Made by a program: the position numbers and the translations under genes. Positions 1 through 64,000 of a stretch of DNA of 64,000 nt are shown here, in pieces. Source of the stretch: Desulfovibrio aminophilus DSM 12254 (GTDB lineage: Bacteria > Desulfobacterota > Desulfovibrionia > Desulfovibrionales > Desulfovibrionaceae). Location: positions 1 through 64,000 of the forward strand of contig NZ_AUMA01000016.1 of assembly GCF_000422565.1 (NCBI RefSeq), given 5' to 3'. Below the pieces are notes generated by a model. The model was given only the letters and a program-made list of their open reading frames with translations. It had not been told where the DNA came from and did not search any database. Numbering within the stretch: position 1 is the first letter of the stretch; each line of letters begins with the position of its first letter.

Positions 1-327
1 GTGTTCGTCATCGAGGGCAAGGCCGTGAACACCTTCGACTCCCCCAAGGAGCACATCCGCGTGGAGGCGGCCCTCTACGACGCGAACGGCAACGTCCTGG
101 GCAGCAAGCAGATGCTCTGCGGCAACACGCTCTCGCAGCTCCAGCTCCAGGTTCAGACCGAGGAGGAGATCAACACCGGCCTGACCTCCGAGGTGGGCGT
201 GCTCTCCAACAACACCTTCCTCAAGCCGGGCATGGACACGCCGTTCATGATCGTGTTCTTCAACCCGCCCAAGAACATCAAGGAGTTCGGGGTCAAGGTC
301 ATCGACGCCCGCGACCCGGCCCAATAG
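1..327 (+). CDS. DUF3426-type protein, C-terminal part (partial)
   Basis: Only the last 108 residues are visible. The first codon of the window happens to be GTG, but the gene almost certainly begins upstream, so this is a 5'-truncated entry. The fold reads as the beta-rich DUF3426 domain found at the C-terminus of MJ0042-type zinc-finger membrane proteins: an opening 'EGKAVNTF' strand, then 'VEAALYDANG', and a closing 'PFMIVFFNPP' strand. These proteins are common in deltaproteobacteria and have no assigned biochemical role. A terminator follows the stop codon. Family assignment is by pattern only. Confidence 0.6.
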   Translation: MFVIEGKAVNTFDSPKEHIRVEAALYDANGNVLGSKQMLCGNTLSQLQLQVQTEEEINTGLTSEVGVLSNNTFLKPGMDTPFMIVFFNPPKNIKEFGVKVIDARDPAQ

Positions 328-353
328 GCATTCCGTCCGATGAAAAGAAGAGC

Positions 354-392
354 CGGCCCGCCGGAAGTTCCGGCGGCCCGCCTGTTTTTTTT
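354..392 (+). terminator. Rho-independent terminator after the DUF3426 gene
   Basis: An interrupted GC-rich stem (arms 354-365 and 369-380, short loop) is followed by a run of eight T at 385-392. The convergent thioredoxin gene ends at 410, so the hairpin may serve both strands, but the T-run favours the plus strand. Confidence 0.75.
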
Positions 393-409
393 CATCGGAG
401 CCTTCAGGT

Positions 410-856
410 TCAGCGCACGCCGAGCTTGGCGAACGTGTCCCGGATGCTCTCCTTGTCCAGAAAGCCGACGTGGCGGCCCACCTCCCGCCCCCCGGCGTCG
501 TAGAATATCTGGGTGGGAATGCCCTGGACGCCAAAGCGAGCGCCCTGTTCAGGGTGTTTCCAGACGTCAATGAACAGCACGGCGGCCCGGCCCTCATACT
601 CCACCCTCAGCTCCTCGATGATCGGAGCCATCATCTTGCAGGGGATGCATTCCGTGGCCCCGACGTCCAGCATGGTGACCATGCCCGGCGCGGGGACCGT
701 CGGAACGCCGGCGGCCTGAACGGCGGATCGCGGCGGCGTCTGGGCCGAGGCCGGAGCCTCCGCCCGTTTCCCGAACGCGTATACCCCCACCAGCACCGCG
801 ACCAGGAGGACCGCGAAGGCCCCGCCCATGAGACCATTTCCCTTGCCCGTGTTCAC
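410..856 (-). CDS. Membrane-anchored thioredoxin-fold protein
   Basis: One N-terminal membrane helix (about residues 10-29) and an Ala/Pro-rich linker precede a thioredoxin domain with the active site 'CIPC' and the cis-proline in 'GIPTQIFYD'. The domain should therefore sit outside the cytoplasmic membrane and act as a thiol reductant or oxidoreductase. GTG at 856 is preferred because GGAG lies seven bases upstream; an in-frame ATG at 874 has no ribosome binding site. It is the last gene of the arsR-led operon, just downstream of a CcdA-like electron carrier that could reduce it. The substrate is unknown. Confidence 0.85.
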   Translation of the reverse strand: MNTGKGNGLMGGAFAVLLVAVLVGVYAFGKRAEAPASAQTPPRSAVQAAGVPTVPAPGMVTMLDVGATECIPCKMMAPIIEELRVEYEGRAAVLFIDVWKHPEQGARFGVQGIPTQIFYDAGGREVGRHVGFLDKESIRDTFAKLGVR

Positions 857-977
857 TGTGGCGCTCCCTTTCATGTTGGCGTCGTTGGAAAAATCATCAT
901 GTGGACGAGTGCCCGGGGTGCGTCATGGCATGACGGGGACCAGACCCCCCGAAAGCCTCCCGCGCACGTCCGACCCT

Positions 978-1694
978 CTATGTCTGAAAAAACGGCCGGA
1001 TCACGAAATAGATCCCCATGCCCGCCACCAGGGCCCCAGCCGCGCGGCGGAACCAGCGGCCGCCCTCCCGCATGGACGCGTTCTCCAGAAGCCTGCGCGT
1101 CGTGGCCGCGGAACTCCCGGCAAGGGCGATGGGCAGGCAGTGGCCGAGGCCGAAGAGCAGGATGAGCAGGACGCCGTCCGCGACTCGCCGCTGCACCGTG
1201 ATCACGGCCAGGATGGGGGCGATGAAACCGAAGGTGCAGGACCCCGAGAGCACGCCGTAGGCCAAGCCTAGGACGAGGGCTCCGAAGCGTCCGCGCAGTC
1301 GGAAGCGGCCCATGAGGCCGCCGCCGAGCCCACATCTGACGACTCCGAGCATGTCCAGGGCCACCCAGATGAGGATGCCGCCCACAAGGACGGTCCACCA
1401 CGGCCCCACGGCCCCGAGCATCCGGCCCAGCAAGGCGCAGACGAGCCCAACGGCCGCGATGGTCACAAACAGGCCGCAGGTGAACAGCACGGCGTATTGC
1501 GCGGCCTGACGGCCCCCGAGAAGGCGATCCTGGCCGCCCACGTAACCCACGATGAGCGGAATGGAGGCCAGGTGGCAGGGACTGAACAGGACGCTCGCCA
1601 CGCCCCAGAGGAAACAGCCCAGGGCGGCCCACAGCAGGCCGCCGCTCATCCAGCCGTTGACGGCCAGAAAGAAGTCCTGAAGCACGCCGCTCAC
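978..1694 (-). CDS. CcdA/DsbD-type transmembrane electron transporter
   Basis: This is a polytopic membrane protein of about 238 residues with six predicted helices. It carries the two conserved cysteines of the CcdA/DsbD-beta family, in 'SPCHLASIPL' near the N-terminus and 'SGSCTFGFIAP' near the middle. The family passes electrons from cytoplasmic thioredoxin to extracytoplasmic thioredoxin-like partners. It sits between a cytoplasmic mini-thioredoxin gene and a membrane-anchored thioredoxin gene, so both ends of the relay appear to be encoded beside it. The start is uncertain: GTG at 1694 is the longest reading, while GTG at 1685 has a better-placed GAGGTGA. Confidence 0.85.
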   Translation of the reverse strand: MSGVLQDFFLAVNGWMSGGLLWAALGCFLWGVASVLFSPCHLASIPLIVGYVGGQDRLLGGRQAAQYAVLFTCGLFVTIAAVGLVCALLGRMLGAVGPWWTVLVGGILIWVALDMLGVVRCGLGGGLMGRFRLRGRFGALVLGLAYGVLSGSCTFGFIAPILAVITVQRRVADGVLLILLFGLGHCLPIALAGSSAATTRRLLENASMREGGRWFRRAAGALVAGMGIYFVIRPFFQT

Positions 1695-1767
1695 CTCGCT
1701 AGGGAAGTATCCACGCCCCCGGCGTCAGGCCGTCCAGCAGGCACGCGCCCTCCCGGGCCGCATCCAG

Positions 1768-2001
1768 TCACTTTCCGATCCAGCCCAGAACCTCGTCACG
1801 GGAAGGCGCCCGGCCCGTCACCTTGACCACGCCGTCCACGACCACGGCCGGAGTGCTCATGACCCCGTAGCGCATCATCTGCTGGAAGTCGGTGATCTTC
1901 TCCACGTCGGCATCGATTCCGGCGGCGGCCACGGCCTCACGGACCACCTTTTCGGCCTCCGCGCATTTGGGACAACCCGGCCCCAGAACCTTGATCTCCA
2001 T
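1768..2001 (-). CDS. Small redox-active disulfide protein (mini-thioredoxin)
   Basis: A 77-residue thioredoxin/glutaredoxin-like protein with 'GCPKC' at residues 9-13 and the cis-proline in 'MSTPAVVVDG'. It has no signal peptide and should be cytoplasmic. Such 'redox-active disulfide protein 2' proteins are usually encoded with ArsR regulators and permeases, as here. A GGAGGG ribosome binding site precedes the ATG. The likely role is to reduce the CcdA-like protein or to act on thiol-bound metalloid; the choice between these is inference. Confidence 0.85.
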   Translation of the reverse strand: MEIKVLGPGCPKCAEAEKVVREAVAAAGIDADVEKITDFQQMMRYGVMSTPAVVVDGVVKVTGRAPSRDEVLGWIGK

Positions 2002-2023
2002 TTTTCCCTCCGATGTTCGCGCC

Positions 2024-2647
2024 TCAGCGCGCCTTGCGGGTTTCCGCGATCACGTCGACCAGCGGACGGCCGTCCGGGGTTTGGGCCAGGGGATTCACCC
2101 GCACCAGCCCTTCCCAGGCCTCCAGGGCCCCGTCGCGGTCCTTGAGATCGTGCAACAGCACCACGCCCTTGTTGAAACGGGCGTTGTCGTGCCCCGGGTC
2201 CAGGGCCACAGCCTTGTCGAAGGCCGTCACCGCATCCCGGAACCGGCCGAGATCGCGGTACATGATGCCCAGGTCGGTCCAGACGTCCGGGTTCCTGGGG
2301 TCCAGCTTCAGGGCGGCCTCGTAGGCGGGCGCGGCCTTGTTCGGCTGATGGGTGTCGAAGGCCAGGTTGCCCAGCTCGATCCAGGCCGCCAGGTCGTCCG
2401 GCTTGGCCGCGACCTGCCGCTCCAGGATCGTGATCCGGGCCCGCTCCGCCTCGTGGCTCTCGTCCTCGGCCCGGGCCGCCGGAGTCTGGGTCTGGGCCGT
2501 GGGCGCGCTCCCGGCCTTGTCCGCGCGGTAGGCGTCCACGAACACCGTCCCGGCGTAGAAGCCCACCAGCAGGGCTGCCAAAGCGGTGAGCAGCAGTTCC
2601 GGCCACCCGAACCGCTTGGCCTGTTTCGTCTGCGTCGGCTGTTTCAT
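2024..2647 (-). CDS. Membrane-anchored tetratricopeptide (TPR) protein
   Basis: A 207-residue protein with one N-terminal helix (about 16-36), a low-complexity linker, and about three TPR units covering residues 75-190 ('AWIELGNLAF', 'VWTDLGIMYRDLGRFRDAVTAF', 'GALEAWEGLV'). ATG at 2647 is preferred because GAGGAG lies seven bases upstream; the frame stays open further upstream but has no better start. The layout resembles the TPR part of CcmI/NrfG-like assembly factors, which fits its place among thiol-redox genes. No specific partner can be named. Confidence 0.8.
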   Translation of the reverse strand: MKQPTQTKQAKRFGWPELLLTALAALLVGFYAGTVFVDAYRADKAGSAPTAQTQTPAARAEDESHEAERARITILERQVAAKPDDLAAWIELGNLAFDTHQPNKAAPAYEAALKLDPRNPDVWTDLGIMYRDLGRFRDAVTAFDKAVALDPGHDNARFNKGVVLLHDLKDRDGALEAWEGLVRVNPLAQTPDGRPLVDVIAETRKAR

Positions 2648-2816
2648 CCTCATGCTCCTCGTCGATGTGCGGAAATGTGCGCGGAACAGACCGCGCCGCC
2701 CCGCCCAAGCAAAACCCGTACCCCAGAAAAAACACCATCTTTCCAGCGTGTTGGTCTGAATGACGGGGAGTTGTGCAAAACTTTTTCGTGCAGCATGCGC
2801 AAGTTCCCGCACATCC

Positions 2817-3902
2817 TCAGAGCACGAGGTTGAAGAGCCAGCCCACCAGCAGGACGCCACCGCCGACCACGCCCAGGAAGGCGGCGATGAGCCGGGGCTT
2901 GAGCACCTTGCGCAGGATGACCACCTCCGGCAGGGACAGGGCGATCACCGACATCATGAAGGCCAGCACCGTGCCCAGGGCCGCGCCCTTGCCCAGCAGG
3001 GCCTCCACCACGGGCACGATGCCCGCCGCGTTGGAATACATGGGGATGCCCACGGCCACGGCGGCCGGAACGCTCCACCAGGCGGCCTTGCCCATGATCC
3101 CGGCCATGAAGCCCTCGGGCACGTAGCCGTGGATGCCCGCGCCGACCGCGATGCCCGCCACCACGTAGATCCAGACCCGGCCCAGGATGTCGCGCACGGC
3201 CATGAGGCCGTAGGCCACCCGCTGGCGGAAGGTCTTCTCCTCCTCGGCGGGGCCCTCTCCGGCGCGGATCGTCCGCACCCAGTCCTCCACGTGATTCTCC
3301 AGCCCGAGCCTGCCGATGACCCAGCCCGCGACCACGGCCACGGCCAGGCCCGTGCCCATGTACAGGGCGGCCACCTTCCAGCCCAGCAGGCCGTAAAGCA
3401 GGACCACCGCGATCTCGTTGATCATGGGCGCGGAGATGAGGAAGGAGAAGGTCACGCCCAGGGGCACCCCGGCGGTGACGAAGCCGATGAACAGCGGCAC
3501 GGCCGAGCAGGAGCAAAAGGGGGTGACGATGCCCAGACAGGCTGCCAGGACGTTGCCCACGGACTCTCGCCGCCCGGCCAAAAGCTTGCGGGTGCGTTCC
3601 GGGGTGAAGAAGGAGCGGACGATGCCCACGCCGAAGACCACCAGGGTCAGCAACAGGAGCACCTTGGGCGTGTCGTAGAGGAAGAACTCCACGGACGAGA
3701 AGAGACGCGTCCCCGGCTCCACTCCGGGTATCCGGGACGTGAGCCAGGAGGCCGCCCCCTGCAGGTTGCGGTAGACCAGGAACCAGAGCGCCAGCGCCGC
3801 CAGGCCCAGCAGCCATTCGACCGGGCTCAGGCCGCTCCTGTCCGCCTTCTTCGTCATCTTGGAGCCCGCGCAGCAGGCCCCGCTCATGGGCAGATCCTTC
3901 AT
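2817..3902 (-). CDS. ArsP/DUF318-type permease with CSCS motif
   Basis: A 361-residue membrane protein of the UPF0718/ArsP_1 permease family, with eight or more hydrophobic segments and the hallmark 'TPFCSCSAVPLF' (cysteines near 130 and 132). A 'CC' pair lies near the N-terminus (residues 10-11). Relatives export trivalent organoarsenicals or other soft-metal species. The gene starts eight bases after the arsR stop and has GAGGA before its ATG, so the two are probably co-transcribed. Whether the substrate is an arsenical, another metalloid or a metal cannot be read from sequence. Confidence 0.85.
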   Translation of the reverse strand: MKDLPMSGACCAGSKMTKKADRSGLSPVEWLLGLAALALWFLVYRNLQGAASWLTSRIPGVEPGTRLFSSVEFFLYDTPKVLLLLTLVVFGVGIVRSFFTPERTRKLLAGRRESVGNVLAACLGIVTPFCSCSAVPLFIGFVTAGVPLGVTFSFLISAPMINEIAVVLLYGLLGWKVAALYMGTGLAVAVVAGWVIGRLGLENHVEDWVRTIRAGEGPAEEEKTFRQRVAYGLMAVRDILGRVWIYVVAGIAVGAGIHGYVPEGFMAGIMGKAAWWSVPAAVAVGIPMYSNAAGIVPVVEALLGKGAALGTVLAFMMSVIALSLPEVVILRKVLKPRLIAAFLGVVGGGVLLVGWLFNLVL

Positions 3903-3910
3903 CGTCGTCC

Positions 3911-4228
3911 TCAGGCCAGTTGGGTGATGCGTTCCAGGGCGCCCTGGCGCAGGTGGGCGTCCACGCAGGAAATGAACCCCGGCACGCAGGCCAGGGCCAG
4001 CCGATAGAACACGTTCGCGCCTTCCTTGCGCGACTCCACCACCCCGGCCTCGCGCAGCACGGCCAGATGCTTGGACACCGTGGACACGTCCGCGCCCACC
4101 AGGGCGGTCAGGTCGCAGACGCATCGTTCGCCCTTGGCCAGGGCGTCCACCATGAGCAGCCGGGCCGGGTGGCCCAGGGCCTTGAACACGGCCGCGCGGG
4201 CCTCGTAGCGTTGCATTTCGTCAGGCAT
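3911..4228 (-). CDS. arsR: ArsR-family metalloregulator
   Basis: A 105-residue winged-helix repressor of the ArsR/SmtB family. The recognition helix region is 'ADVSTVSKHLAVLREAGVV'. The helix before it carries 'CVC' (Cys36, Cys38), the position that binds As(III)/Sb(III) in ArsR. Two more cysteines lie near 81 and 88. ATG at 4228 follows GAGGAG. It is first in the minus-strand operon that continues with the permease, and a palindrome lies 20 bases upstream. Derepression by a thiophilic metalloid is the expected mode and is inferred from the motif. Confidence 0.9.
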   Translation of the reverse strand: MPDEMQRYEARAAVFKALGHPARLLMVDALAKGERCVCDLTALVGADVSTVSKHLAVLREAGVVESRKEGANVFYRLALACVPGFISCVDAHLRQGALERITQLA

Positions 4229-4245
4229 GGGGCTCCTCGTTTGTC

Positions 4246-4269
4246 TATTTGGCAAAATAGCCAAAAATA
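4246..4269. promoter_or_regulatory. Candidate ArsR operator
   Basis: The inverted repeat TTTGGC-N6-GCCAAA (core 4248-4265) sits in an AT-rich patch directly upstream of arsR, flanked by further A/T symmetry. Position and form fit an autoregulatory ArsR-family operator. There is no experimental support here. Confidence 0.5.
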
Positions 4270-4351
4270 TCCCGTTGTCAAGGCCCGGGTTCTGGGGCAT
4301 GGTTTTTCCCGCGCATGCCCGCGCCCCAACGTCCCGCGCCCGAGGAACCCG

Positions 4352-5668
4352 ATGAAGACCAAGGAAATATTCCGCTGTTCGGCCTGCGGCGGCCAGTCCC
4401 CGCGCTGGCAGGGCCAATGCCCGTCCTGCGGGGAATGGAACACCCTCGCCGCGGTGGAGGTGGCCAAAAAGACCGGCCGCGCCGCCGGGCGTTCCGCCTC
4501 CGCCCCCCTGCTCCTGGAGGAGGTCGACGCGATCGACCTCACGGCCCGGGGCACGGGCTTCGCGGCCCTGGACGCCGTGCTCGGCAAGGGGCTCGTTCCC
4601 GGCGGGGCCGTGCTCCTGGGCGGCGAGCCGGGCATCGGCAAGTCCACCCTGCTGCTCCAACTGGCCGGACGACAGGCCGCCCTGGGCCGCAAGGCCGTCT
4701 ATCTCTCCGGCGAGGAGAGTCTGCCCCAGCTCAAGGCCCGCGCCGAGCGCCTGGGTCTGCTCGGCCCCGGCCTCCTGGCCCTCTCCTCCACCCGCACCGA
4801 GGACGCCCTGGCCGTGCTGGCCGACCCCGAGCCGCCGGATCTGCTCATCGTGGATTCGGTGCAGACCCTGGCCTCGCCCCAGGCCGACGGCATCCCCGGC
4901 AGCGTCTCCCAGGTCCGGGCCGTGTCCGGCGAACTGGTGGAGGCTGTGAAGAAGACCGGCGCGACCCTCGTGCTCGTGGGCCACGTGACCAAGGATGGCC
5001 AGATCGCCGGCCCCAAGCTTCTGGAGCACATGGTGGACACCGTGCTCTACCTGGAGGGCGACCGCCAGCTGGCCGCCCGGCTCCTGCGCGTGCTCAAGAA
5101 CCGCTTCGGCCCCAGCGACGAGCTGGTGGTCTTCACCATGCGCGAACAGGGCCTGGAGATCGTGGACGATCCCTCGACCTTCTTCCTCTCGGCCCGCGAC
5201 GCCTCCCTGCCCGGCACGGCGGTCGCCCTGGCCGTGGACGGCCAGCGGCCCTTCGCCGTGGAGCTCCAGGCCCTGGCGTCGAAAACCTACCTGGCCATTC
5301 CCCGGCGGGTGGCCCTGGGCTTCGACACGAACCGCCTGAACCTGCTCCTGGCCGTGGTCGAGCGGCGGCTGCGGCTCAATCTGGCCCAGTCCGACATCTA
5401 CGCCAAGACCGGCGCGGGCCTGGCCCTGCGCGACCCGGGCATGGACCTGGCCCTGGTGGCGGCGGTCCTCTCCTCGTTCTACGACCGGCCCCTGCCCGAG
5501 GCGGCCGTGTTCTGGGGCGAGGTGGACCTCAACGGCCAGGTGCGCCCGGCCCCGGGCCACGAGGTCCGGCTGCGCCAGGCCCAGCGCCTGGGCTATGAGC
5601 CCGTGCATCCCGGAGTCTGCAAGACCCTCGTGGACGTGCAGCGGAAGCTGTTCGGAAGAGGGGAGTAG
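4352..5668 (+). CDS. radA: DNA repair protein RadA
   Basis: A 438-residue protein with the full RadA layout: an N-terminal zinc finger (C9, C12, C23, C26), Walker A 'GEPGIGKST' at 91-99, the RadA signature 'KNRFG' at about 249-253, and a C-terminal Lon-protease-like domain. RadA drives branch migration during recombinational repair. The ATG at 4352 starts the zinc finger correctly, and GAGGAA lies just upstream. The frame is open far upstream (from about 3920), but that part only mirrors arsR on the other strand and is not coding. Confidence 0.95.
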   Translation: MKTKEIFRCSACGGQSPRWQGQCPSCGEWNTLAAVEVAKKTGRAAGRSASAPLLLEEVDAIDLTARGTGFAALDAVLGKGLVPGGAVLLGGEPGIGKSTLLLQLAGRQAALGRKAVYLSGEESLPQLKARAERLGLLGPGLLALSSTRTEDALAVLADPEPPDLLIVDSVQTLASPQADGIPGSVSQVRAVSGELVEAVKKTGATLVLVGHVTKDGQIAGPKLLEHMVDTVLYLEGDRQLAARLLRVLKNRFGPSDELVVFTMREQGLEIVDDPSTFFLSARDASLPGTAVALAVDGQRPFAVELQALASKTYLAIPRRVALGFDTNRLNLLLAVVERRLRLNLAQSDIYAKTGAGLALRDPGMDLALVAAVLSSFYDRPLPEAAVFWGEVDLNGQVRPAPGHEVRLRQAQRLGYEPVHPGVCKTLVDVQRKLFGRGE

Positions 5669-5701
5669 GAGGGATGCGGGGGCTCCGGCCCCGGCCCCCC
5701 G

Positions 5702-5722
5702 CCAGGGTCCGGCGGACCCTGG
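5702..5722. repeat. GC-rich intergenic hairpin
   Basis: A perfect 9-bp stem (CCAGGGTCC / GGACCCTGG) with a 3-base loop lies between radA and rsmG. It belongs with similar hairpins at 56166-56203, 58328-58374 and 62506-62521. There is no T-run, so it is probably not a terminator. Confidence 0.6.
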
Positions 5723-5729
5723 ACCCGGC

Positions 5730-6389
5730 ATGAAAAGAGAGAAGAAAGTGGGAATAGAAACCGAGGCGGTGCTGGAGGAGGCCGGGAAGCTGGGACTGGT
5801 CCTGGATGGGGACCAAGCCGGGAAGCTGGCGGCCTATCTGGAGTTGCTGGAAAAGTGGAACCGGCTCACCAACCTGGTGGGCCCCCGGGAATGGCGCGCC
5901 ATGTTCGCCACCCTGGTGGTGGACAGCATCCACCTGGCGGGATTCCTGGAAGGGCTGGCGCTGCCCGAGGCCCCGCGATGCCTGGACCTGGGCGCGGGCG
6001 CGGGCCTGCCTGGGATTCCGCTGCGAGTGTTGTGGGAACGGGGGGAGTACCATCTGGTGGAGGTGCGCGAGAAGCGCATCACCTTCCTGCGCCTCGCCCT
6101 GGGCACGCTCAAGCTGCCAGGAACCTTCGTGTTTGGAGGCAGGGCCGAGGACGCGGCCCAAAAGCTGGGTCCGGCCGACCTCGTGCTGAGCCGGGCCTTC
6201 ATGCCCTGGACCGAGCTCCTGCCCCTGGCCCGGCCCATGCTCGCCCCGGGCGGCCGGGTGGCGATCCTGGCCAACGAGCCCGCGCCGGAGCTGCCGGAGG
6301 CATGGCGGCTGGAAGCGGAGCGGGAGTACGACGTGGCCGGAAAATCGCGCTACTTCTGGTCCGTGCTCCCGGCCAGCAGCTCCATGTAG
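5730..6389 (+). CDS. rsmG: 16S rRNA (guanine-N7) methyltransferase RsmG
   Basis: A 219-residue class I methyltransferase with the RsmG pattern 'LLEKWNRLTNLVGPRE' and the SAM-binding loop 'DLGAGAGLPGIPL'. It methylates G527 of 16S rRNA in the small ribosomal subunit. ATG at 5730 is the annotated start; GTG at 5748 is an equally good choice because AGAGAGAAG precedes it. The last 40 bases overlap the convergent gene at 6350. Confidence 0.92.
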   Translation: MKREKKVGIETEAVLEEAGKLGLVLDGDQAGKLAAYLELLEKWNRLTNLVGPREWRAMFATLVVDSIHLAGFLEGLALPEAPRCLDLGAGAGLPGIPLRVLWERGEYHLVEVREKRITFLRLALGTLKLPGTFVFGGRAEDAAQKLGPADLVLSRAFMPWTELLPLARPMLAPGGRVAILANEPAPELPEAWRLEAEREYDVAGKSRYFWSVLPASSSM

Positions 6390-6571
6390 CCGTCACGGAA
6401 GATGAGCTTCGTGGCCAGGGCGTCCGCCTTCTCGGCCACGTCCATGAACTTCTCCAGGAACTCCAGGATGAGCAGGCGCTTGTCCTCGTCGCCGTTCTCG
6501 AACTCGAAGGCGAGGTCGCCGGAGTCCATGAAGGACTCGATCTTGTTCAGATACTCCAGGTCCAGCAGCAT
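6350..6571 (-). CDS. Conserved small acidic protein, function unknown
   Basis: A 73-residue acidic protein predicted to be mostly helical ('LEYLNKIESFMDSGDL', 'LLILEFLEKFMDVAEKADALA'). No motif is recognised. It starts 28 bases after the rlmH stop and probably belongs to the phosphoesterase-rlmH transcription unit. Its 3' end overlaps the end of rsmG on the opposite strand by 40 bases. The codon pattern and composition look coding. Confidence 0.65.
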   Translation of the reverse strand: MLLDLEYLNKIESFMDSGDLAFEFENGDEDKRLLILEFLEKFMDVAEKADALATKLIFRDGYMELLAGSTDQK

Positions 6572-6599
6572 GTTTCCTTCCTAGTCGTGATGATGGGGC

Positions 6600-7073
6600 C
6601 TAGTCGTGATGGTAGGGCAGGCCCCTGATGATGGTCGCCGCCCGGTAGACCTGCTCCAGGAGCACCACCCGGGCCAACTCGTGGGGCAGGGTCATGCGCC
6701 CCAGGCTCCAAAGGAAGCGGGCGCGGGCGCGCAGTTCGTCGGTCAGGCCGTAGGCCCCGCCCACCACGAAGCAGGGTTTCGAGTTCGGGTCTTCGGTCCA
6801 CTGTCGCAGCTTGCCCGCCAGTTCGCGGGAGGACAGCTCGCTCCCGCGCTCGTCCAGGCAGATCACGAAATCCTTGGGGCCCAGGGCGTCCAGCAAGGCC
6901 TTGGCCTCGCGGGCGCTCTTCTCCGCCGGGGGCAGCTTGCCCGGGGCGTCCTTGGCCACGGTCTCCTCCCAGGCCAGCAGGGGCTTGAGCCGGGTCAGGT
7001 AGTGGGCGGCCGCGTCGCGGAAAAAGGGCTCCTTGAGACGCCCCACCCAGAGAAAACGCGCGCCGACCGCCAC
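6600..7073 (-). CDS. rlmH: 23S rRNA pseudouridine-1915 N3-methyltransferase RlmH
   Basis: A 157-residue SPOUT-family methyltransferase that methylates pseudouridine 1915 of 23S rRNA in assembled ribosomes. The signature stretches are 'FVICLDERGSELSSRELA', 'FVVGGAYGL' (the knotted SAM site) and the C-terminal 'LPHELARVVLLEQVYRA'. The GTG start lies two bases after the stop of the phosphoesterase gene, which indicates coupled translation. Confidence 0.95.
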   Translation of the reverse strand: MAVGARFLWVGRLKEPFFRDAAAHYLTRLKPLLAWEETVAKDAPGKLPPAEKSAREAKALLDALGPKDFVICLDERGSELSSRELAGKLRQWTEDPNSKPCFVVGGAYGLTDELRARARFLWSLGRMTLPHELARVVLLEQVYRAATIIRGLPYHHD

Positions 7074-7075
7074 GC

Positions 7076-7735
7076 TCAGTCCACCGAAAGCAGCCGGGCC
7101 GAGAGGCGTCCGTCCTCGTAGTCCAGGCGGACGTAGCCGCCGTGGGCCAACATGCCGGGATTGAGGATCAGGGTCCGGCCGAGGCGGTCCTCGGCGCGGG
7201 ACTCGTGGATATGCCCGGTAAGGCAGACCTCGGGCTGGGCTCGCTCCAGAAAGCGGCGCACCGCCGGACTGCCCACCGACACGCCCGAGCCCAGGCGGTC
7301 GGCCTTGGTGTTCAGCGGCGGGGTATGGATCACGGCCACCACGCGCTCGAAGGCCCGGGCGCGCTCGAAGGTCTGGTCCAGCCAGGCCTCGAGCTGCTCC
7401 TCGCCGGCCTCGCTGGGCGTGCCGAAGGGCGTGGGGTTGGAGAAGCCGACCCCCATGAGGCCCAGGCCGGGCGCGAGTTCGCGCGTCTCCAGATGGATGT
7501 TGAGGCCCTCGGCCACGAGGTAGTCGTGGGCCGCGGCCGTGTCCATGTTGCCGATCTGGGCCAGGACGCTGGAATTCGCGGCCCGGACGGCCTCGATGAC
7601 GCGGCGAGCCTCGGCCGCGCCGCCCTTGTTGGTCATGTCGCCGGTGACGATGACGCCCCGGGCCTCCGACAGGCCCGGAATGCGGGGGAGAGCGCTCAGG
7701 TCTTCGTGAACGTCTCCGAAAGCGATCCAGTACAT
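7076..7735 (-). CDS. Metallophosphoesterase (calcineurin-like)
   Basis: A 219-residue protein with the metallophosphoesterase metal-binding motifs in order: 'GDVHED' near the N-terminus, 'VTGDMTNKGG', 'QIGNMD' (the GNHD position, with M for H), 'VIHTPP' and 'LTGHIHESR'. It should be a cytoplasmic phosphoesterase of unknown substrate, in the YfcE-like/ICC-type group. It leads the unit phosphoesterase, rlmH, 73-residue protein. The His-to-Met change in the GNxD motif is worth noting, but it is seen in some family members. Confidence 0.85.
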   Translation of the reverse strand: MYWIAFGDVHEDLSALPRIPGLSEARGVIVTGDMTNKGGAAEARRVIEAVRAANSSVLAQIGNMDTAAAHDYLVAEGLNIHLETRELAPGLGLMGVGFSNPTPFGTPSEAGEEQLEAWLDQTFERARAFERVVAVIHTPPLNTKADRLGSGVSVGSPAVRRFLERAQPEVCLTGHIHESRAEDRLGRTLILNPGMLAHGGYVRLDYEDGRLSARLLSVD

Positions 7736-7781
7736 GAAGCCCTCTCCTCGGCCCCGAGCCCTCGGAGGGGGCCCGGGAGCG

Positions 7782-8237
7782 CTACTCGATGGCGATGGTT
7801 CGGGTCGTGGTCTTTTCGGCCTTGGGCAGGCTCACGGTGAGCACGCCCTTGTCGAACTTGGCCTTGACCTTCTCCGATTTCACCTCGCGAGGCAAGGGCA
7901 CGGAGCGCACGAAACTGCCGTAGCTGCGCTCGATGCGGTGGTAGTTCTCCTTCTTCTCCTCGCCCTCGAACTTCTTCTCGCCCTTGATGAACAACACGTT
8001 GTTCTCCAGGGAGAGTTCCACGTCCTTGGCCTCCAGGCCGGGCAGCTCGGCCTTGACCGTGATCTCCTTCTCGTCCTCGCTCACGTCCACGGCCGGATAG
8101 GCCATGTCGCGCAGGGGCATACCCGGAAAGCCCTCGAAGGGCGATTTCCAGAAGTCCTCCATGAGGTCGAACAGGCTGGCCGGACGGCGGGTGGTCATGG
8201 AACGATCCCGCAACTCAGGAAGAAAACGCTTGAACAT
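7782..8237 (-). CDS. Small heat shock protein, Hsp20/alpha-crystallin family
   Basis: A 151-residue protein with a central alpha-crystallin domain (about residues 45-140): 'PAVDVSEDEKEITVKAELPGL', 'NNVLFIKGEKK', 'RSYGSFVRSVPLP' and 'KAKFDKGVLTVSLPK'. It acts as an ATP-independent holdase for unfolding proteins. AAGGAGGAGAG directly before the ATG is a very strong ribosome binding site. A candidate promoter lies at 8277-8304. Confidence 0.95.
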   Translation of the reverse strand: MFKRFLPELRDRSMTTRRPASLFDLMEDFWKSPFEGFPGMPLRDMAYPAVDVSEDEKEITVKAELPGLEAKDVELSLENNVLFIKGEKKFEGEEKKENYHRIERSYGSFVRSVPLPREVKSEKVKAKFDKGVLTVSLPKAEKTTTRTIAIE

Positions 8238-8276
8238 ATGCTCTCCTCCTTTTTGGGGGTATTTTGATGTGAGAGG

Positions 8277-8304
8277 GAAATAAGGCGGGCTGTTGAAAAG
8301 TCAA
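8277..8304 (-). promoter_or_regulatory. Candidate promoter for the hsp20 gene
   Basis: Reading the minus strand, TTGACT (8304-8299), a 16-bp spacer and TATTTC (8282-8277) give a sigma-70-like promoter about 40 bases before the ATG. The -35 box lies in the inverted repeat GTTGA-N4-TCAAC (8292-8305), a possible repressor site. No clear sigma-32 box is seen. Confidence 0.35.
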
Positions 8305-8315
8305 CCGACTCCTGT

Positions 8316-9746
8316 TTAAAACGAGGAAGGACAGGCCGCTGGAGCGTCGGCCAGACGGGCGGGCTCAATGGGCGTCAGATCGAAGACCAGTTCGAAGCCC
8401 GTGCCCCGCTCCCGATCCCAGCGCGGCCGCCCGCCGAGTTGCTCGGACAAGGCCTGCACGAGCACCAGGCCCAGGCTGTCCGACTGTTCCGGATCCAGCC
8501 GCGCGGGCAGGCCCACGCCGTCGTCGCGCACGCCGAACACGGCCCGGTCGCCCTCCCGCCGGAAATCCACCCGCAGGGTTCCGCTCCGGTCGCCCGGGAA
8601 GGCGTGGCGCAGGGCGTTGGCGATGAGTTCGCCCGCCAGCAGGCCGCACGGCACGGCCTGATCCAGGCCGAGCACCGCGTCGTCCTGGAAGATCTCCAGC
8701 CGCACCCGCCCCTCGGGGTCGTGCCGCCGGGACAGGGCCTGGGCCAGTTCGCGAATGTAGGTCCGCAGGCACACGCGGGTCACGTCCCCGGAGCGGGAGA
8801 GCACGTCGTGGGCCCGGCCCATGGTCTGCACCCGCTCCAGGCTTTCGGAAAGCATGGTCCGGTCGGCCGCGTTCTCGTAGCGCAGGCCCTGGAGATTGAG
8901 CAGGCTCTGCACGAGCTGGAGATTGTTCTTGACCCGGTGATGCACCTCCCGCAGGAGGACGTCCTTCTGGCGCAGGGAGGCGCGCAGGGCCTCCTCGGCC
9001 CGGACGTGCAGTTCGCGGCGTTCCATGGCCTCCAGGGCGAAACCCACGTCCAGGGCGATCTCACGCACCAGCGACGCCTCCTGTTCGCGGAAGAAGTCCG
9101 GCTCCCCGGAGCAGAAGGCGATGGCCACGGCGGCGCTGTCGCGGACCATGACCGGAACGGCGGCCAGGGAGCGGCAGCCTTGGGCCAGGGCCGCATCGAT
9201 CCAGGGCGCGGAGGACGCGAGGCGCAGGTCGCGGATGATCCAGGGCTCCCCCGAGGCCACGACCTCGGCCGCCGGGCAGCCGTCCCCAGGCGCAAGCGAG
9301 GGGGCCGCCGCGCCGGTTCCCGCCCAGGCCAGGAGCCGCAGCCCGCCCGACTCCCCGGCGGCCTCGGCCACGAAGGCCAGGCGAAAGGCCCCGAACTCCA
9401 CGGCAATGCGACAGATGTCCTGAAACAGACGTTCGCGATCCTTTTCGCGCACGATGGCCTGATTCACTTGGCTGAGCACCGCGTAGAGCCGGGTCAGCCG
9501 CTCCAACTCGCGCTGGTGGGCCATGAGCCTGCCGTATTCCCGCCAGAGCAGGCCCGCCAGGAGCAGGGCCGTGCAGACCACGAAGAACCAGCCCTTCCAG
9601 GTCTGCATGCGCGAAAGCATGGCCGGACCGCCCGCCAGCATCTCCACGGCGGCGTCGGAAAAGACGATCCACAAGGCGGCCAGGGCCGCGTAGATCAAGG
9701 GAATTTTCCAGACCGCCCGAAACACGGACAAACGATTTCCACCCAT
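8316..9746 (-). CDS. Membrane-bound GAF/HisKA_2-type sensor histidine kinase
   Basis: Two N-terminal membrane helices ('[15 protein letters not shown]' and '[15 protein letters not shown]') are followed by a GAF-like sensor domain (about 95-245), a HisKA_2 box '[20 protein letters not shown]' and an HATPase domain ('[11 protein letters not shown]', 'VRDDGVGLP'). HisKA_2 kinases often act in light, stress or general-stress pathways. No response regulator is adjacent, so the partner is elsewhere. ATG at 9746 places the first helix near the N-terminus; ATG at 9782 is an alternative, and neither has a strong ribosome binding site. Confidence 0.88.
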
Positions 9747-9867
9747 AACACGATAATAGCCCGGAAGAAGCGGGCTGTCCATGCGGAGCGGAACATCCGG
9801 CGGAACAAAAAGGGCCGCCCCGCGCGCGGCGGAAGCGGCCCCGGAATGGTTCTTGGCGGCCGGGGCC

Positions 9868-10644
9868 CTAGCGGGCGGGCTTCTTGCTCTTCATGATCGG
9901 GCGGCCCAGGCCCACGGAACGGAGCTTCTCGCGCATGTCGTCCGTGCTGCTGGGCGTGCCGCGGTAGATGACCATCACGCGGTACCATGTGCCGCTGCTC
10001 TCGTTGGCCGTCTCCAGGGCGGTCTTCAGCCCCGTGCCCTCGATGCGGCGGCGCAACGCCTCGGCCGGGTCGCGGTCCTTGAAGGCCGCGGCCTGGTAGA
10101 CGTAATCGAAGACCCCCTCGCCGTTCTGATCCCTGGCCGGGGCCTTGGCCTCGGGCTTGGGCTTCTGGGCTTCGGCCTTCTGGACCTTGGCCTTTTCCGA
10201 GGCGCGCACGGCTTCCACGGCCTTGGCCTTGGCCTCGGCGTCGGCCTTGGCCTTGGCGTCGGCTTCCGCCTTGGTCTTCTTGTCGTCCTTTGCCGGAGTC
10301 TTGGCCTCGGGCTTGGGTTCGGGTTTGGGAGCCTCGGCCTTCTGGCCCTTGGCCGCGCCCGAGGTCTGGGTCAGCTGCTCCATGTAGTGCAGCTCCTCGG
10401 GCTTGAGCACCTGGGGCTCCGGGGCCGTGGCGTTGGCCGGGACCGGCACGGGCATGATGCGCGCCAGCTCCGGCACCTCGGCCTCGGGCCGGTAGCCCCG
10501 GCCGATGAGGATGCCGAGCACGAAGAACACGGTCAGGGCCACGGCCAGCCCCGCGCCCAGGCCCACCAGCTGCGGCAGGGCGAAGGTATAGGAGTAGGTC
10601 TTGGGTTCGCCCTTGCGGGCCGGAACTTTCTTCATCTGGTTCAT
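9868..10644 (-). CDS. SPOR-domain membrane protein
   Basis: A 258-residue protein with one membrane helix (about 23-48), a long Lys/Ala/Glu-rich linker with 'KAEA'-like repeats (about 85-185) and a C-terminal SPOR domain ('[20 protein letters not shown]', '[10 protein letters not shown]'). SPOR domains bind denuded septal peptidoglycan, so a place at the division site is expected. It starts 13 bases after the argS stop on the same strand and is probably co-transcribed with it. Confidence 0.88.
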
Positions 10645-10657
10645 GCGCGGCGTCTTC

Positions 10658-12301
10658 CTACATGGATTCCGGCGCCGAGACGCCCAACAGGTCCAACCCG
10701 TTCCTCAACACCCGCGCCACGCAGTCCAGGAGCAGGAGACGGGCCCGGCACAACGGCGCCCCGGCGGAAAGCACATGATGCAAGGTATAGTATTTGTGGA
10801 GACTTGAAGCAAGTTCCTGGAGATAATAGCTGATCAGGTGCGGGCTGAAGCTCTGGGCCGCCGATTCCACGGTGTCCCTCAGCCGGGACATGAGCCGCAT
10901 GAGCTCCAGGTCCTCGGCCATGTCCAGCAGTTCCAGCGCCCCGGGGTCGGCCCCGGCCGGGGCCAGATCCTGCTCGGCGGCCTTGCGCATGAGCGAACGG
11001 ATGCGCGCGTGGGCGTACTGCACGTAGTACACCGGATTGTCCATGCTCTTCTGCTTGACCAGGTCCAGATCGAAGTCCAGCTTGCTGTCGCTCTTGCGCG
11101 AAAGGAACATGAAGCGGGCCGCGTCCGCGCCCACCTCGTCGATCACGTCGCGCAGGGTTTCGAACTGTCCGGCGCGGGTGCTCATGGCGATCTGCTCACC
11201 GCCGCGCAGGAGGTTCACCAGCTGGACCAGGATCACGGCCAGCTTGCCCTTGTGGCCCAAGGCCTCCACGGCGGCCTGCATGCGCGGCACGTAGCCGTGG
11301 TGATCCGCGCCCCAGATGTCCACCACGATGTCGAAGCCCCGGCGGTACTTGTGGTAGTGATAGGCGATGTCCGAGGCGAAATAGGTCAGCTCGCCCGTGG
11401 ACTTGCGCAGCACGCGGTCCTTGTCGTCGCCGAGCATCGTGGTCTTGAACCAGAAGGCCCCGTCCCGCTCGTAGGCCAGGCCGCGCTCCTTGAGGAAGGC
11501 GAAGGCCATGTCCACCAGGCCTTCGGCCAGCAGGCTCTTCTCCGAGAACCAGACGTCGTGGCCCACGCGGAAGTCGTTCAAGTCCTGCTTGATCCCGTCC
11601 AGGATGCTGTTCATGCCGTAGTCGTAGCAGAGGTCCACGGCCTCGGCCTCGGGACGGGAAAGGATGTCCGGGTGTTTGGCCAGGACCTCGGCGGCGATGT
11701 CCTTGATGTAGTCGCCGCGATAGAAGTCCTCGGGGTCCGGCACGGGCCGCCCCTGGGCCTGTTGCAGACGGACCCAGATGGACTCGCCCAGGATGCGCAT
11801 CTGGCGGCCCGCGTCGTTGATGTAGTATTCGCGCTCCACCTCGAAGCCGGCCTTGGCCAGGATGCGCGACAGGGAGTCGCCCAGGGCCGCGCCCCGGCCG
11901 TGGCCGATGTGCAGCGGGCCCGTGGGGTTGGCCGAGACGTACTCCACCTGGATCTTGCGGCCCTTGCCCAGCTCCGAGACGCCGAAGGCGTCGCCCGCCT
12001 CCAAAACCTCCACCAGAACCTTGCGCCAGAAGCTCGGGGCCAGGGTCACGTTGAGGAAGCCGGGACCGGCCACCTCCACGGAGGCCACGTCCGGAACCTG
12101 GGCCAGCTCGGCCCGGATCTCCTCGGCCACCTGGCGGGGGTTCTTCTTGGCCTGGGCGGCCAGCATCATGGCCACGTTGGCCGAAAGGTCGCCGAACCTG
12201 CGGTCCTTGGGCGGCTCGATCACGGCCTTGTCCGGCCAGCTCCAGCCCTTGCCCTCCAGGATGCCCCGCAGCCGCTCCTCGATGTACTGTTTCGCGTTCA
12301 T
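10658..12301 (-). CDS. argS: Arginine-tRNA ligase
   Basis: A 547-residue class I synthetase. The N-terminal 'Add1' domain is followed by '[21 protein letters not shown]', which carries the HIGH motif. The KMSKS position is replaced by 'AMSTRAG', normal for many ArgRS. The C-terminal anticodon-binding domain ends in '[23 protein letters not shown]', typical of the family. ATG at 12301 has AAGGAG seven bases upstream. It charges tRNA-Arg in the cytoplasm and leads a unit with the SPOR gene. Confidence 0.97.
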
Positions 12302-12417
12302 CAAAAGGCTCCTTGCTCGCAAACGGTCCGGGCCGTGTACCATCTTTCGACCCGGCTGGAAATCCCCGCCCCGGAAGCCCGCTTGACCGGGCCTCGGGCA
12401 TGGTGCATGCCCGAGCC

Positions 12418-13605
12418 ATGATGGACGATTCCCGCCCCCTGCCGCCGCTGTGCACCTACGACTTCGTGGTCCTCTGCCTGGTGACCCTGTTCGGCTTCGC
12501 CAACATCGCCATGTTCTACAGCTTCCACGTCTACATGCAGCGCCTGGGCCTGCCCCCGGACTGGCGCGGCCCGCTGCTGGCCCTGGAGCCCATGGCGGCG
12601 CTCGTCCTGCGGCCGTTCCTGGGCCCCCGCCTGACGCCCTGGAACTCCACCCGCGCGGCCCTGGCCGGGCTGGCGGCCGTGGCCCTGGCCCTGCTCTCCT
12701 ATCCCCTGGCCCGGAGCGTCTGGCCCCTGGCCCTGGTGCGGCTCCTGCACGGCGCGGGCTTCGTGGTCCTGGTCTCCTCGGTGACGGTGCTCCTGGCCCA
12801 CGTCCTGCCCCGGGAGCGCAGCGGCCAGGGTTTCGGGGTCTACACCGTGGCCACGCTCCTGCCCTTCGCCCTGGTGCCTCCGCTGGTGGAGGCGCTTTTG
12901 CGCGTCCTGGGCGACGAGGCCCTGGTCTACGCCTGGGCCGCGATCCTCTGCCTGCCCTCGGCCCTGTTCCTTCTGCCCCTGGGACGACGGCTGGCCCGGC
13001 AGGCCCCGGCCGCGCCGCCCGCGGCGACGGGCTCCAAGACCCTGGCCGGATTGCGCCTGCCCGGCGTGCCCCGGCTCCTGACCGCCGCGCTCTTCCTCTT
13101 CCTGGCCACCACGCCGGTGACTTTCTTCATCAAACGACTGGCCCTGGACGCGGGCCTGGACGATCCCGGCCTGTTCTTCAGCGTGTCCATGGCCGCGACC
13201 ATCGCCGCGCGTCTGTTCTTCGGCCGACTCTTCGACCGCCTGCCCAAGGGCCCGGTGACGGCCCTGGCCCTGGCCGGGCTGGCCCTCTGCCTCTGGTCCC
13301 TGGGCCTGGCCCGGGGCGGGGCCTCCCTGCTGGCCCTGGCCGCGCTCTACGGCCTCTGCCTGGGCGTGGCCATGCCCATGCTGAACGCCTCGCTCTTCCT
13401 GGCCACGCCGCCGGACCTGCGCGGGGTGGTCCTGAACCTCTTCCTCTTCGCCATGGACGCGGGCACGGCCCTCGGTCCGCTGCTGGGCGGCCTGCTCCTG
13501 GCCCGGGGAGTGTCCCTGGAAGGAGTCTATCAGGTCTGCGGCCTGACGGCGGCCGTGGGCCTGTGCTGGGTTCTGGCCGCGCGGACCAGGGAATCGGCGG
13601 GCTAG
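12418..13605 (+). CDS. MFS transporter
   Basis: A 395-residue major facilitator with about 12 hydrophobic segments. The start is ambiguous (ATG at 12418 or 12421, or 12400 further upstream) because no clear ribosome binding site is present. It is transcribed towards the molybdenum-hydroxylase operon, and the two stop codons share CTAG at 13602-13605. Export of that operon's product is possible but rests only on proximity. The substrate cannot be read from sequence. Confidence 0.85.
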
Positions 13606-14435
13606 AGGTCGGCCAGACGCAGGAGCAGGTTCCCGGCCACCTGACGGCGGTACCCGGCCGAGGCGCGGGCGTCGTCGATGGGCCGCACGGCCGCGCGCAC
13701 GGCCTTGGCGGCGCGCTCCAGGGCCGAGAGCGTCAGGCGGCCGCCGCGCAGCAGTTCCTCTGCCTCGGGGCAGCGCAGCACAGTGGGCGCGGCCGAGCCC
13801 ACGGCCAGCCGGGCCTCGGCCACCACGCCCTTCTCCAGCCGGGCCAGAACGGCCAGACTGACCACCGCGATGGCCAGGGCCGCGCGGCGGCCCACCTTCT
13901 CGAAATGCTGCACCTGAAAATCGGCGGCCAGGGGAACCCGGACCGCGCCGACGATCTCGCCCGGGGCCAGAGCCGTGCGACCGGGGCCGAGCAGGAATCC
14001 GGACAGCGGCAGAAGGCGCGTTCCCCCGGCGGAAAGCAGCTCCACCCGGGCCTCCAGCACGGCCAGGGCTGGCAGGCTGTCCCCGGCTGGCGAGGCGGTG
14101 CAGAGGTTGCCGCCCAGGGTGCCCATGTTGCGGATGGCCGGGCCGCCCACCTCGGACACGGCCCGAGCCAGGACCGGGGCGTGGCGCAGCACCAGGGGGT
14201 GCCCGGCGATCATGGCGTGGGTGGCCAGGGCCCCGATGCGCAGGCTGCGGCCCTGGCGGCGAATGGTCCGCAGTTCCGCCAGCCGTTCCAGCCCGACGAG
14301 GGCCTCGGGCCGTTGCCGCCGCGCCCGCAGGCGCACGAGCAGGTCCGTGCCCCCGGCCAGAAGCGGGGCCCCGGGGCAGGCCGCCAGGGCCTCCCAGAGC
14401 TCGGGCAGGGTCGCGGGCAGGAGCACCCGGGTCAT
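13602..14435 (-). CDS. Molybdenum hydroxylase, FAD-binding (medium) subunit
   Basis: A 277-residue CoxM/XdhB-type flavoprotein subunit with the FAD motifs 'LLAGGTDLLVRLRA' (about 27-40) and 'NMGTLGGNLCTASPAGD' (about 110-126). It has the length of CO-dehydrogenase/xanthine-dehydrogenase medium subunits and lacks the [4Fe-4S] insertion of 4-hydroxybenzoyl-CoA reductase HcrB. Its ATG overlaps the TGA of the 2Fe-2S subunit (ATGA), so it is translationally coupled. It would pass electrons from the iron-sulfur subunit to an acceptor, or the reverse. Confidence 0.92.
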   Translation of the reverse strand: MTRVLLPATLPELWEALAACPGAPLLAGGTDLLVRLRARRQRPEALVGLERLAELRTIRRQGRSLRIGALATHAMIAGHPLVLRHAPVLARAVSEVGGPAIRNMGTLGGNLCTASPAGDSLPALAVLEARVELLSAGGTRLLPLSGFLLGPGRTALAPGEIVGAVRVPLAADFQVQHFEKVGRRAALAIAVVSLAVLARLEKGVVAEARLAVGSAAPTVLRCPEAEELLRGGRLTLSALERAAKAVRAAVRPIDDARASAGYRRQVAGNLLLRLADL

Positions 14436-14911
14436 TTCTTCCTCCGTCCGCCGCGCCGCTCCCTGGCGGCGGCCTGGACCGCGTCCACGATCTTCACGTA
14501 GCCCGTGCAGCGGCAGAGGTTGCCGGACAGTCCCCGGCGCACGTCCTCGCGGTCCGGCTCCGGATTTTCGCGCAGCAGGGCCTCGGCGGCCAGGACCATG
14601 CCCGGGGTGCAGAACCCGCACTGCACGGCCCCGTGCTCGGCGAAGGCCGCCTGGAGCGGATGCGGCGCGGCCTGGTCGCCCAGGCCCTCGCAGGTGACCA
14701 CCTCCCGGCCTTCCAACTGGGCCGCCAGAAGCAGGCAGGACAGTTTCAGTTCACCGTCCAGGAGCACGGAGCAGGCCCCGCACTCGCCCGTGCCGCAGCC
14801 CTCCTTGACCGAGAGCGCGCCCAGGTCCTCGCGCAGGATATCCACGGCGCGGCGGCCGGGGTCGGTGTCCAGGGCCACGGGGCGGCCGTTGAGCGTGAAA
14901 CGGATGGTCAT
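14432..14911 (-). CDS. Molybdenum hydroxylase, 2x[2Fe-2S] (small) subunit
   Basis: A 159-residue CoxS/XdhC-type subunit. The plant-type cluster ligands lie in 'CGTGECGACSVLLDG' with a further Cys in 'LSCLLLA'. The second cluster is bound by 'QCGFCTPGM' and 'NLCRCTGYVKIVDAV'. It relays electrons between the molybdenum centre and FAD. ATGA overlaps link it to both neighbours. Confidence 0.95.
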   Translation of the reverse strand: MTIRFTLNGRPVALDTDPGRRAVDILREDLGALSVKEGCGTGECGACSVLLDGELKLSCLLLAAQLEGREVVTCEGLGDQAAPHPLQAAFAEHGAVQCGFCTPGMVLAAEALLRENPEPDREDVRRGLSGNLCRCTGYVKIVDAVQAAARERRGGRRKK

Positions 14912-17187
14912 GTGTTCTTCCTCGCCCGGCGCAGGGCGGCCAGCACGCGCTCCGGGGTGAGCGGGGCCGCGTCCAGGCGGATTCCGGCGGCCTGCTCCAC
15001 GGCCGAGGCCACGGCGGGCAGGGGCGCGTCCATGGCCACCTCGCCCACGCCCTTGAGCCCTCCGGGGCCGCTCGATTCATGGGACGGCACGGCCAGGGAG
15101 CCGATCTCCGGCAGGTCCAGGGCCGTGGGCACGAGATAGGTGGAGAGGTCCGGGGTGAGCAGACGGCCGTCGCGGGAGGCGCAGTCCTCCATGAGGGCCA
15201 GGCCCAGGCCCTGGGCCGCGCCGCCCTGGATCTGCTGTTCGAAGCCCTGGGCCAGGACCACCCCGCCGCCGTCGGTGACCGCGAAATAGTCCGTCACGCG
15301 CACCCGGCCGGTGAGCTCGTCCAACTCCACCCGGGCCAGATGGGCCGAATAGGCGAAAAGCAGATGCGGGAAACCCAGCACGAAACCCCGGCTCGAGGCG
15401 GAGACTTCGCGGGCCACGGGCATGACGAACTCGGCCACGCATATCCGGTCGTCCCGGGGCAGGAAGCGGGCCATGAAGACCAGGGGCACGGACTTGCCCG
15501 CGCCGGGCCAGACCACCCGCCCGGGCTCCAGGGCCAGGCTCGCGGGATCGTCGCAAAGCAGGAACAGAGCCGCGCGGGTCCGCAGCTTGTCGGTCATGGC
15601 GGCGCAGGCCTTGAGCAGGGCGTTGCCGAACGTATAGGTGGTCCGCCCGGCCGAAGACGAGCCCGAGGGGTGGCAGCGTTCCGTGTCCGGGAGCACCATG
15701 TCCAGCTCCCCGGGTGGCTGGTTCAGGGCCTGGGCCGCCAGGACCGCGTGGCCGCCGACGTTGCCCTGGCCCATGTCGCTCACCGCGCAGTAGACCCGAA
15801 AACGGCCCTCCTCGGTGAGCTCCACCTTGGCCGCGGCCATGTCCGGCAGGCCGCCGCCGTAGCCCATGGCGTTGTGCGCCAGGGCCACGGCCACGCCCCT
15901 CCGCGTCCGGGCCGGAGCCTGGGCCGCCCACTCCCGGCGGGTGGTCCAGAAGGGATGCCCGCGCAGGGCGGTCAGGCAGGCCCGGGCCTCGGTGGAGCCG
16001 GTGAGGCGCACGCCGCAGGCGTTCTCCTCGCCGGGGCCCAGGACGTTCTTCAGCCGCAGTTCCAGGGGGTCCAGGCCCAGCTTGGCGGCCAGGCGGTCCA
16101 TCATGCGCTCGGCGCAGAAGGTGGCCTGGGCCACGCCGAAGCCGCGCATGGCCCCGGACACGGGATTGTTCGTGTAGACGCAGAAGCCGCGCACGAGCAC
16201 GTGCGGCACGCGGTAGGGTCCGGCCATGTGCTCCATGCCCAGTTCCAGGACCTCGCCGCCCAGGTGGGCGTAGGCCCCGGTGTCCAGGACCATGCGGCAG
16301 CGCAGCGCGCGCAACGTTCCGTCGCGGTCCGCGCCCAGCTCGCAACGCAAAAGAGAGGGATGGCGCTTGTACCCGGCGGTGAAGCTCTCCTCCCGGCTCC
16401 AGGCCATGCGCACCGGCCGGCCGTCGGCGTGAAGCGCGGCCAGGGCCAGGAGGCACTGCACCGTGGCGCCGTCCTTGCCGCCGAAGCCGCCGCCCAGGTA
16501 AGGCGCGCGAACGCGGACGGACAGCGGGTCCAGGCCCAACGCCTGGGCGACCTCGAAGCGGTCGCGGAACGGGGACTGGGTGGACACGGTCAGGTCCAGC
16601 GTGCCGTCGGGCAGGCGGCGGGCCACCCCGCACTCGGTCTCCAGGAAGGCCGGGGCCTGCCGGGGCGTCTCGAAGGTTCCGCGCACCACCACCGGGCAGG
16701 CGGCCAGGGCCCGAGCCGCGTCGCCCTTGCGGATCTCGGCGGCCATGAGCACGTTGCCGCCCTCGCGGCCCGCATGCACCCGAGGCGCGCCCGGCCGCAT
16801 GGCCTCGCGCGGATCGAAGACCGCGGGCAGGGGCTCCAGGTCCGCGCGCAGCAGTCCCAGGGCCCGCTCCAGGGCCTCCCTGGACTCGGCCAGGACCAGG
16901 GCCACGGGGTCGCCCGCGTGGCGCACCACGTCCCCGCAGAGCACGGGCTGGTCCTTGTGCACGATGCCCTGAAGGTTCGTTCCAGGCACGTCGGCCGCCG
17001 TGAGCACCTGGAGCACCCCGGGCAGGGCCAGGGCCTCTGCCGTGTGCACGGCCAGAACCCGAGCGTGGGCCGCGCCGGGGCGGAAGGCCCCGGCCCAAAG
17101 GCAGCCCTCCGGATAGTGGTCGGCGGCGAAGCGCTCCGCGCCGCAGGCCTTGGACAGGGCGTCCACGCGCGGGAAACGTCCGCTCAC
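14908..17187 (-). CDS. Molybdenum hydroxylase, molybdopterin-binding (large) subunit
   Basis: A 759-residue xanthine-oxidase-family catalytic subunit. It has the Moco-binding loop 'YLGGGFGGKDGAT', 'GAMRGFGVAQATF', the Moco stretch 'GQGNVGGHAV' and the C-terminal 'KGVGEVAMDAPLP' with the catalytic Glu. GTG at 17187 is chosen because GGGGGAG precedes it and it overlaps the upstream stop as GTGA; the frame upstream mirrors the previous gene. Such enzymes hydroxylate heteroaromatics, aldehydes or aryl-CoA thioesters. With a ligase and a carrier protein in the same operon, an aryl or heteroaryl thioester is a plausible substrate (inference). Confidence 0.93.
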   Translation of the reverse strand: MSGRFPRVDALSKACGAERFAADHYPEGCLWAGAFRPGAAHARVLAVHTAEALALPGVLQVLTAADVPGTNLQGIVHKDQPVLCGDVVRHAGDPVALVLAESREALERALGLLRADLEPLPAVFDPREAMRPGAPRVHAGREGGNVLMAAEIRKGDAARALAACPVVVRGTFETPRQAPAFLETECGVARRLPDGTLDLTVSTQSPFRDRFEVAQALGLDPLSVRVRAPYLGGGFGGKDGATVQCLLALAALHADGRPVRMAWSREESFTAGYKRHPSLLRCELGADRDGTLRALRCRMVLDTGAYAHLGGEVLELGMEHMAGPYRVPHVLVRGFCVYTNNPVSGAMRGFGVAQATFCAERMMDRLAAKLGLDPLELRLKNVLGPGEENACGVRLTGSTEARACLTALRGHPFWTTRREWAAQAPARTRRGVAVALAHNAMGYGGGLPDMAAAKVELTEEGRFRVYCAVSDMGQGNVGGHAVLAAQALNQPPGELDMVLPDTERCHPSGSSSAGRTTYTFGNALLKACAAMTDKLRTRAALFLLCDDPASLALEPGRVVWPGAGKSVPLVFMARFLPRDDRICVAEFVMPVAREVSASSRGFVLGFPHLLFAYSAHLARVELDELTGRVRVTDYFAVTDGGGVVLAQGFEQQIQGGAAQGLGLALMEDCASRDGRLLTPDLSTYLVPTALDLPEIGSLAVPSHESSGPGGLKGVGEVAMDAPLPAVASAVEQAAGIRLDAAPLTPERVLAALRRARKNT

Positions 17188-18221
17188 GCGGCTCCCCCGG
17201 CGGGGCGGCGGTAGTCCGCGCGGACCATGTCCACCACGGCCCTGGCGCGGTCGTTGAAGAGCTGAAGGCGGTCGAAGTCCGGCGGCGCGGCGAGCTTCTG
17301 CATGAGCAGGCCGTCGGAAACGAACCAGGCCGGGCAGAGCCCGCCCAGGAACCAGCCGCGTCCGCGCAGCAGCTCCACGGCCCACGGGCAGCCCGGATCG
17401 GCCAGGTTCACATAGACCTGAACCACGGCCGGATTCCCGGCCTCGACGCTATCCAGCCGCTCAGCCAGGTCGGCGCCCGCCAGCGACAGATGAGCGCGCA
17501 CCACCCCGGCCCCGGCGAAGTGCTCCACCTTCATGGAGCTGGCGCAGTCCTCCGTGGGTTCCTGGGGCTGTCCGGCCGCGCGGTCCAGGTTCAGGCCCTG
17601 GTACAGGACGGCCAACTCCCCGGAGTAGCACGGCGGCGTATGCACCAGGGAATGCCGGTCGCGGTTCACCCGGCCGAAAAAGAGACAGCTGGCCCGGCCC
17701 ACGGCGCCCTCGCCTGCGTAGGCCGCCTCGGGCATGAGCGAACACTCCAGGCCCGTGGGCAGCGCGCCCACGCGCAGGGAGAACTTCTGGGTCACGACGT
17801 GGTGGCAGACCGCCTCGCCGAAGACCGCTTTCACGCGGGGGTCCGGGAGCACGTTGCGGATCTTGAAGTCATAGAGCCGGAACACGATGCGGCCCATGCG
17901 GTAGGCCCGCAGGATGAGCGTCTGGCCGATCTCGTAGCAGCCGGGGTTGGGCGAGGAGCTGCGGTAGACGCTGGACGCGCCCAGGATGTCCCCGGAAGGC
18001 GTCCGGGCCACCACGCAGAGGATGTGGCCCTTGGCCGTCTCCTCGACGAACCGCTCCGGGATGTAGGGCGTGTCCACGGGATAGGCGTCGCCGTAAATCT
18101 CATAGTAGAGCCGCCCGACCCCCAGGGCGTCCTCGGGCCGGAAGTGGTCGATGGCGTATTCCTGGTCCGGCTCCACCGGCGGCAGGGCCGCCAGTCGGGC
18201 GAGGGCTTCCTTCCGGTCCAT
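17184..18221 (-). CDS. GNAT-like acyltransferase of unusual length
   Basis: A 345-residue protein. Residues about 25-165 resemble a GNAT fold ('FRPEDALGVGRLYYEIYGDAY', 'ILGASSVYRSS', 'YEIGQTLILRAYRMGRIVFRL'). The C-terminal third ('VVQVYVNLADPGCPWAVELL', 'RGWFLGGLCPAW', 'DGLLMQKL') looks like a second GNAT-related half, as in long acyltransferases. It starts one base from the carrier-protein stop and overlaps the Mo-subunit start. In this context it could move an acyl group from the carrier to an amine or other acceptor. Function is unproven, and no acceptor is evident. Confidence 0.65.
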   Translation of the reverse strand: MDRKEALARLAALPPVEPDQEYAIDHFRPEDALGVGRLYYEIYGDAYPVDTPYIPERFVEETAKGHILCVVARTPSGDILGASSVYRSSSPNPGCYEIGQTLILRAYRMGRIVFRLYDFKIRNVLPDPRVKAVFGEAVCHHVVTQKFSLRVGALPTGLECSLMPEAAYAGEGAVGRASCLFFGRVNRDRHSLVHTPPCYSGELAVLYQGLNLDRAAGQPQEPTEDCASSMKVEHFAGAGVVRAHLSLAGADLAERLDSVEAGNPAVVQVYVNLADPGCPWAVELLRGRGWFLGGLCPAWFVSDGLLMQKLAAPPDFDRLQLFNDRARAVVDMVRADYRRPAGGAA

Positions 18222-18222
18222 G

Positions 18223-18462
18223 TCAGCCCGCCTTGCCGTCGAGGAAGGCCGCGAAGTCGTTCAGGGTCCGCAGGCGCATCATTTCCGCGTCGGAGATGGA
18301 CACCTTGAAGCGGTCTTCCAGCAGGGCGATGAAGGCCGGAAAGTCGATGGAGTCCAGGCCCTGGCGCAGCAAAGGAACGTCCGCCAGCCACTCGTCGCCG
18401 TTCGCGGGGGCGATTCCAGCGTCCTTCAGGGCCTGTTGCAAGGCCTTGATGTCGACCGACAT
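18223..18462 (-). CDS. Stand-alone acyl/aryl carrier protein
   Basis: A 79-residue acidic four-helix carrier protein with the phosphopantetheine attachment motif 'GLDSIDF' (Ser38). It lies 15 bases after the AMP-ligase gene and one base before the GNAT gene. It is distinct from fatty-acid ACP, which normally has the 'DSLD' form and sits in a fab operon. It would carry an activated acid as a thioester between the ligase, the hydroxylase and the transferase. Confidence 0.9.
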   Translation of the reverse strand: MSVDIKALQQALKDAGIAPANGDEWLADVPLLRQGLDSIDFPAFIALLEDRFKVSISDAEMMRLRTLNDFAAFLDGKAG

Positions 18463-18477
18463 GCGATCCTCCTTTCG

Positions 18478-19980
18478 TCAGTTCGTTTTTCCGGCGGCCT
18501 CGGCCCGCAGCCGGAAGCGCTGAATCTTGCCGGTGGGAGTCTTGGGCAGATCCCGGCGGAACTCCACGCGCACCGGGCACATGTAGCCGGGGAGGAGTTT
18601 CGCCGCGTGGGCCCGCAGCTCCCGGACCAGGGCCGGCCCCGGCTCGGTCCCGGCGACCGGCACCACGAAGGCGCACGGCCGGTCCAGACCCTCCACCTTG
18701 CAGGCAGCCACGGCGCACTCGTGCACGGCCGGGTGCCGTCGCAGGGCGTCCTCCACGCGCATGGGGGCCACCCAGTGGGCCCCGGCCTTGATCATGTCGT
18801 CGCTGCGGCCCTGGTGCGAATAATAGCCGTCCGCGTCGCGGACATAGACGTCGCCGGTGTGCAGCCAGCCGTCCGGGAGCATGGTCTCCCGGGTCTTGTC
18901 CGGCCGGTTCCAGTAGTACGGCGCGATGCCCGGGCCGCGCACGAGCAGGTCTCCGGCCTGGCCCGGAGGGAGATCCCGGCCATCCTGATCCACTATGCGC
19001 GCCTCGTAGCCCGGCACGGGCAGACCCGAGGTGCCCGGCCGCGCGCTCCCCGGCCGATTGGAAAGGAACACGTTGCAGGCCTCGGTGGAGCCGATGCCGT
19101 CCACAAGGTCCAGCCCGGCGGCCCGACGCCACTCCTCGAAGAGCGCCGCCGGCAAGGCCTCGCCCGCCGAGAAGCAGACCTTGAGCGAGGAAAGGTCCAT
19201 GCCCGGCTCCAGGGCCCGGAGCATGAGGTTGTAGAGCGTGGGCACGCAAAAGAAATGCGTGGGCCGGAAGGAGCCTATGGCCTCGAACAGTTCGTAGGGT
19301 CCGGGCTTGTCCGGAAAGAGCAGGGCCGTGGCGCCCACGGAGAGGTTGATGAGCAGGGAGCTTTCCAGGCCGTAGGCGAAATAGAGTTTGCTGGCCGAGA
19401 AGATGCGGCTGTTCTCGTCCAACCCGAGGATGGGGCGGCCCCAGGTCTCGGCGGGCACGAAGCAGTCGCCCTGGCGGTGGGGGACTCCCTTGGGACGCCC
19501 CGTGGAGCCGGAGCTGAAGAGCATGAAGGCCAGGTCGTCGGCGGCCCGGGGCACGGCCTGGAAGCTGTCCGGCAGTCCGGCCAGATCCGGACCGGTGCGG
19601 GCGCAGGGGATCAGACGGTCCCCGGCGGCGGAGGCGGCCGGGTGTTCCGGGTCGGCGCAGACAAGCCGCGCGCCGCAGTCCTCCAGGATCGGGACGTACT
19701 CCTCGGCGGTCAGGGTCGTGTTCATGGCCGTGGCCACGCCGCCCGCCAGGATCGTGCCCAGGAAGGCCGTGACGAAGGCCGGGGAGTCCTCCAGGGCCAG
19801 GGCCACCCGGTCGCCGGGAACGACCCCGCGCGTCGTCAGGAGATGGGCCATGCGCGCCGCATCGCGGGCCAGGCTGCGGTAGGACGGTTCTTTCGCGCCG
19901 AAGACATAGGCCGTCTTGTCCGGGCGGACCTCCAGGTTGCGGGCCAGCAGAGCGGCCGCCGCGTTGCCGTCGTGGGTCAT
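18478..19980 (-). CDS. Benzoate-CoA ligase-like acyl-AMP ligase
   Basis: A 500-residue ANL-superfamily enzyme. The P-loop motif is 'FSSGSTGRPKGVPHR', and other core motifs are 'GIGSTEACNVFLSNRPG', 'LHTGDVYVRDADGYYSHQGRSDDMIKAG' (in part) and the catalytic lysine in 'PTGKIQRFRLR'. Overall it resembles the benzoate/4-hydroxybenzoate-CoA ligase group. With a carrier-protein gene 15 bases downstream it may load the carrier rather than CoA. It is the first gene of the six-gene operon, and GGGGGAAG precedes the ATG. Confidence 0.88.
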   Translation of the reverse strand: MTHDGNAAAALLARNLEVRPDKTAYVFGAKEPSYRSLARDAARMAHLLTTRGVVPGDRVALALEDSPAFVTAFLGTILAGGVATAMNTTLTAEEYVPILEDCGARLVCADPEHPAASAAGDRLIPCARTGPDLAGLPDSFQAVPRAADDLAFMLFSSGSTGRPKGVPHRQGDCFVPAETWGRPILGLDENSRIFSASKLYFAYGLESSLLINLSVGATALLFPDKPGPYELFEAIGSFRPTHFFCVPTLYNLMLRALEPGMDLSSLKVCFSAGEALPAALFEEWRRAAGLDLVDGIGSTEACNVFLSNRPGSARPGTSGLPVPGYEARIVDQDGRDLPPGQAGDLLVRGPGIAPYYWNRPDKTRETMLPDGWLHTGDVYVRDADGYYSHQGRSDDMIKAGAHWVAPMRVEDALRRHPAVHECAVAACKVEGLDRPCAFVVPVAGTEPGPALVRELRAHAAKLLPGYMCPVRVEFRRDLPKTPTGKIQRFRLRAEAAGKTN

Positions 19981-20074
19981 GCTTCCCCCTGGGCCTCGGA
20001 TGTGCTCCGAAGCGCTTCGATTTTTTATCAGGAGGGCCGGAGCAAGTCCATGCCGAAGGCGGAACGACGAAACG

Positions 20075-20114
20075 GATTCGGCCCCGGGGTTCCCGCAAAC
20101 CCCGGGGCCGAATC
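20075..20114. terminator. Strong perfect hairpin downstream of the 68-residue gene
   Basis: Two 17-nt arms (20075-20091 and 20098-20114) are perfectly complementary around a 6-base loop. No T-run follows on either strand. It separates the 68-residue gene from the ligase operon on the minus strand and probably limits read-through or protects the 3' end. Confidence 0.6.
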
Positions 20115-20146
20115 TGGAATTGCAGCCCGGAAGGAGGCCGGGCCGG

Positions 20147-20353
20147 TCAGCAGTCGTGGAAATCCTTGTTGATGTAGAAACAAAGGTCGAACAGGTTGTT
20201 CACCATGTCGTCCACGGGATCGTCCTGACGCATGAGCCCGTAGAGCGATTTGTTGATGATCTTCGAAAAAAGCAGCCCGATGAGCTGTTCATCGTACATG
20301 GTCCAGTATTTGCTCCCCGAGGGGAACTTCTTGACGAATCCCTGGTAGTACAC
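20147..20353 (-). CDS. Small orphan protein, function unknown
   Basis: A 68-residue protein, aromatic-rich ('MYYQGFVKKFPSGSKYWTMYDEQ') and lower in GC than its neighbours. The GTG start is preceded by GGGAGAGG, a convincing ribosome binding site, and a strong hairpin follows the gene. No motif or membrane segment is recognised. It lies divergent from phoB across a 304-bp gap. The good start context and the terminator-like hairpin argue that it is a real gene. Confidence 0.55.
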   Translation of the reverse strand: MYYQGFVKKFPSGSKYWTMYDEQLIGLLFSKIINKSLYGLMRQDDPVDDMVNNLFDLCFYINKDFHDC

Positions 20354-20657
20354 GGCACCTCTCCCTGGTTCCAGGCTTCCGATCCATGTGAAGCCGCACG
20401 CTGTTGCCCATCTTATCGACCGTTCACCAGGGCACTTTATACGGGTGGGCGCAATTTCCGGGACTCCTCGGCCGTATTGCCTTCCCGGCCGGACGACCGT
20501 ATCAGGGGGATGGCGCTCCCGCCCCCCATGTCACGAATCGGTGACGGGAAGACGGCGGATCTCACGCGAATGTCACACCGGCGGCTTTATCCGGCCCGTG
20601 TTTCGGGATAATGACGTTTGTCAGGCGGCCCTGGCGGCCGCAAGAAGGAGATCGCCC
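20354..20657. other. Intergenic region between the small orphan and phoB
   Basis: No gene is seen in these 304 bases. They contain an imperfect inverted repeat TGTCAC-N6-GTGACG (20529-20546) and two more TGTCA elements at 20571 and 20619. The spacing (42 and 48 bases) does not match the 11-bp direct repeats of a Pho box, so regulator identity is open. AAGGAG at the end is the phoB ribosome binding site. Confidence 0.4.
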
Positions 20658-21344
20658 GTGTCGGACGCCACAATCCTCATCATCGAAGACAACGAGGACA
20701 CACGCGAGCTGTTGAAGTACAACCTCGCCGCCGCCGGCTACAAGACGGTTTCGGCGGCGGACGGCCACGAAGGCCTGGAGTCGGCCCGCGCCACCCTGCC
20801 CGACCTCGTTCTCCTGGACCTCATGCTGCCCGGAATGGACGGCCTGGAGGTCTGCCGTCGACTCAAGCAGAATCAGGAAACCGCGCGCATCCCGGTGATC
20901 ATGCTCACGGCCCGGGGCGAGGAGGTGGACCGCATCGTCGGCCTGGAACTGGGGGCCGACGACTATGTGGTCAAGCCCTTCAGCCCGCGCGAACTGTCCC
21001 TGCGCATCAAGGCCGTGCTGCGACGCACCCCGGGCGAGGACGGCGGCTCCGACGAACTCTGGGAGGAGGACGGCCTGCGCGTGGACTTCGGCGCGCACAC
21101 CGTGGACATCCGCGACGACCGCGTGCCGCTCACGGCCACGGAGTTCAAGCTCCTCTCCGAGCTCATCCGAGGCAGGGGCAAGGTCCAGACCCGCGACCAT
21201 CTCCTGGACATGGTCTGGGATACCCACTTCGAGGGCTACTCGCGCACCGTGGACACCCACATCCGCCGCCTGCGCCAGAAGCTCGGCGACTTCGCGGACT
21301 GGATCGAGACCGTTCGCGGCGTGGGCTATCGCTTCAAGAGCTGA
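20658..21344 (+). CDS. phoB: PhoB/OmpR-family response regulator
   Basis: A 228-residue two-domain regulator. The receiver has the acidic pair at 10-11, phospho-acceptor Asp54 in 'LLDLMLPGMDG', and Lys in 'VVKPF'. The C-terminal winged helix ends in 'RTVDTHIRRLRQKLG' and 'IETVRGVGYRF'. GTG at 20658 has AAGGAG seven bases upstream. It is followed after five bases by a cognate kinase. PhoB is the best family match, but no pst or phoU gene is present, so control of phosphate genes is inferred only. Confidence 0.9.
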   Translation: MSDATILIIEDNEDTRELLKYNLAAAGYKTVSAADGHEGLESARATLPDLVLLDLMLPGMDGLEVCRRLKQNQETARIPVIMLTARGEEVDRIVGLELGADDYVVKPFSPRELSLRIKAVLRRTPGEDGGSDELWEEDGLRVDFGAHTVDIRDDRVPLTATEFKLLSELIRGRGKVQTRDHLLDMVWDTHFEGYSRTVDTHIRRLRQKLGDFADWIETVRGVGYRFKS

Positions 21345-21349
21345 CCGCC

Positions 21350-22714
21350 ATGAGCGCCGCCCGGCCCACGCTCGCCCTGCGCCTCGGCGCGGCCCTCTGG
21401 ACCGCCATGCTGGCCGGGGCGGTCGCCGGAATTCTGCTTCCGCACCCACCACTCCTGCCGTCGGCGATCCTCGTCGCCCTGCTGTTTCCCGCCGCCCTGT
21501 TCCTGGCCGGACTGCTCCTGCGCCCCCTGCGCGCCCAGGTCGCGATCCTGGCACGCGGCCTTGACCGTCTCGGAACCGGGGGCCCGGAACCGGAACTCCC
21601 CGTGCTGCCCGAGTTGCGGGAAATGGCCGCGGCCCTGCCACGGGCCGAAAGACGGATGGCGGACGATCTGCGCGCGGCCGAGGCCCGCCGTGAACGGCTG
21701 CAAGCCGTGCTCAACGGCATGCCCGGGGGGGTTCTGGTCCTGGACGGCGAGGGCCGGGTGCGGAGCATGAACCGCGTACTGGAGGCCATGTTGCCCGGAG
21801 CCAAGGAACGGCCGGGGCGAAGTCTGTTGGAGATACTGCCCCAACCCGAGTTGTCCGACGCCTGCGCTGAACTCCTTCGCGCCGCGGGGCCGATCTCGAC
21901 CAGCCTGACCATGACACAGGACGACGGACGCGTCCTGACGGTGAACATGGTCCGCCCGCCGGAGGCCGGACCGGGGCTCGGCGCGGTCCTGGTCTTCCAC
22001 GACGTGAGCGAGATCAAGCGGCTGGAGGCCGTGCGCCGGGACTTCGCGGCCAACGTCAGCCATGAGTTGCGTACGCCGCTCACGGCCATCAAGGGCTATG
22101 CCGAGACGCTCCTCACCGGGGATCCCCCACCGGACGTCGCGCGACGCTTCCTGGAGGTCGTCCTGCGCAACGCCGACCACATGGCCAAGATGGTCGAGGA
22201 TCTGCTCTCGCTTTCGCGCATCGAGGCGGGCAAGGACGCCGGTCGGCGCGACTCCTTGCACGCCCGGGATTCGTTGCGCCGGGCCTGGGATGCGGTGGAA
22301 CCTCTGGCTCGGCGCAAGGGCTTGGACCTGACCGACGCCCTGCCTGACGACCTGCCGCCCGTGCTGGGTGACCCCGAGCACGTCACGCGAATCTTCCGCA
22401 ACCTGCTGGAAAACGCCGTGAAATTCGGACCGGAGTACCGGCCCGTGACCGTCTCGGCCCGCGAGGCGGGGGAATTCGTGGAGTTCGAGGTGCGCGACGA
22501 GGGCCCGGGCATCCCCAAGAAGGATCTGTCCCGGGTTTTCGAACGCTTCTACAGCGTACAGAAACACCGCCGCAACGAGCACGGCAGCACCGGGCTCGGG
22601 CTGGCCATCTGCCGCCACACCCTGAAGAGCATGGGCGGCGACATCCGGGTGGAGAGCCCTCCCCCGGGCGCGGCGGGCGGCACGTCCTTCTTCTTCACCC
22701 TGCCCCGGGCCTGA
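21350..22714 (+). CDS. phoR: PhoR-type sensor histidine kinase
   Basis: A 454-residue kinase. Two N-terminal helices lie at about 10-60, followed by a HAMP-like/linker region, a PAS domain (about 115-220, 'LNGMPGGVLVLDGEGRV'), H-box 'FAANVSHELRTPLTAIKGY', and HATPase motifs 'RNLLENAVKFGP', 'VRDEGPGIP' and 'GSTGLGLAI'. The periplasmic loop is very short, as in PhoR. ATG at 21350 lies five bases after the phoB stop. Confidence 0.9.
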   Translation: MSAARPTLALRLGAALWTAMLAGAVAGILLPHPPLLPSAILVALLFPAALFLAGLLLRPLRAQVAILARGLDRLGTGGPEPELPVLPELREMAAALPRAERRMADDLRAAEARRERLQAVLNGMPGGVLVLDGEGRVRSMNRVLEAMLPGAKERPGRSLLEILPQPELSDACAELLRAAGPISTSLTMTQDDGRVLTVNMVRPPEAGPGLGAVLVFHDVSEIKRLEAVRRDFAANVSHELRTPLTAIKGYAETLLTGDPPPDVARRFLEVVLRNADHMAKMVEDLLSLSRIEAGKDAGRRDSLHARDSLRRAWDAVEPLARRKGLDLTDALPDDLPPVLGDPEHVTRIFRNLLENAVKFGPEYRPVTVSAREAGEFVEFEVRDEGPGIPKKDLSRVFERFYSVQKHRRNEHGSTGLGLAICRHTLKSMGGDIRVESPPPGAAGGTSFFFTLPRA

Positions 22715-22757
22715 AAAAACGAAAACGCGCCGGAAACCACCACGGTTCCCGGACGCG
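22714..22757 (-). terminator. Rho-independent terminator of rex
   Basis: On the minus strand a GC-rich stem (arms 22757-22744 and 22738-22726, one mismatch and one bulge) is followed by TTTTCGTTTTTT. It ends the rex transcript and abuts the phoR stop. Confidence 0.75.
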
Positions 22758-22780
22758 ACGATCCGCGAGGCCCGAAAGGG

Positions 22781-23413
22781 CTACTTTTCGTTCAGCTTGA
22801 TTTCGAAGGCCACGGCGTAGAGATGGTGGAAGAAATCCACGTACTCCACGGGAATGTGGTCCGGCACCTGAATGCGCGAAGGCGCGTAGTTGATGATGCC
22901 CTTGATGCCGCCGTCCACCAAGTAGTTGGCGGCGCGCTGGGCCCGCTCCGGTGGAGTGGTGATGATGCCGATCTCCAGGCCGTATTCGCGGATTTTCTCC
23001 TTGGTCTTGCGGGTGCAGATGACTTCCAGTCCCTCCACCAGCTCACCGATCTTGTAGGGGTCGCAGTCGAAGGCCACCTTGATGGCGAAGCCCTTGCGGC
23101 TGAATTCGCGGTGGCGCAGCAGCGCTCGGCCCAGATTGCCCACCCCCACCAGGGCGCAGTTCCAGATGCGGTCGATGCCCAGGGACTGCTTGATGGAGGT
23201 GATGAGTTCCTGCACGTAGTAGCCCACGCCGCGCACCCCGAACTCGCCGAAGTAAGCAAGATCCTTGCGGATCTGTGACGAGTTCACGGAGCAGGCCTGA
23301 GCCAGGGCCTCGGACGAGATGATTTCCACGCCGTCGTGCTTCAGGTTTTCCAGCACCTGAATGTAAACGGCTAGGCGGCCAATGGTGGCCTTGGGGATGT
23401 GTTCGCTTTTCAC
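22781..23413 (-). CDS. rex: Redox-sensing transcriptional repressor Rex
   Basis: A 210-residue Rex protein. The N-terminal winged helix (about 1-80) includes 'SSQIRKDLAYFGEFGVRGVGY'. The Rossmann domain has 'GVGNLGRALL', and the C-terminal swapped helix includes 'FHHLYAVAFE'. Rex senses the NADH/NAD+ ratio and represses energy-metabolism genes. It lies directly downstream of the Fo genes on the same strand, separated by a hairpin, and candidate Rex sites precede both atpZ and rex. Confidence 0.96.
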   Translation of the reverse strand: MKSEHIPKATIGRLAVYIQVLENLKHDGVEIISSEALAQACSVNSSQIRKDLAYFGEFGVRGVGYYVQELITSIKQSLGIDRIWNCALVGVGNLGRALLRHREFSRKGFAIKVAFDCDPYKIGELVEGLEVICTRKTKEKIREYGLEIGIITTPPERAQRAANYLVDGGIKGIINYAPSRIQVPDHIPVEYVDFFHHLYAVAFEIKLNEK

Positions 23414-23432
23414 GTGCCGCGGATGTCCGGAG

Positions 23433-23452
23433 TTATGTGAATTTTAGGACAA
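23433..23452 (-). promoter_or_regulatory. Weak candidate Rex operator upstream of rex
   Basis: On the minus strand TTGTCCTAAAATTCACATAA keeps the right half-site TTCACA and the first four bases of the left half-site TTGTGAA. It lies 20 bases before the rex start. The match is partial, so autoregulation is only suggested. Confidence 0.25.
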
Positions 23453-23464
23453 GGCCTGGGGCGA

Positions 23465-23492
23465 AAGGGGGGAGGCGCGAACCTCCCCCCTT
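23465..23492. terminator. Hairpin between atpE and rex
   Basis: The perfect 11-bp stem AAGGGGGGAGG / CCTCCCCCCTT has a 6-base loop. There is no long T-run. It may partly terminate or process the atp transcript before rex. Confidence 0.5.
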
Positions 23493-23504
23493 GAGATGCG
23501 GATA

Positions 23505-23828
23505 CTAGGCGCCCAGGGGCTTCACGAAGAGCAGGATCAGGTTCACGACCAGGGCGTAAATGGCCAGGGACTCGATGAAGGCCAGACCGAGGATGAGCAT
23601 GACCTGGATCTTGCCGCTGGCCTCGGGGTTGCGGGCGGTGCCTTCGCAGGCGCCCTTCAGGCCCAGGCCCTGACCGATGCCGCAGAGACCGGCGGCGAAG
23701 CCCATGCCGCAGGCAGTGGCCCAAGCGGCCACGGGGCCGACGGCGGGAGCGCCGTCAGCGGCGAAGGCCAGACCGGCGGACAGAACCATGGCCAGGGTGC
23801 TCAGAACGATGGTCGTCACTTTACGCAT
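23505..23828 (-). CDS. atpE: F0F1 ATP synthase subunit c
   Basis: A 107-residue proteolipid. A signal-like N-terminal helix ('[20 protein letters not shown]') precedes the usual two-helix hairpin. Helix 1 contains '[14 protein letters not shown]', the loop is 'ARNPEASG', and helix 2 carries the ion-binding Glu in '[10 protein letters not shown]'. Gln in helix 1 plus Glu-Ser and a following Tyr in helix 2 match most of the Na+-binding signature of known Na+ c-rings, except Leu where Thr is usual. ATG at 23828 follows GGAGG. Confidence 0.93.
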
Positions 23829-23881
23829 GAGAGTTTCCTCCAAACAGTTATTGTTTCGGCCGAAAGGCCATTTCCCCCAAT

Positions 23882-24571
23882 CTAGTGCGCGTGATCCATG
23901 GATCCCTTCAGGTAGATGGTCGCCAGCATGAAGAAGATGAAAGCCTGAATGGTCTTGCCCAGGATGAACAGGAAGTACATGGGCAGGGTGCCGACCACCG
24001 GAGCCAGGGTGAAGAGAAGCACGAGCACGATTTCCTCACCGCGGATGTTGCCGAAGAGTCGCAGAGTGAGCGACAGCGGCCGGGCGAGGTGGCTGACGAT
24101 CTCGAGCACGAGCATGAGCGGGGCCAGGAAGGCCACCGGGCCCATGAAGTGTTTGATGTAGCCGAAGCCCCATTTCTTGATGCCGATATAGTGGTAGTAA
24201 AGGAAGACGAAAATGGCCATGGCGGCGTTGGTGTTGACGTTCGCCGTGGGAGCGTCGCACCCCGGAATGAGGCCGAGGTAGTTCATGGTCAGGATGAAGA
24301 CGAAGATCGTGATGAGCACGGGGAAGACCTTGCGGCCGCCCTCGCCGAGGTTGGCGACCACGAAGTCCTCCAACCCTCCGACGATGACCTCGAAGAGGTT
24401 CTGCAACCCCCCCGGCACTAGGCTCACCCGGCTGCGGATGAGCAGACCGCAGGTGAAGAGGATGGCCATGGCCAACCACGTGTACCAGACGTGAAGCGGA
24501 ATGGTCGTGCCCAGAGCCTTGTTCAGGATCTCCATGTACAAAAGCGGATGTGCCAATCCACCAGCAGCCAT
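23882..24571 (-). CDS. atpB: F0F1 ATP synthase subunit a
   Basis: A 229-residue membrane subunit with the essential Arg in '[14 protein letters not shown]', plus '[19 protein letters not shown]' and the C-terminal '[20 protein letters not shown]'. It forms the ion half-channels beside the c-ring. It lies between atpI and atpE; the F1 and b-subunit genes are not in this window, as is usual when Fo genes are split off in deltaproteobacteria. Confidence 0.97.
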
Positions 24572-24576
24572 ACTCC

Positions 24577-24990
24577 CTACGCCTCCTTCGCTTTCTGCCC
24601 CATGCCCGTGACGCCCCAGATGACGGCGCCCGCGATCACGGTGGATAGTCCCGTCAAAAGCCCGCCCACAGGCGCCTCAAGCCAGCCCACCAGGACCGCC
24701 AGACACACGCCCGTCAGGATGAACCGTCCGTAAAACCGCAGCACAAGGGCAGTCGCCCCCCCCTTGCGCACAAACATCAACGCCTTCGCCGCCTTGGCCA
24801 GATGCCAGAAGTTGAAAAGCATCAGGCCCGCTCCGGCGGCGCAGGAAAACCCCCAAGCTGAAAACCCCGTGACCACCAGCGCCGCGACCGAAACGGCCAG
24901 GGCCGTGAGGATCACGATTCGCACGAGCCGCCGAGTGCCGGGGTTGTCGAACCCCCGGGCGGCCAGGGCGCGGTCAAGACGCCGGATCAT
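24577..24990 (-). CDS. atpI: ATP synthase subunit I (AtpI)
   Basis: A 137-residue, four-helix membrane protein of the ATP-synt_I family. It is short, hydrophobic, and lies before atpB as expected. AtpI assists c-ring assembly. Its ATG overlaps the atpZ stop as ATGA (24987-24990), so the two are translationally coupled. Confidence 0.85.
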
Positions 24991-25247
24991 GGCTTGCGCT
25001 CCCCGCCGCCCTCGCGCTCGCGTCTCTCATTCTCCTGCATCCTCTGGGCATCCCGGTACACGTTCATGAACCCGGCGACAATACCCAAGATGAGAAAGAT
25101 GAGCAGAAGCCACGGGTCGGTGCCCAGCCACCTGTCGAGGAGCCAACCGATGGCGAACCCGACGAAGGTGCCCGATACGAGGTGCAGCCCCATCGTGCCC
25201 GCCGTGGACAAGAGCCCCCCGGCGTCTTTCAGAAAATCAAGCTTCAA
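24987..25247 (-). CDS. atpZ: AtpZ/AtpQ-like ATP synthase accessory protein
   Basis: An 86-residue protein with two membrane helices ('GLHLVSGTFVGFAIGWLLD' and 'WLLLIFLILGIVAGFMNVY') and a charged C-terminal tail, the AtpZ/AtpQ form that precedes atpI in many atp operons. TTG at 25247 is preferred because GGTGGG lies upstream and the protein then starts 'MKLDFLKDAGG'. The frame is open to a TTG at 25301, which has no ribosome binding site. Confidence 0.75.
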   Translation of the reverse strand: MKLDFLKDAGGLLSTAGTMGLHLVSGTFVGFAIGWLLDRWLGTDPWLLLIFLILGIVAGFMNVYRDAQRMQENERREREGGGERKP

Positions 25248-25309
25248 AAGATCCCACCGTTCCTCGCGCCTTGGCCCGACGCTGGGCGGACCGTAACGCA
25301 AAACAACGG

Positions 25310-25328
25310 TTCGTGCAATCGTTCACAA
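25310..25328 (-). promoter_or_regulatory. Candidate Rex operator of the Fo operon
   Basis: On the minus strand TTGTGAACGATTGCACGAA matches the generic Rex consensus TTGTGAA-N4-TTCACAA at 7 of 7 left and 5 of 7 right half-site positions. It would overlap the early transcribed region, where a repressor could block initiation or elongation. Confidence 0.5.
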
Positions 25329-25336
25329 GTGCGGGC

Positions 25337-25366
25337 TTCGTACCACAGCCTCGCTTTTGCCGTCAA
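25337..25366 (-). promoter_or_regulatory. Candidate promoter of the Fo operon
   Basis: On the minus strand TTGACG (25366-25361), an 18-bp spacer and TACGAA (25342-25337) give a plausible sigma-70 promoter. It is directly followed by the Rex-like site at 25310-25328. Confidence 0.4.
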
Positions 25367-25440
25367 GGCGGTTGGCGAAAAAACCCCGTTTTCTCGGCTC
25401 ATCGGCATGAGGTCCGCTCAGGGGGGCATGGACGCGCTCA

Positions 25441-25468
25441 GGCCGGCCGGGCTCACGCCCGGCCGGCC
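25441..25468. terminator. GC-rich hairpin between the TauE operon and the Fo operon
   Basis: The perfect 12-bp stem GGCCGGCCGGGC / GCCCGGCCGGCC with loop TCAC lies 60 bases beyond the end of the 267-residue gene. No T-run follows, so the terminator call is tentative. Confidence 0.4.
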
Positions 25469-25528
25469 CTCGTGATGGAACGCCGCGTTCCAGGGCTCCC
25501 TCTTCCCCGAAACCCGGCTACGGAGAAT

Positions 25529-26332
25529 TCAGCAATGCGCGCCCCCCACGCTCACGAAGCAGTCCGGGCTCGCGCCTTCCAGCAGGCCCGCCTTGGCCAC
25601 GGCGGCGGTTGCGCGCACCTCGGTGACCGTGGCCGGGCCAAGGGTCCGCATGTCCGCCCCCAGAAGCTCCACTTCGGCACCGGGCGCCAGTCCGTGCCTG
25701 CTTCCCAGTCCGAATTCAAACTCCAGCCCCTCGGGCAGGCGCTTGAACTTGAAGACCTCGGCCATGCCCTCCTCCGCCAACCGTCGTTCCAGGGAAATGG
25801 AGAGCAGAAAGACCAGACCGAAGCAGGCCAGACCGAGGACGACCATGCCCCCGGCGAGAGGATAGGCCGTGACTCCGAGCAGACGTTCGGTGAAATAGGG
25901 CGAACCGGCCCGCAGGGCGGCCGCGTCCGAGTAGACCCGCACGGTGTAGCTCAGGGTGTTGATCTTGCCCGTGTCGTCGGGAGGAAAACTCAGAACCAGG
26001 GCATGATCTCCGGCGGCGAGGCCCGGTTCGGTCTCCACGGCCCCGGCGAAGAGTCGCCCGCCCATCATGTAGCCGGGCATGACCTGGTCCACGCGCAGCC
26101 GCACCCCGGGAGGGGCCGACTGCACGTAGACCTTGTCGGGCGAGTCCACGTACATGGGTACGTTGGCGGAGATGGGCAGGCTCTGCCCCGCGAGGCAGGG
26201 AAACACGCCCCTTTCCATCCGCAGTCCCGAAGTCAGGCCGTCCAGGGCGAAGAGCAGGGCCAGGGCCATGAGCAGGCCGCCGGCCAGCCCCACCCGCTTG
26301 CGCAACGCAAGCGTCCGAGCGGCCCGGCTCAT
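25529..26332 (-). CDS. Two-helix membrane protein of the TauE operon, function unknown
   Basis: A 267-residue protein with one N-terminal helix (about 14-33), an extracytoplasmic beta-rich region of about 120 residues, a second helix ('AGGMVVLGLACFGLVFLLSI', about 160-180) and a C-terminal cytoplasmic domain ending in '...GGAHC'. No family is recognised. It overlaps the preceding 77-residue gene by ATGA and is the last gene of the sigma-54 operon. The bitopic layout would suit a subunit linking the permease to an extracytoplasmic partner (inference). Confidence 0.65.
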   Translation of the reverse strand: MSRAARTLALRKRVGLAGGLLMALALLFALDGLTSGLRMERGVFPCLAGQSLPISANVPMYVDSPDKVYVQSAPPGVRLRVDQVMPGYMMGGRLFAGAVETEPGLAAGDHALVLSFPPDDTGKINTLSYTVRVYSDAAALRAGSPYFTERLLGVTAYPLAGGMVVLGLACFGLVFLLSISLERRLAEEGMAEVFKFKRLPEGLEFEFGLGSRHGLAPGAEVELLGADMRTLGPATVTEVRATAAVAKAGLLEGASPDCFVSVGGAHC

Positions 26333-26562
26333 TGTTCCGCCTGAGCCGGCTGCTTGCGGTCGCGCAGGACGCGTATGAGGATGATCGCCCCGACGATGGT
26401 CGGCAGAGCCAGAGGCAGGAACGCCTTCATGAACACCGGGGTCAGATCCCCGGGGTTCTTCGCGGCCACGGACATGGCGTAGCAGATTTCCGCGAGAACC
26501 AGGATGTCGGCCAGGATGACGATGATCTTTTGGCTCAACTTGAGGGAGTTGCGCTGTTCCAT
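26329..26562 (-). CDS. Small two-helix membrane protein
   Basis: A 77-residue protein with two hydrophobic helices ('IIVILADILVLAEICYAMSVA' in part, and 'FLPLALPTIVGAIILIRVL') and a basic, Gln-rich tail. It is translationally coupled to the next gene. It lies in the TauE operon and probably acts as a small subunit; no motif is recognised. Confidence 0.65.
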   Translation of the reverse strand: MEQRNSLKLSQKIIVILADILVLAEICYAMSVAAKNPGDLTPVFMKAFLPLALPTIVGAIILIRVLRDRKQPAQAEQ

Positions 26563-26607
26563 CGTTCTTCTCCGTTTTTTTTCCGGGGCTCCATCGACCC
26601 GTTTGGG

Positions 26608-26640
26608 ACCGGCCCGCCTTGAGGGCGCGGGCCGATCCCG
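26608..26640 (-). terminator. Hairpin inside the TauE operon
   Basis: The stem GGGATCGGCCCGC / GCGGGCCGGTCCC with one mismatch lies between the lipoprotein gene and the 77-residue gene, 46 bases before the latter. It has no T-run and may lower expression of the last two genes or stabilise the upstream mRNA. Confidence 0.35.
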
Positions 26641-26678
26641 TGGGGGCGATGGGCCTGATGAACAGGCCCGGTAGGGGC

Positions 26679-27278
26679 TTACTTCTTGAAGATGTTCGTC
26701 TTGCTCACGTTCATGAACCGCAGGGCCTTGCCCTCTTCCTTATAGTAGATGCGCACGATGTCGCCCGAGTCCCAGGTGGACGCCGGCAGGGCCATGTACT
26801 CGTCCGGCAGGGCCAGGGTCACCAGGGTCTTCCAGCGGCTGGAGTAGACCGTGAGGGTCTTCTTGTCCTTGTCGATGATCGGGAACTTCTTGTCCACGAC
26901 CCGGGCGTCGTCCTTGGACACGCCCTTCTGCTTGTCCAGGACCTGGAACTGCACGGTCTTCAGGGAGCCGGAAGCCTCATCGAAGTAGATGATCTTGTCG
27001 GTCTCCGGGTCCATGAGCATCCGCATGCCGGCCTTGGGCTCGGGCCCCATCTCCATGGGGTCCGCGGGCAGCGTGTAGACCACGGGCGGCAGCTTGTCGA
27101 AGACCTGGTTTTCCGTGCCATAGTGGTGCGCGCTCTCCAGCACCAGCGTCACGGACTTCTTTTCCTTGTCATACTTGATGACTTTGCCCTGGGCCACCTT
27201 GCCGTATTCGCTGTTGCAGCCTGCCACGGCGAAGGCCATCAGGGCCAGGATGGCGAGCCACGTTCTCTTCATGTTCAT
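26679..27278 (-). CDS. DUF4881-type lipoprotein
   Basis: A 199-residue lipoprotein. The signal peptide ends at lipobox 'AVAGC' (Cys21). The mature part is beta-rich and repeats short stretches of the type 'GKVIKYDKEKKSVTLVLES' and 'IIDKDKKTLTVYS', as in DUF4881. ATG at 27278 has AAGGAG eight bases upstream. It is the third gene of the sigma-54 operon. The family has no known activity; a role beside the permease at the outer face of the membrane is inferred. Confidence 0.8.
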   Translation of the reverse strand: MNMKRTWLAILALMAFAVAGCNSEYGKVAQGKVIKYDKEKKSVTLVLESAHHYGTENQVFDKLPPVVYTLPADPMEMGPEPKAGMRMLMDPETDKIIYFDEASGSLKTVQFQVLDKQKGVSKDDARVVDKKFPIIDKDKKTLTVYSSRWKTLVTLALPDEYMALPASTWDSGDIVRIYYKEEGKALRFMNVSKTNIFKK

Positions 27279-27313
27279 GTCATGTTCTCCTTGCTTCGTT
27301 GGCGCTACGCGAC

Positions 27314-28369
27314 TTAGGCCTTGGCCTTCTTTTCCGCGATTTCCTTGGCCGCTCCCTTGACCATGCCGGTGGCGATGTAGAGAGCCATGACCGTGACCAC
27401 GCCGAGCACCACCACGGTGGCCGCGCCGTTGCAGAGGGCCTTCAGGTTGGGCACCCAGCCGCCGATGAGCTTCAGCACGATGGAGGTGAGGCAGCCGATG
27501 ACGGCCCAGCCGAAGGCGATGCGGATGCCGTAACCCTTGATGTACTTGGTCGCAACGGTGCCAATCTGAGCGCCGATGGCCGCGCCGCAGAGCATGATGA
27601 CGGCGGCCACCAGCTCGGTGCGTCCCTTGTAGGTGAAGGTCGCCGCGCCGTAGAGGCCGGAGATCATGACTTCGAAGAGGTCGGTGCCGACGGCCACGTG
27701 GGTCGGGCAGCCCATGAGGTAGATGAGCGAGGGCATGCGGATAAGGCCGCCGCCGATGCCCAGGATGCCCGCCAGGAAGCCGGTGGCGAAGCTGATGAAG
27801 ATCGGCAGCCACATGGAGCAGTAGATGCCGGAGACGTTCAGGTGGACCATGGGCGGAATCTTGATCTTGTGCAGGGTCTTGTGCCACTCGAGGCCCACGG
27901 CCTTATGGTCGATCTCCTTGCCCGCGGCCAGGGCGGCGCGGTCCTTGGCCTTGCGCTTGGCAACATCGCTGAAGACCATCCAGGTGATGAACAGCAGCAA
28001 GACCACGTAGAGCAGGCGCACGACCAGGTCGATGTTGCCGATGCGCTCCAGGCTCATGAGGATCTGGGCGCCCATTTCCATGCCCACGACCGTGCCGATG
28101 AGCATGATGAGGCCGAGCTTGTAGTCCACGTTGCCGAACTTGCCGTGCCGCATGGTCGAAATGAGGGACTTGCCGGCCATGTGGGCGATGTCGGTGCCCA
28201 CGGCGAAGGCCATGGGAAAGCCCAGGATGTTCAGGCCGGGCGTGATCATCCACGCGCCGCCCATGCCGAAGAAGCCGCCGATGACGCCCATGCCGAGACC
28301 CAGGATGATGAGGCCCGGCCAAAAAAGTTTCACGCCCGCGATGGGCATGAGCATATACATCCATTCCAT
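27314..28369 (-). CDS. TauE/SafE-family permease (sulfite/sulfonate export type)
   Basis: A 351-residue permease with two TauE/SafE half-repeats: 'GMGVIGGFFGMGGAWMITPGL' near the N-terminus and 'GFLAGILGIGGGLIRMPSL' near the middle, separated by a charged cytoplasmic loop of about 60 residues. Relatives move sulfite, sulfoacetate or other organosulfur anions. In a sulfate reducer, sulfite or a sulfonate is a sensible substrate, but direction and substrate are not fixed by sequence. It is the second gene of the sigma-54 operon. Confidence 0.88.
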   Translation of the reverse strand: MEWMYMLMPIAGVKLFWPGLIILGLGMGVIGGFFGMGGAWMITPGLNILGFPMAFAVGTDIAHMAGKSLISTMRHGKFGNVDYKLGLIMLIGTVVGMEMGAQILMSLERIGNIDLVVRLLYVVLLLFITWMVFSDVAKRKAKDRAALAAGKEIDHKAVGLEWHKTLHKIKIPPMVHLNVSGIYCSMWLPIFISFATGFLAGILGIGGGLIRMPSLIYLMGCPTHVAVGTDLFEVMISGLYGAATFTYKGRTELVAAVIMLCGAAIGAQIGTVATKYIKGYGIRIAFGWAVIGCLTSIVLKLIGGWVPNLKALCNGAATVVVLGVVTVMALYIATGMVKGAAKEIAEKKAKA

Positions 28370-28423
28370 GACGATCCTCCGCGTTGAGTATCCGTTCCCG
28401 CTGTTCGTCGGCGCGGGACGCGA

Positions 28424-28717
28424 TTAATGCTCCGCCACGTCGCGCTTGGTCAGGTCGATGCCGATGTGGTTCATGACCAGGTCCGTGAGCAGGCCCAGGA
28501 TCATGCCCAAAACCGGGATGAGGACAATCGTCAGAATCGTGAACTGCAGGTGGCTTTCATTGTAGAGGTTGGACCACCAAGCCAGGATGCCGGTCAGATC
28601 CCGGGTGTCCGAGACGATGACGATCTGCGCGGCCTTTCCGCCGGCGGCCATCGCCGTGCCGCACAGGGCCAGCAACGCGGCCGGTACGGCCAGAAGGCTC
28701 TTCCATAATTTCCGCAT
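28424..28717 (-). CDS. Small exported/membrane protein leading the TauE operon
   Basis: A 97-residue protein with a cleavable-looking signal peptide ('LLAVPAALLALCGTAMAAGG'), a short extracytoplasmic segment containing 'ILAWWSNLYNES', one membrane helix ('LQFTILTIVLIPVLGMILGLL') and an acidic tail. ATG at 28717 has GGAGGAAA upstream, a very strong site. It is the first gene after the -24/-12 promoter. No family is recognised; a small permease subunit is the most likely role. Confidence 0.75.
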   Translation of the reverse strand: MRKLWKSLLAVPAALLALCGTAMAAGGKAAQIVIVSDTRDLTGILAWWSNLYNESHLQFTILTIVLIPVLGMILGLLTDLVMNHIGIDLTKRDVAEH

Positions 28718-28840
28718 ACCGTTTCCTCCTTTCCATTCCGCCAAACAGTTTCGTGTGCCTCTGTCACTCTCCACAGCCGTTTCCGGCGCAGGCCGTCGGC
28801 CCTTCCGATGCGGCCCATGTGATCTGCGCGTCTTTTTACT

Positions 28841-28857
28841 AGCAACCCTTGTGCCAA
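28841..28857 (-). promoter_or_regulatory. Sigma-54 (-24/-12) promoter of the TauE operon
   Basis: On the minus strand TGGCAC-AAGGG-TTGCT matches the sigma-54 consensus TGGCAC-N5-TTGCW in every fixed position, with exactly ten bases between GG and GC. It lies about 125 bases before the first gene. The divergent gene encodes a sigma-54 activator. Confidence 0.85.
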
Positions 28858-28909
28858 ATGGAACAATCTCGGTTGTACGACTTAATGCAATGTTTTAATT
28901 GAATAAAAA

Positions 28910-28970
28910 TCGCGCATGCGGCTTTTGTCAGCCCTTGCGCGAACACCCCGGGCATGCTAATTGCGCAGAA
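28910..28970. promoter_or_regulatory. Candidate enhancer sites for the sigma-54 activator
   Basis: Three related octamers occur: ATGCGCGA (28917-28910, minus), TTGCGCGA (28935-28942, plus) and TTGCGCAG (28961-28968, plus). The same motif recurs just after the activator gene (31499-31547). Site identity is inferred from repetition and position. Confidence 0.4.
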
Positions 28971-29025
28971 CGACCTCTGTTCAACCCCGCTGGGCTTGGC
29001 CCGGCGCATCGCGCGGGAGGCTTCC

Positions 29026-31488
29026 ATGGCGGCCTTCGATCCCCTGCCCCAGGGCAACACGCTTTCCAGGTTCCGGCTCGGCCCCCTGCGGACCTGGCAC
29101 CTCCAGCGCAAGCTCATGCTGGCCGTCATCCCCACGGTTGCCCTTCTGCTCATCATCTCGGGATATCTCGTGAACCTGGTGGCCGTGCGCTACATCAACA
29201 CGGCCCTGGAACGGACCGTGAAGATCCAGGTTCTGCACATGGCCCACATCATGGAAATCGTTCTGAACCGGGCCAAGGAGGATCTCCTGGTCCTTTCCCG
29301 CGACCCCCTGGACGGGCCGAGCCTGCGGCGCTTTCTCCAGTCCAAGCGCGACTTCGGGGGCGGCCGCTACCGTGAACTGATCTTCTCCCCCGATGGCGGC
29401 GAGGAGATCGGTTTCGCGGACAATGACGCGGAGATCGTCCCCCTGCCCTCGAGCGCGGTCGAAAACGCCCGGCCGGTGCTGGCCGGGGTGGTGGAGAAGG
29501 CCCGAGAGATGGAGCCTGGGGCCGTCACCCTGTCGGACTTCGTGAGCATCACCTATCCGCGCATCGCCGGTCGGGAGGTCTTCGCCCCGAACACCGTGGT
29601 CCTGCGCATGGCCGCGCCGGTCTATGGACCAGACGGCAAGCGCCGGGGGGTGCTCGTCCTGTCCCTGGACGCCCGGCGCCTGCGCGACGTGCTCTCGCTC
29701 ATCACCTCGCCCGCCTCGCCGCTGTTCGCCTTCCCGCGCACCTCGGAACGCCGCCTGGCCTATTTCTTCGACGAACGAGGCTGGATTCTCTTCCAATCCG
29801 AGAACATGGAGAGCGCGGACAAGTCCCTGACCACGGACAACGCCCGGGTGGGCTTCGAGGGAGACCACGGGAAATTCGGGCTGGACCAAGCCTTCCGGCC
29901 CTTCCCCGAGCACTCGGTCTACTGGGAGGCCGTGGCAGCCGTACAGAAGGGCGAGCGCGGCCTGTTCAACGTGGACGCCCGCTACGAGTCGACCCTGGAC
30001 CTCACGGACCAGACCTTCATGGGCTTCGCCCCGCTGCGCTTCACAGAGCGCCCCGGCGGTCCCGCGCGCATCCTCGGCGGGGTCATCTTCGCCGACCGCA
30101 GCCGTCTGATCCTCAACGCCGAGATCCGCCAGTTCAACACCGTGGCCGCCATCGTGGTGATCTCCATGCTTCTGGTCACGGCGGTGATCTACGTTTTCGG
30201 CCGGGGAATCATGCAGCCCGTGCGCAAGCTGGCCAAGGCCGTCGACGAGGCCTTGGGCAAGCCCGAACTGCGCGAGATCCAGCTCCCGGACACCGACCGG
30301 GAGACCACGGCCCTGCGCCTGGCCGTGAACCGGCTCATCATGTCGCTCAAGACCCAGCACAACGAGTTGCGGCTCAAGGACGAGTTCCTCAAGAGCGTGC
30401 GCCAGAGGGAGAAGGTGGCCCTGGATTACGACGTGCAGGGAGACGACGAGCACGAGAAGTTCGTGGACATCCTCGGCCTGTCTCCGGCCATGAAGGCTCT
30501 CAAGACCCAGATCGTCAAGGCGGCCGCCGTGGACGCCGACGTTCTCGTGGTCGGGGAGACGGGCACGGGCAAGGAGCTCACGGCCAACGCCATCCACCAC
30601 CAGAGCATGCGCCGCACCGGCCCCTTCGTGTCCATCAACTGCGGCTCCCTGGACGAGAACCTGCTCATGGACTCCCTTTTCGGCCACGTGAAGGGCGCGT
30701 TCACCGAGGCCAAGACCGACCGCAAGGGGGCCTTCCTGGCCGCGGACGGCGGAACGCTCTTCCTGGACGAGATCGGCACGGCCTCGCCCAAGGTCCAGCT
30801 GGCTCTGCTGCGCTCCCTTTCCTCCCGCGTCATCCAGCCCCTGGGCTGCGACCTGGAGATCCCCTTCAACACCCGGATCATCGCGGCCACCAACGCCGAC
30901 CTGGAGGGGGCCGTGCGCGAGGGCTCGTTCCGCGAGGATCTGCTCTACCGGCTCAAGGTCATCACCATCCACACCCCGGCCCTGCGCAACCGGCCCATCG
31001 ACATCCCGCTCCTGGCCAACTATTTCATGAACGAGGCGGCCGAGGCCATGAACAAGCCGGGGACCGGCCTTTCCCGGGGGGCGCTGGAGAAGCTCAAGTC
31101 CCATGCCTGGCCCGGCAACGTCCGTGAACTCAAGAACTGCATCACCCGGGCCGTGGCCATGACCGAGGACCAAGTGCTCCAGGCCGAGGAGCTGCTCTTC
31201 GAGATGCAGTCCTCCGAGCACCCCCTGGCCCAGCTCCGCGATTTCCGGGTCACTCCCGCACCCGGCGCGCCGCCCCCTCAGCCGCCGGCCGATGACGGAC
31301 TCAACCCCCGCCAGGCCAAGGCCCTGCCGCGCATCCGGGAGCTGGGCCGCATCAGCCGGGCGGATTATGAGGAACTGGTCGGCGGCGTGGCCTCGCGCAC
31401 GGCCCAGGGGGATCTGCAGGATCTCGTGACCAAGGGACTCCTGCGCAAAGAGGGCAAGGGCCCCGCAACGCGCTATCGTCCCGCATGA
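29026..31488 (+). CDS. Membrane-bound sigma-54 activator with winged-helix C-terminus
   Basis: An 820-residue protein. Two membrane helices (about 30-55 and 370-392) flank a large extracytoplasmic Cache-like sensor. A HAMP-like linker follows, then an AAA+ sigma-54 activator domain (about 485-725): Walker A 'GETGTGKELTANAIH', Walker B 'GGTLFLDEIG', and the sigma-54 contact loop 'GAFTEA' instead of GAFTGA. There is no Fis helix-turn-helix; the last 60 residues ('RISRADYEELVGGVASRTAQ', then 'DLQDLVTKGLLRKEGKG') form a winged helix. ATG at 29026 has GGGAGG upstream. It probably senses an extracytoplasmic ligand and drives the TauE operon. Confidence 0.88.
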   Translation: MAAFDPLPQGNTLSRFRLGPLRTWHLQRKLMLAVIPTVALLLIISGYLVNLVAVRYINTALERTVKIQVLHMAHIMEIVLNRAKEDLLVLSRDPLDGPSLRRFLQSKRDFGGGRYRELIFSPDGGEEIGFADNDAEIVPLPSSAVENARPVLAGVVEKAREMEPGAVTLSDFVSITYPRIAGREVFAPNTVVLRMAAPVYGPDGKRRGVLVLSLDARRLRDVLSLITSPASPLFAFPRTSERRLAYFFDERGWILFQSENMESADKSLTTDNARVGFEGDHGKFGLDQAFRPFPEHSVYWEAVAAVQKGERGLFNVDARYESTLDLTDQTFMGFAPLRFTERPGGPARILGGVIFADRSRLILNAEIRQFNTVAAIVVISMLLVTAVIYVFGRGIMQPVRKLAKAVDEALGKPELREIQLPDTDRETTALRLAVNRLIMSLKTQHNELRLKDEFLKSVRQREKVALDYDVQGDDEHEKFVDILGLSPAMKALKTQIVKAAAVDADVLVVGETGTGKELTANAIHHQSMRRTGPFVSINCGSLDENLLMDSLFGHVKGAFTEAKTDRKGAFLAADGGTLFLDEIGTASPKVQLALLRSLSSRVIQPLGCDLEIPFNTRIIAATNADLEGAVREGSFREDLLYRLKVITIHTPALRNRPIDIPLLANYFMNEAAEAMNKPGTGLSRGALEKLKSHAWPGNVRELKNCITRAVAMTEDQVLQAEELLFEMQSSEHPLAQLRDFRVTPAPGAPPPQPPADDGLNPRQAKALPRIRELGRISRADYEELVGGVASRTAQGDLQDLVTKGLLRKEGKGPATRYRPA

Positions 31489-31498
31489 CGCATGCAGC

Positions 31499-31547
31499 CT
31501 GCGCGATTTTTCGCGCGCGATGCGCGAATAAGCCGCCTTCTGCGCGA
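31499..31547. repeat. Phased TGCGCGA repeats downstream of the activator gene
   Basis: CTGCGCGA (31499), ATGCGCGA (31520) and CTGCGCGA (31540) start 21 and 20 bases apart, about two helical turns each. An inverted TCGCGCG lies between the first two. They echo the elements upstream of the activator gene and may be binding sites of the same protein. No sigma-54 promoter is seen nearby. Confidence 0.45.
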
Positions 31548-31698
31548 CATTTCCATCGCGGAGCCGCCCCTCCCGGCCCAATAGGGGATCTCCGCCGGGC
31601 GAGCCTCTGACCAGGACTAGTGACAAGCTGCGGCAAACGCCGTATGATTGAAATCTCGGGACCGATCCCGGAAATCAGCACGGGGTTCGATCCACCGT

Positions 31699-34137
31699 AT
31701 GTCGAAAAAATCCCATAATCCCATATCGTTGAAGCCAGAGAAGCTGCGCGCGCGGCTGACCCCCGAGCGTGTGCCCTGGGAAGACAGCCGGGCCATCCCC
31801 CGGCGCAACGGCCACGCCCTGTTCCAGCCCCGGGCGATCCAAGCCCTCGGCATGGCTCTGCGCATCCCCGCCCGGGAGTACAACGTCTACGTCTGCGGCG
31901 ACGCCAACATGGGCCGGACGTACTTCATCCAGCATTTCCTGGCGCCGGAGGCGGCCAAGGCCCCGACCCCGCGTGACTGGGTCTATCTCTACAACTTCGA
32001 CGACCCCGACCGGCCCGTGGCCGTGGGCCTGCCGGCCGGACGCGGCCGGGCCTTCAAGACGGCCATGACCAAGGCCATGAGCGCGGTGCGCGGGGACATC
32101 CCCAACCACTTCGACCAGGAGTCCTTCCACAAGCAGCGCGAAGGACTGGTCAAGTCCTACAACGAGAAACGCGAGGCCCTGTTCACCGAGATGGAGAACG
32201 AGGCCGGCCGCCAGAACTTCAGCCTGGCCATGGACGAGTCCGGGGCCCTGACCCTGACACCGGTGATCAACGGCAAGCCCATCGCGGACGACGAATACGA
32301 AGCCCTGGAGGCCGGGACGCGCAAGCGCCTCAAATCCCGGGGCGACGAGTTGCTCATCCGCATCAGCCGCTATCTCCGGCGCATGAGCCAGAACGAGCAG
32401 AATCTGCGCCGCGAGGAGACGGAACTGCAACGGGCCACGGCCAAGGCCGTGATCGAGGAGCACCTCGCGCCTGCGCGCGCGGGTTTCGGCGACGACCCGA
32501 AGCTGGCGCGCTATCTCGACGCCGTGGAGGCGGACATCCTCCAGAACGTGGACCTGTTCCTGCCGCGCGAACCGCAGACCCAACAGCAGAGCGCCCAGCT
32601 CCACGCCCACGCCCACGGCCAGGAGCCGCAGCCCGCGGACGACGTCTTCTACCGCTACGAGGTCAACCTCTTCGTGGACAACAGCCGGCAGCAGGGCGCG
32701 CCGGTGGTCATCGAAAACCACCCCACCCCCTTCAACCTGCTGGGCAGCATCGAGCGCGAGGCCGAGATGGGCGCGCTCTACACCGACTTCACCCTCATCC
32801 GCGCCGGGGCCGTGCACCGCGCCAACCAGGGATTCCTGATCCTGAACATGGAAGACCTGCTGGCCTATCCCGCCTCCTGGGAAGGGCTGCTGCGGGCCCT
32901 GCGCCTGGGCGTCTCGCGCATCGAGGATCCCGTGGACCCCGAGCAGGTCCGGGCGCGGACCATCGAGCCCGAGCCCATCCCCCTGAACCTGAAGATCCTC
33001 CTGGTGGGCACGGACGAGACCTACGAGCAACTGCTCTACAGCGACGACCGCTTCCAGAAGTACTTCAAGCTGAAGGCCCATCTCCAGCCCACCGCGCCGC
33101 GCACGGCCCAGAACATCCGTAATTATCTCTACACCCTGGGCCGCATCGTGCGCGAGGCGGACCTGCCGCCGTTCTCCCGCGACGCCCTGGCCGGGCTGGT
33201 GGACCAGGCCGGACGCCTGGCCGAGGACCAGAAGAAACTCTCCCTGGCCTTCCCCCTGGTGCGCGAGCGGATGATCGAGGCCGCGGCCATCGCCCGCATG
33301 CGCGGCGACGAGGTGGTTTCGGCCGGGCACTTGGCCGAGGCCGTGGCGGCCCGCGACTTCCGCGCCAACCTCTTCGAAGAGGAGTTCATGGCCGACTACG
33401 ACCGGGAGGTCATCAAGGTGGCCACCGGCGGCTCGGCCGTGGGCCGGGCCAACGGCCTTTCCGTGACCCTCTTCGGCGACTATGAATTCGGGCTGCCGCA
33501 CCAGATTTCCTGCACCGTGGGCGTGGGCCACGGCGGCATCCTGGACCTGGAGCGCGAGGCCCAGCTCGGCGGCCCCATCCACACCAAGGGCATGATGATC
33601 ATCAAGAGCTACCTGCTCGGGCTCTTCGCCGTGGACAAGCCCCTCGTGCTCAGCGGCAACCTCTGCTTCGAGCAGAGCTACGCGGGCATCGAGGGCGACT
33701 CGGCCTCGGGCGCGGAGCTGGCGGCCCTGCTCTCGGCCCTTTCGGGAGCGCCCATCGACCTGTCCTACGCCTTCACCGGCGCGGTGAGCCAGTCCGGCGC
33801 GATCATGGCCGTCGGCGGAGTCAACCGCAAAATCGAAGGATTCTTCGAGGTCTGCCGCCGCCGGGGCCTCACCGGCAGACAGGGCGTGATCCTGCCCGCG
33901 GACAACGTGGTCAATCTCATGCTCAAGGACGAGATCCTGGACGCCGTGGGCAATGGCCTGTTCCACATCCATCCCGTGCGTTCCATCGAGGAGGCCCTCC
34001 ACCTGCTCACCGGCGTGCCCGCCGGACGACGCGGCAAGGGCGGCCGCTTCCCCAAGGGTTCGCTCTACGACATGGTGGACCGGCGGCTGGCGGAGCTGTG
34101 CCGCCTGGCGCGCAAGGCCGACAGGCCCGGGAGGTAG
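31699..34137 (+). CDS. Lon-like ATP-dependent protease (AAA_32/S16 type)
   Basis: An 812-residue protein. An N-terminal P-loop region carries 'GDANMGRTYF' with Arg at the Walker A Lys position, then a long helical insertion and 'ANQGFLILNMEDLL'. The C-terminal peptidase S16 domain has catalytic Ser in 'EGDSASGAEL' and catalytic Lys in 'GGVNRKIEGF'. It belongs to the COG1067-like group rather than classical Lon, which has an N-terminal substrate-binding domain. ATG at 31699 is chosen because the family homology starts here; a TTG at 31648 is possible, and neither has a clear ribosome binding site. Confidence 0.88.
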   Translation: MSKKSHNPISLKPEKLRARLTPERVPWEDSRAIPRRNGHALFQPRAIQALGMALRIPAREYNVYVCGDANMGRTYFIQHFLAPEAAKAPTPRDWVYLYNFDDPDRPVAVGLPAGRGRAFKTAMTKAMSAVRGDIPNHFDQESFHKQREGLVKSYNEKREALFTEMENEAGRQNFSLAMDESGALTLTPVINGKPIADDEYEALEAGTRKRLKSRGDELLIRISRYLRRMSQNEQNLRREETELQRATAKAVIEEHLAPARAGFGDDPKLARYLDAVEADILQNVDLFLPREPQTQQQSAQLHAHAHGQEPQPADDVFYRYEVNLFVDNSRQQGAPVVIENHPTPFNLLGSIEREAEMGALYTDFTLIRAGAVHRANQGFLILNMEDLLAYPASWEGLLRALRLGVSRIEDPVDPEQVRARTIEPEPIPLNLKILLVGTDETYEQLLYSDDRFQKYFKLKAHLQPTAPRTAQNIRNYLYTLGRIVREADLPPFSRDALAGLVDQAGRLAEDQKKLSLAFPLVRERMIEAAAIARMRGDEVVSAGHLAEAVAARDFRANLFEEEFMADYDREVIKVATGGSAVGRANGLSVTLFGDYEFGLPHQISCTVGVGHGGILDLEREAQLGGPIHTKGMMIIKSYLLGLFAVDKPLVLSGNLCFEQSYAGIEGDSASGAELAALLSALSGAPIDLSYAFTGAVSQSGAIMAVGGVNRKIEGFFEVCRRRGLTGRQGVILPADNVVNLMLKDEILDAVGNGLFHIHPVRSIEEALHLLTGVPAGRRGKGGRFPKGSLYDMVDRRLAELCRLARKADRPGR

Positions 34138-34139
34138 AC

Positions 34140-34892
34140 GTGTCCAAGACCTGGATCAGGACCAAGCTGCCGGAATTCGTGCGCGACGTGTTCCGCGGCT
34201 TCTGCCTGGCCAGCCGCCAGCTCTCCGGCCAGTTCCAACGCTTCGACGAGGAGCGCGAGGTGAGCTACGAGGTCCTGCGCGACCTGCTCGGCTCGGAGAT
34301 GAGCAAAGGCCTGCTCTGGCGCCTCAAGGACACCGCCCACCACGTCTTCCGCAACGACCCCGAGTGTCCGGTGGAAGGCCGCTTCCTGGACTGGGGCCTG
34401 GGCTACATCTTTCACGAGACCATCAAGCTTCTGGAAGACACCTACCAGAAGACGAACTACGCGCCCTGGTTCCGGGAAATGCGCGACAGTTCCGATCTGC
34501 ATCAGGCGGCCAAGGACATCGCCGGGGAGCTTTTCCAGGTTCTGCACCAGACCGAGGAAAGCATGGACCGGGAGATCGGCCGCATCCGATTCATCATGGC
34601 CAAGTGCCGGCAGCTGCTCCCCATATACCTTGCAAGGCACAGGGGAAACATGCTACTGGCCCGTCTCCTCGTCGCCCAGAACGAGCTGGTGCGCGAGGTT
34701 TTTGCGGAAGAGTATCGGGATCTCATTGCGGGCATATATGGCAATCAACCGGAATTGATGTACATTCTGGCAAGCCAGAGCCTGCGGCAGGGGGGCTGGA
34801 TGGAGGAGGCCGAGGCGGCCGTGGCCGAGGCGCTCCACCTGAATCCCGCCGAGAGATTGGTATTGCAGGAGAAAAAAATTATTGATAACTAG
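34140..34892 (+). CDS. Helical protein, function unknown
   Basis: A 250-residue, mostly helical cytoplasmic protein rich in charged residues ('LPEFVRDVFRGFCLASRQLSG', 'FRDLLGSEMSKGLLWRLKD'-like stretches). Its C-terminal 30 residues resemble one TPR-like helical pair ('EEAEAAVAEALHLNPAERL'). GTG at 34140 follows GGGAGG and lies two bases after the protease stop, so the two are coupled. The 3' third is richer in A/T than the rest. No family is recognised; an adaptor of the protease is possible but only by context. Confidence 0.7.
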   Translation: MSKTWIRTKLPEFVRDVFRGFCLASRQLSGQFQRFDEEREVSYEVLRDLLGSEMSKGLLWRLKDTAHHVFRNDPECPVEGRFLDWGLGYIFHETIKLLEDTYQKTNYAPWFREMRDSSDLHQAAKDIAGELFQVLHQTEESMDREIGRIRFIMAKCRQLLPIYLARHRGNMLLARLLVAQNELVREVFAEEYRDLIAGIYGNQPELMYILASQSLRQGGWMEEAEAAVAEALHLNPAERLVLQEKKIIDN

Positions 34893-34965
34893 AGAGCCCG
34901 GTACAAATCTTGACTTTGCAACGGAGAGGTATACCCTGGGTTTTCAAATGAGGAGGCATGTTGGT

Positions 34966-35412
34966 ATGAAAAAGCTCGTTTTGCTGGCCGTTATCGTCAG
35001 CCTGACCTTCGCTTGGGGCTGCGCCAAAAAGGTGAAGTCCCAGCCGGAGCCGGCTCCCGTCAAGCAGGAAAAGGTTCTCTCGCCCATGGAACTCTATGAG
35101 CAGGAGTACCGGAAACTGCCCACTTCCCACACCGTCGTGAAGGGCGAGTGCCTGTGGTGGATCTCCGAGTACAAGCAGATCTACAACGACCCCTTCATGT
35201 GGCCCCTGATCTACAAGGCCAACCGCGCCCAGATCAAGAAGAGCCCGAACCTCATCTACCCCGGCCAGAATTTCGCCATTCCGCGCGACTTCTCGCTGGA
35301 CGATGCGAAGGCTGCCCGCCACATGGCCGGCAAGTCCAAGAAGCGCTCTGATCCCGCCGCCACCGCCGTGCTGCCCCCGGCTCTCCGCAGCCAGCTCGGT
35401 TACGGCTTCTAA
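34966..35412 (+). CDS. LysM-domain lipoprotein
   Basis: A 148-residue lipoprotein with lipobox 'AWGC' (Cys19) and a LysM domain in the middle: 'HTVVKGECLWWISEYKQIYN' followed by 'WPLIYKANRAQI' and 'LIYPGQNFAIP'. LysM binds peptidoglycan, so the protein should tether a membrane to the wall. AGGAGG lies nine bases before the ATG at 34966; an in-frame ATG at 34948 is less well placed. A terminator follows. Confidence 0.9.
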   Translation: MKKLVLLAVIVSLTFAWGCAKKVKSQPEPAPVKQEKVLSPMELYEQEYRKLPTSHTVVKGECLWWISEYKQIYNDPFMWPLIYKANRAQIKKSPNLIYPGQNFAIPRDFSLDDAKAARHMAGKSKKRSDPAATAVLPPALRSQLGYGF

Positions 35413-35437
35413 GACAGACGCCTGACGATCCGATAAG

Positions 35438-35475
35438 AAAAGGCGCCCTGCCGGCAACGGCAAGGCGCCTTTTTG
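35438..35475 (+). terminator. Rho-independent terminator after the LysM lipoprotein gene
   Basis: The stem AAGGCGCCCTGCCG / CGGCAAGGCGCCTT (one mismatch, loop GCAA) is followed by a run of T at 35470-35475. Confidence 0.85.
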
Positions 35476-35559
35476 ATTGCCCGCCCCGCGCGTTCCGCCG
35501 GACGCGTTGACTCTCCCGCGCGCTCTGCTATGTTGTCACATAACCACCCTGGAGCGCTC

Positions 35560-36696
35560 ATGAAACTTCCAGCCTGGCTCTCCTCCACCACGTCCAAGCT
35601 CGTCCTGCTCATCGCCCTGGTCCTGCTGGCGGGCTCTCTGGGCTTCACCTATTTCGAGCGCGAGGGCCGGGGCGAGGACGTCTTCACCGCCCTCTGGTGG
35701 ACGGTGGTGACCCTGACCACTGTGGGCTACGGCGACGTGGTCCCGCTGACCACCGGCGGACGCGTCACCGGTTTCCTGGTCATGGTCTGCGGCATCGGAC
35801 TGGTCTCCACCCTGACCGGCAATCTCGCCTCCCTCCTGGTGGACCGCAAGGTCCGCAAACGCAAAGGACTGCTCGCGGTGAAAAAGGTCGGCCACATCGT
35901 CGTCATGGGCTGGAACGGCTTCGCCCTGAACCTGGTCAAGAACCTCGGCGAGGCCGGGCTGCTCAAGGAGCGCGGCCTGGTGCTGGTCAACGCCCTGCCC
36001 CAGGACGCCCGCGACCAGATCGCCTACCAGCTCGACCTGGGCGACAACCTCGAATTCGTCTTCGGCAACATCATCCAGGAGAGCGTGGTCCATCGGGCCC
36101 GTCCCGAAGCCGCCAAGGTCATCTATCTCCTCTCCCAGGAGAACATGGAGGCCAAGGACGCCGATCAGCAGACCCTCTACGCCGCCCTGGCCGTGCGGGA
36201 ACAGACCAAGGACGTGCCGCTCTACTGCGAGGTGGTCCTGCCCGAAAACCGCAAGCATCTCCTGCGCGCCGGGGCCACCGAGACGCTCATCCGGGGCGAA
36301 ATCGCCAGTCGCGTCCTGGGCCTCATGGGCAGCAACCAGTCGGTCTGGGCCTTTCTCCAGACCCTGCTGGGGATGCGCGGGGACAACGTTCTGGACTTCC
36401 GCCCCCTCAACGCCGAGGAGAAGGCCGGTTCCTGGCGCGGGCTTGCCGACTCCATGCGCCGCGCCGACGGCTGCCTGCCCCTGGCACTGTGCCAGTTCTC
36501 ACGCGCCCTGTCCTTGGGCGACATCCTGGACGAGGGACAGGCCCTGGACAAGTTCATCCTGGAGCTGTTCCAGAACTCCGGCCGCGACACCCGCCTGGGC
36601 AGCCAAGGTCCGGGCGTGCGCGTGAACCCGCCGGACGACGAACCCCTGGCCGCCTATGACGCGGTCCTCTTCCTCAAGCCCGGAGCCGCGCAATGA
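35560..36696 (+). CDS. Potassium channel with TrkA-N domain
   Basis: A 378-residue protein. Two membrane helices (about 10-30 and 65-90) flank a pore loop with selectivity filter 'TTVGYGD' (about 52-58). A cytoplasmic RCK/TrkA-N-like domain follows ('VGHIVVMGWNGFALNLVKNL'), whose first glycine-rich loop is altered (GWNGF rather than GxGxxG). It should be a K+-selective channel gated by a cytoplasmic ligand. ATG at 35560 is preceded by GGAG. Its stop overlaps the start of a cyclic-nucleotide-binding protein gene. Confidence 0.9.
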   Translation: MKLPAWLSSTTSKLVLLIALVLLAGSLGFTYFEREGRGEDVFTALWWTVVTLTTVGYGDVVPLTTGGRVTGFLVMVCGIGLVSTLTGNLASLLVDRKVRKRKGLLAVKKVGHIVVMGWNGFALNLVKNLGEAGLLKERGLVLVNALPQDARDQIAYQLDLGDNLEFVFGNIIQESVVHRARPEAAKVIYLLSQENMEAKDADQQTLYAALAVREQTKDVPLYCEVVLPENRKHLLRAGATETLIRGEIASRVLGLMGSNQSVWAFLQTLLGMRGDNVLDFRPLNAEEKAGSWRGLADSMRRADGCLPLALCQFSRALSLGDILDEGQALDKFILELFQNSGRDTRLGSQGPGVRVNPPDDEPLAAYDAVLFLKPGAAQ

Positions 36697-37211
36697 CAGA
36701 CAGCCTGGACTGGAGCAAGATCGCACTGTTCGATGGTTTTTCCGAGGAATGGCTCACGCGGGCGCGGGGCATCTTCGACCGCCTGGACGTCCCGGCGGGA
36801 ACCCTGCTCATCGAGGAGGGCCAGAGCGGAGACGAGATGTACATCCTCGTCCAGGGCCGGGTGCGGGTGACCAAGTCCATGCTTCTCAAGGACATGTCCC
36901 TGCCCCTGGCGGTGGTTGAGAACCCCCGCAAGGTTCTGGCCACCCTGGACGGCAGCCGCTTCCCCCTGTTCGGGGAGATCGCCCTCATCGACCGCGACAC
37001 CCGCTCGGCCACGGTGACGGTGCTGGAGGACTCCCAGTTCCTGCGCACCGACCGTGAGCGCTTCTTCGATCTCATGGAGAGCGAGCCGGCACTGGCCGCA
37101 CGCCTGTTGCTCATCCTGGCCAAGCGCTTCGCGGCCACAATCCGCAAGGGCAACACCGAACTGGTCAAGCTCTCCACGGCCCTGGCTCTGGCTCTCTCGC
37201 GCGGTTCCTGA
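36693..37211 (+). CDS. Cyclic-nucleotide-binding domain protein
   Basis: A 172-residue protein that is almost entirely one cNMP-binding domain ('GFSEEWLTRARGIFDRLDVP', 'DEMYILVQGRVRVTK'). The phosphate-binding cassette reads 'FGEIALIDRDTRSATVTV' and keeps the Glu and Arg that hold the cyclic nucleotide. There is no DNA-binding domain, unlike Crp/Fnr. The ATGA overlap with the K+ channel gene suggests a separate ligand-binding subunit that controls the channel. Confidence 0.85.
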   Translation: MTDSLDWSKIALFDGFSEEWLTRARGIFDRLDVPAGTLLIEEGQSGDEMYILVQGRVRVTKSMLLKDMSLPLAVVENPRKVLATLDGSRFPLFGEIALIDRDTRSATVTVLEDSQFLRTDRERFFDLMESEPALAARLLLILAKRFAATIRKGNTELVKLSTALALALSRGS

Positions 37212-37281
37212 TTTCCGCGCGGACTTTGCCTTTTGCCCTCCTCCGGGCTAGGATCAAGCCGGAGCATCACGGAGACCCGCC

Positions 37282-38427
37282 ATGAGGATCGCCGTCATCG
37301 CCGGGTATTCGCCCGCCCTGACCAATTTCCACGGGCCGCTGCTGGCGGCCATGCGTGCGCGCGGCCACGAGGTCACGGCCCTGGCCCCGGACGACAGCCC
37401 CGCCGCGCGCGGCGCCCTGCGGCGAATGGGCGTGGCCTTCGTGCCCGTGTCCCTGAGCCGGGCCGGGCTCAATCCCCTGGCCGACCTGGCCTTCCTGCGC
37501 GAACTCACGGGCTGGCTGCGCCGTCTGGCCCCGGACGTGGTCCTCTCGCTCATGGTCAAGCCCGTGATCTGGGGCTCCCTGGCGGCGCGGCTGGCCCGCG
37601 TGCCCGCGATCCACGCCCTCATCCCCGGCCTGGGCCGGGCCTTCGGCCTGGAGGGCGAACACCTTCCGCCGGGCCGCAAACTCCTGAACCTGCTCGTGCG
37701 CGGGCTCTACCGTCTGGCCCTGCCGCGTTGCCGCGGCGTGCTCTTCCTCAATCCCGACGACCGCGACCTGTTCCGCGCCCTAGGCCTGCTGCGGCCGGAG
37801 CAGGCCTCCATCGTGGTGCCCGGCGCGGGGGTGGACCTGACGCGCTTCTCCCCGGCCGACCCAGTGCTGCCCGATCCCGTCGAGGGCGGGCCGGTGTTCC
37901 TGACCATGACCCGCCTGCTCCTGGACAAGGGCCTGCCGGAATTCGTCGAGGCCGCCCGGCTCCTCAAGACCCGCTACCCGGCCGCCGAGTTCCGGGTGCT
38001 CGGCGCGCCCGAGCCCGGCCCGGGCGGAGTGCCCGCCGAACGGCTGCGGGCCTGGGCCGAGGAAGGCGCGGTGCGTGTGCTGGAGCCGGTGGCCGACGTG
38101 CGGCCGGAGCTGCGCCGGGCCTCGGTCTGCGTCCTGGCCTCGGCCTATCGCGAGGGCCTGCCGCGCTCCCTGCTGGAGGCCATGAGCATGAGCCGACCGA
38201 TCATCGCCAGCGACACCCCCGGCTGTCGTGAGACCGTGATTCCCGGCCGCAACGGCTTCCTCGTGCCGCCACGCGATCCCCAGGCCCTGGCCCAGGCCAT
38301 GGAGCGTTTCATCCTCGACCCGGAACTCATCGCGGAGATGGGGGCGGAGAGCCGCCTCCTGGCCGAGCGGCGTTTCGGCTCCGAAGAGGTCAATGCCCGT
38401 ATCCTCGACTTCCTGGGGCTTGCGTGA
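37282..38427 (+). CDS. GT4-family glycosyltransferase (PglA-like)
   Basis: A 381-residue GT-B glycosyltransferase with N-terminal 'NFHGPLLAAMRARGHEVTAL' and the GT4 donor-binding motif 'ASAYREGLPRSLLEAMSMSRPIIASDTPG' (in part) with the EX7E glutamates. It closely resembles the PglA/WbpL-partner group that adds GalNAc or a similar sugar to a lipid-linked bacillosamine-type primer. The next gene, overlapping by ATGA-like four bases, encodes the sugar-phosphate transferase that makes such a primer. Confidence 0.88.
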   Translation: MRIAVIAGYSPALTNFHGPLLAAMRARGHEVTALAPDDSPAARGALRRMGVAFVPVSLSRAGLNPLADLAFLRELTGWLRRLAPDVVLSLMVKPVIWGSLAARLARVPAIHALIPGLGRAFGLEGEHLPPGRKLLNLLVRGLYRLALPRCRGVLFLNPDDRDLFRALGLLRPEQASIVVPGAGVDLTRFSPADPVLPDPVEGGPVFLTMTRLLLDKGLPEFVEAARLLKTRYPAAEFRVLGAPEPGPGGVPAERLRAWAEEGAVRVLEPVADVRPELRRASVCVLASAYREGLPRSLLEAMSMSRPIIASDTPGCRETVIPGRNGFLVPPRDPQALAQAMERFILDPELIAEMGAESRLLAERRFGSEEVNARILDFLGLA

Positions 38428-39014
38428 AGCGTCTTCTGGACGTGATCCTCTCGGCCCTGCTCCTGGCGATACTCTCGCCGTTCCTGGCCGCCACGGCCCT
38501 GGCCGTGCGTCTGAATCTCGGGCCGGGCGTGCTCTTCCGCCAGAAGCGGCCGGGGCTCGGCGGCAGGCCCTTCACCCTGCTCAAGTTCCGCACCATGCGC
38601 CCCGGCCACGGCCCGGACGCCGAACGTCTGACCCGCCTGGGCCGTTTTCTGCGGCGCGCCTCCCTGGACGAGCTGCCCGAACTCTGGAACGTGCTGCGCG
38701 GGGACATGAGCATGGTGGGCCCCCGCCCTCTGCTCATGCGCTACCTGCCGCTCTACACCCCGCGTCAGGCCCGGCGCATGGAGGTTCCGCCCGGGATCAC
38801 GGGCTGGGCCCAAATCAACGGCCGCAACGCCCAGACCTGGGAGGAACGCTTCGAACTGGACCTCTGGTACGTGGAACACCGCTCCACGGCGCTGGACCTG
38901 CGCATCCTGGCCCGCACGGTCTGGACCGTGCTCTCGGGCCGGGGCGTGAGCGCGCCGGGAGAGGCCACCATGCCGGAGTTCAGGGGCTCGGCCCGGCACG
39001 ATGAAAACAGCTAG
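38424..39014 (+). CDS. Sugar-phosphate transferase (PglC/WcaJ-type)
   Basis: A 196-residue bacterial sugar transferase of the small monotopic type. An N-terminal re-entrant helix ('LLDVILSALLLAILSPFLA') leads into 'FRQKRPGLGGRPFTLLKFRTM', the catalytic Asp-Glu in 'ASLDELPELWNVLRGDMS' and 'VGPRPLLMRYLPLY'. It would move a UDP-activated (diacetamido) sugar phosphate to undecaprenyl phosphate. Its length matches PglC. The matching UDP-sugar genes lie at 42884-47790. Confidence 0.92.
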   Translation: MKRLLDVILSALLLAILSPFLAATALAVRLNLGPGVLFRQKRPGLGGRPFTLLKFRTMRPGHGPDAERLTRLGRFLRRASLDELPELWNVLRGDMSMVGPRPLLMRYLPLYTPRQARRMEVPPGITGWAQINGRNAQTWEERFELDLWYVEHRSTALDLRILARTVWTVLSGRGVSAPGEATMPEFRGSARHDENS

Positions 39015-39017
39015 GCC

Positions 39018-40355
39018 TTAGGGGAGTTCCTTGGGCGGGTTGAGCGGCACCCAGCGCACGGTCTCGCCAGGGTCCAGGGTTTCGCGGATGGGCAGGTGCC
39101 CCTGCAGGGGATTGGCGCTGTTGGGCCGTTCGGCCTGAATCCACCAGAGATGGAAGCCCTGGCCGGGCACGAAGCGGCAGAGCAGCCGGGCGTGCTCCAC
39201 CTGAAACACGCGGTCGGCGACGGCGTACTCGTGGTCCTTGTGGCGGAAACGGCCGTCCTGGTCCAGAACCTTGGGCTCCCAGTCCCCGGCCTCGGCGCAA
39301 GGCGCGGGCGCGCCGCCGTCGGCCGCGTAGCAGCGCAGGGAGCCGTCGGGCTCGTGGACGCGCACCAGGGCGGCCGTGCGGGAGACCTCGGCGGAGAGGC
39401 GTATAGGGCCGGGCAGCAGGCGCTGCTGGGGCACGTTGTACCAGGTGCGGTAGGTCAGCACGCCGCCCTCGAGACCGAAGCCGCTCTCTCCACGCCCCAG
39501 GCCCGAGGACCTGCCGTCACTCAGGTCGAAGGACTCCACCCGGCCGCCGGACAGGCCGAACTCCACCCGGCCGTCGATGAGGCGGGCCGTCTCGTAGGGC
39601 CCGCCGCGGGCGCGGAAGCTGTCCAGGAGCTTGTCCTGGGCGGGCGAAAAGAGAAACACCGAACCATCGGAACAGGCCGCCAGGAGCACCCCGTCGCCCT
39701 GGCTGAAACCCAGGGCCAGGCAAGGCGACGGCAGCTTCAGCGACACGGCCCGGGGCGCGCCCGCGCCCTGCTCCGCGCACCATACGGAACCCGAGACGTC
39801 GGCGGCGGCCAGCCAGGCCCCGGAGGGCGACACGGCCAGGGCCGTGACCGCTCCGGACAGGGCGTGGCGTCCATCCAGGCGGCAGGATTCGGTGTCCACG
39901 ATGAGCAGGGTGCCGTCCGCGTCGGCGGCGGCCAAACGCCGAGCCCCCGGCAGCCAGGAGAGCAGACGGGCCGGTCCGCTTTCCAGGCGCAAACCCGAGC
40001 AGGGGCGGTCGCCGAAGAGGCGGATCGTGCCGTCGGCCAGGGCCACGGCCAAGCTCGCATCCGTGGCCTGATAGGCCGTGGCCTGGTCAAAAAGGTAAAG
40101 CGTGGCGGGCCGACGGGTCAGTTGGAAGACGTATTGTCCCAGGGCGCTCTCGGGCGGCGGGCTGTAGAGCTGGTCCTCGTCGAAGGACTGCCCGCGCCGG
40201 GCCCGAAAGAGCAGATCCGGCAAGGACTCCGAGGGGACCGACAGGTCCGGCTCCAGAACCACGGGCTCGGGCCTGGGCTGAACCTCCGGCCGCCCGGCTC
40301 CGCAGGCCAGCGGCAGGAGGAGGCAGGCAAGGAGAAGCAGGCGCCAGACGAGCAT
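39018..40355 (-). CDS. Beta-propeller-like lipoprotein, function unknown
   Basis: A 445-residue lipoprotein (lipobox 'PLACG', Cys18). Residues about 80-330 show repeated beta-strand units of the WD40/PQQ-like kind, such as 'SLAVALADGTIRLFGD', 'LAAADADGTLLIVDTES', 'WLAAADVSGSVWCAEQ' and 'LLAACSDGSVFLFSP'. This implies a propeller of roughly seven blades. The C-terminal 100 residues differ. It lies convergent with the sugar transferase, four bases from its stop. No function can be assigned. Confidence 0.75.
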   Translation of the reverse strand: MLVWRLLLLACLLLPLACGAGRPEVQPRPEPVVLEPDLSVPSESLPDLLFRARRGQSFDEDQLYSPPPESALGQYVFQLTRRPATLYLFDQATAYQATDASLAVALADGTIRLFGDRPCSGLRLESGPARLLSWLPGARRLAAADADGTLLIVDTESCRLDGRHALSGAVTALAVSPSGAWLAAADVSGSVWCAEQGAGAPRAVSLKLPSPCLALGFSQGDGVLLAACSDGSVFLFSPAQDKLLDSFRARGGPYETARLIDGRVEFGLSGGRVESFDLSDGRSSGLGRGESGFGLEGGVLTYRTWYNVPQQRLLPGPIRLSAEVSRTAALVRVHEPDGSLRCYAADGGAPAPCAEAGDWEPKVLDQDGRFRHKDHEYAVADRVFQVEHARLLCRFVPGQGFHLWWIQAERPNSANPLQGHLPIRETLDPGETVRWVPLNPPKELP

Positions 40356-40619
40356 GGAACACAGTCTATGTCAAAGCCCGCTTCCGGGCAAGGCTTGCGG
40401 TCGACGTCGGAGGTCTAACCGGCTGAACTTTCAGGCGGCTTGCGGCGCCCATTGAAACGGCCCCTTGCCCATTGCCTCGGGCGATGTTTTTCTGTTAAGT
40501 GGTCCCCGGGGGGAGACAGTCCGTCGCGGGCCGCGCCCCTCATCGACGGGTATCAATCCGGGGTCTGTCCCGGATGCATTGCGTTCAATCTCTAAAATCA
40601 TTTTTTCGAGGAGTCCGCC

Positions 40620-40808
40620 ATGGGTTACAAGATCACCGTTGACGAGGACAAGTGCATCGGCTGCGGCAGCTGCGTGGACATCTGCCCCTCCGAGGTTTAC
40701 GAGCTGCAGAACGAGAAGGCCGCCGTGGTCAACCTCGAGGAATGCGTGGGCTGCGAGTCCTGCGTGGAGTCCTGCGAGCAGGGCGCCATCACCGTCGAGG
40801 AAGAGTAG
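40620..40808 (+). CDS. 2x[4Fe-4S] ferredoxin
   Basis: A 62-residue ferredoxin with two CxxCxxCxxxCP/E-type sites: 'CIGCGSCVDIC' (Cys12, 15, 18, 22) and 'CVGCESCVESC' (Cys42, 45, 48, 52). It is acidic and cytoplasmic and serves as a low-potential electron carrier. GAGGAG precedes the ATG and a terminator follows, so it is a single-gene unit. Confidence 0.96.
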   Translation: MGYKITVDEDKCIGCGSCVDICPSEVYELQNEKAAVVNLEECVGCESCVESCEQGAITVEEE

Positions 40809-40846
40809 AACTTCCACTGCCGCGCGGGCAGTCCCTCCCGCGCCTT

Positions 40847-40880
40847 GACCCCCGGCCCGCCCGCCGGGGGTCTTTTTTTT
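40847..40880 (+). terminator. Rho-independent terminator of the ferredoxin gene
   Basis: The stem GACCCCCGGC / GCCGGGGGTC with a 6-7 base loop is followed by eight T (40873-40880). Confidence 0.9.
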
Positions 40881-40998
40881 CGCCGCAGGCACGAAGGCCT
40901 CCCCGCCCACCAAGCCGGGCTTGCGGGTTCCCCGGTTTTCCGCTAGGTTTGAAAAAATCTAGAAAAACTGAATAACGCAAAGGAACCAAGGGGTTGTC

Positions 40999-42051
40999 AT
41001 GAAAACCCTGAAACTCGCGCCCATCGCGTTCCTGATCCTGTACCTGCTTGCCGGCTGCGCCGCCCGGCAGCAGACCAGCCTGCCGGGCGAGGTCGAACAG
41101 GCCGAGGAAACCGAGGCGGTTCTCGGGGCCGACCAGCCGCGCCACGCCGGGCAGGAGGATCGGGCCAGGCCCCAGGCCAAGGCCCTGGCGCGCGAGTCCG
41201 ACCTCTCCGACCATCAGATCGCGGCGCTCAAGCAGTCCCTGGGCAAGGACGCCTTCGACCAGACCGGCGCGGGTTCCTGGTCCGAGCTGCCCGGGCTCAC
41301 GGCGGCCCACGCCACCCTGCCCGTGGGCTCCAAGGTCGAGGTCACCAACCTGGACAACAGCCGCCGGTCGGTGGTCATGATCACCGACCGCAACCCCAAG
41401 GACGGGCGGCTCATCGAGGTGTCCCGCTCGGCCGCCGAGCAGTTGGGCATGACCGGCTCGGACACGGCCCAGGTCGGCCTGCGGGTGCTGGACCGGCCCC
41501 GGGGCAAGGCCGCCAAGGCGGCGGCCAAGGCGGCGGCCGCTGCCGCGAAAAAGCCCAAGGCCGCCCCCGCGCGCAAGCCCACCCGGGTCGAGGAGGACGA
41601 GAACGCGGTGAGCCCGGAGGACCGGATCACCGCCGACGAGGCCGAGGGCCGCGTGAGCGCCCCGAAAGCCGCCTCCAAGTCCAAGTCCTCGAAGACCAAG
41701 GCGGCGCAGGCCAAGGCGCAGCCCGCCCCTGCCAAGGCGCAGGCCAAGGCCAAGGCTGAACCGGCTGCGGCCAAGACGCCCGCCCCTGCCAAGGCGCAGG
41801 CCGCTCCGGCGGCCGCGGGAGGCCGCTACTACGTGCAGGTGGGATCGTTTTCCAGCAAGGCCAACGCCGAGGCGCTGGTCAAGCGCCTCAAGGCCCAAGG
41901 CTACGGGAACTCGCGCATGACGGAGAGCCGCAAGGACGGCAAAACGCTCTACCGGGTCCAGGCGGGCGCCTTCGCGGACAAGGCCCGCGCGGGCGCGGCC
42001 CAGGGCGCGCTCAAGGGGGAGTTCCCCTCGAGCTACGTCGTGGGCGACTAG
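40999..42051 (+). CDS. RlpA-like double-psi barrel lipoprotein with SPOR domain
   Basis: A 350-residue lipoprotein (lipobox 'LLAGC', Cys20). Residues about 95-170 form a shortened DPBB domain ('LTAAHATLPVGSKVEVTNLD', 'VVMITDRNPKDGRLIEVS'). A 100-residue Lys/Ala-rich linker with 'AKAQ' repeats follows, then a C-terminal SPOR domain ('YYVQVGSFSSKANAEALVKRL'). RlpA proteins cleave denuded peptidoglycan at the septum. The N-terminal 'WYG..F' part of the DPBB is degenerate, so activity is uncertain. The gene shares CTAG with the convergent HU/IHF gene stop. Confidence 0.85.
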   Translation: MKTLKLAPIAFLILYLLAGCAARQQTSLPGEVEQAEETEAVLGADQPRHAGQEDRARPQAKALARESDLSDHQIAALKQSLGKDAFDQTGAGSWSELPGLTAAHATLPVGSKVEVTNLDNSRRSVVMITDRNPKDGRLIEVSRSAAEQLGMTGSDTAQVGLRVLDRPRGKAAKAAAKAAAAAAKKPKAAPARKPTRVEEDENAVSPEDRITADEAEGRVSAPKAASKSKSSKTKAAQAKAQPAPAKAQAKAKAEPAAAKTPAPAKAQAAPAAAGGRYYVQVGSFSSKANAEALVKRLKAQGYGNSRMTESRKDGKTLYRVQAGAFADKARAGAAQGALKGEFPSSYVVGD

Positions 42052-42338
42052 GGGTTCAGCTCGGCCCTGAACTTGCGGGACAGGCGGAAGACCACGACCT
42101 TGCGCGGAGGCAGGGTGATGGTCTGGCTGGTCTGCGGGTTGCGGCCCTTGCGGGCCTTCTTGGGATAGGCCTCGAACTTGCCGAAGCCGCTCACGAGCAG
42201 GGCGTGGTCCTTCTTGATGGACTGTTTCATGAGATCCAGCACCACCTCGACCAGCTCCTTGATCTCGGCCCGATTCTTGTCCGTCTTCTCGTAGATGTAA
42301 TCCACGATGCCGGCCTTGGTCAGGGTCTGCCCACTCAT
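42048..42338 (-). CDS. HU/IHF-family DNA-binding protein
   Basis: A 96-residue HU/IHF-type nucleoid protein with the family signature 'VSGFGKFEAYPKKARKGRNPQT' (in part) and the beta-arm tip 'GRNPQTSQTI'. It binds and bends DNA as a dimer. It follows the HIT gene after 30 bases on the same strand. Whether it is HU or an IHF subunit cannot be decided here. Confidence 0.92.
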   Translation of the reverse strand: MSGQTLTKAGIVDYIYEKTDKNRAEIKELVEVVLDLMKQSIKKDHALLVSGFGKFEAYPKKARKGRNPQTSQTITLPPRKVVVFRLSRKFRAELNP

Positions 42339-42368
42339 GTTCGCCTCCTTGAGGGCCGACGGCCCGTC

Positions 42369-42782
42369 TCAGATCCTGGCGCGGATGGCTTCGGCCAACC
42401 GGACCATTTCCTCCTGCCCGGCATAGGACGACTGGGGCCAGAGGGCCAGCCCGTCGCCCGCGTTCCGGGGAATCAGGTGGAAGTGGGCGTGGGGCACCAC
42501 CTGCCCCGCCGCCGCGCGATTGTTCATGCCCACGTTGAGTCCTTCCGCGCCGGTGGCCTCGACCACGGCCCGTCCCACGGCCTGCATGGCCGCCAGGAGG
42601 TCGCCGCCCAGGTCGGCGGGCAGGCTCCAGAGGTCGGGATAGTGCGCCTTGACCACCACCAGGGCGTGTCCCTTGCGCACCGGGGCGATGTCCAGAAAAG
42701 CCAGGATCGTTTCGCTCTCGTACAGCTTGGCGCAGGGAATCTCCCCGGCCGCGATCCGGCAGAAAATGCATTCACTGGACAT
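42369..42782 (-). CDS. HIT-family hydrolase
   Basis: A 137-residue histidine-triad protein: N-terminal 'CIFCRIAAGEIPCAKLYE', 'VRKGHALVVVKAHYPDLWSL' and the catalytic triad 'HAHFHLIPR'. It hydrolyses adenosine-phosphoramidates or related nucleotides. ATG at 42782 is chosen because GGGAGG lies seven bases upstream; a TTG 15 bases earlier is less likely. Confidence 0.94.
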   Translation of the reverse strand: MSSECIFCRIAAGEIPCAKLYESETILAFLDIAPVRKGHALVVVKAHYPDLWSLPADLGGDLLAAMQAVGRAVVEATGAEGLNVGMNNRAAAGQVVPHAHFHLIPRNAGDGLALWPQSSYAGQEEMVRLAEAIRARI

Positions 42783-42883
42783 TCCCAAGCCTCCCAACCA
42801 GTTGCAAAAAACGGCTTGAAACCTCGATCACCGGGGCCAAGCTCCACGTATACAATTGTATTTATCTCAACCGCATTGGTATA

Positions 42884-44779
42884 TCAAGGAATATCCTCGG
42901 GCCGACGCGGGGAGGCCGCCGGGGCCGAAGAATCGTCGGAAGCGGCCGCGTACTCCGGGGCCAAGGCCTGGAAAGCCGCCCGGATGGCCTCGGCGTCGTG
43001 GATTTCCGCCGCCCGGGCCAGCCGCTCCACGCCCCGCGCCACGACCAAGGGGTCCGGCGGCGCGGAGCCCAGGACGAGAATCTTCTCGTGTTCCGTGCGC
43101 AAAATGCCCTCGCCCCCGGTGATCAGCTCCTCGCGCAGCTTCTCCCCGGGCCGCAGGCCGGTGAAGACGACGCGCACGTCCCGGTCCGGCTCCTTGCCTG
43201 AAAGCCGGATGAGATCCCGGGCCATGTCCGCGATCTTCACCGGCACTCCCATGTCCAGGACGAAGACCTCCCCGCCCCGGCCCATGGCTCCGGCCTGGAG
43301 GATGAGCTGGGCCGCCTCGGTGATGCTCATGAAGTAGCGCGCGGCCTCGGGGTGGGTCACGGTCACGGGCCCGCCGCGCTCGATCTGGCGGCGGAAGAGC
43401 GGGACCACCGAGCCGCTGGAGCCGAGCACGTTGCCGAAGCGCACGGCCATGAAACGCGTCGGCCCGCCCGCGAAGCAGGCCATGAGCAATTCCGTGACCC
43501 GCTTGGACGCGCCCATGACGTTGGCCGGGCGCACGGCCTTGTCCGTGGACACGAGCACGAAGCGTTCCACTCCGGCGGAGACGGCCGCGGCCATGAGCTC
43601 CCGTGTGCCGAGCACGTTGTTGCGCACGGCCTGCCAGGGGTTCTCCTCCATCATGGGCACGTGCTTGTAGGCCGCCGCGTGAAAGATCACGGCCGGACGG
43701 TGTTCGGCCAGAACTCGGTCCAGGAGCTCCCGGTCGGTGACGCTGCCGAGCACCGCAGCCAGATCACGGAAGCCCATCTCCCGCTCCAGCTCGTCGCGCA
43801 CGGCGTAGAGATTGTACTCGCCCTGGTCCAGGAGCACGAGCCGCGCGGGGCCGAAGCCGATGATCCGGCGGGCCAGCTCCGAGCCGATGGAGCCGCCGCA
43901 GCCCGTGACCAGAACCACCCGCCCGGCCAGCATGGAACGGATGCCCGCCTCGTCCAGGCGCACTTCCTCCCGGCCCAGCAGGTCGGGGTAATCCACCTCG
44001 CGCAGGGCCGCCGCCACTCCGGAGCCGTCCAGCAGCCGGTCCAGGGCGGGCAGGATCTTGTGCGGCAGCCCCGTGGCCCGGCAGGTCTCCAGCATGGCCC
44101 GCATCTCTTCCGGCGTGGCCCGCGAGACCGCGATGATCACCTCGTCCACGGACTCGCGCGCGGCCACGGCCGCCAGTTCGGACACGGGCCCGAGCACGGG
44201 CAGGTCGTGGATGGTCCGGCCGCGCTTGGCCGCGTCGTCATCCAGGAAGCCGACGGGCCGCAGCCCCAGCCCCGGATCGGCGGCCATTTCGCGCAGAAGC
44301 ATCTCCCCGGCCCGGCCCGCGCCCACGATGAGCGCGCGGCGGCCGGGACCGGCGGCCGCGCCGAAGCGCCGGGCGAAGAACGTCCGCACCCCGAGGCGCA
44401 GTCCCGAGGTCAGCAGCAGGGCCAGCAACCCGTCCAGGACGAAGACGCTGCGGGAAAAACCCACGAAACCGTGCCGGTAGAGGATGACCACCACCAGAAG
44501 CACCTCGGCCAGGGCCACGGCCCGCACCAGGCGCTTCAGGTCGGCCAGACCGGTGTAGCGCCACATGCCCCGGTAGAGGCCGAAAATCAGGAACAACACG
44601 GCCTTGAGCGGCACGGCCAGGATCAGGACGCCGGGAAGCTGCTCCATGAAGGCGGGCGGCGGGGCGAAGTCGAAACGCAGTTGGTAGGCCAGCCAGAGCG
44701 AAAGGCCGAAGAGCGCGGCGTCGGCCCCGGCCATGATCCAGAAACGCGGGTTGCGCGCGTTGGCCAGGGGCGCGCGCAT
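42884..44779 (-). CDS. PglF/CapD-type UDP-GlcNAc 4,6-dehydratase, membrane form
   Basis: A 631-residue protein with four N-terminal membrane helices (about 10-140), a CoA-binding-like Rossmann domain ('ALIVGAGRAGEMLLREM') and an SDR catalytic domain: 'VLVTGCGGSIGSELARRI' and 'STDKAVRPANVMGASKR', where Met replaces the usual Tyr as in this family. It converts UDP-GlcNAc to the 4-keto-6-deoxy sugar, the first step towards UDP-diacetamido sugars. Its ATG overlaps the stop of the upstream aminotransferase gene by one base. Confidence 0.93.
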   Translation of the reverse strand: MRAPLANARNPRFWIMAGADAALFGLSLWLAYQLRFDFAPPPAFMEQLPGVLILAVPLKAVLFLIFGLYRGMWRYTGLADLKRLVRAVALAEVLLVVVILYRHGFVGFSRSVFVLDGLLALLLTSGLRLGVRTFFARRFGAAAGPGRRALIVGAGRAGEMLLREMAADPGLGLRPVGFLDDDAAKRGRTIHDLPVLGPVSELAAVAARESVDEVIIAVSRATPEEMRAMLETCRATGLPHKILPALDRLLDGSGVAAALREVDYPDLLGREEVRLDEAGIRSMLAGRVVLVTGCGGSIGSELARRIIGFGPARLVLLDQGEYNLYAVRDELEREMGFRDLAAVLGSVTDRELLDRVLAEHRPAVIFHAAAYKHVPMMEENPWQAVRNNVLGTRELMAAAVSAGVERFVLVSTDKAVRPANVMGASKRVTELLMACFAGGPTRFMAVRFGNVLGSSGSVVPLFRRQIERGGPVTVTHPEAARYFMSITEAAQLILQAGAMGRGGEVFVLDMGVPVKIADMARDLIRLSGKEPDRDVRVVFTGLRPGEKLREELITGGEGILRTEHEKILVLGSAPPDPLVVARGVERLARAAEIHDAEAIRAAFQALAPEYAAASDDSSAPAASPRRPEDIP

Positions 44780-45909
44780 CAGCCCTTCCCCGCCGCCTCC
44801 AGGAGGACGCGGGACACGGCCCGCACGTCCTCCCGGGTCATGGCCGTGCCCGAGGGCAGGCAGAGCCCGCGCGCGAAAAGCTCCTCGCTCACGGCCCCGC
44901 CGAAGACCCGCGCGTCCCGGAACACGGGCTGGAGGTGCATGGGCTTCCACAGGGGCCGGGATTCGATGTCCCGGGCCTCCAGGGCCAGGCGGGCCTCCTC
45001 GGGCCCCAGGCCGAAGGCCTCCCGGTCCAGGAGGACCACCGAGAGCCAGCGGTTGCCCCGGCACCACTCCGCCTCGGGCATGGACGTGACGCCCGGGGCC
45101 CGGCCCAGGAACTCACGGTATTCGTCGAAGATCTCCCGCCGCCGCTCCACCCGGCCGGGCAGGGCCCGCAGCTGGCCCAGGCCGATGGCGGCCAGCACGT
45201 TGCTCAGGCGGTAGTTGTAGCCGAGGGTGCTGTGCTCATAGTGCGGGGCCGGGTCGCGGGCCTGCTGCGAGAGCCGCCGGGCCTCGGCGATGAGGGCCCC
45301 GTCGTCCGAGGCCAGCAGGCCGCCGCCCCCGGCGGTGATGATCTTGTTGCCGTTGAAGGAGAAGGCCGCCGCGCGCGCGCCCTGGCCCGCGTGCCGTCCC
45401 TTGTAGCGGGAGCCCACGGATTCGGCCGCGTCCACCAGCAGGGACACGCCGCGGCGGTCGCAGATTTCCTGAAGCCTGTCATAGTCCGCGCAGTGGCCGT
45501 AGAGGTCCGTGGGCATCACGGCGCGCACCACGCGGCCCTCGCGGGCGTAGGTCTCCAGGGCCTCCTCCAGGAGCGCGGGGTCCATGGTCCAGGTGGCCCG
45601 ATCGCAGTCCACAAAGGCGAGTTCCGCGCCGAGCTGCGCGGCCGGGGCCACGCCGCCCACGAAGGTCAGGGTGGAGGCCAGGACCACGTCTCCGGGGCCG
45701 ACCCCGAGCATGCGCAAGCCCAGATGCAGGGCCGCCGTGCCGCTGGACAGGGCCAGGCAATGGCGGATGCCGGACATCTCCGCGAAGGCCCGCTCGAAGG
45801 CCTCGAGCATGGGGCCCAGGGGCGCGATCCAGCCCGAGTCGAAGGCCTCCCGGACCAGCTCGAACTCCTCCCCGCTCAGGTGCGGCGGTGAAAGAAACAT
45901 GCGCGGCAT
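44779..45909 (-). CDS. DegT/PglE-type sugar aminotransferase (first copy)
   Basis: A 376-residue PLP-dependent aminotransferase of the DegT/DnrJ/EryC1/StrS family. The PLP lysine lies in 'FSFNGNKIITAGGGG', with 'VDAAESVGSRYKG' and 'MPTDLYGHCADY' as supporting motifs. It is the likely C4-aminotransferase acting on the 4-keto sugar made by the next gene's product (PglE role). GGAGAA precedes the ATG at 45909. Confidence 0.9.
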   Translation of the reverse strand: MPRMFLSPPHLSGEEFELVREAFDSGWIAPLGPMLEAFERAFAEMSGIRHCLALSSGTAALHLGLRMLGVGPGDVVLASTLTFVGGVAPAAQLGAELAFVDCDRATWTMDPALLEEALETYAREGRVVRAVMPTDLYGHCADYDRLQEICDRRGVSLLVDAAESVGSRYKGRHAGQGARAAAFSFNGNKIITAGGGGLLASDDGALIAEARRLSQQARDPAPHYEHSTLGYNYRLSNVLAAIGLGQLRALPGRVERRREIFDEYREFLGRAPGVTSMPEAEWCRGNRWLSVVLLDREAFGLGPEEARLALEARDIESRPLWKPMHLQPVFRDARVFGGAVSEELFARGLCLPSGTAMTREDVRAVSRVLLEAAGKG

Positions 45910-45990
45910 GCGGTTCTCCCGGGCCGGAGGGGCACGCCACGGGCTCCCGGCCGGTTTGCGATCGTGGACGCCGTTCCGGCGTTGGAAAGA

Positions 45991-46620
45991 TCAGCGGGGG
46001 CGGGCGGGCACGCCCACCACGGTGATTCCGGGGGCCACGTCGCGCACGGCCACGGCCCCGGCCCCGACCACGCACCCGTCGCCCAGACGCACACGCGGCA
46101 GGATCGTGGCCCCGATGCCCACCAGGGCATCCTCGCCCACGACGCATTCGCCGCCCAGGACCGCGCCCGGGGCCACGTGGGCGTGGGGCCCGACGCGGTT
46201 GTGGTGCTCCACGACGCAGCCGGTGTTCAGGATGGTGTCCGCCAGGATCACGGCCCCGGTGTTGACCACGGCCCGGGCGCAGACCATGCAGCCGGGCTCC
46301 AGGATCACGCCCGGGGCCAGCACGGCCGAGGGATGCACGGCGTTGGCGAAGACTTCGCCCGCGCGCAGGAGATGTTCGTACAGACGGCGGCGGCGGGCGT
46401 TGTCCCCGATGGCCACGATGACCGCGTCGTGGGGCACGGCGTTCAGGTCCTGGTCCTGGCCGAGCACCGGCAGGCCCAGGAAGACACGGCCCTGGAGATT
46501 CGGGTTGCCGTCCAGGAAGCCGACGGGGTTCACGTCCGCGTCACCCGCAGCCCGCATGGCCAGGAGGATGTCGGCCACCACCTGTCCGTGGCCCCCGACG
46601 CCGATGACGAGAACGTCCAT
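45991..46620 (-). CDS. PglD/NeuD-type sugar O/N-acetyltransferase
   Basis: A 209-residue protein: an N-terminal Rossmann-like nucleotide-sugar site ('VLVIGVGGHGQVVADILL') and a C-terminal left-handed beta-helix of hexapeptide repeats. The catalytic His lies in 'CVVEHHNRVGPHAHVAPGAVL' (in part). Length and layout match PglD, which acetylates the 4-amino group of UDP-4-amino sugars. It lies between two aminotransferase genes. Confidence 0.9.
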   Translation of the reverse strand: MDVLVIGVGGHGQVVADILLAMRAAGDADVNPVGFLDGNPNLQGRVFLGLPVLGQDQDLNAVPHDAVIVAIGDNARRRRLYEHLLRAGEVFANAVHPSAVLAPGVILEPGCMVCARAVVNTGAVILADTILNTGCVVEHHNRVGPHAHVAPGAVLGGECVVGEDALVGIGATILPRVRLGDGCVVGAGAVAVRDVAPGITVVGVPARPR

Positions 46621-46623
46621 GGG

Positions 46624-47790
46624 TCAACCCTCCGAGAGAATGAGACGCACGGCCTCGATCACGTCGGCCACGTCCGCGTCCGAGAGCTTGGGCGAGAGCG
46701 GCAGGCTCACGGTGCGCCGCCCGATGGTCATGGCCTCGGGCCAGTCCTCGGGCCGCCAGCCGTAGCGCTGCTGATAATAGGGATGCTCGGGCACGGACAG
46801 ATAATGCACGCCCACGCCGATGCCCTCGCGGGTCATGCGGGTGAGGAAGTCGTCGCGGGACACGCCGCAGCGGGCCTCGTCCACCAGGATGGTGTAGAGG
46901 TGCCGGGCGTGGCGGGTGTTCGGCTCTTCGGGCGCGGGCAGGCCCAAGGGCAAATCCGCGAAGGCCCGGTCGTACATCTCCCAGACCGCCCGGCGGCGGA
47001 CGTGGTTCTCCTCCACGCGGGCCAACTGGTGGATGCCGATGGCGGCCTGGAGGTCCATCATGTTGTACTTGAACCCGGCCTCGACCACGAAATAGTGCTT
47101 GTAGCCCTCATCCCCGAAACGCTTCCAGGCGTCGGCGGACATGCCGTGCAGGCCCAGGATCTTGATCCGGGCCATGCGCTCGGCGTCCGAGGACACGACC
47201 ATGCCGCCCTCGCCCGTGGCCACGTTCTTGGTGGCGTAGAAGCTGAAGCAGCCGAGATCGCCGAAGGTGCCCGCGTGGCGGCCGCGCCAGGTGGTCTCGA
47301 TGGCGTGGGCGCAGTCCTCCACCAGGAACAGGCCGTGCTCCCGGGCCAGGGAGGTGAGCGCGTCCATGTCGCAGGACCGGCCCGCGAAGTGCACGGGCAG
47401 GATGGCCTTGGTGCGCGGAGTGATCTTCTCGCGCACGCGCTCGGGGTCGATGTTCATGGTCCGGGGGTCCACGTCGGCCAGGACCGGCGTGCCTCCGGCG
47501 TGGATGATGGCGTTCACCGAGGCGCAGAAGGTCAGCGGCGTGGTGATGACCTCGTCGCCGGGCTTGAGATCCAAGGCCACCAGGGCCAGGTGCAGGGCCG
47601 CGGTGCAGGAGTTCAGGGCCGCGGCGTGGGGCGCGCCCACGTAGGCCGCGAAGTCGCTCTGGAAACGGGCCACCTTGGGCCCGGTGCCGAGCCAGCCGGA
47701 ACGCATGCTGGCCACGACCTCGTCCACCTCCTCCTGGAGGATGAGCGGCGAACCGAAGACGAGAAAGCGCTCCTTGGGGCGTACGGGCAT
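46624..47790 (-). CDS. DegT-type sugar aminotransferase (second copy)
   Basis: A 388-residue DegT/StrS-family aminotransferase with PLP lysine in 'FSFYATKNVATGEGGMV' and 'VEDCAHAIETTWRGRHAG'. It is only distantly similar to the first copy at 44779. Four bases separate it from dapF and three from the acetyltransferase gene. Its active-site form ('FYATKNVATGEGG') is typical of UDP-4-amino-4-deoxy sugar aminotransferases, so this copy rather than the other could be the true PglE. Confidence 0.9.
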   Translation of the reverse strand: MPVRPKERFLVFGSPLILQEEVDEVVASMRSGWLGTGPKVARFQSDFAAYVGAPHAAALNSCTAALHLALVALDLKPGDEVITTPLTFCASVNAIIHAGGTPVLADVDPRTMNIDPERVREKITPRTKAILPVHFAGRSCDMDALTSLAREHGLFLVEDCAHAIETTWRGRHAGTFGDLGCFSFYATKNVATGEGGMVVSSDAERMARIKILGLHGMSADAWKRFGDEGYKHYFVVEAGFKYNMMDLQAAIGIHQLARVEENHVRRRAVWEMYDRAFADLPLGLPAPEEPNTRHARHLYTILVDEARCGVSRDDFLTRMTREGIGVGVHYLSVPEHPYYQQRYGWRPEDWPEAMTIGRRTVSLPLSPKLSDADVADVIEAVRLILSEG

Positions 47791-47794
47791 GGGA

Positions 47795-48646
47795 TCATTC
47801 TCCGAGCAGGCCCAGGGCGCGGGGGTAGAGTTCGCCCTGGAAGGTGAGTTCGGCCGCGCCCTGGAGGAAGACCTTGCCGTCCTCCAGGCTCACGCCGAGG
47901 GTTTCGCCGCCGGTGGTGGTCAGGGCGGCCGAGGGGCCGGTGAGGCCCAGGCCGGCGGCAACGATCTGGGAGGCGGCCGCGCCGGTGCCGCAGGCGTAGG
48001 TTTCGTCCTCCACCCCGCGCTCGTAGGTGCGCAGGAGCATCCGGCCCTTGTCCAGGACCTGGACGAAATTCACGTTGGTCCCGGCCGGGGCGAAGCGGCC
48101 GTGGAAGCGGATGTCGTGGCCGAGCTTACGCACGTTCACGGCCGCGACGTCCTCCACGAAGAGCACCGCGTGGGGCACGCCCATGATCACGAAGTGCAGA
48201 CGCAGGATGTCCGAGCCCAGGCTCAGGTCGATGTCCAGGGTCAGGTCGCGGGGCGGGGTGAGCTGGACCTTGACCAGCCCGGACTCCGGAAAGACCTCGG
48301 CGGCGATGGGACCGGCGTCCGTGCCGAAGGAGTGGCGCTCCGGGGCCAGGCCGATGGCGTGGGCCAGCCTGCCCGCGCAGCGCGAGGCGTTGCCGCACAT
48401 CTCGGCCCGCGAGCCGTCGGAATTGTAGAAATGCCAGCGATAGGCCAGGCCGGAGCCCGCCGGGGCGGCGTCCAGGAAGCAGAGGCCGTCCGCGCTCACG
48501 CCGAAGGCCCTGCGGCAGACCTTGCGGGCCCAGCCGGCCATGTCCGCCTCGGGCACCTTGGCCGAACGGTTGTCGATGAACACGAAGTCGTTGCCGCAAC
48601 CCTGCATCTTGTAGAAGGGCACGCCGTTGTCGAAGATGGTGCTCAT
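47795..48646 (-). CDS. dapF: Diaminopimelate epimerase
   Basis: A 283-residue DapF with the two catalytic cysteines in 'NSDGSRAEMCGNASRC' and 'YACGTGAAASQI' and the N-terminal 'KMQGCGNDFVFID'. It converts LL- to meso-diaminopimelate for lysine and peptidoglycan. ATG at 48646 has GGGAGG five bases upstream. It is placed at the head of the nucleotide-sugar genes, four bases before the aminotransferase. Confidence 0.96.
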   Translation of the reverse strand: MSTIFDNGVPFYKMQGCGNDFVFIDNRSAKVPEADMAGWARKVCRRAFGVSADGLCFLDAAPAGSGLAYRWHFYNSDGSRAEMCGNASRCAGRLAHAIGLAPERHSFGTDAGPIAAEVFPESGLVKVQLTPPRDLTLDIDLSLGSDILRLHFVIMGVPHAVLFVEDVAAVNVRKLGHDIRFHGRFAPAGTNVNFVQVLDKGRMLLRTYERGVEDETYACGTGAAASQIVAAGLGLTGPSAALTTTGGETLGVSLEDGKVFLQGAAELTFQGELYPRALGLLGE

Positions 48647-48689
48647 GAAGCCTCCCAAACGGCCATCCTTGGAGAAAAACCCCCGGCCG

Positions 48690-49568
48690 TCAAGGCTTGA
48701 ATTGCGAGACGAGCATCCCCGAGAGCATCAGGCCGCAGCCCAGGACGCCGCGCAGGTCCATGCCCTCGCCCAGGAGCAGGACTCCGGCCAGGGCCGCGAA
48801 CACGGTCTCCAGGTTGAGGATGATGGCCGCGTGGGCGGGTTTGGCGTCGCGCTGGGCCACCACCTGAAGGGTGTAGGCCACGCCCACGGACATGAAGCCG
48901 CCGTAGAGGATGGGCCAGAGTCCGCCCCGGAGTCCGGCCAGGGTGATCTCCTCGCCCGCCAGGGCCACGCCCAGGCTGAGCACGGCGCAGACCGCGAACT
49001 GGATGCTCGAGAGGCGCACGGCCTGCCCGGCGGTCATGCCCGGGGTCAGCCAGCCGATGAGCAGCACGTGTCCGGCCCAGAAGAACGCGCCGATGAAGAT
49101 GAGCACGTCGCCGAAATTGACGCTCAGACTCTCGCCCACGGAGAGAAAGTAGAGCCCGGCCAGGGCCAGGCCCGCGCCGATCCACGTGCCCAGTCCGATG
49201 CGTTGGCCCAGGAAGCGGCCCAGGAGGGGCACCAGGACCACGTACATGCCGGTGATGAAACCGGCCTTGCCCGCCGTGGTGTGGATGATGCCCTGCTGCT
49301 GGAGCGTGGCCCCGGCGAAGAGCACCAGGCCCAGGAGCAGGCCGCCCCGGACCATGCCCAGGGGCGGGCGGCGCAGGGTCCGGCCGCTCTCGCCGCGCTC
49401 CAGGCGCAGGAACAGCGGCGCCAGGGCCAGGGAGCCCAGGGCGAAACGCACGCCGTTGAAGGTGAAGGGGCCCATGTGCTCCATGCCCAGGCGCTGGGCC
49501 ACGAAGGCGCAACCCCAGATGAGGGCGGTGATCAGGAGCAGGATGTTGGCGACGGCGCTGCGGTTCAT
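48690..49568 (-). CDS. DMT/EamA-family transporter
   Basis: A 292-residue membrane protein with ten hydrophobic helices arranged as two EamA repeats ('LLLITALIWGCAFVAQRLGM' and 'LIFIGAFFWAGHVLLIGWL'). It is probably an exporter of amino acids or other metabolites. It lies upstream of dapF on the same strand with a 43-base gap. GGAGAA precedes the ATG. Confidence 0.88.
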   Translation of the reverse strand: MNRSAVANILLLITALIWGCAFVAQRLGMEHMGPFTFNGVRFALGSLALAPLFLRLERGESGRTLRRPPLGMVRGGLLLGLVLFAGATLQQQGIIHTTAGKAGFITGMYVVLVPLLGRFLGQRIGLGTWIGAGLALAGLYFLSVGESLSVNFGDVLIFIGAFFWAGHVLLIGWLTPGMTAGQAVRLSSIQFAVCAVLSLGVALAGEEITLAGLRGGLWPILYGGFMSVGVAYTLQVVAQRDAKPAHAAIILNLETVFAALAGVLLLGEGMDLRGVLGCGLMLSGMLVSQFKP

Positions 49569-49716
49569 GGATTCTCCGGGTGACAGGCGGCTGTTCTGCC
49601 CGTTTCGAAGGGAGAATTCAAGCGGGGTGGCTACCGCAAGGATGATGACTCACACCCCCGGATGATGCTACAGGCTTGTTGAACCAAGCCACTTTTCAAA
49701 TCGCAGGTACAGCCGC

Positions 49717-50907
49717 ATGAAAATCGAATCCATCCGACTCAAAAATTTTAAAATCTTTCGGGATGTTTTCATTCAAGATATCCCAAAATTCTGCGTGATC
49801 GTAGGGGCTAATGGCTCAGGAAAGTCCACCTTCTTCGATGTATTTGGTTTTCTGCATGACGCGCTGAAAGGAAACGTCCGGCAAGCCTTGGACAGCCGTG
49901 GGCGTTTTCGTGAAGTGATCAGCCGGGACGCGGGGGAAGACACCATACTCATCGAAATTCAATACCGCATGGAGATCCTCGGCATTGATCGACTGGTCAC
50001 CTATTCTTTGGAAATCGGTGAACGGCAAGGCGCTCCGGTCATTAAGCGGGAAATACTCCGCTACAAACGGGGACGACATGGCGCCCCCTTCCATTTCTTG
50101 AATTTTTCTGAAGGAGAAGGGTTTGCCATCAGCAATGAAGAAGATTTCAACAAACCGGATGAGGAGTTAGAGCGGGAGCAGCAAAAACTTGATGCGCCAG
50201 ACATTCTGGCAATCAAAGGTCTTGGACAGTTTGAGAGGTTCAAGGCCGCCAACGCGTTCCGCCGTCTGATTGAAGCGTGGCACGTATCCGATTTTCATAT
50301 TGGGGCGGCACGCGGCCGTAAAGAGGCCTCAGGTGAGTCTGAACACCTCTCCGAGACAGGTGACAATCTGCCACGAGTTGCCCTGTATCTCTATGAACAC
50401 CATCAAGCAGTATTTAACAACATCCTCAAGAGTATGGTGCGCCGAGTTCCTGGCGTAAAAAATGTTAAACCATTATTGATGGAAGATGGATATCTAACCC
50501 TTCAATTTCAGGATGGATCATTTAAAACACCATTTCTTGACCGCTATGTATCTGATGGAACAATCAAGATGTTCGCATATCTTGTCCTATTAAATGATCC
50601 AAAGCCCCATCCGCTTCTTTGCGTAGAGGAACCGGAAAACCAATTATATCCAACATTACTCGCTGAATTGGCTGAAGAATTTCGACTGTACTCCATTCGC
50701 GGAGGGCAAGTTGTTGTTTCCACTCACTCACCAGACTTCTTAAATGCTTGTGAACTCGATGAAGTGTTATGGATCGTCAAGAAAGACGGCTATGCCGAAA
50801 TTCATAGGGCCAAAGATGATCCCCAAATCACCAGCTATATGTCTGAAGGCGATAAGATGGGTTACCTTTGGAAGCAGGGCTTTTTCGCAGGAGTCGATCC
50901 TCGATGA
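49717..50907 (+). CDS. AAA15-type ATPase of a putative two-gene defence module
   Basis: A 396-residue SMC/OLD-like ATPase: N-terminal 'IESIRLKNFKIFRD', Walker A 'GANGSGKST' (30-38), signature-like 'YVSDGTIKMFAYLVLL', Walker B 'LLCVEEPENQLYP' and 'VVVSTHSPDFLNA'. The gene is much richer in A/T than its surroundings and has different codon use, which indicates transfer. It overlaps the next gene by ATGA. Such pairs (AAA15 ATPase plus Toprim protein) occur in AbiL, PARIS and split OLD systems. Confidence 0.88.
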   Translation: MKIESIRLKNFKIFRDVFIQDIPKFCVIVGANGSGKSTFFDVFGFLHDALKGNVRQALDSRGRFREVISRDAGEDTILIEIQYRMEILGIDRLVTYSLEIGERQGAPVIKREILRYKRGRHGAPFHFLNFSEGEGFAISNEEDFNKPDEELEREQQKLDAPDILAIKGLGQFERFKAANAFRRLIEAWHVSDFHIGAARGRKEASGESEHLSETGDNLPRVALYLYEHHQAVFNNILKSMVRRVPGVKNVKPLLMEDGYLTLQFQDGSFKTPFLDRYVSDGTIKMFAYLVLLNDPKPHPLLCVEEPENQLYPTLLAELAEEFRLYSIRGGQVVVSTHSPDFLNACELDEVLWIVKKDGYAEIHRAKDDPQITSYMSEGDKMGYLWKQGFFAGVDPR

Positions 50908-51485
50908 AAGAGTTGGTCTTTCTTCTAGAGGAGCTGTCGGCGCAAGCCATGCTTGAGGGGCTACTTCCAAAATTACTCCCCCAAGATATCAATCCACGCT
51001 TTATTCCTTTTGAGGGAAAACAAGATTTAGAAAAACAACTCGCAAAAAAAATCAAAGGATATAATAATCGATACGCTTCTTTTATCATATTAAGAGATCA
51101 GGATTCGCATCCTGATTGCATCGCCCTTAAAACACGATATGTTGAATTATGTAATGAAGCAGGAAGGCCTGATGCGTTAGTCCGTCTAGCGTGTCGCGAG
51201 TTAGAAAGTTACTATCTTGCAGATTTAGCAGCTGTGGAGAAGGGCCTCAACCTTCATGGACTCGTAAAAAAACAAGGACGGGAAAAGTATCGCAACCCGG
51301 ACAACCTTGGTTCCCCTTCAGAAGAACTGAAGCGATTGACACGGGGTCGATATCAAAAGCTTAGTGGGTCGCGCGCAATTGGCCCACATCTTGATTTGGA
51401 AAATCGCCGCTCTGCCAGTTTTCGCAATCTGATTGATGCGATCCGGCGTATGGTTACTCAACTATCTGCTTATCAGCCCGAATAA
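50904..51485 (+). CDS. DUF4276/Toprim-like effector protein
   Basis: A 193-residue protein of DUF4276 type with Toprim-like acidic positions: 'FLLEELSAQAMLEGLLPKLL' at the N-terminus, 'FIILRDQDSHPDC' near the middle and 'CRELESYYLAD'. Toprim proteins in such modules are nucleases switched on by the partner ATPase. The gene is AT-rich like its partner and ends nine bases from the stop of the convergent helicase gene. The nuclease role is inferred. Confidence 0.8.
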   Translation: MKELVFLLEELSAQAMLEGLLPKLLPQDINPRFIPFEGKQDLEKQLAKKIKGYNNRYASFIILRDQDSHPDCIALKTRYVELCNEAGRPDALVRLACRELESYYLADLAAVEKGLNLHGLVKKQGREKYRNPDNLGSPSEELKRLTRGRYQKLSGSRAIGPHLDLENRRSASFRNLIDAIRRMVTQLSAYQPE

Positions 51486-51494
51486 TATCCTATC

Positions 51495-54359
51495 TTACCA
51501 CTCCACGGGCAGGCGGACCTTCTGCTTGGCCTTGTTCTGGAACAGCACGAAGCCGTTGTCACGGCCATGGACGTAGAGGTCGCGGGTCACGGCCACGTCC
51601 TGGCGGCAGTATTCGGTGATGAGGTCCAGGCGGCCCTCCTTCCACCACTTGAGCGCCATGAGTCCGTCGGCGGACTTGCCCGCGCCAAGGGTGGCCTGGG
51701 CCAGGTTGTCCAGCTTGAGCCGGTAGCCCAACCGCTGGTGGACCTTCTCCAGCATGTCCAGGGTGGGCAGGCTGTGGAAGGGGAAGGGCGTCACGCCCTG
51801 GAGCACGGAGTAGTCGAAGCGGCGCACGTTGAAGCCCACCACGAGGTCGAAGCCACGCAGGAATTCGGCCATGGCGGGCACCTCCTCCTGCGGAAAGTCC
51901 CGGAACTCCTCGCGCGCGGAGTCCCAGACCACGGCGATGCTCACGCCCATCCGGTCGGCGCGGTTCCAGCCGCCCACCTCGTCGGCCCCGTAACGCGTCT
52001 CCACGTCGAGCACGGCGAAATTCCGGGGCGCGGCTTTCCGCAAAAGCAAGGACTGCTGAGGCTGCGGCGTCTGGGACATGGGCGTTTCCTCCCGGGCCGC
52101 GATTTCCGGCGGCCGACCTTCGCGGATGCTCCGCAGTACGAAGCGCGCCGCGTCCTTGTCAATGGGGCGGTTGCCGGAGCCGCACTTGGGTGAGTGCACG
52201 CAGGAGGGGCAGCCGGTTTCGCAGGGGCACTCCTCGATGGTCCGCAGGGTGGCGACGATGAGTTCCCCGGCCCGGCCGAACGCCTCGCGGGTCAGGCCCG
52301 CTCCGCCGGGCAGGCCGTCGTAGATGAACACCGCCGCCGAACCCACCTGGGGGTGGAAGGGTGTGGAGATGCCGCCCAGGTCGTTGCGGTCGGCCAGCAC
52401 GAGCAGAGGCAGGATGCCGATGGCCGCGTGCTCCATGGCGTGGATGCCGCCCATGAAGTGCAGATAGCCCTGCTCGGCGGCCCGGCGGATCTCGTCGGCA
52501 ATCTCGAACCAGAGACCCTCGGTCTCGAAGACCAGGGGCGGGAAGTCCAGGGGCACCATGCCCAGGAGCTTGCCCCCGCGCACGGCCCGCTTTTCGTAGC
52601 CGGTGATCTCTTCGGTGACGCGCAGGCGGCCGAAGCTCACCCGCGCGCCGAAGGCCGCGCCGCGATCATGAACTTCCAGTATTTCCGTTGACTTGTGCCC
52701 GCGCACGCGGGTGTAATAGGCCACCCGCCGGGGCTCGGCCAGCACCCGGTTCGTCTCCAGGTCCATGTCCGCGATGACGTAGCTCTGGCCCCGGTGCAGG
52801 TAGACCGCGCCGGGGTGGGTCTCGCGGAAGGCCCGGAAGGCGTCGATGGTCCCGATCTCCCGGCCTTCGCGATCCTCGATGTGCAGGCTCCGGCCCGCGC
52901 CGCGCAGATCCAGGTCGCGGTGGGGCCGCCTTCGTCCGGCCACCACCTCCTTGCCGTCCTCGGTGAAGAACAGCCCGCCCTCGGCGAGGAGATGCTCCAC
53001 CCGCGCCCGCACCGGCTCCTCGGCCAGGTAGGGCTCGTCCAGGCGCAGGGACAGTTCGGCCGTGGCGCAGACCAGGTGCCGGTCCAGGATCACCGGGTTG
53101 TGGGGGTTGAGCACCGCGCACTCCGGCGGCCGGGCGAAGAAGTCCTCGGGGTGGCGCATGAAGTACTGGTCCAGGGCGTCCTCCCCGGCCACCAGGGCCA
53201 CGGCCGAGTCGCGCAGGGAGCGGCCCACCCGGCCGCCGCGCTGGAGCGTGGCCATGACCGTGCCCGGGTAGCCCACCAGGATGCAGAGGTCCAGGCCGCC
53301 GATGTCGATGCCCAGCTCCAGGGCGCTGGTGGAGATCACCGCCAGCAGTTCGCCCGAGGACATGCGGGCCTCGATCTCCCGGCGCTCCTCGGGCAGGAAG
53401 CCCGCGCGGTAGGCGCTGATGCGCTCCCGGTACGGCCCGGAACGCTCCGAGGCCCAGAGGGCCACCAACTCGGTGAGCTTGCGCGACTGGCAGTAGAGGA
53501 TGGTTCTGAGCCCCCGAGCCAGGGCCGCCTGGAGAAGCAGGATCGCGGCCTGGGCCGGGCCGTCCGCCGGATTGAGAAAGACCATGTGCCGCCCGCCCTG
53601 GGCCGCGCCGGACTCCGTGACCCCCTCCACGGGCAGCCCCGTGAGCTGGGTGCAGAGCTGTTCCGGATTGCCCACCGTGGCCGAGCAGAAGATGAAGGTC
53701 GGGGTGGAGCCGTACAGGGCGCAGATCCGCAGGAGCCGCCGGAACAGGCAGGCCATGTGCGAACCGAACACGCCCCGGTAGGTATGCACCTCGTCCACGA
53801 CCACGAAGGACAGGCCCGCGAACAGCTCGGCCCAGATTCCGTGGTGCGGCAGGAGCGAGAGATGCAGCATCTCCGGGTTGGTCAGCAGGACGTTCGGCGG
53901 GGACTGGCGGAGCTTCTTGCGGCGGTAGGGGCTCGTGTCGCCGTCGTAGATCGCGGCCGTGGGAGCGCTCTTGCCCAGCGGCGCCGCCAACTCCTCGAAG
54001 GCCCGCAGCTGGTCCTGGGCCAGGGCCTTGAGCGGGAAGAGATAGAGCGCCTTGGAGTCGGGGTTGCGCAGGGCCTCCTCGATCACCGGCAGGTTGTAGC
54101 AGAGGGTCTTGCCGCTGGCCGTGGGCGTGGCCACCACCACGTTGCGGCCCGCGCGGGCCAGGTTCACGGCCTGGGCCTGGTGGACGTACAGCTCCGAAAG
54201 CCCCCGGGTCTCCAGCAGGCCGCGCATCGAGGCCCCCCAAGGCCGGGCGGGCTCCGCGAAGGCCGCCTCGCGGCCGGGCAGCAGGCGGTGATGCACCACC
54301 TGCCCTCCCAGGCGGGGGGAGTCCAGCAGGGCGGTGACGTATTCCAGGACAGGGTTCAT
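51495..54359 (-). CDS. MrfA-MrfB-like helicase-exonuclease fusion
   Basis: A 954-residue protein. Residues 1-760 form a DEAD/DEAH superfamily-2 helicase of the YprA/MrfA type: 'VVATPTASGKTLCYN', 'VVVDEVHTYRG', 'ATLQRGGRVGRS' and a DUF1998 region with four cysteines ('CPCETGCPSCVHSPKC', about 708-725). A Gln/Pro-rich linker follows, then a DEDD exonuclease domain (from about 770): 'FAVLDVETRYG', 'DLVVGFNVRRFDYSVL' and 'EYCRQDVAVTRDLY', similar to YprB/MrfB. In Bacillus the two are separate proteins that repair mitomycin damage. An internal start with its own ribosome binding site lies at 52079. Confidence 0.9.
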   Translation of the reverse strand: MNPVLEYVTALLDSPRLGGQVVHHRLLPGREAAFAEPARPWGASMRGLLETRGLSELYVHQAQAVNLARAGRNVVVATPTASGKTLCYNLPVIEEALRNPDSKALYLFPLKALAQDQLRAFEELAAPLGKSAPTAAIYDGDTSPYRRKKLRQSPPNVLLTNPEMLHLSLLPHHGIWAELFAGLSFVVVDEVHTYRGVFGSHMACLFRRLLRICALYGSTPTFIFCSATVGNPEQLCTQLTGLPVEGVTESGAAQGGRHMVFLNPADGPAQAAILLLQAALARGLRTILYCQSRKLTELVALWASERSGPYRERISAYRAGFLPEERREIEARMSSGELLAVISTSALELGIDIGGLDLCILVGYPGTVMATLQRGGRVGRSLRDSAVALVAGEDALDQYFMRHPEDFFARPPECAVLNPHNPVILDRHLVCATAELSLRLDEPYLAEEPVRARVEHLLAEGGLFFTEDGKEVVAGRRRPHRDLDLRGAGRSLHIEDREGREIGTIDAFRAFRETHPGAVYLHRGQSYVIADMDLETNRVLAEPRRVAYYTRVRGHKSTEILEVHDRGAAFGARVSFGRLRVTEEITGYEKRAVRGGKLLGMVPLDFPPLVFETEGLWFEIADEIRRAAEQGYLHFMGGIHAMEHAAIGILPLLVLADRNDLGGISTPFHPQVGSAAVFIYDGLPGGAGLTREAFGRAGELIVATLRTIEECPCETGCPSCVHSPKCGSGNRPIDKDAARFVLRSIREGRPPEIAAREETPMSQTPQPQQSLLLRKAAPRNFAVLDVETRYGADEVGGWNRADRMGVSIAVVWDSAREEFRDFPQEEVPAMAEFLRGFDLVVGFNVRRFDYSVLQGVTPFPFHSLPTLDMLEKVHQRLGYRLKLDNLAQATLGAGKSADGLMALKWWKEGRLDLITEYCRQDVAVTRDLYVHGRDNGFVLFQNKAKQKVRLPVEW
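52077..52092 (-). promoter_or_regulatory. Internal ribosome binding site and start of the exonuclease part
   Basis: GGAGG (52092-52088) lies eight bases before an in-frame ATG (52079) at residue 761 of the fusion protein, exactly at the linker. Translation from here would give a 194-residue stand-alone MrfB-like exonuclease (51495-52079). Confidence 0.5.
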
Positions 54360-54538
54360 CGGGGCGGAGCTTCCTCGGGCCGGGCGGTGGGATCGCGCCC
54401 GCTCTCCCCTCCTAGCGCCTGCCGCCGGAAAAGGCGAGTCCCCGGCCGGGAGGCCCCAGGGCGAGGGTTCCGCGTTTTTTTGTTGACCCGTCTACGGCCT
54501 CACGGTTTGTCCTCGGCCCACAAACCAAGGAGAATCCC

Positions 54539-55006
54539 ATGACGGCCTTTTCCCGACACATGGCGCGCACCTACAGCCACCTCTTCAGCTTCGCCCCGGA
54601 GGAGATCTTCCCCCTGCTCTGCCCGACCCGCGAGTACGACTGGATTCCCCATTGGTCCTGCGAACTGGTCCATAGCGTCTCGGGCTTCGCCGAGAGGGAC
54701 TGCGTCTTCGTCACCCGGTTCCCCACGCAAGGCCGCGAGGTCTGGCTCCAGACCCGCCACGAGCCCAACCGGACCGTGGAGTTCGCGCGCATTGGCGCGG
54801 AGCGGACGATGCGCTACAGCATTGAACTGCTGCCCGCGCCCGGTGGCGCGGCCCTGTGCGTGACGCAGCGATCCACGTACCTCGACGCGGCCGGGGCCGA
54901 GGCGCGCAAGGCCGCTGACGACCGCATCTTCGCGGAAGAGATGCCGGGGCTGATGGCCCTCGTCGAGCGCTACCTGTCGCGCGGCGCGGTCCCCGGCGGG
55001 GAATAA
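54539..55006 (+). CDS. SRPBCC/START-like protein
   Basis: A 155-residue protein with the helix-grip pattern of SRPBCC proteins ('YSHLFSFAPEEIFPLLCPTREYDWIP', 'VFVTRFPTQGREVWLQTRHE' in part, 'TMRYSIELLPAPGGAALCVTQ' in part). Its cavity binds a small hydrophobic ligand. AAGGAG lies seven bases before the ATG. A MerR-family regulator follows 30 bases downstream, probably in one unit. Confidence 0.8.
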   Translation: MTAFSRHMARTYSHLFSFAPEEIFPLLCPTREYDWIPHWSCELVHSVSGFAERDCVFVTRFPTQGREVWLQTRHEPNRTVEFARIGAERTMRYSIELLPAPGGAALCVTQRSTYLDAAGAEARKAADDRIFAEEMPGLMALVERYLSRGAVPGGE

Positions 55007-55036
55007 GAACCGAAACCGGATCAGCGAGGACGCATC

Positions 55037-55615
55037 ATGGGCTGGACCATCGGCAGGCTGGCCAAACGGCACGGCCTCTCGCGCAGCACCCTGCCGCACT
55101 ACGACGCCATCGGCCTGCTGCGGGCCTCGGCCCGCGGCGGGGGCGACTACCGGGTCTACGACGCGGCCGACGACGAACGGCTGGCGGCCATCCGCCGCTA
55201 CCGCCGGGCCGGCCTGCCCCTGGCCGCCATCCGCGACCTTCTGAACGGAGGCGAAAACAGCCTGGCCTCCATCCTGGGCAGGCGGGTCGAGGACCTGGAC
55301 GCCGAGATCGACGAACTCAAGCGCCAGCGCGCCTTCGCGCTCAAGCTCCTGGGCCGCGCGGACGAGCTGCCGCCCGCCGGGATTCCCCTGGACAAAAAAC
55401 GCTGGACGGAACTCCTGCGCGCCTCGGGCTTCAGCGAGGACGACATGACGCGCTGGCACACGGCCTTCGAGCGCTCCGACCCGGCGGGGCACCAACGCTT
55501 CCTGGAATTTCTGCGCATCCCGGCGGAGGAGATCGCGGCCATCCGCGCCTTCTCCTCCGCGCGGGAAGAAACTCTCCCTACGACTCCAGAAGCTCCAGGC
55601 ACTCCGAGGTCGTGA
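55037..55615 (+). CDS. MerR-family regulator
   Basis: A 192-residue regulator. The N-terminal MerR helix-turn-helix reads 'WTIGRLAKRHGLSRSTLPHY' then 'DAIGLLRAS', followed by the coiled helix 'EDLDAEIDELKRQRAFALKLL'. The C-terminal part ('RWTELLRASGFSEDDMTRWHTAFE') is a small ligand-sensing helical domain of unknown specificity, not a metal-binding tail. Its 3' end overlaps the convergent isochorismatase gene by 38 bases. Confidence 0.88.
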   Translation: MGWTIGRLAKRHGLSRSTLPHYDAIGLLRASARGGGDYRVYDAADDERLAAIRRYRRAGLPLAAIRDLLNGGENSLASILGRRVEDLDAEIDELKRQRAFALKLLGRADELPPAGIPLDKKRWTELLRASGFSEDDMTRWHTAFERSDPAGHQRFLEFLRIPAEEIAAIRAFSSAREETLPTTPEAPGTPRS

Positions 55616-56129
55616 CCAGGCGGCAGTAGACCGCGCCCAGGGCGGCCAGAAACGCGCCGTGGACCTGGGCCGCCGGAATGGCCGCGCCCTGGAACGAGAG
55701 CGCCCTCGTGGCGCAGGCGTCCACCGGAACCACGCAGCCGAAGCCCAGGTCGAAGGCCGCGCGCACCGTGGCGTCCACGCACATGTGGGTCATCATGCCG
55801 CAGACCACCAACTCCCGGACCCCGGCCTCGCGCAGGAGGTCCAGCAGCGGCGTGTCTCGGAAGCTGTTGGGAAAGCGTTTGAGCACCACGGCCTCGCCAG
55901 GGCGCGGCTGCACCAGGGGATGGAACTCCGCCCCCGGCGTGCCGGGCAGAAAGAAGGTCGAGCCCGGACGCGTGGACTCATGCCGCACGTGGAACACGGG
56001 CCAGCCCTTGTCCCGGAAGGCGAACAGCAGGCGCGCGGCCTGGGCCGCGGCCTCGGGCGAACCCACCAGCTCCATGCGGCCGCCCGGGAAGTAGTCGGCC
56101 TGGATGTCGACGATCACCAAGGCTTTCAT
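55578..56129 (-). CDS. Isochorismatase-family cysteine hydrolase
   Basis: A 183-residue hydrolase with the catalytic triad of the family: Asp in 'ALVIVDIQADYFPGG', Lys in 'VVLKRFPNSF' and Cys in 'VVCGMMTHMCVDATVRAA'. Substrates in the family include nicotinamide, carbamoylsarcosine and isochorismate, and none can be chosen here. The start has no strong ribosome binding site, although GGAACACT lies upstream. A perfect 38-bp palindrome lies 37 bases upstream. Confidence 0.9.
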   Translation of the reverse strand: MKALVIVDIQADYFPGGRMELVGSPEAAAQAARLLFAFRDKGWPVFHVRHESTRPGSTFFLPGTPGAEFHPLVQPRPGEAVVLKRFPNSFRDTPLLDLLREAGVRELVVCGMMTHMCVDATVRAAFDLGFGCVVPVDACATRALSFQGAAIPAAQVHGAFLAALGAVYCRLVTTSECLELLES

Positions 56130-56638
56130 GGGAACACTCCTGTTCGGGAATGATGGTCACGCGTTCCGGGGGAACCCCCTTTCGCGAAAGGGGGTTCCCC
56201 CGGGCCCCCTCCTCCAAAGACCTTCATCAAAAGAGAAAGAAGGGACGACGCGGGGGGAACTTGGCATGAATCGGCGGCCTTGAAAAGACGGAACCGGGCC
56301 TGTCGGCGTTCTTGACGCCGCAAAGCCCGTTGCGTATCACCCCCTCACGCGACGGTTTTCAACAAAGAGGTCTTTTTGAGCAGCATCAGCATGGATCGTG
56401 TCGCATCGGTTGTCGGCGAAAGCCGCGGCCGGTAGACGCGTCCGAAGCCCGAGCCTCCCCTCCCGGGAAGGCCCTTTCCGCCTCGGAGCGATCCGCTCCG
56501 TCCGCTCCGGTTCGGCATCCCCGGCCGGTCTTTCTCCGCTTTCGTCCGGCAACCATTCCTTGTCGTTTCCGCAGGCGAACCGCGCCGCGTCCGGCCCCGC
56601 GCCGTCACGCGGCATCCCCGCGCACAAGGAGTGTCGCA
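56130..56638. other. 509-bp intergenic region
   Basis: No gene is seen between the isochorismatase and acetyltransferase genes. The only clear structure is the perfect palindrome at 56166-56203. The rest is GC-rich sequence without conserved open frames, and AAGGAG near its end serves the acetyltransferase gene. Confidence 0.5.
56166..56203. repeat. Perfect 38-bp palindrome
   Basis: Arms CCGGGGGAACCCCCTTTCG and its exact reverse complement meet with no unpaired base between them (centre 56184/56185). It could extrude a cruciform or fold as an RNA hairpin. It belongs to the GC-rich intergenic hairpins of this window but is the longest and most perfect. Confidence 0.8.
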
Positions 56639-57150
56639 ATGTTCATTCGAGACGAACGGCCTGACGACGTTTCGCGCATCTCGCGCATCCAATACGACGC
56701 CTTCAAGAACCACCCGGTCCACGCGCCCGGGGCCGAGCCCACGGAACACCGCATCGTCGAACGCCTGCGGGCGTCCGGCCGCCTGACCCTCTCCCTGCTG
56801 GCCGAGGCCGGGGACGAGGCCGTGGGGCACGTCGCCCTCTCGCCCGCCGTGGTGGGCGCGGCCCGCGAGGGCTGGTTCCTGCTCGGTCCCGTGGGCGTGT
56901 CGCCGCACTTCCAGGGGCAGGGCATCGGCTCGGCCCTGGTCCGCGCGGCGCTCCGGCGCATGCGCGAGGTGAGGGCCGACGGCGTCGTGCTGGTGGGGGG
57001 CCCGCGTTCTACGCCCGCTTCGGCTTCGAGCACATGCCCGGCCTGCTCTACCCGGGCGTGCCGGAGCAATACGTCCTGGCGGCGTGCTTCAACGACGCGG
57101 TTCCCCGGGGCGCGATCATCGCCCACGAGGCCTTCGCCGAAGGCGCGTAG
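56639..57150 (+). pseudogene. GNAT acetyltransferase with a frameshift
   Basis: The first 120 residues are a normal YhbS-like GNAT ('MFIRDERPDDVSRISRIQYDAF', 'GPVGVSPHFQGQGIGSALVRAALRRM' in part). At about 56994-57008, in 'GTGGGGGGCCCG', one base is missing. After it the original frame is lost, while another frame continues the family ('AFYARFGFEHMPGLLYPGVP') and stops at 57150. The ribosome binding site AAGGAG and start are intact. It is either a recent pseudogene or a sequencing error in the G-run; the intact downstream sequence favours a very recent or technical event. Confidence 0.8.
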
Positions 57151-57221
57151 CGCCCACCGGCCCTAGCGACACAAACACCGGGGCTCCCGCCGCGGCGGGA
57201 CGTCCCTCAAGGATAACGGCC

Positions 57222-58277
57222 ATGCAATTGCACGACTTCGGTTTCGACCAATGGTTCGAGGCCCATGCCGCCGAATGCGGCATGGAGGGCTGCGGCTTCG
57301 CCCGCGTCACAGCCGTGGACCGGGGCTCCTGCCTCGTCAGGAACGCGTCCCGGGAAATCCCGGCCGAACTGTCGGGACGGCTCGCCTACGATACGAAGAG
57401 CCCCGCCGAGCTGCCCTGCGTGGGCGACTGGGTGACGGCGCGCCTCTACAACGACGGGACCGCCGCGATCATCCAGCGGGTGTTTCCGCGCCGGACCTTC
57501 CTGCGCCGCCGCTCGCCCGGAACGATCGGCGGGGTCCAGATGATCGCGGCCAACATCGACACAGCCTTCATCATCCAGTCCTGCCGGGTGGACTTCAACC
57601 TCGCGCGGCTGGAGCGATATCTGGTCATGGCGGCGGACGGCGGCGTGGAGCCGGTGATCGTCCTCACCAAGGCGGACTTGGCCGCCCCGGAGGAGTTGGA
57701 GCACATCCTCGCCACCGCCCAGGCCCTCACCCGGGCCAAGGTGATCGCGCTCAGCAACGTCACCGGAATGGGTTTCGACGCCCTGCGCCAGACCCTCGCT
57801 CCGGGCAGGACCTGCTGTCTCCTCGGCTCGTCCGGGGTGGGCAAGACGACCCTCACCAACCGCCTCCTGGGCCGGGAGGCCTTTGAAACGAAGTCCGTCA
57901 GCGGCACCGGGGAAGGCGTCCACACGACGACGCGGCGGCAGCTCGTCGTTCTCGGCCAGGGCGCGATGCTGGTGGATACGCCCGGCATGCGGGAACTCGG
58001 CATGACGGACGCGGTCGAGGGGATCGACGCGGGCTTCGGGGAAATCGCCGCCCTGGCGGCGCAATGCCGCTACGCGGACTGCACCCACGAGCACGAGCCG
58101 GGCTGCGCGGTCAGGGCCGCGATCCACGCGGGCGAACTGGCCGAGGACCGCTACGCCGGCTATCTCAAGCTCAGAAAGGAATCCGAATTCGCGGCTCTGT
58201 CCACCCTGGGCAGGCGGCGCAAGGAAAAAACCTTCGGCAAGTTCATGCACTCATTCAAGAAACAACTGAAACGCTGA
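57222..58277 (+). CDS. rsgA: Ribosome small-subunit GTPase RsgA
   Basis: A 351-residue circularly permuted GTPase: an N-terminal OB fold, then G4 'VLTKADL', G1 'GSSGVGKTTL', G3 'DTPGMREL', and a C-terminal zinc-binding 'CRYADCTHEHEPGCAV'. It aids maturation of the 30S subunit. ATG at 57222 fits the family start; the frame extends further upstream without a start context. Confidence 0.95.
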   Translation: MQLHDFGFDQWFEAHAAECGMEGCGFARVTAVDRGSCLVRNASREIPAELSGRLAYDTKSPAELPCVGDWVTARLYNDGTAAIIQRVFPRRTFLRRRSPGTIGGVQMIAANIDTAFIIQSCRVDFNLARLERYLVMAADGGVEPVIVLTKADLAAPEELEHILATAQALTRAKVIALSNVTGMGFDALRQTLAPGRTCCLLGSSGVGKTTLTNRLLGREAFETKSVSGTGEGVHTTTRRQLVVLGQGAMLVDTPGMRELGMTDAVEGIDAGFGEIAALAAQCRYADCTHEHEPGCAVRAAIHAGELAEDRYAGYLKLRKESEFAALSTLGRRRKEKTFGKFMHSFKKQLKR

Positions 58278-58287
58278 CCCACCCGCA

Positions 58288-58318
58288 CCGGGCCGTCCTC
58301 TGGACGGCCCGGTTTTTT
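58288..58318 (+). terminator. Rho-independent terminator of rsgA
   Basis: The perfect 11-bp stem CCGGGCCGTCC / GGACGGCCCGG with loop TCT is followed by six T. Confidence 0.92.
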
Positions 58319-58327
58319 GCCAGGGGG

Positions 58328-58374
58328 CCAGGGGCCAGGGCCCCTGGCGGGGGGGGCAGGGGGCAATCCCCCTG
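58328..58374. repeat. Two tandem GC-rich hairpins
   Basis: CCAGGGGCC-AG-GGCCCCTGG (58328-58347) is followed by CAGGGGG-CAAT-CCCCCTG (58357-58374). They lie after the rsgA terminator and resemble the other intergenic hairpins of the window. Confidence 0.6.
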
Positions 58375-59068
58375 GTGCCCGGAAGACAGTCTATTGACTG
58401 GGGCACGCCGCTGGTTCCGCCCGCGGCGTCGGTGGCGGTGTCCCTCATTGTGGTGGTTCCGCCGGGCTCCACGCCGAGCGCGCCGTCGGTGGTCAGTCTG
58501 GTCTGTTCACCCGTGTCGGAACCGCCGGAGACCTTCACGTTGCCGCCGGAGCTGATGGCGATGCCGACCGCGCCGGGGGTGCACAGAAGAATTGCCTTCC
58601 CCAAAGGCAAAGCAAACTTCGCCAGCAATTTCCTGGCAGCATGGAAAATCAAAACCATAGGCTCATCTCATGGATACGACACCCCCATCCATGCGCCTTA
58701 CTGTGTCCTATGCGGAGCAAAGGCTACCCCAGGGAACAGGATGACGTGCGGAGTGCGGTTGTGGGGCAGACGTTATCCAGCGGAAGCATATTCATCAGTG
58801 CGACACGCAAAACCGATAATTTGCAGGGCATAAAAAGCGAGTACGCACGCCTTCCCTCTCCAATCCGAACTTGATAGAGGATCTCTCCGAAATTCTGTTG
58901 ATTCTTGGCACTCAAGGGCTGAATGGGATCCCCCCCTTTTGGGCGGTTGCTCCGCATACGCATCATCGTGCCGCTGTGCGCATTTTCAGTCCAAGGTCGA
59001 GAGGTCCCTCAAGCGCTTCGCGGCGGGCACGAGCAGAGCATTACAGCCATGGCATGTAGAGAGACTGG
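58375..59068. other. Non-coding stretch with possible gene remnants
   Basis: About 700 bases without a convincing gene. On the minus strand, 58385-58590 reads as a Gly/Thr-rich segment ('AISSGGNVKVSGGSDTGEQT') like a piece of an adhesin or phage tail protein, without a start or context. On the plus strand, 58750-58835 reads 'GQTLSSGSIFISATRKTDNL', again adhesin-like. Base composition drops after 58600. It probably holds debris from an older insertion beside the autotransporter gene. Confidence 0.35.
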
Positions 59069-62000
59069 ATGAAATTCAGAGTTTCCCTGCTGTTAGCGTG
59101 TGCGCTCTGCCTTGCCGCACAGTCCGCCTTCGCCGCCACCCAATATGCCGTTGGTCCCTTCATCTTGAACGTGCGTTCAGCGGGCGAGTCGTATCAGGAA
59201 GTCCCGCCGCCGTATCCGCCGACCATCGTCACCGGAGACTTCAGCGCGGCGGAGCTGGAAGCCATCATGGCGGGCGTCAATGTCTGGGTTGAACGGGTTG
59301 GCGGCAGCGCCTCCCCCGGCATCATCATCAACCTGGCGAAGGTCGCCGACCCGAGCGGCACGGCCTACAACTACACGTACTACACAGGCCGCGAAAATCC
59401 CGACCTGTACGACTACCTCGTAAACGGCCAGTACCATGCCCCGAACCCCTCCCTCGGCTATCATACCGAGGTCGTCTACGCCATCGACTACCCGGCGACG
59501 CCCACGAGGCTGGGACTCGACGGCCACCTTTGCTCCACCAGCATGGCTCACGAACTGATGCACGCCCTCGGCATGCACGGCGTGCTCTTGCGCCAGAACG
59601 ACGGCCTCCCGTGGAACCAGACGACCTGGACGTTCGACGCGTCATCGGCGTGGGACTCGCACCTGTACGACGTCAATGGCGTCAAGGGCGAGCAGGGCAG
59701 CATCGTCTTCGACCCCGCAGAACCCACCAACCGCTCCAACGGCAGTTTCGTGCTGCCGGACTTCAGCGCCGACCCCACGCACCCCATGCCCTCGCATCCG
59801 GGGCAGGTGAGCTTCTTTCCCACCTTCCATGGCCCGGCCGTGGACGCGCTCAGCAACGGCAAGGGGTTGCCCCTCGCCGGCGGCATCGGGGCAGACTACC
59901 GGATCGATGACGGCAATGTGCTGGGGCACTCGGCCCTGCTGGGGTCGCTCATGTCTTGCTCGCCCGTTGCATTCGTGCTCTTTCCCGAGTTGGAGCTGGC
60001 TGCGCTCAAGGACATGGGCTATTCCGTCGACCTGAAGCAATTCTTCGGCAAAAGCTACTACCCAAGCAATCTGGGCGGCTTTCTGACCACCGACCCCGCC
60101 ATGGCGCCCGGCAAGGTGGGAGCGTATTTGGCCGAGACCGCGGACACCGTGGTCAATACCGCCGGCTTCAACAGCGCGGCCTCCTTCGGCACGGGCCTGC
60201 ACGTCTACCGCGACAAGCTCAACGTCACCCAGGCGGCGAACATCTACGCCAGCGGGAACGCGGCGGGCGGCATCCGCATCGACGGGGTGGGCAACACCCT
60301 GACCATCCCCAACGGGATCACCGTGTCCGCAAACGGAAATTACGGTACGGGCCTGCTCGTCTCCTACGGCAAGGGCAACGTCATCAACCTCAATGGCGTC
60401 GTCGAGGCCACCGGCCCTGAGGGCGTCGGCGCGGTCTTCGACACCGGCTCATGGTACTTGTCCTATTATTACATCCCGCCAGGCGCATATGGAGTCAACG
60501 CCGACTACCGCTACTTCTTAAGCAAGATGAACTCCGACCTGAACGGGCCGCTGGTGGACTCCTTCAATATCGCAGGAAGCCTTACGGGCTCCTCCGCGGC
60601 GATACGGATAGGCTCCTATGCCTACGTCAAGGCCATCAACATCATGCGAGGAGCAGCCGTCACGGGCGACATTGTGAACGGGTGGAACCCCTGGGACATG
60701 GGTGTGTCGTCAAGCAACACAACGGCCCTGAACGTTGGCGTGAGCGATACGGCCGGAACGCCGGACAGCGCCTTCAACATGCGCTACGACGGCGACATCA
60801 CCGGCCCGGCAAGCTTCAAAATGAACGTCGCCGGCGGCACATTCTCCTACAACGGCACGTACAGCGGCCTGGCCGCCACCGTGCAGGCCGGGGCCACCCT
60901 CAAGGGCAACGCCACCTACCAGCTCTATGCCGACGGCACCCCTGCCGGGCAGGCCGCCCCGGGCGACGGCGCGTTCACCAACGCCGGAACCGTCGCGCCG
61001 GGCAACAGCATCGGCACGGTCAACATCACCGGCAACTTCACCAACACCGGCACCCTGCTCATGGAGTTCGACGCCAGAGGGCAAACGGACAAGCTGAACG
61101 TCAGCGGCGTGTTCAACCACAACACCGGCGCAGGCGCAAAGGTGACGGTGGCGCCCGAGCCCGGGTACTACTCCGGCACCATGGCCATACCCTTTCCGAG
61201 CATGTTCAGCGGAGGCGGGGGCAGCACCCTGCCCAGCATCATCGACAGCTTCGTGGCCCCAAACTCGCCCACCCTTGGCATGACGATGTCCGCCGGGCCG
61301 GTGTACACCGTGACCACCACGCGCAGCGCCAACGCATACAGCCAGTATGCCACAAGCAGCGACGCCGCCGACTTGGGCCGCGCCCTGGATGCAATTGCAG
61401 GCTCTGCCCAGAGCGACATGCAGCAGCTGTTCAGCGTGCTGGACTTTTCCTCAGCGGGCGGCGGCACCATCGCCACCGCCATGGTCGAGCTCTCTCCGGC
61501 GGCCTACAACAGCTCGGCCCAGGCCGCTCTCAACTCCAGCCGGATGCTCTCCAGCGCATTGTTGCGGGCCATGCAGCGGGCGCCGAGCTCCCTGGCGCGC
61601 GGCAAGAACGGCGGCGACAGCCCCGAGGTCTGGTCCGCCTATGCGGTGCCCTACGGCGGGTTGCAGCAGCAACGCACCCTGGGCGAGGCTCCGGGCTACA
61701 GCTCCTCAGACGCCGGCGTCTTCAGCGTCGTTGAGCGCGAATATGAAGATGGCCTCAGCGCGGGCTTTCATGTGGCGCTCACGCATCGCCAGGTGGATGT
61801 AAACACCCAGGCTGGCGGGCAAATGAATACCGACGGCATGCATTTCGGCGTGCAGGCCCAGGTGCAGCCGAACCCTTCGGAAGGCGGGTACGCGCACGGC
61901 CTGGCGCGGGTCGGCATCGAGAACAACACCTCCCGGCGCAAAGTCGACTTCAACGGCTACCAGCGTACCAGCCAGGGAGAGTGGATAGGCTTGGCCAGTG

Positions 62001-62476
62001 GGGCGGATGTGGGCGCGGGCTACAATTGGCGTGTGGGGCCGGTGTCCTTCGGGCCGGTTGCCGACCTGGATTACGCCTTCAACTGGCGCCCGGCCGTGAG
62101 GGAGACCGGCGGCGGCGGGGCCGACCTCGCCCTGGACTCCGCCGGGCAACACAGCCTGCACTCGGCCCTTGGCGGGCAGCTGCAAACGGAACTCGGCCTT
62201 GATCAGGGCCAGCTCATCCAGGCCGGGTTGCGCGCAATGTGGCTGCGTGATCTCTTGGGCGACGCCATAACCACGCGCGGCAGCTTTGCCGACGCCGACG
62301 GCCCGAAGTTCTCGTCACACGCTCCTGCGCCGGCCAGAGACAGCTTGGGACTCAGCGCGCACGCTTCCCTGCTGCTGACGGACGGCCTGAGGTGCGGCGC
62401 CTTTGTCGGGACCGAGCTGTTCCGGGCAGGTTTTTCCAGCGTCGAGGGCGGCCTGTCCTTCAACTGGAATTTCTAG
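59069..62476 (+). CDS. Autotransporter with metzincin-type zinc protease passenger
   Basis: A 1135-residue type Va autotransporter. Signal peptide is residues 1-23 ('LAAQSAFA'). The passenger carries 'HELMHALGMHG' (161-171), the HExxHxxGxxH motif of metzincins, and a later 'GSLMSCS' (Met295) that could be the Met-turn. A Gly/Asn-rich beta-helix region (about 330-700) follows. From about 850 to the end is a beta-barrel ('EVWSAYAVPYGGLQQQRTLG', last residues 'LSFNWNF' with terminal Phe). ATG at 59069 is preceded by GAGAG. It should be exported by the Sec and Bam systems and act as a cell-surface protease. Confidence 0.88.
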   Translation: MKFRVSLLLACALCLAAQSAFAATQYAVGPFILNVRSAGESYQEVPPPYPPTIVTGDFSAAELEAIMAGVNVWVERVGGSASPGIIINLAKVADPSGTAYNYTYYTGRENPDLYDYLVNGQYHAPNPSLGYHTEVVYAIDYPATPTRLGLDGHLCSTSMAHELMHALGMHGVLLRQNDGLPWNQTTWTFDASSAWDSHLYDVNGVKGEQGSIVFDPAEPTNRSNGSFVLPDFSADPTHPMPSHPGQVSFFPTFHGPAVDALSNGKGLPLAGGIGADYRIDDGNVLGHSALLGSLMSCSPVAFVLFPELELAALKDMGYSVDLKQFFGKSYYPSNLGGFLTTDPAMAPGKVGAYLAETADTVVNTAGFNSAASFGTGLHVYRDKLNVTQAANIYASGNAAGGIRIDGVGNTLTIPNGITVSANGNYGTGLLVSYGKGNVINLNGVVEATGPEGVGAVFDTGSWYLSYYYIPPGAYGVNADYRYFLSKMNSDLNGPLVDSFNIAGSLTGSSAAIRIGSYAYVKAINIMRGAAVTGDIVNGWNPWDMGVSSSNTTALNVGVSDTAGTPDSAFNMRYDGDITGPASFKMNVAGGTFSYNGTYSGLAATVQAGATLKGNATYQLYADGTPAGQAAPGDGAFTNAGTVAPGNSIGTVNITGNFTNTGTLLMEFDARGQTDKLNVSGVFNHNTGAGAKVTVAPEPGYYSGTMAIPFPSMFSGGGGSTLPSIIDSFVAPNSPTLGMTMSAGPVYTVTTTRSANAYSQYATSSDAADLGRALDAIAGSAQSDMQQLFSVLDFSSAGGGTIATAMVELSPAAYNSSAQAALNSSRMLSSALLRAMQRAPSSLARGKNGGDSPEVWSAYAVPYGGLQQQRTLGEAPGYSSSDAGVFSVVEREYEDGLSAGFHVALTHRQVDVNTQAGGQMNTDGMHFGVQAQVQPNPSEGGYAHGLARVGIENNTSRRKVDFNGYQRTSQGEWIGLASGADVGAGYNWRVGPVSFGPVADLDYAFNWRPAVRETGGGGADLALDSAGQHSLHSALGGQLQTELGLDQGQLIQAGLRAMWLRDLLGDAITTRGSFADADGPKFSSHAPAPARDSLGLSAHASLLLTDGLRCGAFVGTELFRAGFSSVEGGLSFNWNF

Positions 62477-62815
62477 GTGTTCCATTTCTCCCCTTGACCG
62501 GGGCTTGGGGGCAAAGCCCCAGAGGATTCCAGGCGGGTTCGCGGGGCGGCCTGCCGATGCGAGGCGGAAGCAAGGCCTCGAGCTTCCGTGCCGGAACGTG
62601 GACCGGCCGCCACAAGGCCTGCCGACGCGGAATGTTGCCCGCGAAAATGCGTTCTGATAGCCTGATCAAGGGAGTATATCCTACCGGCCCGGCCCCGTCC
62701 CGCGAGACGCGCCCTCGGCGCCGGAGATTCATGGCCGGGTGTGATGGCGTGCACCATGCCCGGCCATGCATGGGTCATGAGAGCACAGAGCTGAATACGC
62801 GACATGGAGGTTCTC
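62477..62815. other. 339-bp intergenic region
   Basis: No gene is seen. A hairpin TGGGG-N6-CCCCA at 62506-62521 is related to the other intergenic hairpins. GGAGG at the end is the ribosome binding site of the next gene. Confidence 0.4.
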
Positions 62816-64000
62816 ATGAAAATGCCTGAACATCCGGTGCTCCAGTACCGTTGGGCGCTACGGGATGGAAAAGAAGGGAAGGCCCTTGTGTATTACGGGC
62901 TGCGCAATCCGCCGCGCCAGCATGAGTCCGTGGTGTCCATTCCCAGCTTTCTCGCCGAGGCGCTGAACCGGCCCGACGGCTCGACCAGCCTGGACAGGCT
63001 GCCGCAGGCCGTACGCGAAAGCGAGGACTTCCTGCACTTGGTGGAGCAGCGGATCGTGGTGGACCGGCCGGAGCAGCGCAAACCGTCCACGGCCGAGCAC
63101 AAGCGGGCCTGCGTCCGGTGCGTGGCCGACGACCACCTGTTGCCCGGGCTGGAGTTCGATGAACGCGGTGTGTGCGCCTTCTGCCAGTGCTACGAGCTGG
63201 CCGAACGGGATGGCGGGTCCGCCGGACCGCGCAACCAGGTGGATGACGCCGAACTCCTGTCCATCGCCGCCGCCAACAAGGAGTCCCGGTTCGACGTCAT
63301 GGTCCTGTGCACCGGCGGCAAGGACTCCACCTATCTTTTATGGTATCTGGCCAAAAAGCTTGGGCTCCGCGTTCTCGCCGCATCCTGGAACATGCCGTAC
63401 ACCAACGAGACCTGCCGGAGAAATCTTCGCCGCGCTCTTGAACTGCTGCCACAGGTCGAGCTGGTGGAGCGGACCCTGCCCTGGAACGACATCCGCGCCG
63501 CCATGCGCGCCCAGTTCGGCAACGTGGGCGTGCCGTGCCTCTGCCCGGTGGTGGCCCATGTGTTGTTCTTCCCCCTGGCCACGGAGGAGCGGATTCCGAT
63601 AGTCATGCAGGGGGTTGAGGAAGTGCAGCTGGCGGTCATGAGCTATGTGCTGCGCAACCTGCGGCCGGGCAAGGGACAGTCCAAGCCCGCGCCGCCGTCC
63701 ATCCGCGAGCAGACCCTCCAGTTCCTGGAGATGGTGGCCGACGCTCCCGAACCGGCCGATCCCTTTTCCATGACAGCGGATTTCATCAACTACCAGCGGT
63801 CCATCCGGAGCGTCCTCGATCCGATCTATGCGCCGTTCGACCGCATGCTGCGAAGGGCCAGACTGGACGAATCCGCGTTCCTGCCGCAGCTACGACGCCT
63901 CAGGACGAATGAGCTGTACGGCACGTGGTCGGAGGTGGCGGAGCTCATGCACAAGGAGATGGACTGGAGAATGCCGCCGGGGCAGAGGGGACTGCTGCAC
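62816..64000 (+). CDS. PP-loop (N-type ATP pyrophosphatase) sugar amidotransferase-like protein, partial
   Basis: The frame is open from ATG at 62816 (GGAGG five bases upstream) to the window end, giving 395 residues without a stop. A Cys motif 'CVRCVADDHLLPGLEFDERG' is followed by 'CAFCQCYE', as in N-acetyl-sugar amidotransferases of the WbpG/PseA group. The PP-loop 'LCTGGKDSTYLLWYL' binds ATP. An N-terminal region of about 95 residues is extra relative to WbpG. It would use ammonia from a HisH-like partner to form a sugar amidine, but no partner is visible because the window ends. Confidence 0.8.
   Translation, partial: MKMPEHPVLQYRWALRDGKEGKALVYYGLRNPPRQHESVVSIPSFLAEALNRPDGSTSLDRLPQAVRESEDFLHLVEQRIVVDRPEQRKPSTAEHKRACVRCVADDHLLPGLEFDERGVCAFCQCYELAERDGGSAGPRNQVDDAELLSIAAANKESRFDVMVLCTGGKDSTYLLWYLAKKLGLRVLAASWNMPYTNETCRRNLRRALELLPQVELVERTLPWNDIRAAMRAQFGNVGVPCLCPVVAHVLFFPLATEERIPIVMQGVEEVQLAVMSYVLRNLRPGKGQSKPAPPSIREQTLQFLEMVADAPEPADPFSMTADFINYQRSIRSVLDPIYAPFDRMLRRARLDESAFLPQLRRLRTNELYGTWSEVAELMHKEMDWRMPPGQRGLLH

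Follow-up and report, generated by a model that had tools for sequence, protein, structure and literature searches.

The closest described system is that of Desulfovibrio vulgaris Hildenborough, for which Kazakov et al. 2015 (PMC4641369, Table 1) predicted that DVU0151 regulates DVU0150-DVU0146, under the label "transmembrane transport". As far as the available part of that paper goes, DVU0151 is a divergent single-component sigma-54 activator without Fis, its target is a five-gene operon with a sigma-54 promoter, its N-terminal region is called unknown, and the words membrane-bound, TauE and DUF4881 are absent from the main text. The locus studied here, which lies in a 64 kb stretch of Desulfovibrio aminophilus DNA (the window), has the same arrangement: a sigma-54 operon contains a DVU0150-family gene, an activator without Fis is encoded divergently from it, and the remaining genes of the operon would match DVU0149-DVU0146 one by one. 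Sigma-54 regulation of this operon is thus already predicted in the accessible text of PMC4641369 and is not newly recognised here. Our additions are a predicted periplasmic dCache sensor, conserved GAF[ST]EA and RTA-x2-DL motifs, upstream GCGCAA repeats, a paralogous system, universal stress protein (Usp) and PPDK_N/PEP-utiliser genes as module members, replacement of the activator by kinase/receiver genes, and a link between DUF4881 and dsrA. A literature search on the operon's genes and families, which covered few subscription journals, returned PMC4641369 and an apparently unrelated Enterococcus genome paper. The locus comprises the following features:

29026 to 31488, plus strand: sigma-54 activator (TM helix, periplasmic dCache, TM helix, AAA+, C-terminal wHTH-like region; topology and dCache predicted)
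28910 to 28966, no strand: candidate activator-binding region with TTGCGC copies and TCGCGCAT
28841 to 28856, minus strand: -24/-12 element TGGCAC-N5-TTGCT, an exact consensus match conserved in orthologous loci
28424 to 28717, minus strand: DVU0150-family small protein, 98 aa (NF040783, E 5.8e-38)
27314 to 28369, minus strand: TauE/SafE (TSUP) permease, 351 aa (PF01925, E 6.4e-43)
26679 to 27278, minus strand: DUF4881 lipoprotein, 199 aa (PF16222, E 2.9e-62)
26329 to 26562, minus strand: 77-aa membrane protein whose relatives cluster at many loci
25529 to 26332, minus strand: 267-aa protein (TM helix, putatively periplasmic Ig-like sandwich, TM helix, putatively cytoplasmic beta domain)
25420 to 25500, minus strand: GC-rich hairpin after the last gene (-50.9 kcal/mol, z -3.42)

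The promoter element reads TGGCACAAGGGTTGC on the minus strand from 28856 to 28842, followed by a T at 28841, with the invariant GG and GC at the correct spacing within TGGCAC-N5-TTGC. The initial annotation had the sequence and spacing right and placed the start at 28857, one position off. The exact pattern occurs once in the whole window; matches with up to two mismatches number 56 against 71 expected from shuffles, a comparison that says nothing on exact matches. A chance pair of hexamers, with another promoter driving the operon, is a very improbable explanation. The exact pattern is found 12 times in the host genome, which carries an rpoN gene, against twice for a reversed control pattern. 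Elsewhere in the genome, a second, paralogous whole system with an activator of the same design, a DVU0150-family protein and a TSUP permease has its own site, TGGCATGGAGGTTGC. Across Desulfovibrionia, we searched the 700 bp before the DVU0150-family gene in 40 loci. Of these, 34 have a site that deviates from the consensus at no more than one position, against a mean of 1.5 and a maximum of 5 in resamplings (30 first-order-Markov sequence sets), and 22 have an exact site, against a mean of 0.03. These loci are the window locus and 39 of the 40 fetched from the class; L072 was left out, as its contig stops partway through the TSUP gene. On the strength of this conservation and of the genome-wide excess over the reversed control, we rejected the chance explanation, and the proposed sigma-54 promoter before the operon stands.

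The site does not depend on the type of activator next to it. It is kept in 32 of 38 loci with the activator, 10 of 15 with adjacent kinase/receiver genes and 18 of 23 with neither. Outside Desulfovibrionia, kinase/receiver genes often take the activator's place. Three loci of the class lack the activator; one has no site (L049), one a site with two mismatches (L053) and one a site with a single mismatch (L057). For this comparison, the search covered the 450 bp in front of the first called frame and the first 200 bp of that frame, so single loci (e.g. L074, L078) score differently than in the 700-bp count; L142 and L145 were dropped since they have no TSUP or DUF4881 frame.

The divergent gene, which probably starts at residue 25 of its longest frame (the frame begins at 28954), does encode a sigma-54 activator on the plus strand, as had been proposed: its AAA+ sigma-54 interaction domain matches PF00158 with an E of 7.6e-60. 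The tip loop reads GAFTEA in place of the canonical GAFTGA. GAF[ST]EA is present in 35 of 40 orthologous activators, and GAYTEA, GAHSEA, GAFTDS, GAFSDA and GAFTGA occur once each in the others. The D. vulgaris DVU0151 loop differs slightly, being GAFSEA, which the available text of PMC4641369 gives as a tolerated variant. Pfam matches to the activator include no Fis-type C-terminal helix-turn-helix, and a DIP2311-like_C match of its C-terminus falls below cut-off. An RTA-x2-DL motif chosen after reading the sequences is present in this region in 40 of 40 activators; an earlier, stricter wHTH regular expression matched 15 of 40. The N-terminus matches PF02743 (dCache_1) weakly, below cut-off. 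Its structure model (pLDDT 82.8) nevertheless has a double-Cache fold between two TM helices and aligns with chemoreceptor sensor domains at Z of about 18-20 over about 235-250 residues, on which basis we predict a double-Cache sensor that is anchored in the membrane and faces the periplasm.

Upstream of the promoter element, TTGCGC occurs at 28935-28940 and 28961-28966, 26 bp apart, and TCGCGCAT at 28910-28917. GCGCAA or TTGCGC lies upstream of the -24 element in 30 of 34 loci against 11.6 expected (for L068, the site used lies inside the TSUP gene), and TCGCGCAA in 17 loci against 0.8 expected. This recurrence suggests that the activator may bind the GCGCAA repeats.

All five genes downstream of the element lie on the minus strand, as the initial annotation had it, and the pairing of the TSUP permease with small partner subunits was also borne out, since the gene set co-occurs across many genera. 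The 98-aa protein appears, from its residues, to have a signal sequence and a hydrophobic segment; its match to DUF1634 is weak (E 0.02, below cut-off). The permease scores 147.6 bits against PF01925 (gathering cut-off 32.6), and three of its cysteines are nearly invariant in aligned relatives (Cys293 in 71 of 71, Cys221 in 70 of 71, Cys184 in 68 of 71). The lipobox Cys21 of the DUF4881 lipoprotein is invariant across 34 aligned sequences. Pfam and NCBIfam-type profile searches gave no family for the 77-aa protein, whose relatives cluster in 31 of 41 loci of the class and 9 of 37 outside it. No family was found for the 267-aa protein over 67 members. Its AlphaFold2 model is confident (pLDDT 94.9), with weak fold matches, domain by domain, to common Ig-like and beta-barrel arrangements, so we draw no function from them. 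The GC-rich hairpin possibly marks the operon end; an intrinsic-terminator scan did not call it.

DUF4881 is found in many families of sulfate reducers and gave no match on plasmids. Of the 52 genomes with a strong DUF4881 match, 49 have a dsrA gene that scores over cut-off, against 139 of 343 others, so that the family is almost confined to dsrA-bearing genomes; the counts are uncorrected for phylogeny and drop the weak matches in G462 and G638. Among the three genomes that do not fit (G219, G507 and G137), G137 has a dsrA match at E 3.7e-106 that still counts as under cut-off.

We hold it roughly two-thirds likely that the five genes form a sigma-54-dependent operon which encodes a TSUP-type transport complex and has its own divergent membrane sensor-activator. 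In the proposed mechanism, the activator sits in the membrane, where its periplasmic dCache domain would sense a small ligand and pass the signal across to the AAA+ domain. The activator, bound to the GCGCAA repeats through its non-Fis winged-helix region, would then spend ATP on opening sigma-54 polymerase at the -24/-12 element. Expression of the operon would yield the permease together with a lipoprotein in the periplasm, a pair of small membrane proteins and an Ig-like protein with two TM helices.

What the complex carries is a separate matter. The initial annotation favoured an organosulfur or sulfite substrate, and an exporter or importer that moves sulfite or organosulfonates such as taurine, isethionate and sulfoacetate, and that is induced by the organosulfur compound, would suit both the Pfam name TauE/SafE and the association with dsrA-bearing genomes. 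We consider it unlikely. TauE/SafE is only a family name here: NCBIfam matches of the permease are far below cut-off, and no convincing PDB relative was found by sequence (E 0.5). No sulfonate gene is among the conserved neighbour clusters that were named, and the spread of DUF4881 over many sulfate-reducer families would be expected of a general function sooner than of a niche substrate. The available parts of PMC5840216 and PMC4641369 describe TSUP proteins as functionally broad, with substrates in sulfate reducers not known, and the latter states that substrate data are lacking for the transporters of the D. vulgaris operon.

Somewhat less doubtful, though still the weaker bet, is a module that answers energy or redox state (e.g. 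sulfate loss, syntrophy) and whose TSUP moves a carboxylate or other non-sulfur anion, with Usp and PPDK-like proteins belonging to it. Plugge and co-workers reportedly saw in 2010 that a five-gene lipoprotein/membrane cluster, presumably the D. vulgaris version of this operon, was lowered on a shift from syntrophic to sulfidogenic growth. Counted as clusters anywhere in the fetched stretch, Usp genes are found in 13 of 41 loci of the class and 26 of 37 outside it, and PPDK-like (PPDK_N/PEP-utiliser) genes in 29 of 41 and 27 of 37; signalling proteins are other conserved neighbours. Against this, genes of both kinds are absent next to the window locus. The reading that we find most likely remains a TSUP transport complex that is gated by a signal and serves the physiology of sulfate reducers. 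As to its substrate, our best guess is a small anion that these bacteria handle differently as their respiratory state changes, with a sulfur oxyanion as the likeliest candidate. Sulfate reducers hold many TSUP transporters of unassigned substrate, ten of them in this genome. The one in this operon comes with conserved partners and with a sensor and a promoter of its own, so that knowing what induces it would give a lead to what it carries.

More tentatively, and at slightly less than even odds, one-component sigma-54 activators that are embedded in the membrane (dCache, GAF[ST]EA AAA+, winged helix) may form a class controlling a TSUP-lipoprotein module that is a near-signature of dissimilatory sulfate reducers, comes in duplicated copies, has stress-protein and phosphotransferase-like partners and swaps with two-component regulators between lineages. 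To our knowledge, a sigma-54 activator working on promoter DNA from the membrane is an uncommon design, and among the literature matches listed none describes a membrane-anchored one.

Compared with known systems, the operon permease shares its family match with other TSUP/TauE-SafE permeases (PF01925) and is set apart by its conserved partners, the DVU0150-family, DUF4881 and 267-aa proteins. The predicted sensor fold is that of the dCache structures of TlpQ, TlpA, Tlp1 and TlpC, at about 8-15 % identity, from which the ligand cannot be inferred; unlike in dCache chemoreceptors and kinases, it is joined here to a sigma-54 AAA+ domain and a DNA-binding region. With enhancer-binding proteins of the NtrC/NifA type, the activator has the AAA+ sigma-54 interaction domain in common, whereas its tip loop is GAF[ST]EA instead of GAFTGA, its C-terminus is non-Fis and it is apparently anchored in the membrane.

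The initial annotation proposed a consensus sigma-54 promoter ahead of five same-strand genes, with a sigma-54 activator encoded divergently. All of these elements were confirmed: TGGCACAAGGGTTGCT precedes the five genes, all present on the minus strand, the activator gene lies on the plus strand, and rpoN was found elsewhere in the D. aminophilus genome.

Features of the operon and its upstream region
28935-28940 and 28961-28966: two TTGCGC/GCGCAA copies, 26 bp apart
28856-28841, minus: -24/-12 element, exact pattern match
28717-28424, minus: 98-aa small protein, first operon gene, DVU0150 family (NCBIfam)
28369-27314, minus: TSUP/TauE permease (family search)
27278-26679, minus: DUF4881 lipoprotein (family search)
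26562-26329, minus: 77-aa membrane protein
26332-25529, minus: 267-aa membrane protein, four-base overlap with the 77-aa gene

Adjoining the operon, 22781-25301 holds genes that we take to resemble those for F0 subunits of an ATP synthase and for a redox repressor of the Rex type; these genes are also neighbours in two fetched loci, L039 and L040.

The -24/-12 match is more than chance. The exact pattern occurs once within the window; the whole 3.4-Mb genome has 12 matches, versus 2 for a reversed control. Across 40 loci (the window plus 39 fetched Desulfovibrionia loci), which are not independent because the genomes are related, an element with at most one mismatch lies upstream of the orthologous first gene in 34 (1.5 expected) and an exact element in 22 (0.03 expected). 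At nine class loci examined, the element instead precedes a universal stress protein (Usp) gene, itself ahead of the operon. More exact sites adjoin other TSUP genes of the same genome, at C7:144932-145470 and C23:261331-261345.

At several loci outside the class, histidine kinase and receiver genes beside the operon replace the one-component activator. The site is kept at 10 of 15 kinase/receiver loci, 18 of 23 with neither regulator seen adjacent and 32 of 38 with the activator; its retention without an adjacent one-component activator argues that the promoter is independent of this activator type. Between activator and promoter, GCGCAA/TTGCGC occurs at 30 of 34 loci (11.6 expected) and TCGCGCAA at 17 of 34 (0.8 expected), making both motifs candidate activator-binding sites.

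Alignment of activator residues 25-486 with 39 orthologs revealed ten invariant positions, the majority in the membrane-proximal half. In the model of this region (pLDDT 82.8), a long helix precedes a two-module domain, followed by a second membrane helix and a helical linker; the region matches dCache sensor domains of chemoreceptors (Foldseek, VIA-align; Z about 18-20). Sequence identity to these domains is only ~8-15 %, so the ligand is not readable from the match. Of 40 activators, 18 have GAFSEA as the AAA+ tip loop, 17 have GAFTEA and the remaining 5 carry other variants; all 40 carry RTA-x2-DL at the C-terminus. Downstream of the activator gene, 31648-34137 is an 829-aa frame, presumably a Lon-type protease.

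The genome holds a second, paralogous activator/DVU0150-family/TSUP system on contig C23 (~380500-391900; loci L148, L147 and L003). Its activator is divergent and of the same design (GAFTEA loop, RTAIYDL motif), it has its own -24/-12 site, TGGCATGGAGGTTGC, and its TSUP is 61 % identical to that of the window. It also includes a short lipoprotein that, judged by reading, resembles part of DUF4881, and is flanked on either side by PPDK-like genes. Comparable second systems are present in other fetched genomes.

Among 348 class genomes, 140 have DUF4881 and 155 the DVU0150 family; among 395 phylum genomes, 54 have DUF4881.

Gene clusters anywhere in the fetched stretch (class, n = 41; outside, n = 37); greedy frame choice overlooks some genes
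TSUP: 41; 35
DVU0150 family: 37; 33
DUF4881: 38; 36 (window's own overlooked)
267-aa family: 35; 31
77-aa family: 31; 9
PPDK_N/PEP-utiliser: 29; 27
Usp: 13; 26
Activator with RTA-x2-DL: 34; 6

A domain search with the PPDK-like representative matched the ATP-binding and mobile domains and gave no match to a C-terminal PEP/pyruvate-binding domain. Near the module, six outside loci (L114, L124, L126, L130, L133 and L140) also have another TSUP gene, together with a 239-aa family that matches no Pfam entry. DUF4881 also occurs on a contig labelled Nitrospira MAG (L162), which may reflect horizontal transfer or mis-binning.

We conclude that the operon probably encodes a ligand-gated TSUP transport complex. 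dsrA exceeded the cut-off in 49 of 52 genomes with DUF4881 versus 139 of 343 others (Fisher p 2e-14, phylogeny not corrected for), an association that ties the module to dissimilatory sulfate reducers but names no substrate. A sulfur oxyanion is the single likeliest substrate class; close behind come a carboxylate as TSUP cargo or an energy-state role for the module, and an organosulfur substrate, as first inferred, is possible but unsupported. Plugge et al. in 2010 reportedly saw a five-gene membrane/lipoprotein cluster lowered on the shift from syntrophic to sulfidogenic growth; this cluster may be the present operon.

The 98-aa protein belongs to the NCBIfam DVU0150 family, named for a D. 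vulgaris gene, so, judged by this gene's family, the window appears to carry the ortholog of the DVU0151/DVU0150-DVU0146 system in another species. In Kazakov et al. 2015 (PMC4641369), DVU0151 is a single-component activator whose tip loop is GAFSEA; its listed target is DVU0150-DVU0146, with the annotation 'transmembrane transport'. The authors describe it as the only one of 37 activators without an annotated Fis-type domain, with some orthologs matching a winged-helix model and an N-terminal region that may contain an uncharacterised sensing domain, and give substrate data for TSUP/PSE transporters as absent as of 2015. Regulation was already predicted in D. vulgaris (PMC4641369); what the present analysis adds is modest, namely a predicted membrane dCache activator, a paralogous system, partner genes and an association with dsrA.

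What the first reader, a model, noticed from the sequence alone, without database searches (positions are those of the whole stretch)
59069..62476. Autotransporter with an HExxHxxGxxH passenger
Seen: signal peptide, zinc motif at residues 161-171, possible Met-turn at 295, then a long repeat region and a C-terminal barrel ending in Phe. Known: most protease autotransporters are serine proteases; metzincin passengers are uncommon. Inference: it is a cell-surface or released zinc protease in an anaerobe, and the Gly/Asn-rich part is a stalk.
Basis: partly seen in the sequence, partly recalled or inferred. Interest (0 to 1): 0.63.

Follow-up and report, generated by a model that had tools for sequence, protein, structure and literature searches.

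The report
Surface metalloprotease carried by an autotransporter
This gene of a Desulfovibrio-type bacterium encodes an outer-membrane autotransporter that most likely displays a zinc protease built like the leishmanolysin of Leishmania, belonging to a widespread family that the protein databases tested do not yet name.

Summary
The ORF (59069-62476, 1135 aa) is real and under purifying selection. It is a type Va autotransporter: signal peptide, Gly/Asn/Ala-rich stalk, PF03797 barrel (E 1.3e-33), C-terminal Phe. Residues 161-171 are HELMHALGMHG, i.e. HExxHxxGxH, and that third His (H170) is absent from every relative aligned, including the 83%-identical Humidesulfovibrio orthologue (Lys). What is conserved is HExxH (161/162/165), a distant His (H287) and a Met-turn (M295): HExxHxLG, about 120 aa, then H-x7-M. 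This is leishmanolysin's interrupted metzincin motif. The family aligns profile-to-profile with bacterial metalloproteases near NF038122 (hhalign E 2.6e-13); that group's best PDB match is leishmanolysin 1LML, whose zinc ligand H334 falls on the H287 column. So 'metzincin-type zinc protease on an autotransporter' is the best reading, but with a different zinc site from the one proposed. Relatives occur in 36 of 348 genomes of the order and on plasmids of Salmonella, Serratia, Erwinia, Pandoraea and Bradyrhizobium. No Pfam/NCBIfam model names the passenger. Structure prediction failed (pLDDT 28), so fold and activity are inferred. New variant of a known kind; moderate interest.

The parts
59069..62476 (+). 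Autotransporter gene, 1135 aa plus stop
   Evidence: ORF; orthologue L005 at 81-83% identity in the protease domain; dN/dS 0.23-0.36 against it
59069..59134 (+). Signal peptide, residues 1-22 (AFA|A)
   Evidence: by inspection only
59135..60103 (+). Metzincin-type protease domain, residues 23-345
   Evidence: family alignment A2; hhalign to NF038122-type metalloproteases, prob 98, E 2.6e-13
59549..59563 (+). HELMH, residues 161-165: zinc ligands H161 and H165, general base E162
   Evidence: invariant in all relatives aligned; zinc binding inferred
59576..59578 (+).
   Evidence: H only in the window protein; K, G, S, I, A, D, L, M, N elsewhere
59927..59929 (+). H287, proposed third zinc ligand
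   Evidence: invariant; falls on the column of leishmanolysin's second matched stretch GSHIKMRN; H334 is an active-site residue in PMC4580569
59945..59956 (+). SLMS, residues 293-296: Met-turn (M295)
   Evidence: M conserved except in two relatives (L030: Arg; L040: Leu)
60104..61408 (+). Gly/Asn/Thr/Ala-rich stalk, residues 346-780, probably beta-helical
   Evidence: composition; no Pfam hit; fold inferred
60962..61174 (+). Autochaperone-like stretch near residues 632-702 (FTNAGTVAPGNSIGTVNITGNFTNTGTLLMEF...)
   Evidence: resemblance by inspection to passenger C-terminal regions; not tested
61649..62473 (+). Autotransporter beta-barrel, residues 861-1135, ending in Phe
   Evidence: PF03797 E 1.3e-33; 3.9e-35
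58287..58313 (+). Terminator-like hairpin after the upstream rsgA gene, suggesting that the autotransporter has its own transcription unit
   Evidence: 12-bp stem followed by a T run; rsgA by PF03193

Best explanation
The gene encodes a type Va protease autotransporter whose N-terminal passenger (residues about 23-345) is a metzincin-type zinc endopeptidase with a leishmanolysin-like active-site layout: H161, H165 and the distant H287 hold the zinc, E162 activates water, and M295 forms the Met-turn. After Sec export the barrel inserts in the outer membrane and the passenger crosses C-terminus first; the Gly/Asn-rich stalk folds outside, and the protease, being the N-terminal part, emerges and folds last. 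There is little room for a propeptide between signal peptide and domain, so the enzyme may be kept inactive inside the cell simply because it is unfolded until outside. Shown: ORF, barrel, homology, residue invariance. Inferred: zinc binding, activity, surface display or release, latency by topology. The substrate is unknown.
For: PF03797 barrel, also in 7 of 8 further full-length relatives scanned and in L016; every relative whose frame was read to its stop ends in Phe. HExxH and H287 invariant, Met-turn nearly so, in 34 aligned domains and 24 full-length or long frames. NF038122 metalloprotease matches in 28 of 35 members, best E 5.6e-7, and Matrixin in 22 of 35, best 2.1e-4. hhalign to the NF038122-type alignment: prob 98, E 2.6e-13, with both HExxH and H287 columns matched. 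Leishmanolysin 1LML is the best PDB match of that alignment (E 1.2e-4) and of a merged profile (E 5.1e-5), in two collinear stretches covering HExxH and the third His. PMC4580569 gives leishmanolysin's active-site residues as H264, E265, H268, H334, with a 62-residue insertion before the last; the 70-residue spacing equals that of the two stretches. dN/dS about 0.36 in the protease domain.
Against: The window protein itself matches no Pfam or NCBIfam peptidase model; the link runs through relatives. AlphaFold2 from two sequences failed (pLDDT 28, pTM 0.18), so there is no fold check. Individual PDB stretches are weak, and the merged profile contains NF038122-type proteins. No activity data.
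Confidence: 0.82

Rival explanations
1. Classical metzincin with a contiguous HExxHxxGxxH/D motif (serralysin, matrixin, astacin or snapalysin type), with a His or Asp just after the Gly as third ligand.
For: Matrixin and astacin models score weakly in relatives; MMPs and astacin appear in PDB lists.
Against: The window has His at +9, not +10, and the position is not conserved in any relative; paralogues even lack the Gly (HELMHALDM). The weak matches cover the HExxH helix region, whereas leishmanolysin also matches around the third His.
Confidence: 0.04
2. A metalloprotease-derived passenger that has lost catalysis and serves as an adhesin or structural cap.
For: Many autotransporter passengers are adhesins (general knowledge); two relatives lack the Met of the Met-turn (L030, L040).
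Against: HExxH and the third His are invariant in every member of the alignment; loss of function would be expected to release these residues.
Confidence: 0.08
3. A gluzincin or other zincin: the third ligand is another conserved residue, e.g. the downstream Glu in PELELAALKD, and H287 is structural.
For: A Glu at position 287 of the A2 first row (window residue 307) is also invariant.
Against: The Gly of HExxHxLG, the Met-turn and the third His follow the metzincin pattern; hhalign and the leishmanolysin match place H287 on the known ligand H334.
Confidence: 0.06

Closest known systems
Leishmanolysin (GP63), MEROPS M8, PDB 1LML
   Same: HExxHxLG followed by a long insertion, then a third His in a 'SH...LM' stretch with Met-turn and a following 'xLxDxG' segment; surface-displayed protease
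   Different: Insertion about 120 rather than 62 residues; PF01457 does not recognise the window protein; few Cys, no evident propeptide; anchored by a beta-barrel rather than a GPI anchor (GPI and propeptide of GP63: own knowledge)
NCBIfam NF038122 (metallo_LGF) bacterial metalloproteases
   Same: Same order HExxHxLG(F) - SHxxx - LMxP - DxGW/Y; hhalign E 2.6e-13; matches in 28 of 35 relatives
   Different: The clear NF038122 members found here are not on autotransporter barrels (e.g. L060 is 344 aa with a PEP-CTERM-like tail); the window protein does not match the model
Protease autotransporters (SPATEs S6, subtilisin-type S8; also M10, M28 and C1 types listed in PMC5767081)
   Same: Protease passenger, stalk, C-terminal beta-barrel
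   Different: Zinc catalysis with a leishmanolysin-like site; PMC5767081 lists M10 and M28 metallopeptidase autotransporters but not this type
'Autotransporter outer membrane beta-barrel domain-containing protein' on plasmids of Pandoraea, Salmonella, Serratia, Erwinia
   Same: Same whole architecture and active-site residues
   Different: Only 23-28% identical to the window passenger; annotated without a protease function

Membership tests
Type Va autotransporter | C-terminal PF03797 beta-domain | tested here: met
   E 1.3e-33, 117 bits against cut-off 26
Type Va autotransporter | N-terminal signal peptide | tested here: inconclusive
   Clear by inspection, but no predictor available
Type Va autotransporter | C-terminal aromatic residue in beta-signal | tested here: met
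   ...SFNWNF; complete relatives end in F
Type Va autotransporter | Passenger exposed on or released from the cell surface | not testable with these tools
   needs experiment
Metzincins (clan MA(M)) | HExxH with following Gly | tested here: met
   HELMHALG; HExxH invariant, Gly in all but two paralogues
Metzincins (clan MA(M)) | Contiguous HExxHxxGxxH/D | tested here: not met
   HELMHALGMHG; +10 is Gly; +9 His not conserved. Leishmanolysin, itself a metzincin, also lacks the contiguous form (PMC4580569)
Metzincins (clan MA(M)) | Met-turn | tested here: met
   M295 in SLMS, conserved in all but two relatives; by sequence only
Metzincins (clan MA(M)) | Metzincin fold | tested here: inconclusive
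   AlphaFold2 with 2 sequences: pLDDT 28
Leishmanolysin M8 | Third zinc His displaced by an insertion after the Gly | tested here: met
   H287 invariant and aligned with the leishmanolysin third-His stretch through intermediates
Leishmanolysin M8 | Match to PF01457 over its cut-off | tested here: not met
   No match for the window protein; one of 35 relatives at E 0.011
NF038122 metallo_LGF | Match over curated cut-off (80 bits) | tested here: not met
   No match for the window protein or own genome; relatives only weak
SPATE / serine protease autotransporter | S6 or S8 peptidase domain | tested here: not met
   No such Pfam match

The most novel reading that the evidence does not exclude
An undescribed family of leishmanolysin-like protease autotransporters, common in the Desulfovibrionaceae-type family of this genome and spread on conjugative plasmids among Enterobacterales and Burkholderiales, in which the protease is held inactive by export topology rather than by a propeptide.
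Probability: 0.5. Interest if true: 0.55.

Novelty: new variant of a known kind. Interest (0 to 1): 0.42.

Why it matters
Known protease autotransporters studied at the bench are mostly serine proteases. A metzincin with leishmanolysin's active-site order on an autotransporter would give a named function to many proteins now labelled only 'autotransporter beta-barrel protein', including in sulfate reducers and on mobile plasmids, and would offer a bacterial, genetically simple relative of the leishmanolysin active site.

Tried and rejected
Contiguous metzincin motif rejected by conservation. H198 (WDSHLYD) considered as third ligand and rejected: Arg in the closest relatives. AlphaFold2 on window plus L005 gave pLDDT 28; no fold search was made on it. 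A deeper alignment was not folded because loci from the genome search, the fetch from genomes and plasmid records are not on the tool's permitted list. Viral contigs and phages gave no relatives. Single-sequence PDB search found nothing. No conserved gene neighbourhood: flanks of L005 and L015 differ from the window. Literature searches for metzincin, leishmanolysin or metalloprotease autotransporters found no description. The Enterobacterales version has no close DNA match in E. coli genomes.

Full report
The ORF. An ATG-started frame at 59069-62476 (+) encodes 1135 aa. Pfam finds only the autotransporter beta-domain at 861-1110 (E 1.3e-33); NCBIfam finds nothing. The protein ends in Phe. A signal peptide is evident by eye. 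The gene has a terminator-like hairpin upstream, after rsgA, so it probably is its own unit. Against the orthologue in a Humidesulfovibrio MAG (L005), dN/dS is 0.36 in the protease domain, 0.23 in the stalk and 0.28 in the barrel part: a gene kept under purifying selection.

The motif. The residues are HELMHALGMHG: the third His is at +9. In L005 it is Lys; in the paralogue of the same genome (60% identical, L015) the stretch is HELMHALDMGG; no other relative aligned has His there. So H170 is incidental.

Relatives. Searching the order with a profile found the domain in 36 of 348 genomes and 9 of 59 genera, all but one genome in the same family; a broader sample of the phylum found 8 of 395, including another family with divergent members. 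Plasmid records of Pandoraea, Serratia, Raoultella, Salmonella, Erwinia, Bradyrhizobium and Selenomonas carry it too. Of eight further full-length relatives scanned, seven have the PF03797 barrel; the eighth (L086, 1551 aa) has none detected but also ends in Phe.

What is invariant. Across 35 aligned domains: H161, E162, H165 and H287, and nearly always G168, D201 and M295 (window numbering = first-row position + 20). A merged alignment with more distant metalloproteases keeps HExxH, the Gly and the distant His invariant.

What it resembles. Individual relatives match NF038122 (28 of 35, best 5.6e-7) and Matrixin (22 of 35, best 2.1e-4). I fetched two true NF038122 members and five weaker neighbours; they show HExxHxLGF ... 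SHW/SHF ... LMxP/IMDP ... DxGW. hhalign aligns the two families over 247 columns, probability 98, E 2.6e-13, with the third His matched. That group's best PDB match is leishmanolysin 1LML, E 1.2e-4, in two stretches, HEMAHALGFS and GSHIKMRNAQDELMAP; the merged profile also has 1LML first, E 5.1e-5. The two His (chain positions 165 and 235 by counting along the printed stretches) are 70 apart, as are H264 and H334, the active-site residues named in PMC4580569, which also describes the insertion between the motif's Gly and the third His. This places H287 of the window on leishmanolysin's third zinc ligand.

Mechanism. The likely picture is a zinc endopeptidase at the tip of a stalk, exported by the autotransporter route. 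The domain starts almost directly after the signal peptide, so a long propeptide is unlikely; because the N-terminal part crosses the outer membrane last and folds outside, activity in the periplasm may be avoided without one. This last point is inference. Substrate and whether the passenger is released are unknown; there is no conserved neighbourhood to suggest them.

Limits. The window protein does not pass PF01457 or NF038122, so it is not filed as a member of M8 or of NF038122; it works like M8 on the evidence of the active-site order.

Literature. No paper in the library describes leishmanolysin- or metzincin-type autotransporters. PMC5767081 lists metallopeptidase autotransporters of M10 and M28 type, so metalloprotease passengers as such are not new.

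Noticed in passing
G000:C4:145795-146763 (-), locus L015:5411-8833: A second copy of the autotransporter in the same genome, 60% identical in the protease domain, with HELMHALDM (Gly of the motif replaced by Asp). In the same-genus genome G002 only this version was found, while the window version is closest to a different genus (83%).
   Followed up: partly
window 59531-59533 and 59957-59959 (C155, C297): The window passenger has two Cys close to the active-site elements (LCSTSMAHE and SLMSCSP) that the orthologue L005 lacks (Phe and Tyr); they could form a species-specific disulfide.
   Followed up: no
loci L012, L014 (Salmonella, Erwinia plasmids); L009, L013 (Pandoraea plasmids): Plasmid-borne members of the family sit next to a recombinase gene (L012, L014) or near IS transposase genes (L009, L013), suggesting mobility.
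   Followed up: partly
window 51495-54359 (-): One 954-aa protein joins a MrfA/HRQ1-type DEAD helicase (DEAD, Helicase_C, MZB) to a C-terminal RNase_H_2 exonuclease-like domain; it looks like a natural MrfA-MrfB fusion (the MrfAB comparison is from own knowledge).
   Followed up: partly
window 62804-64000, continuing in L017:805-4180: Downstream genes: a CTGGKDS (PP-loop-like) protein with CxxC motifs and no Pfam match, a ThiF-family protein and a GNAT acetyltransferase, overlapping or adjacent on one strand; they look like a small biosynthetic or modification operon.
   Followed up: partly
loci L086, L087: Relatives with frames of about 1400-1550 aa; L086 carries the same protease domain but no detectable PF03797 barrel, and both end in LRYEF, suggesting a different barrel type.
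   Followed up: no
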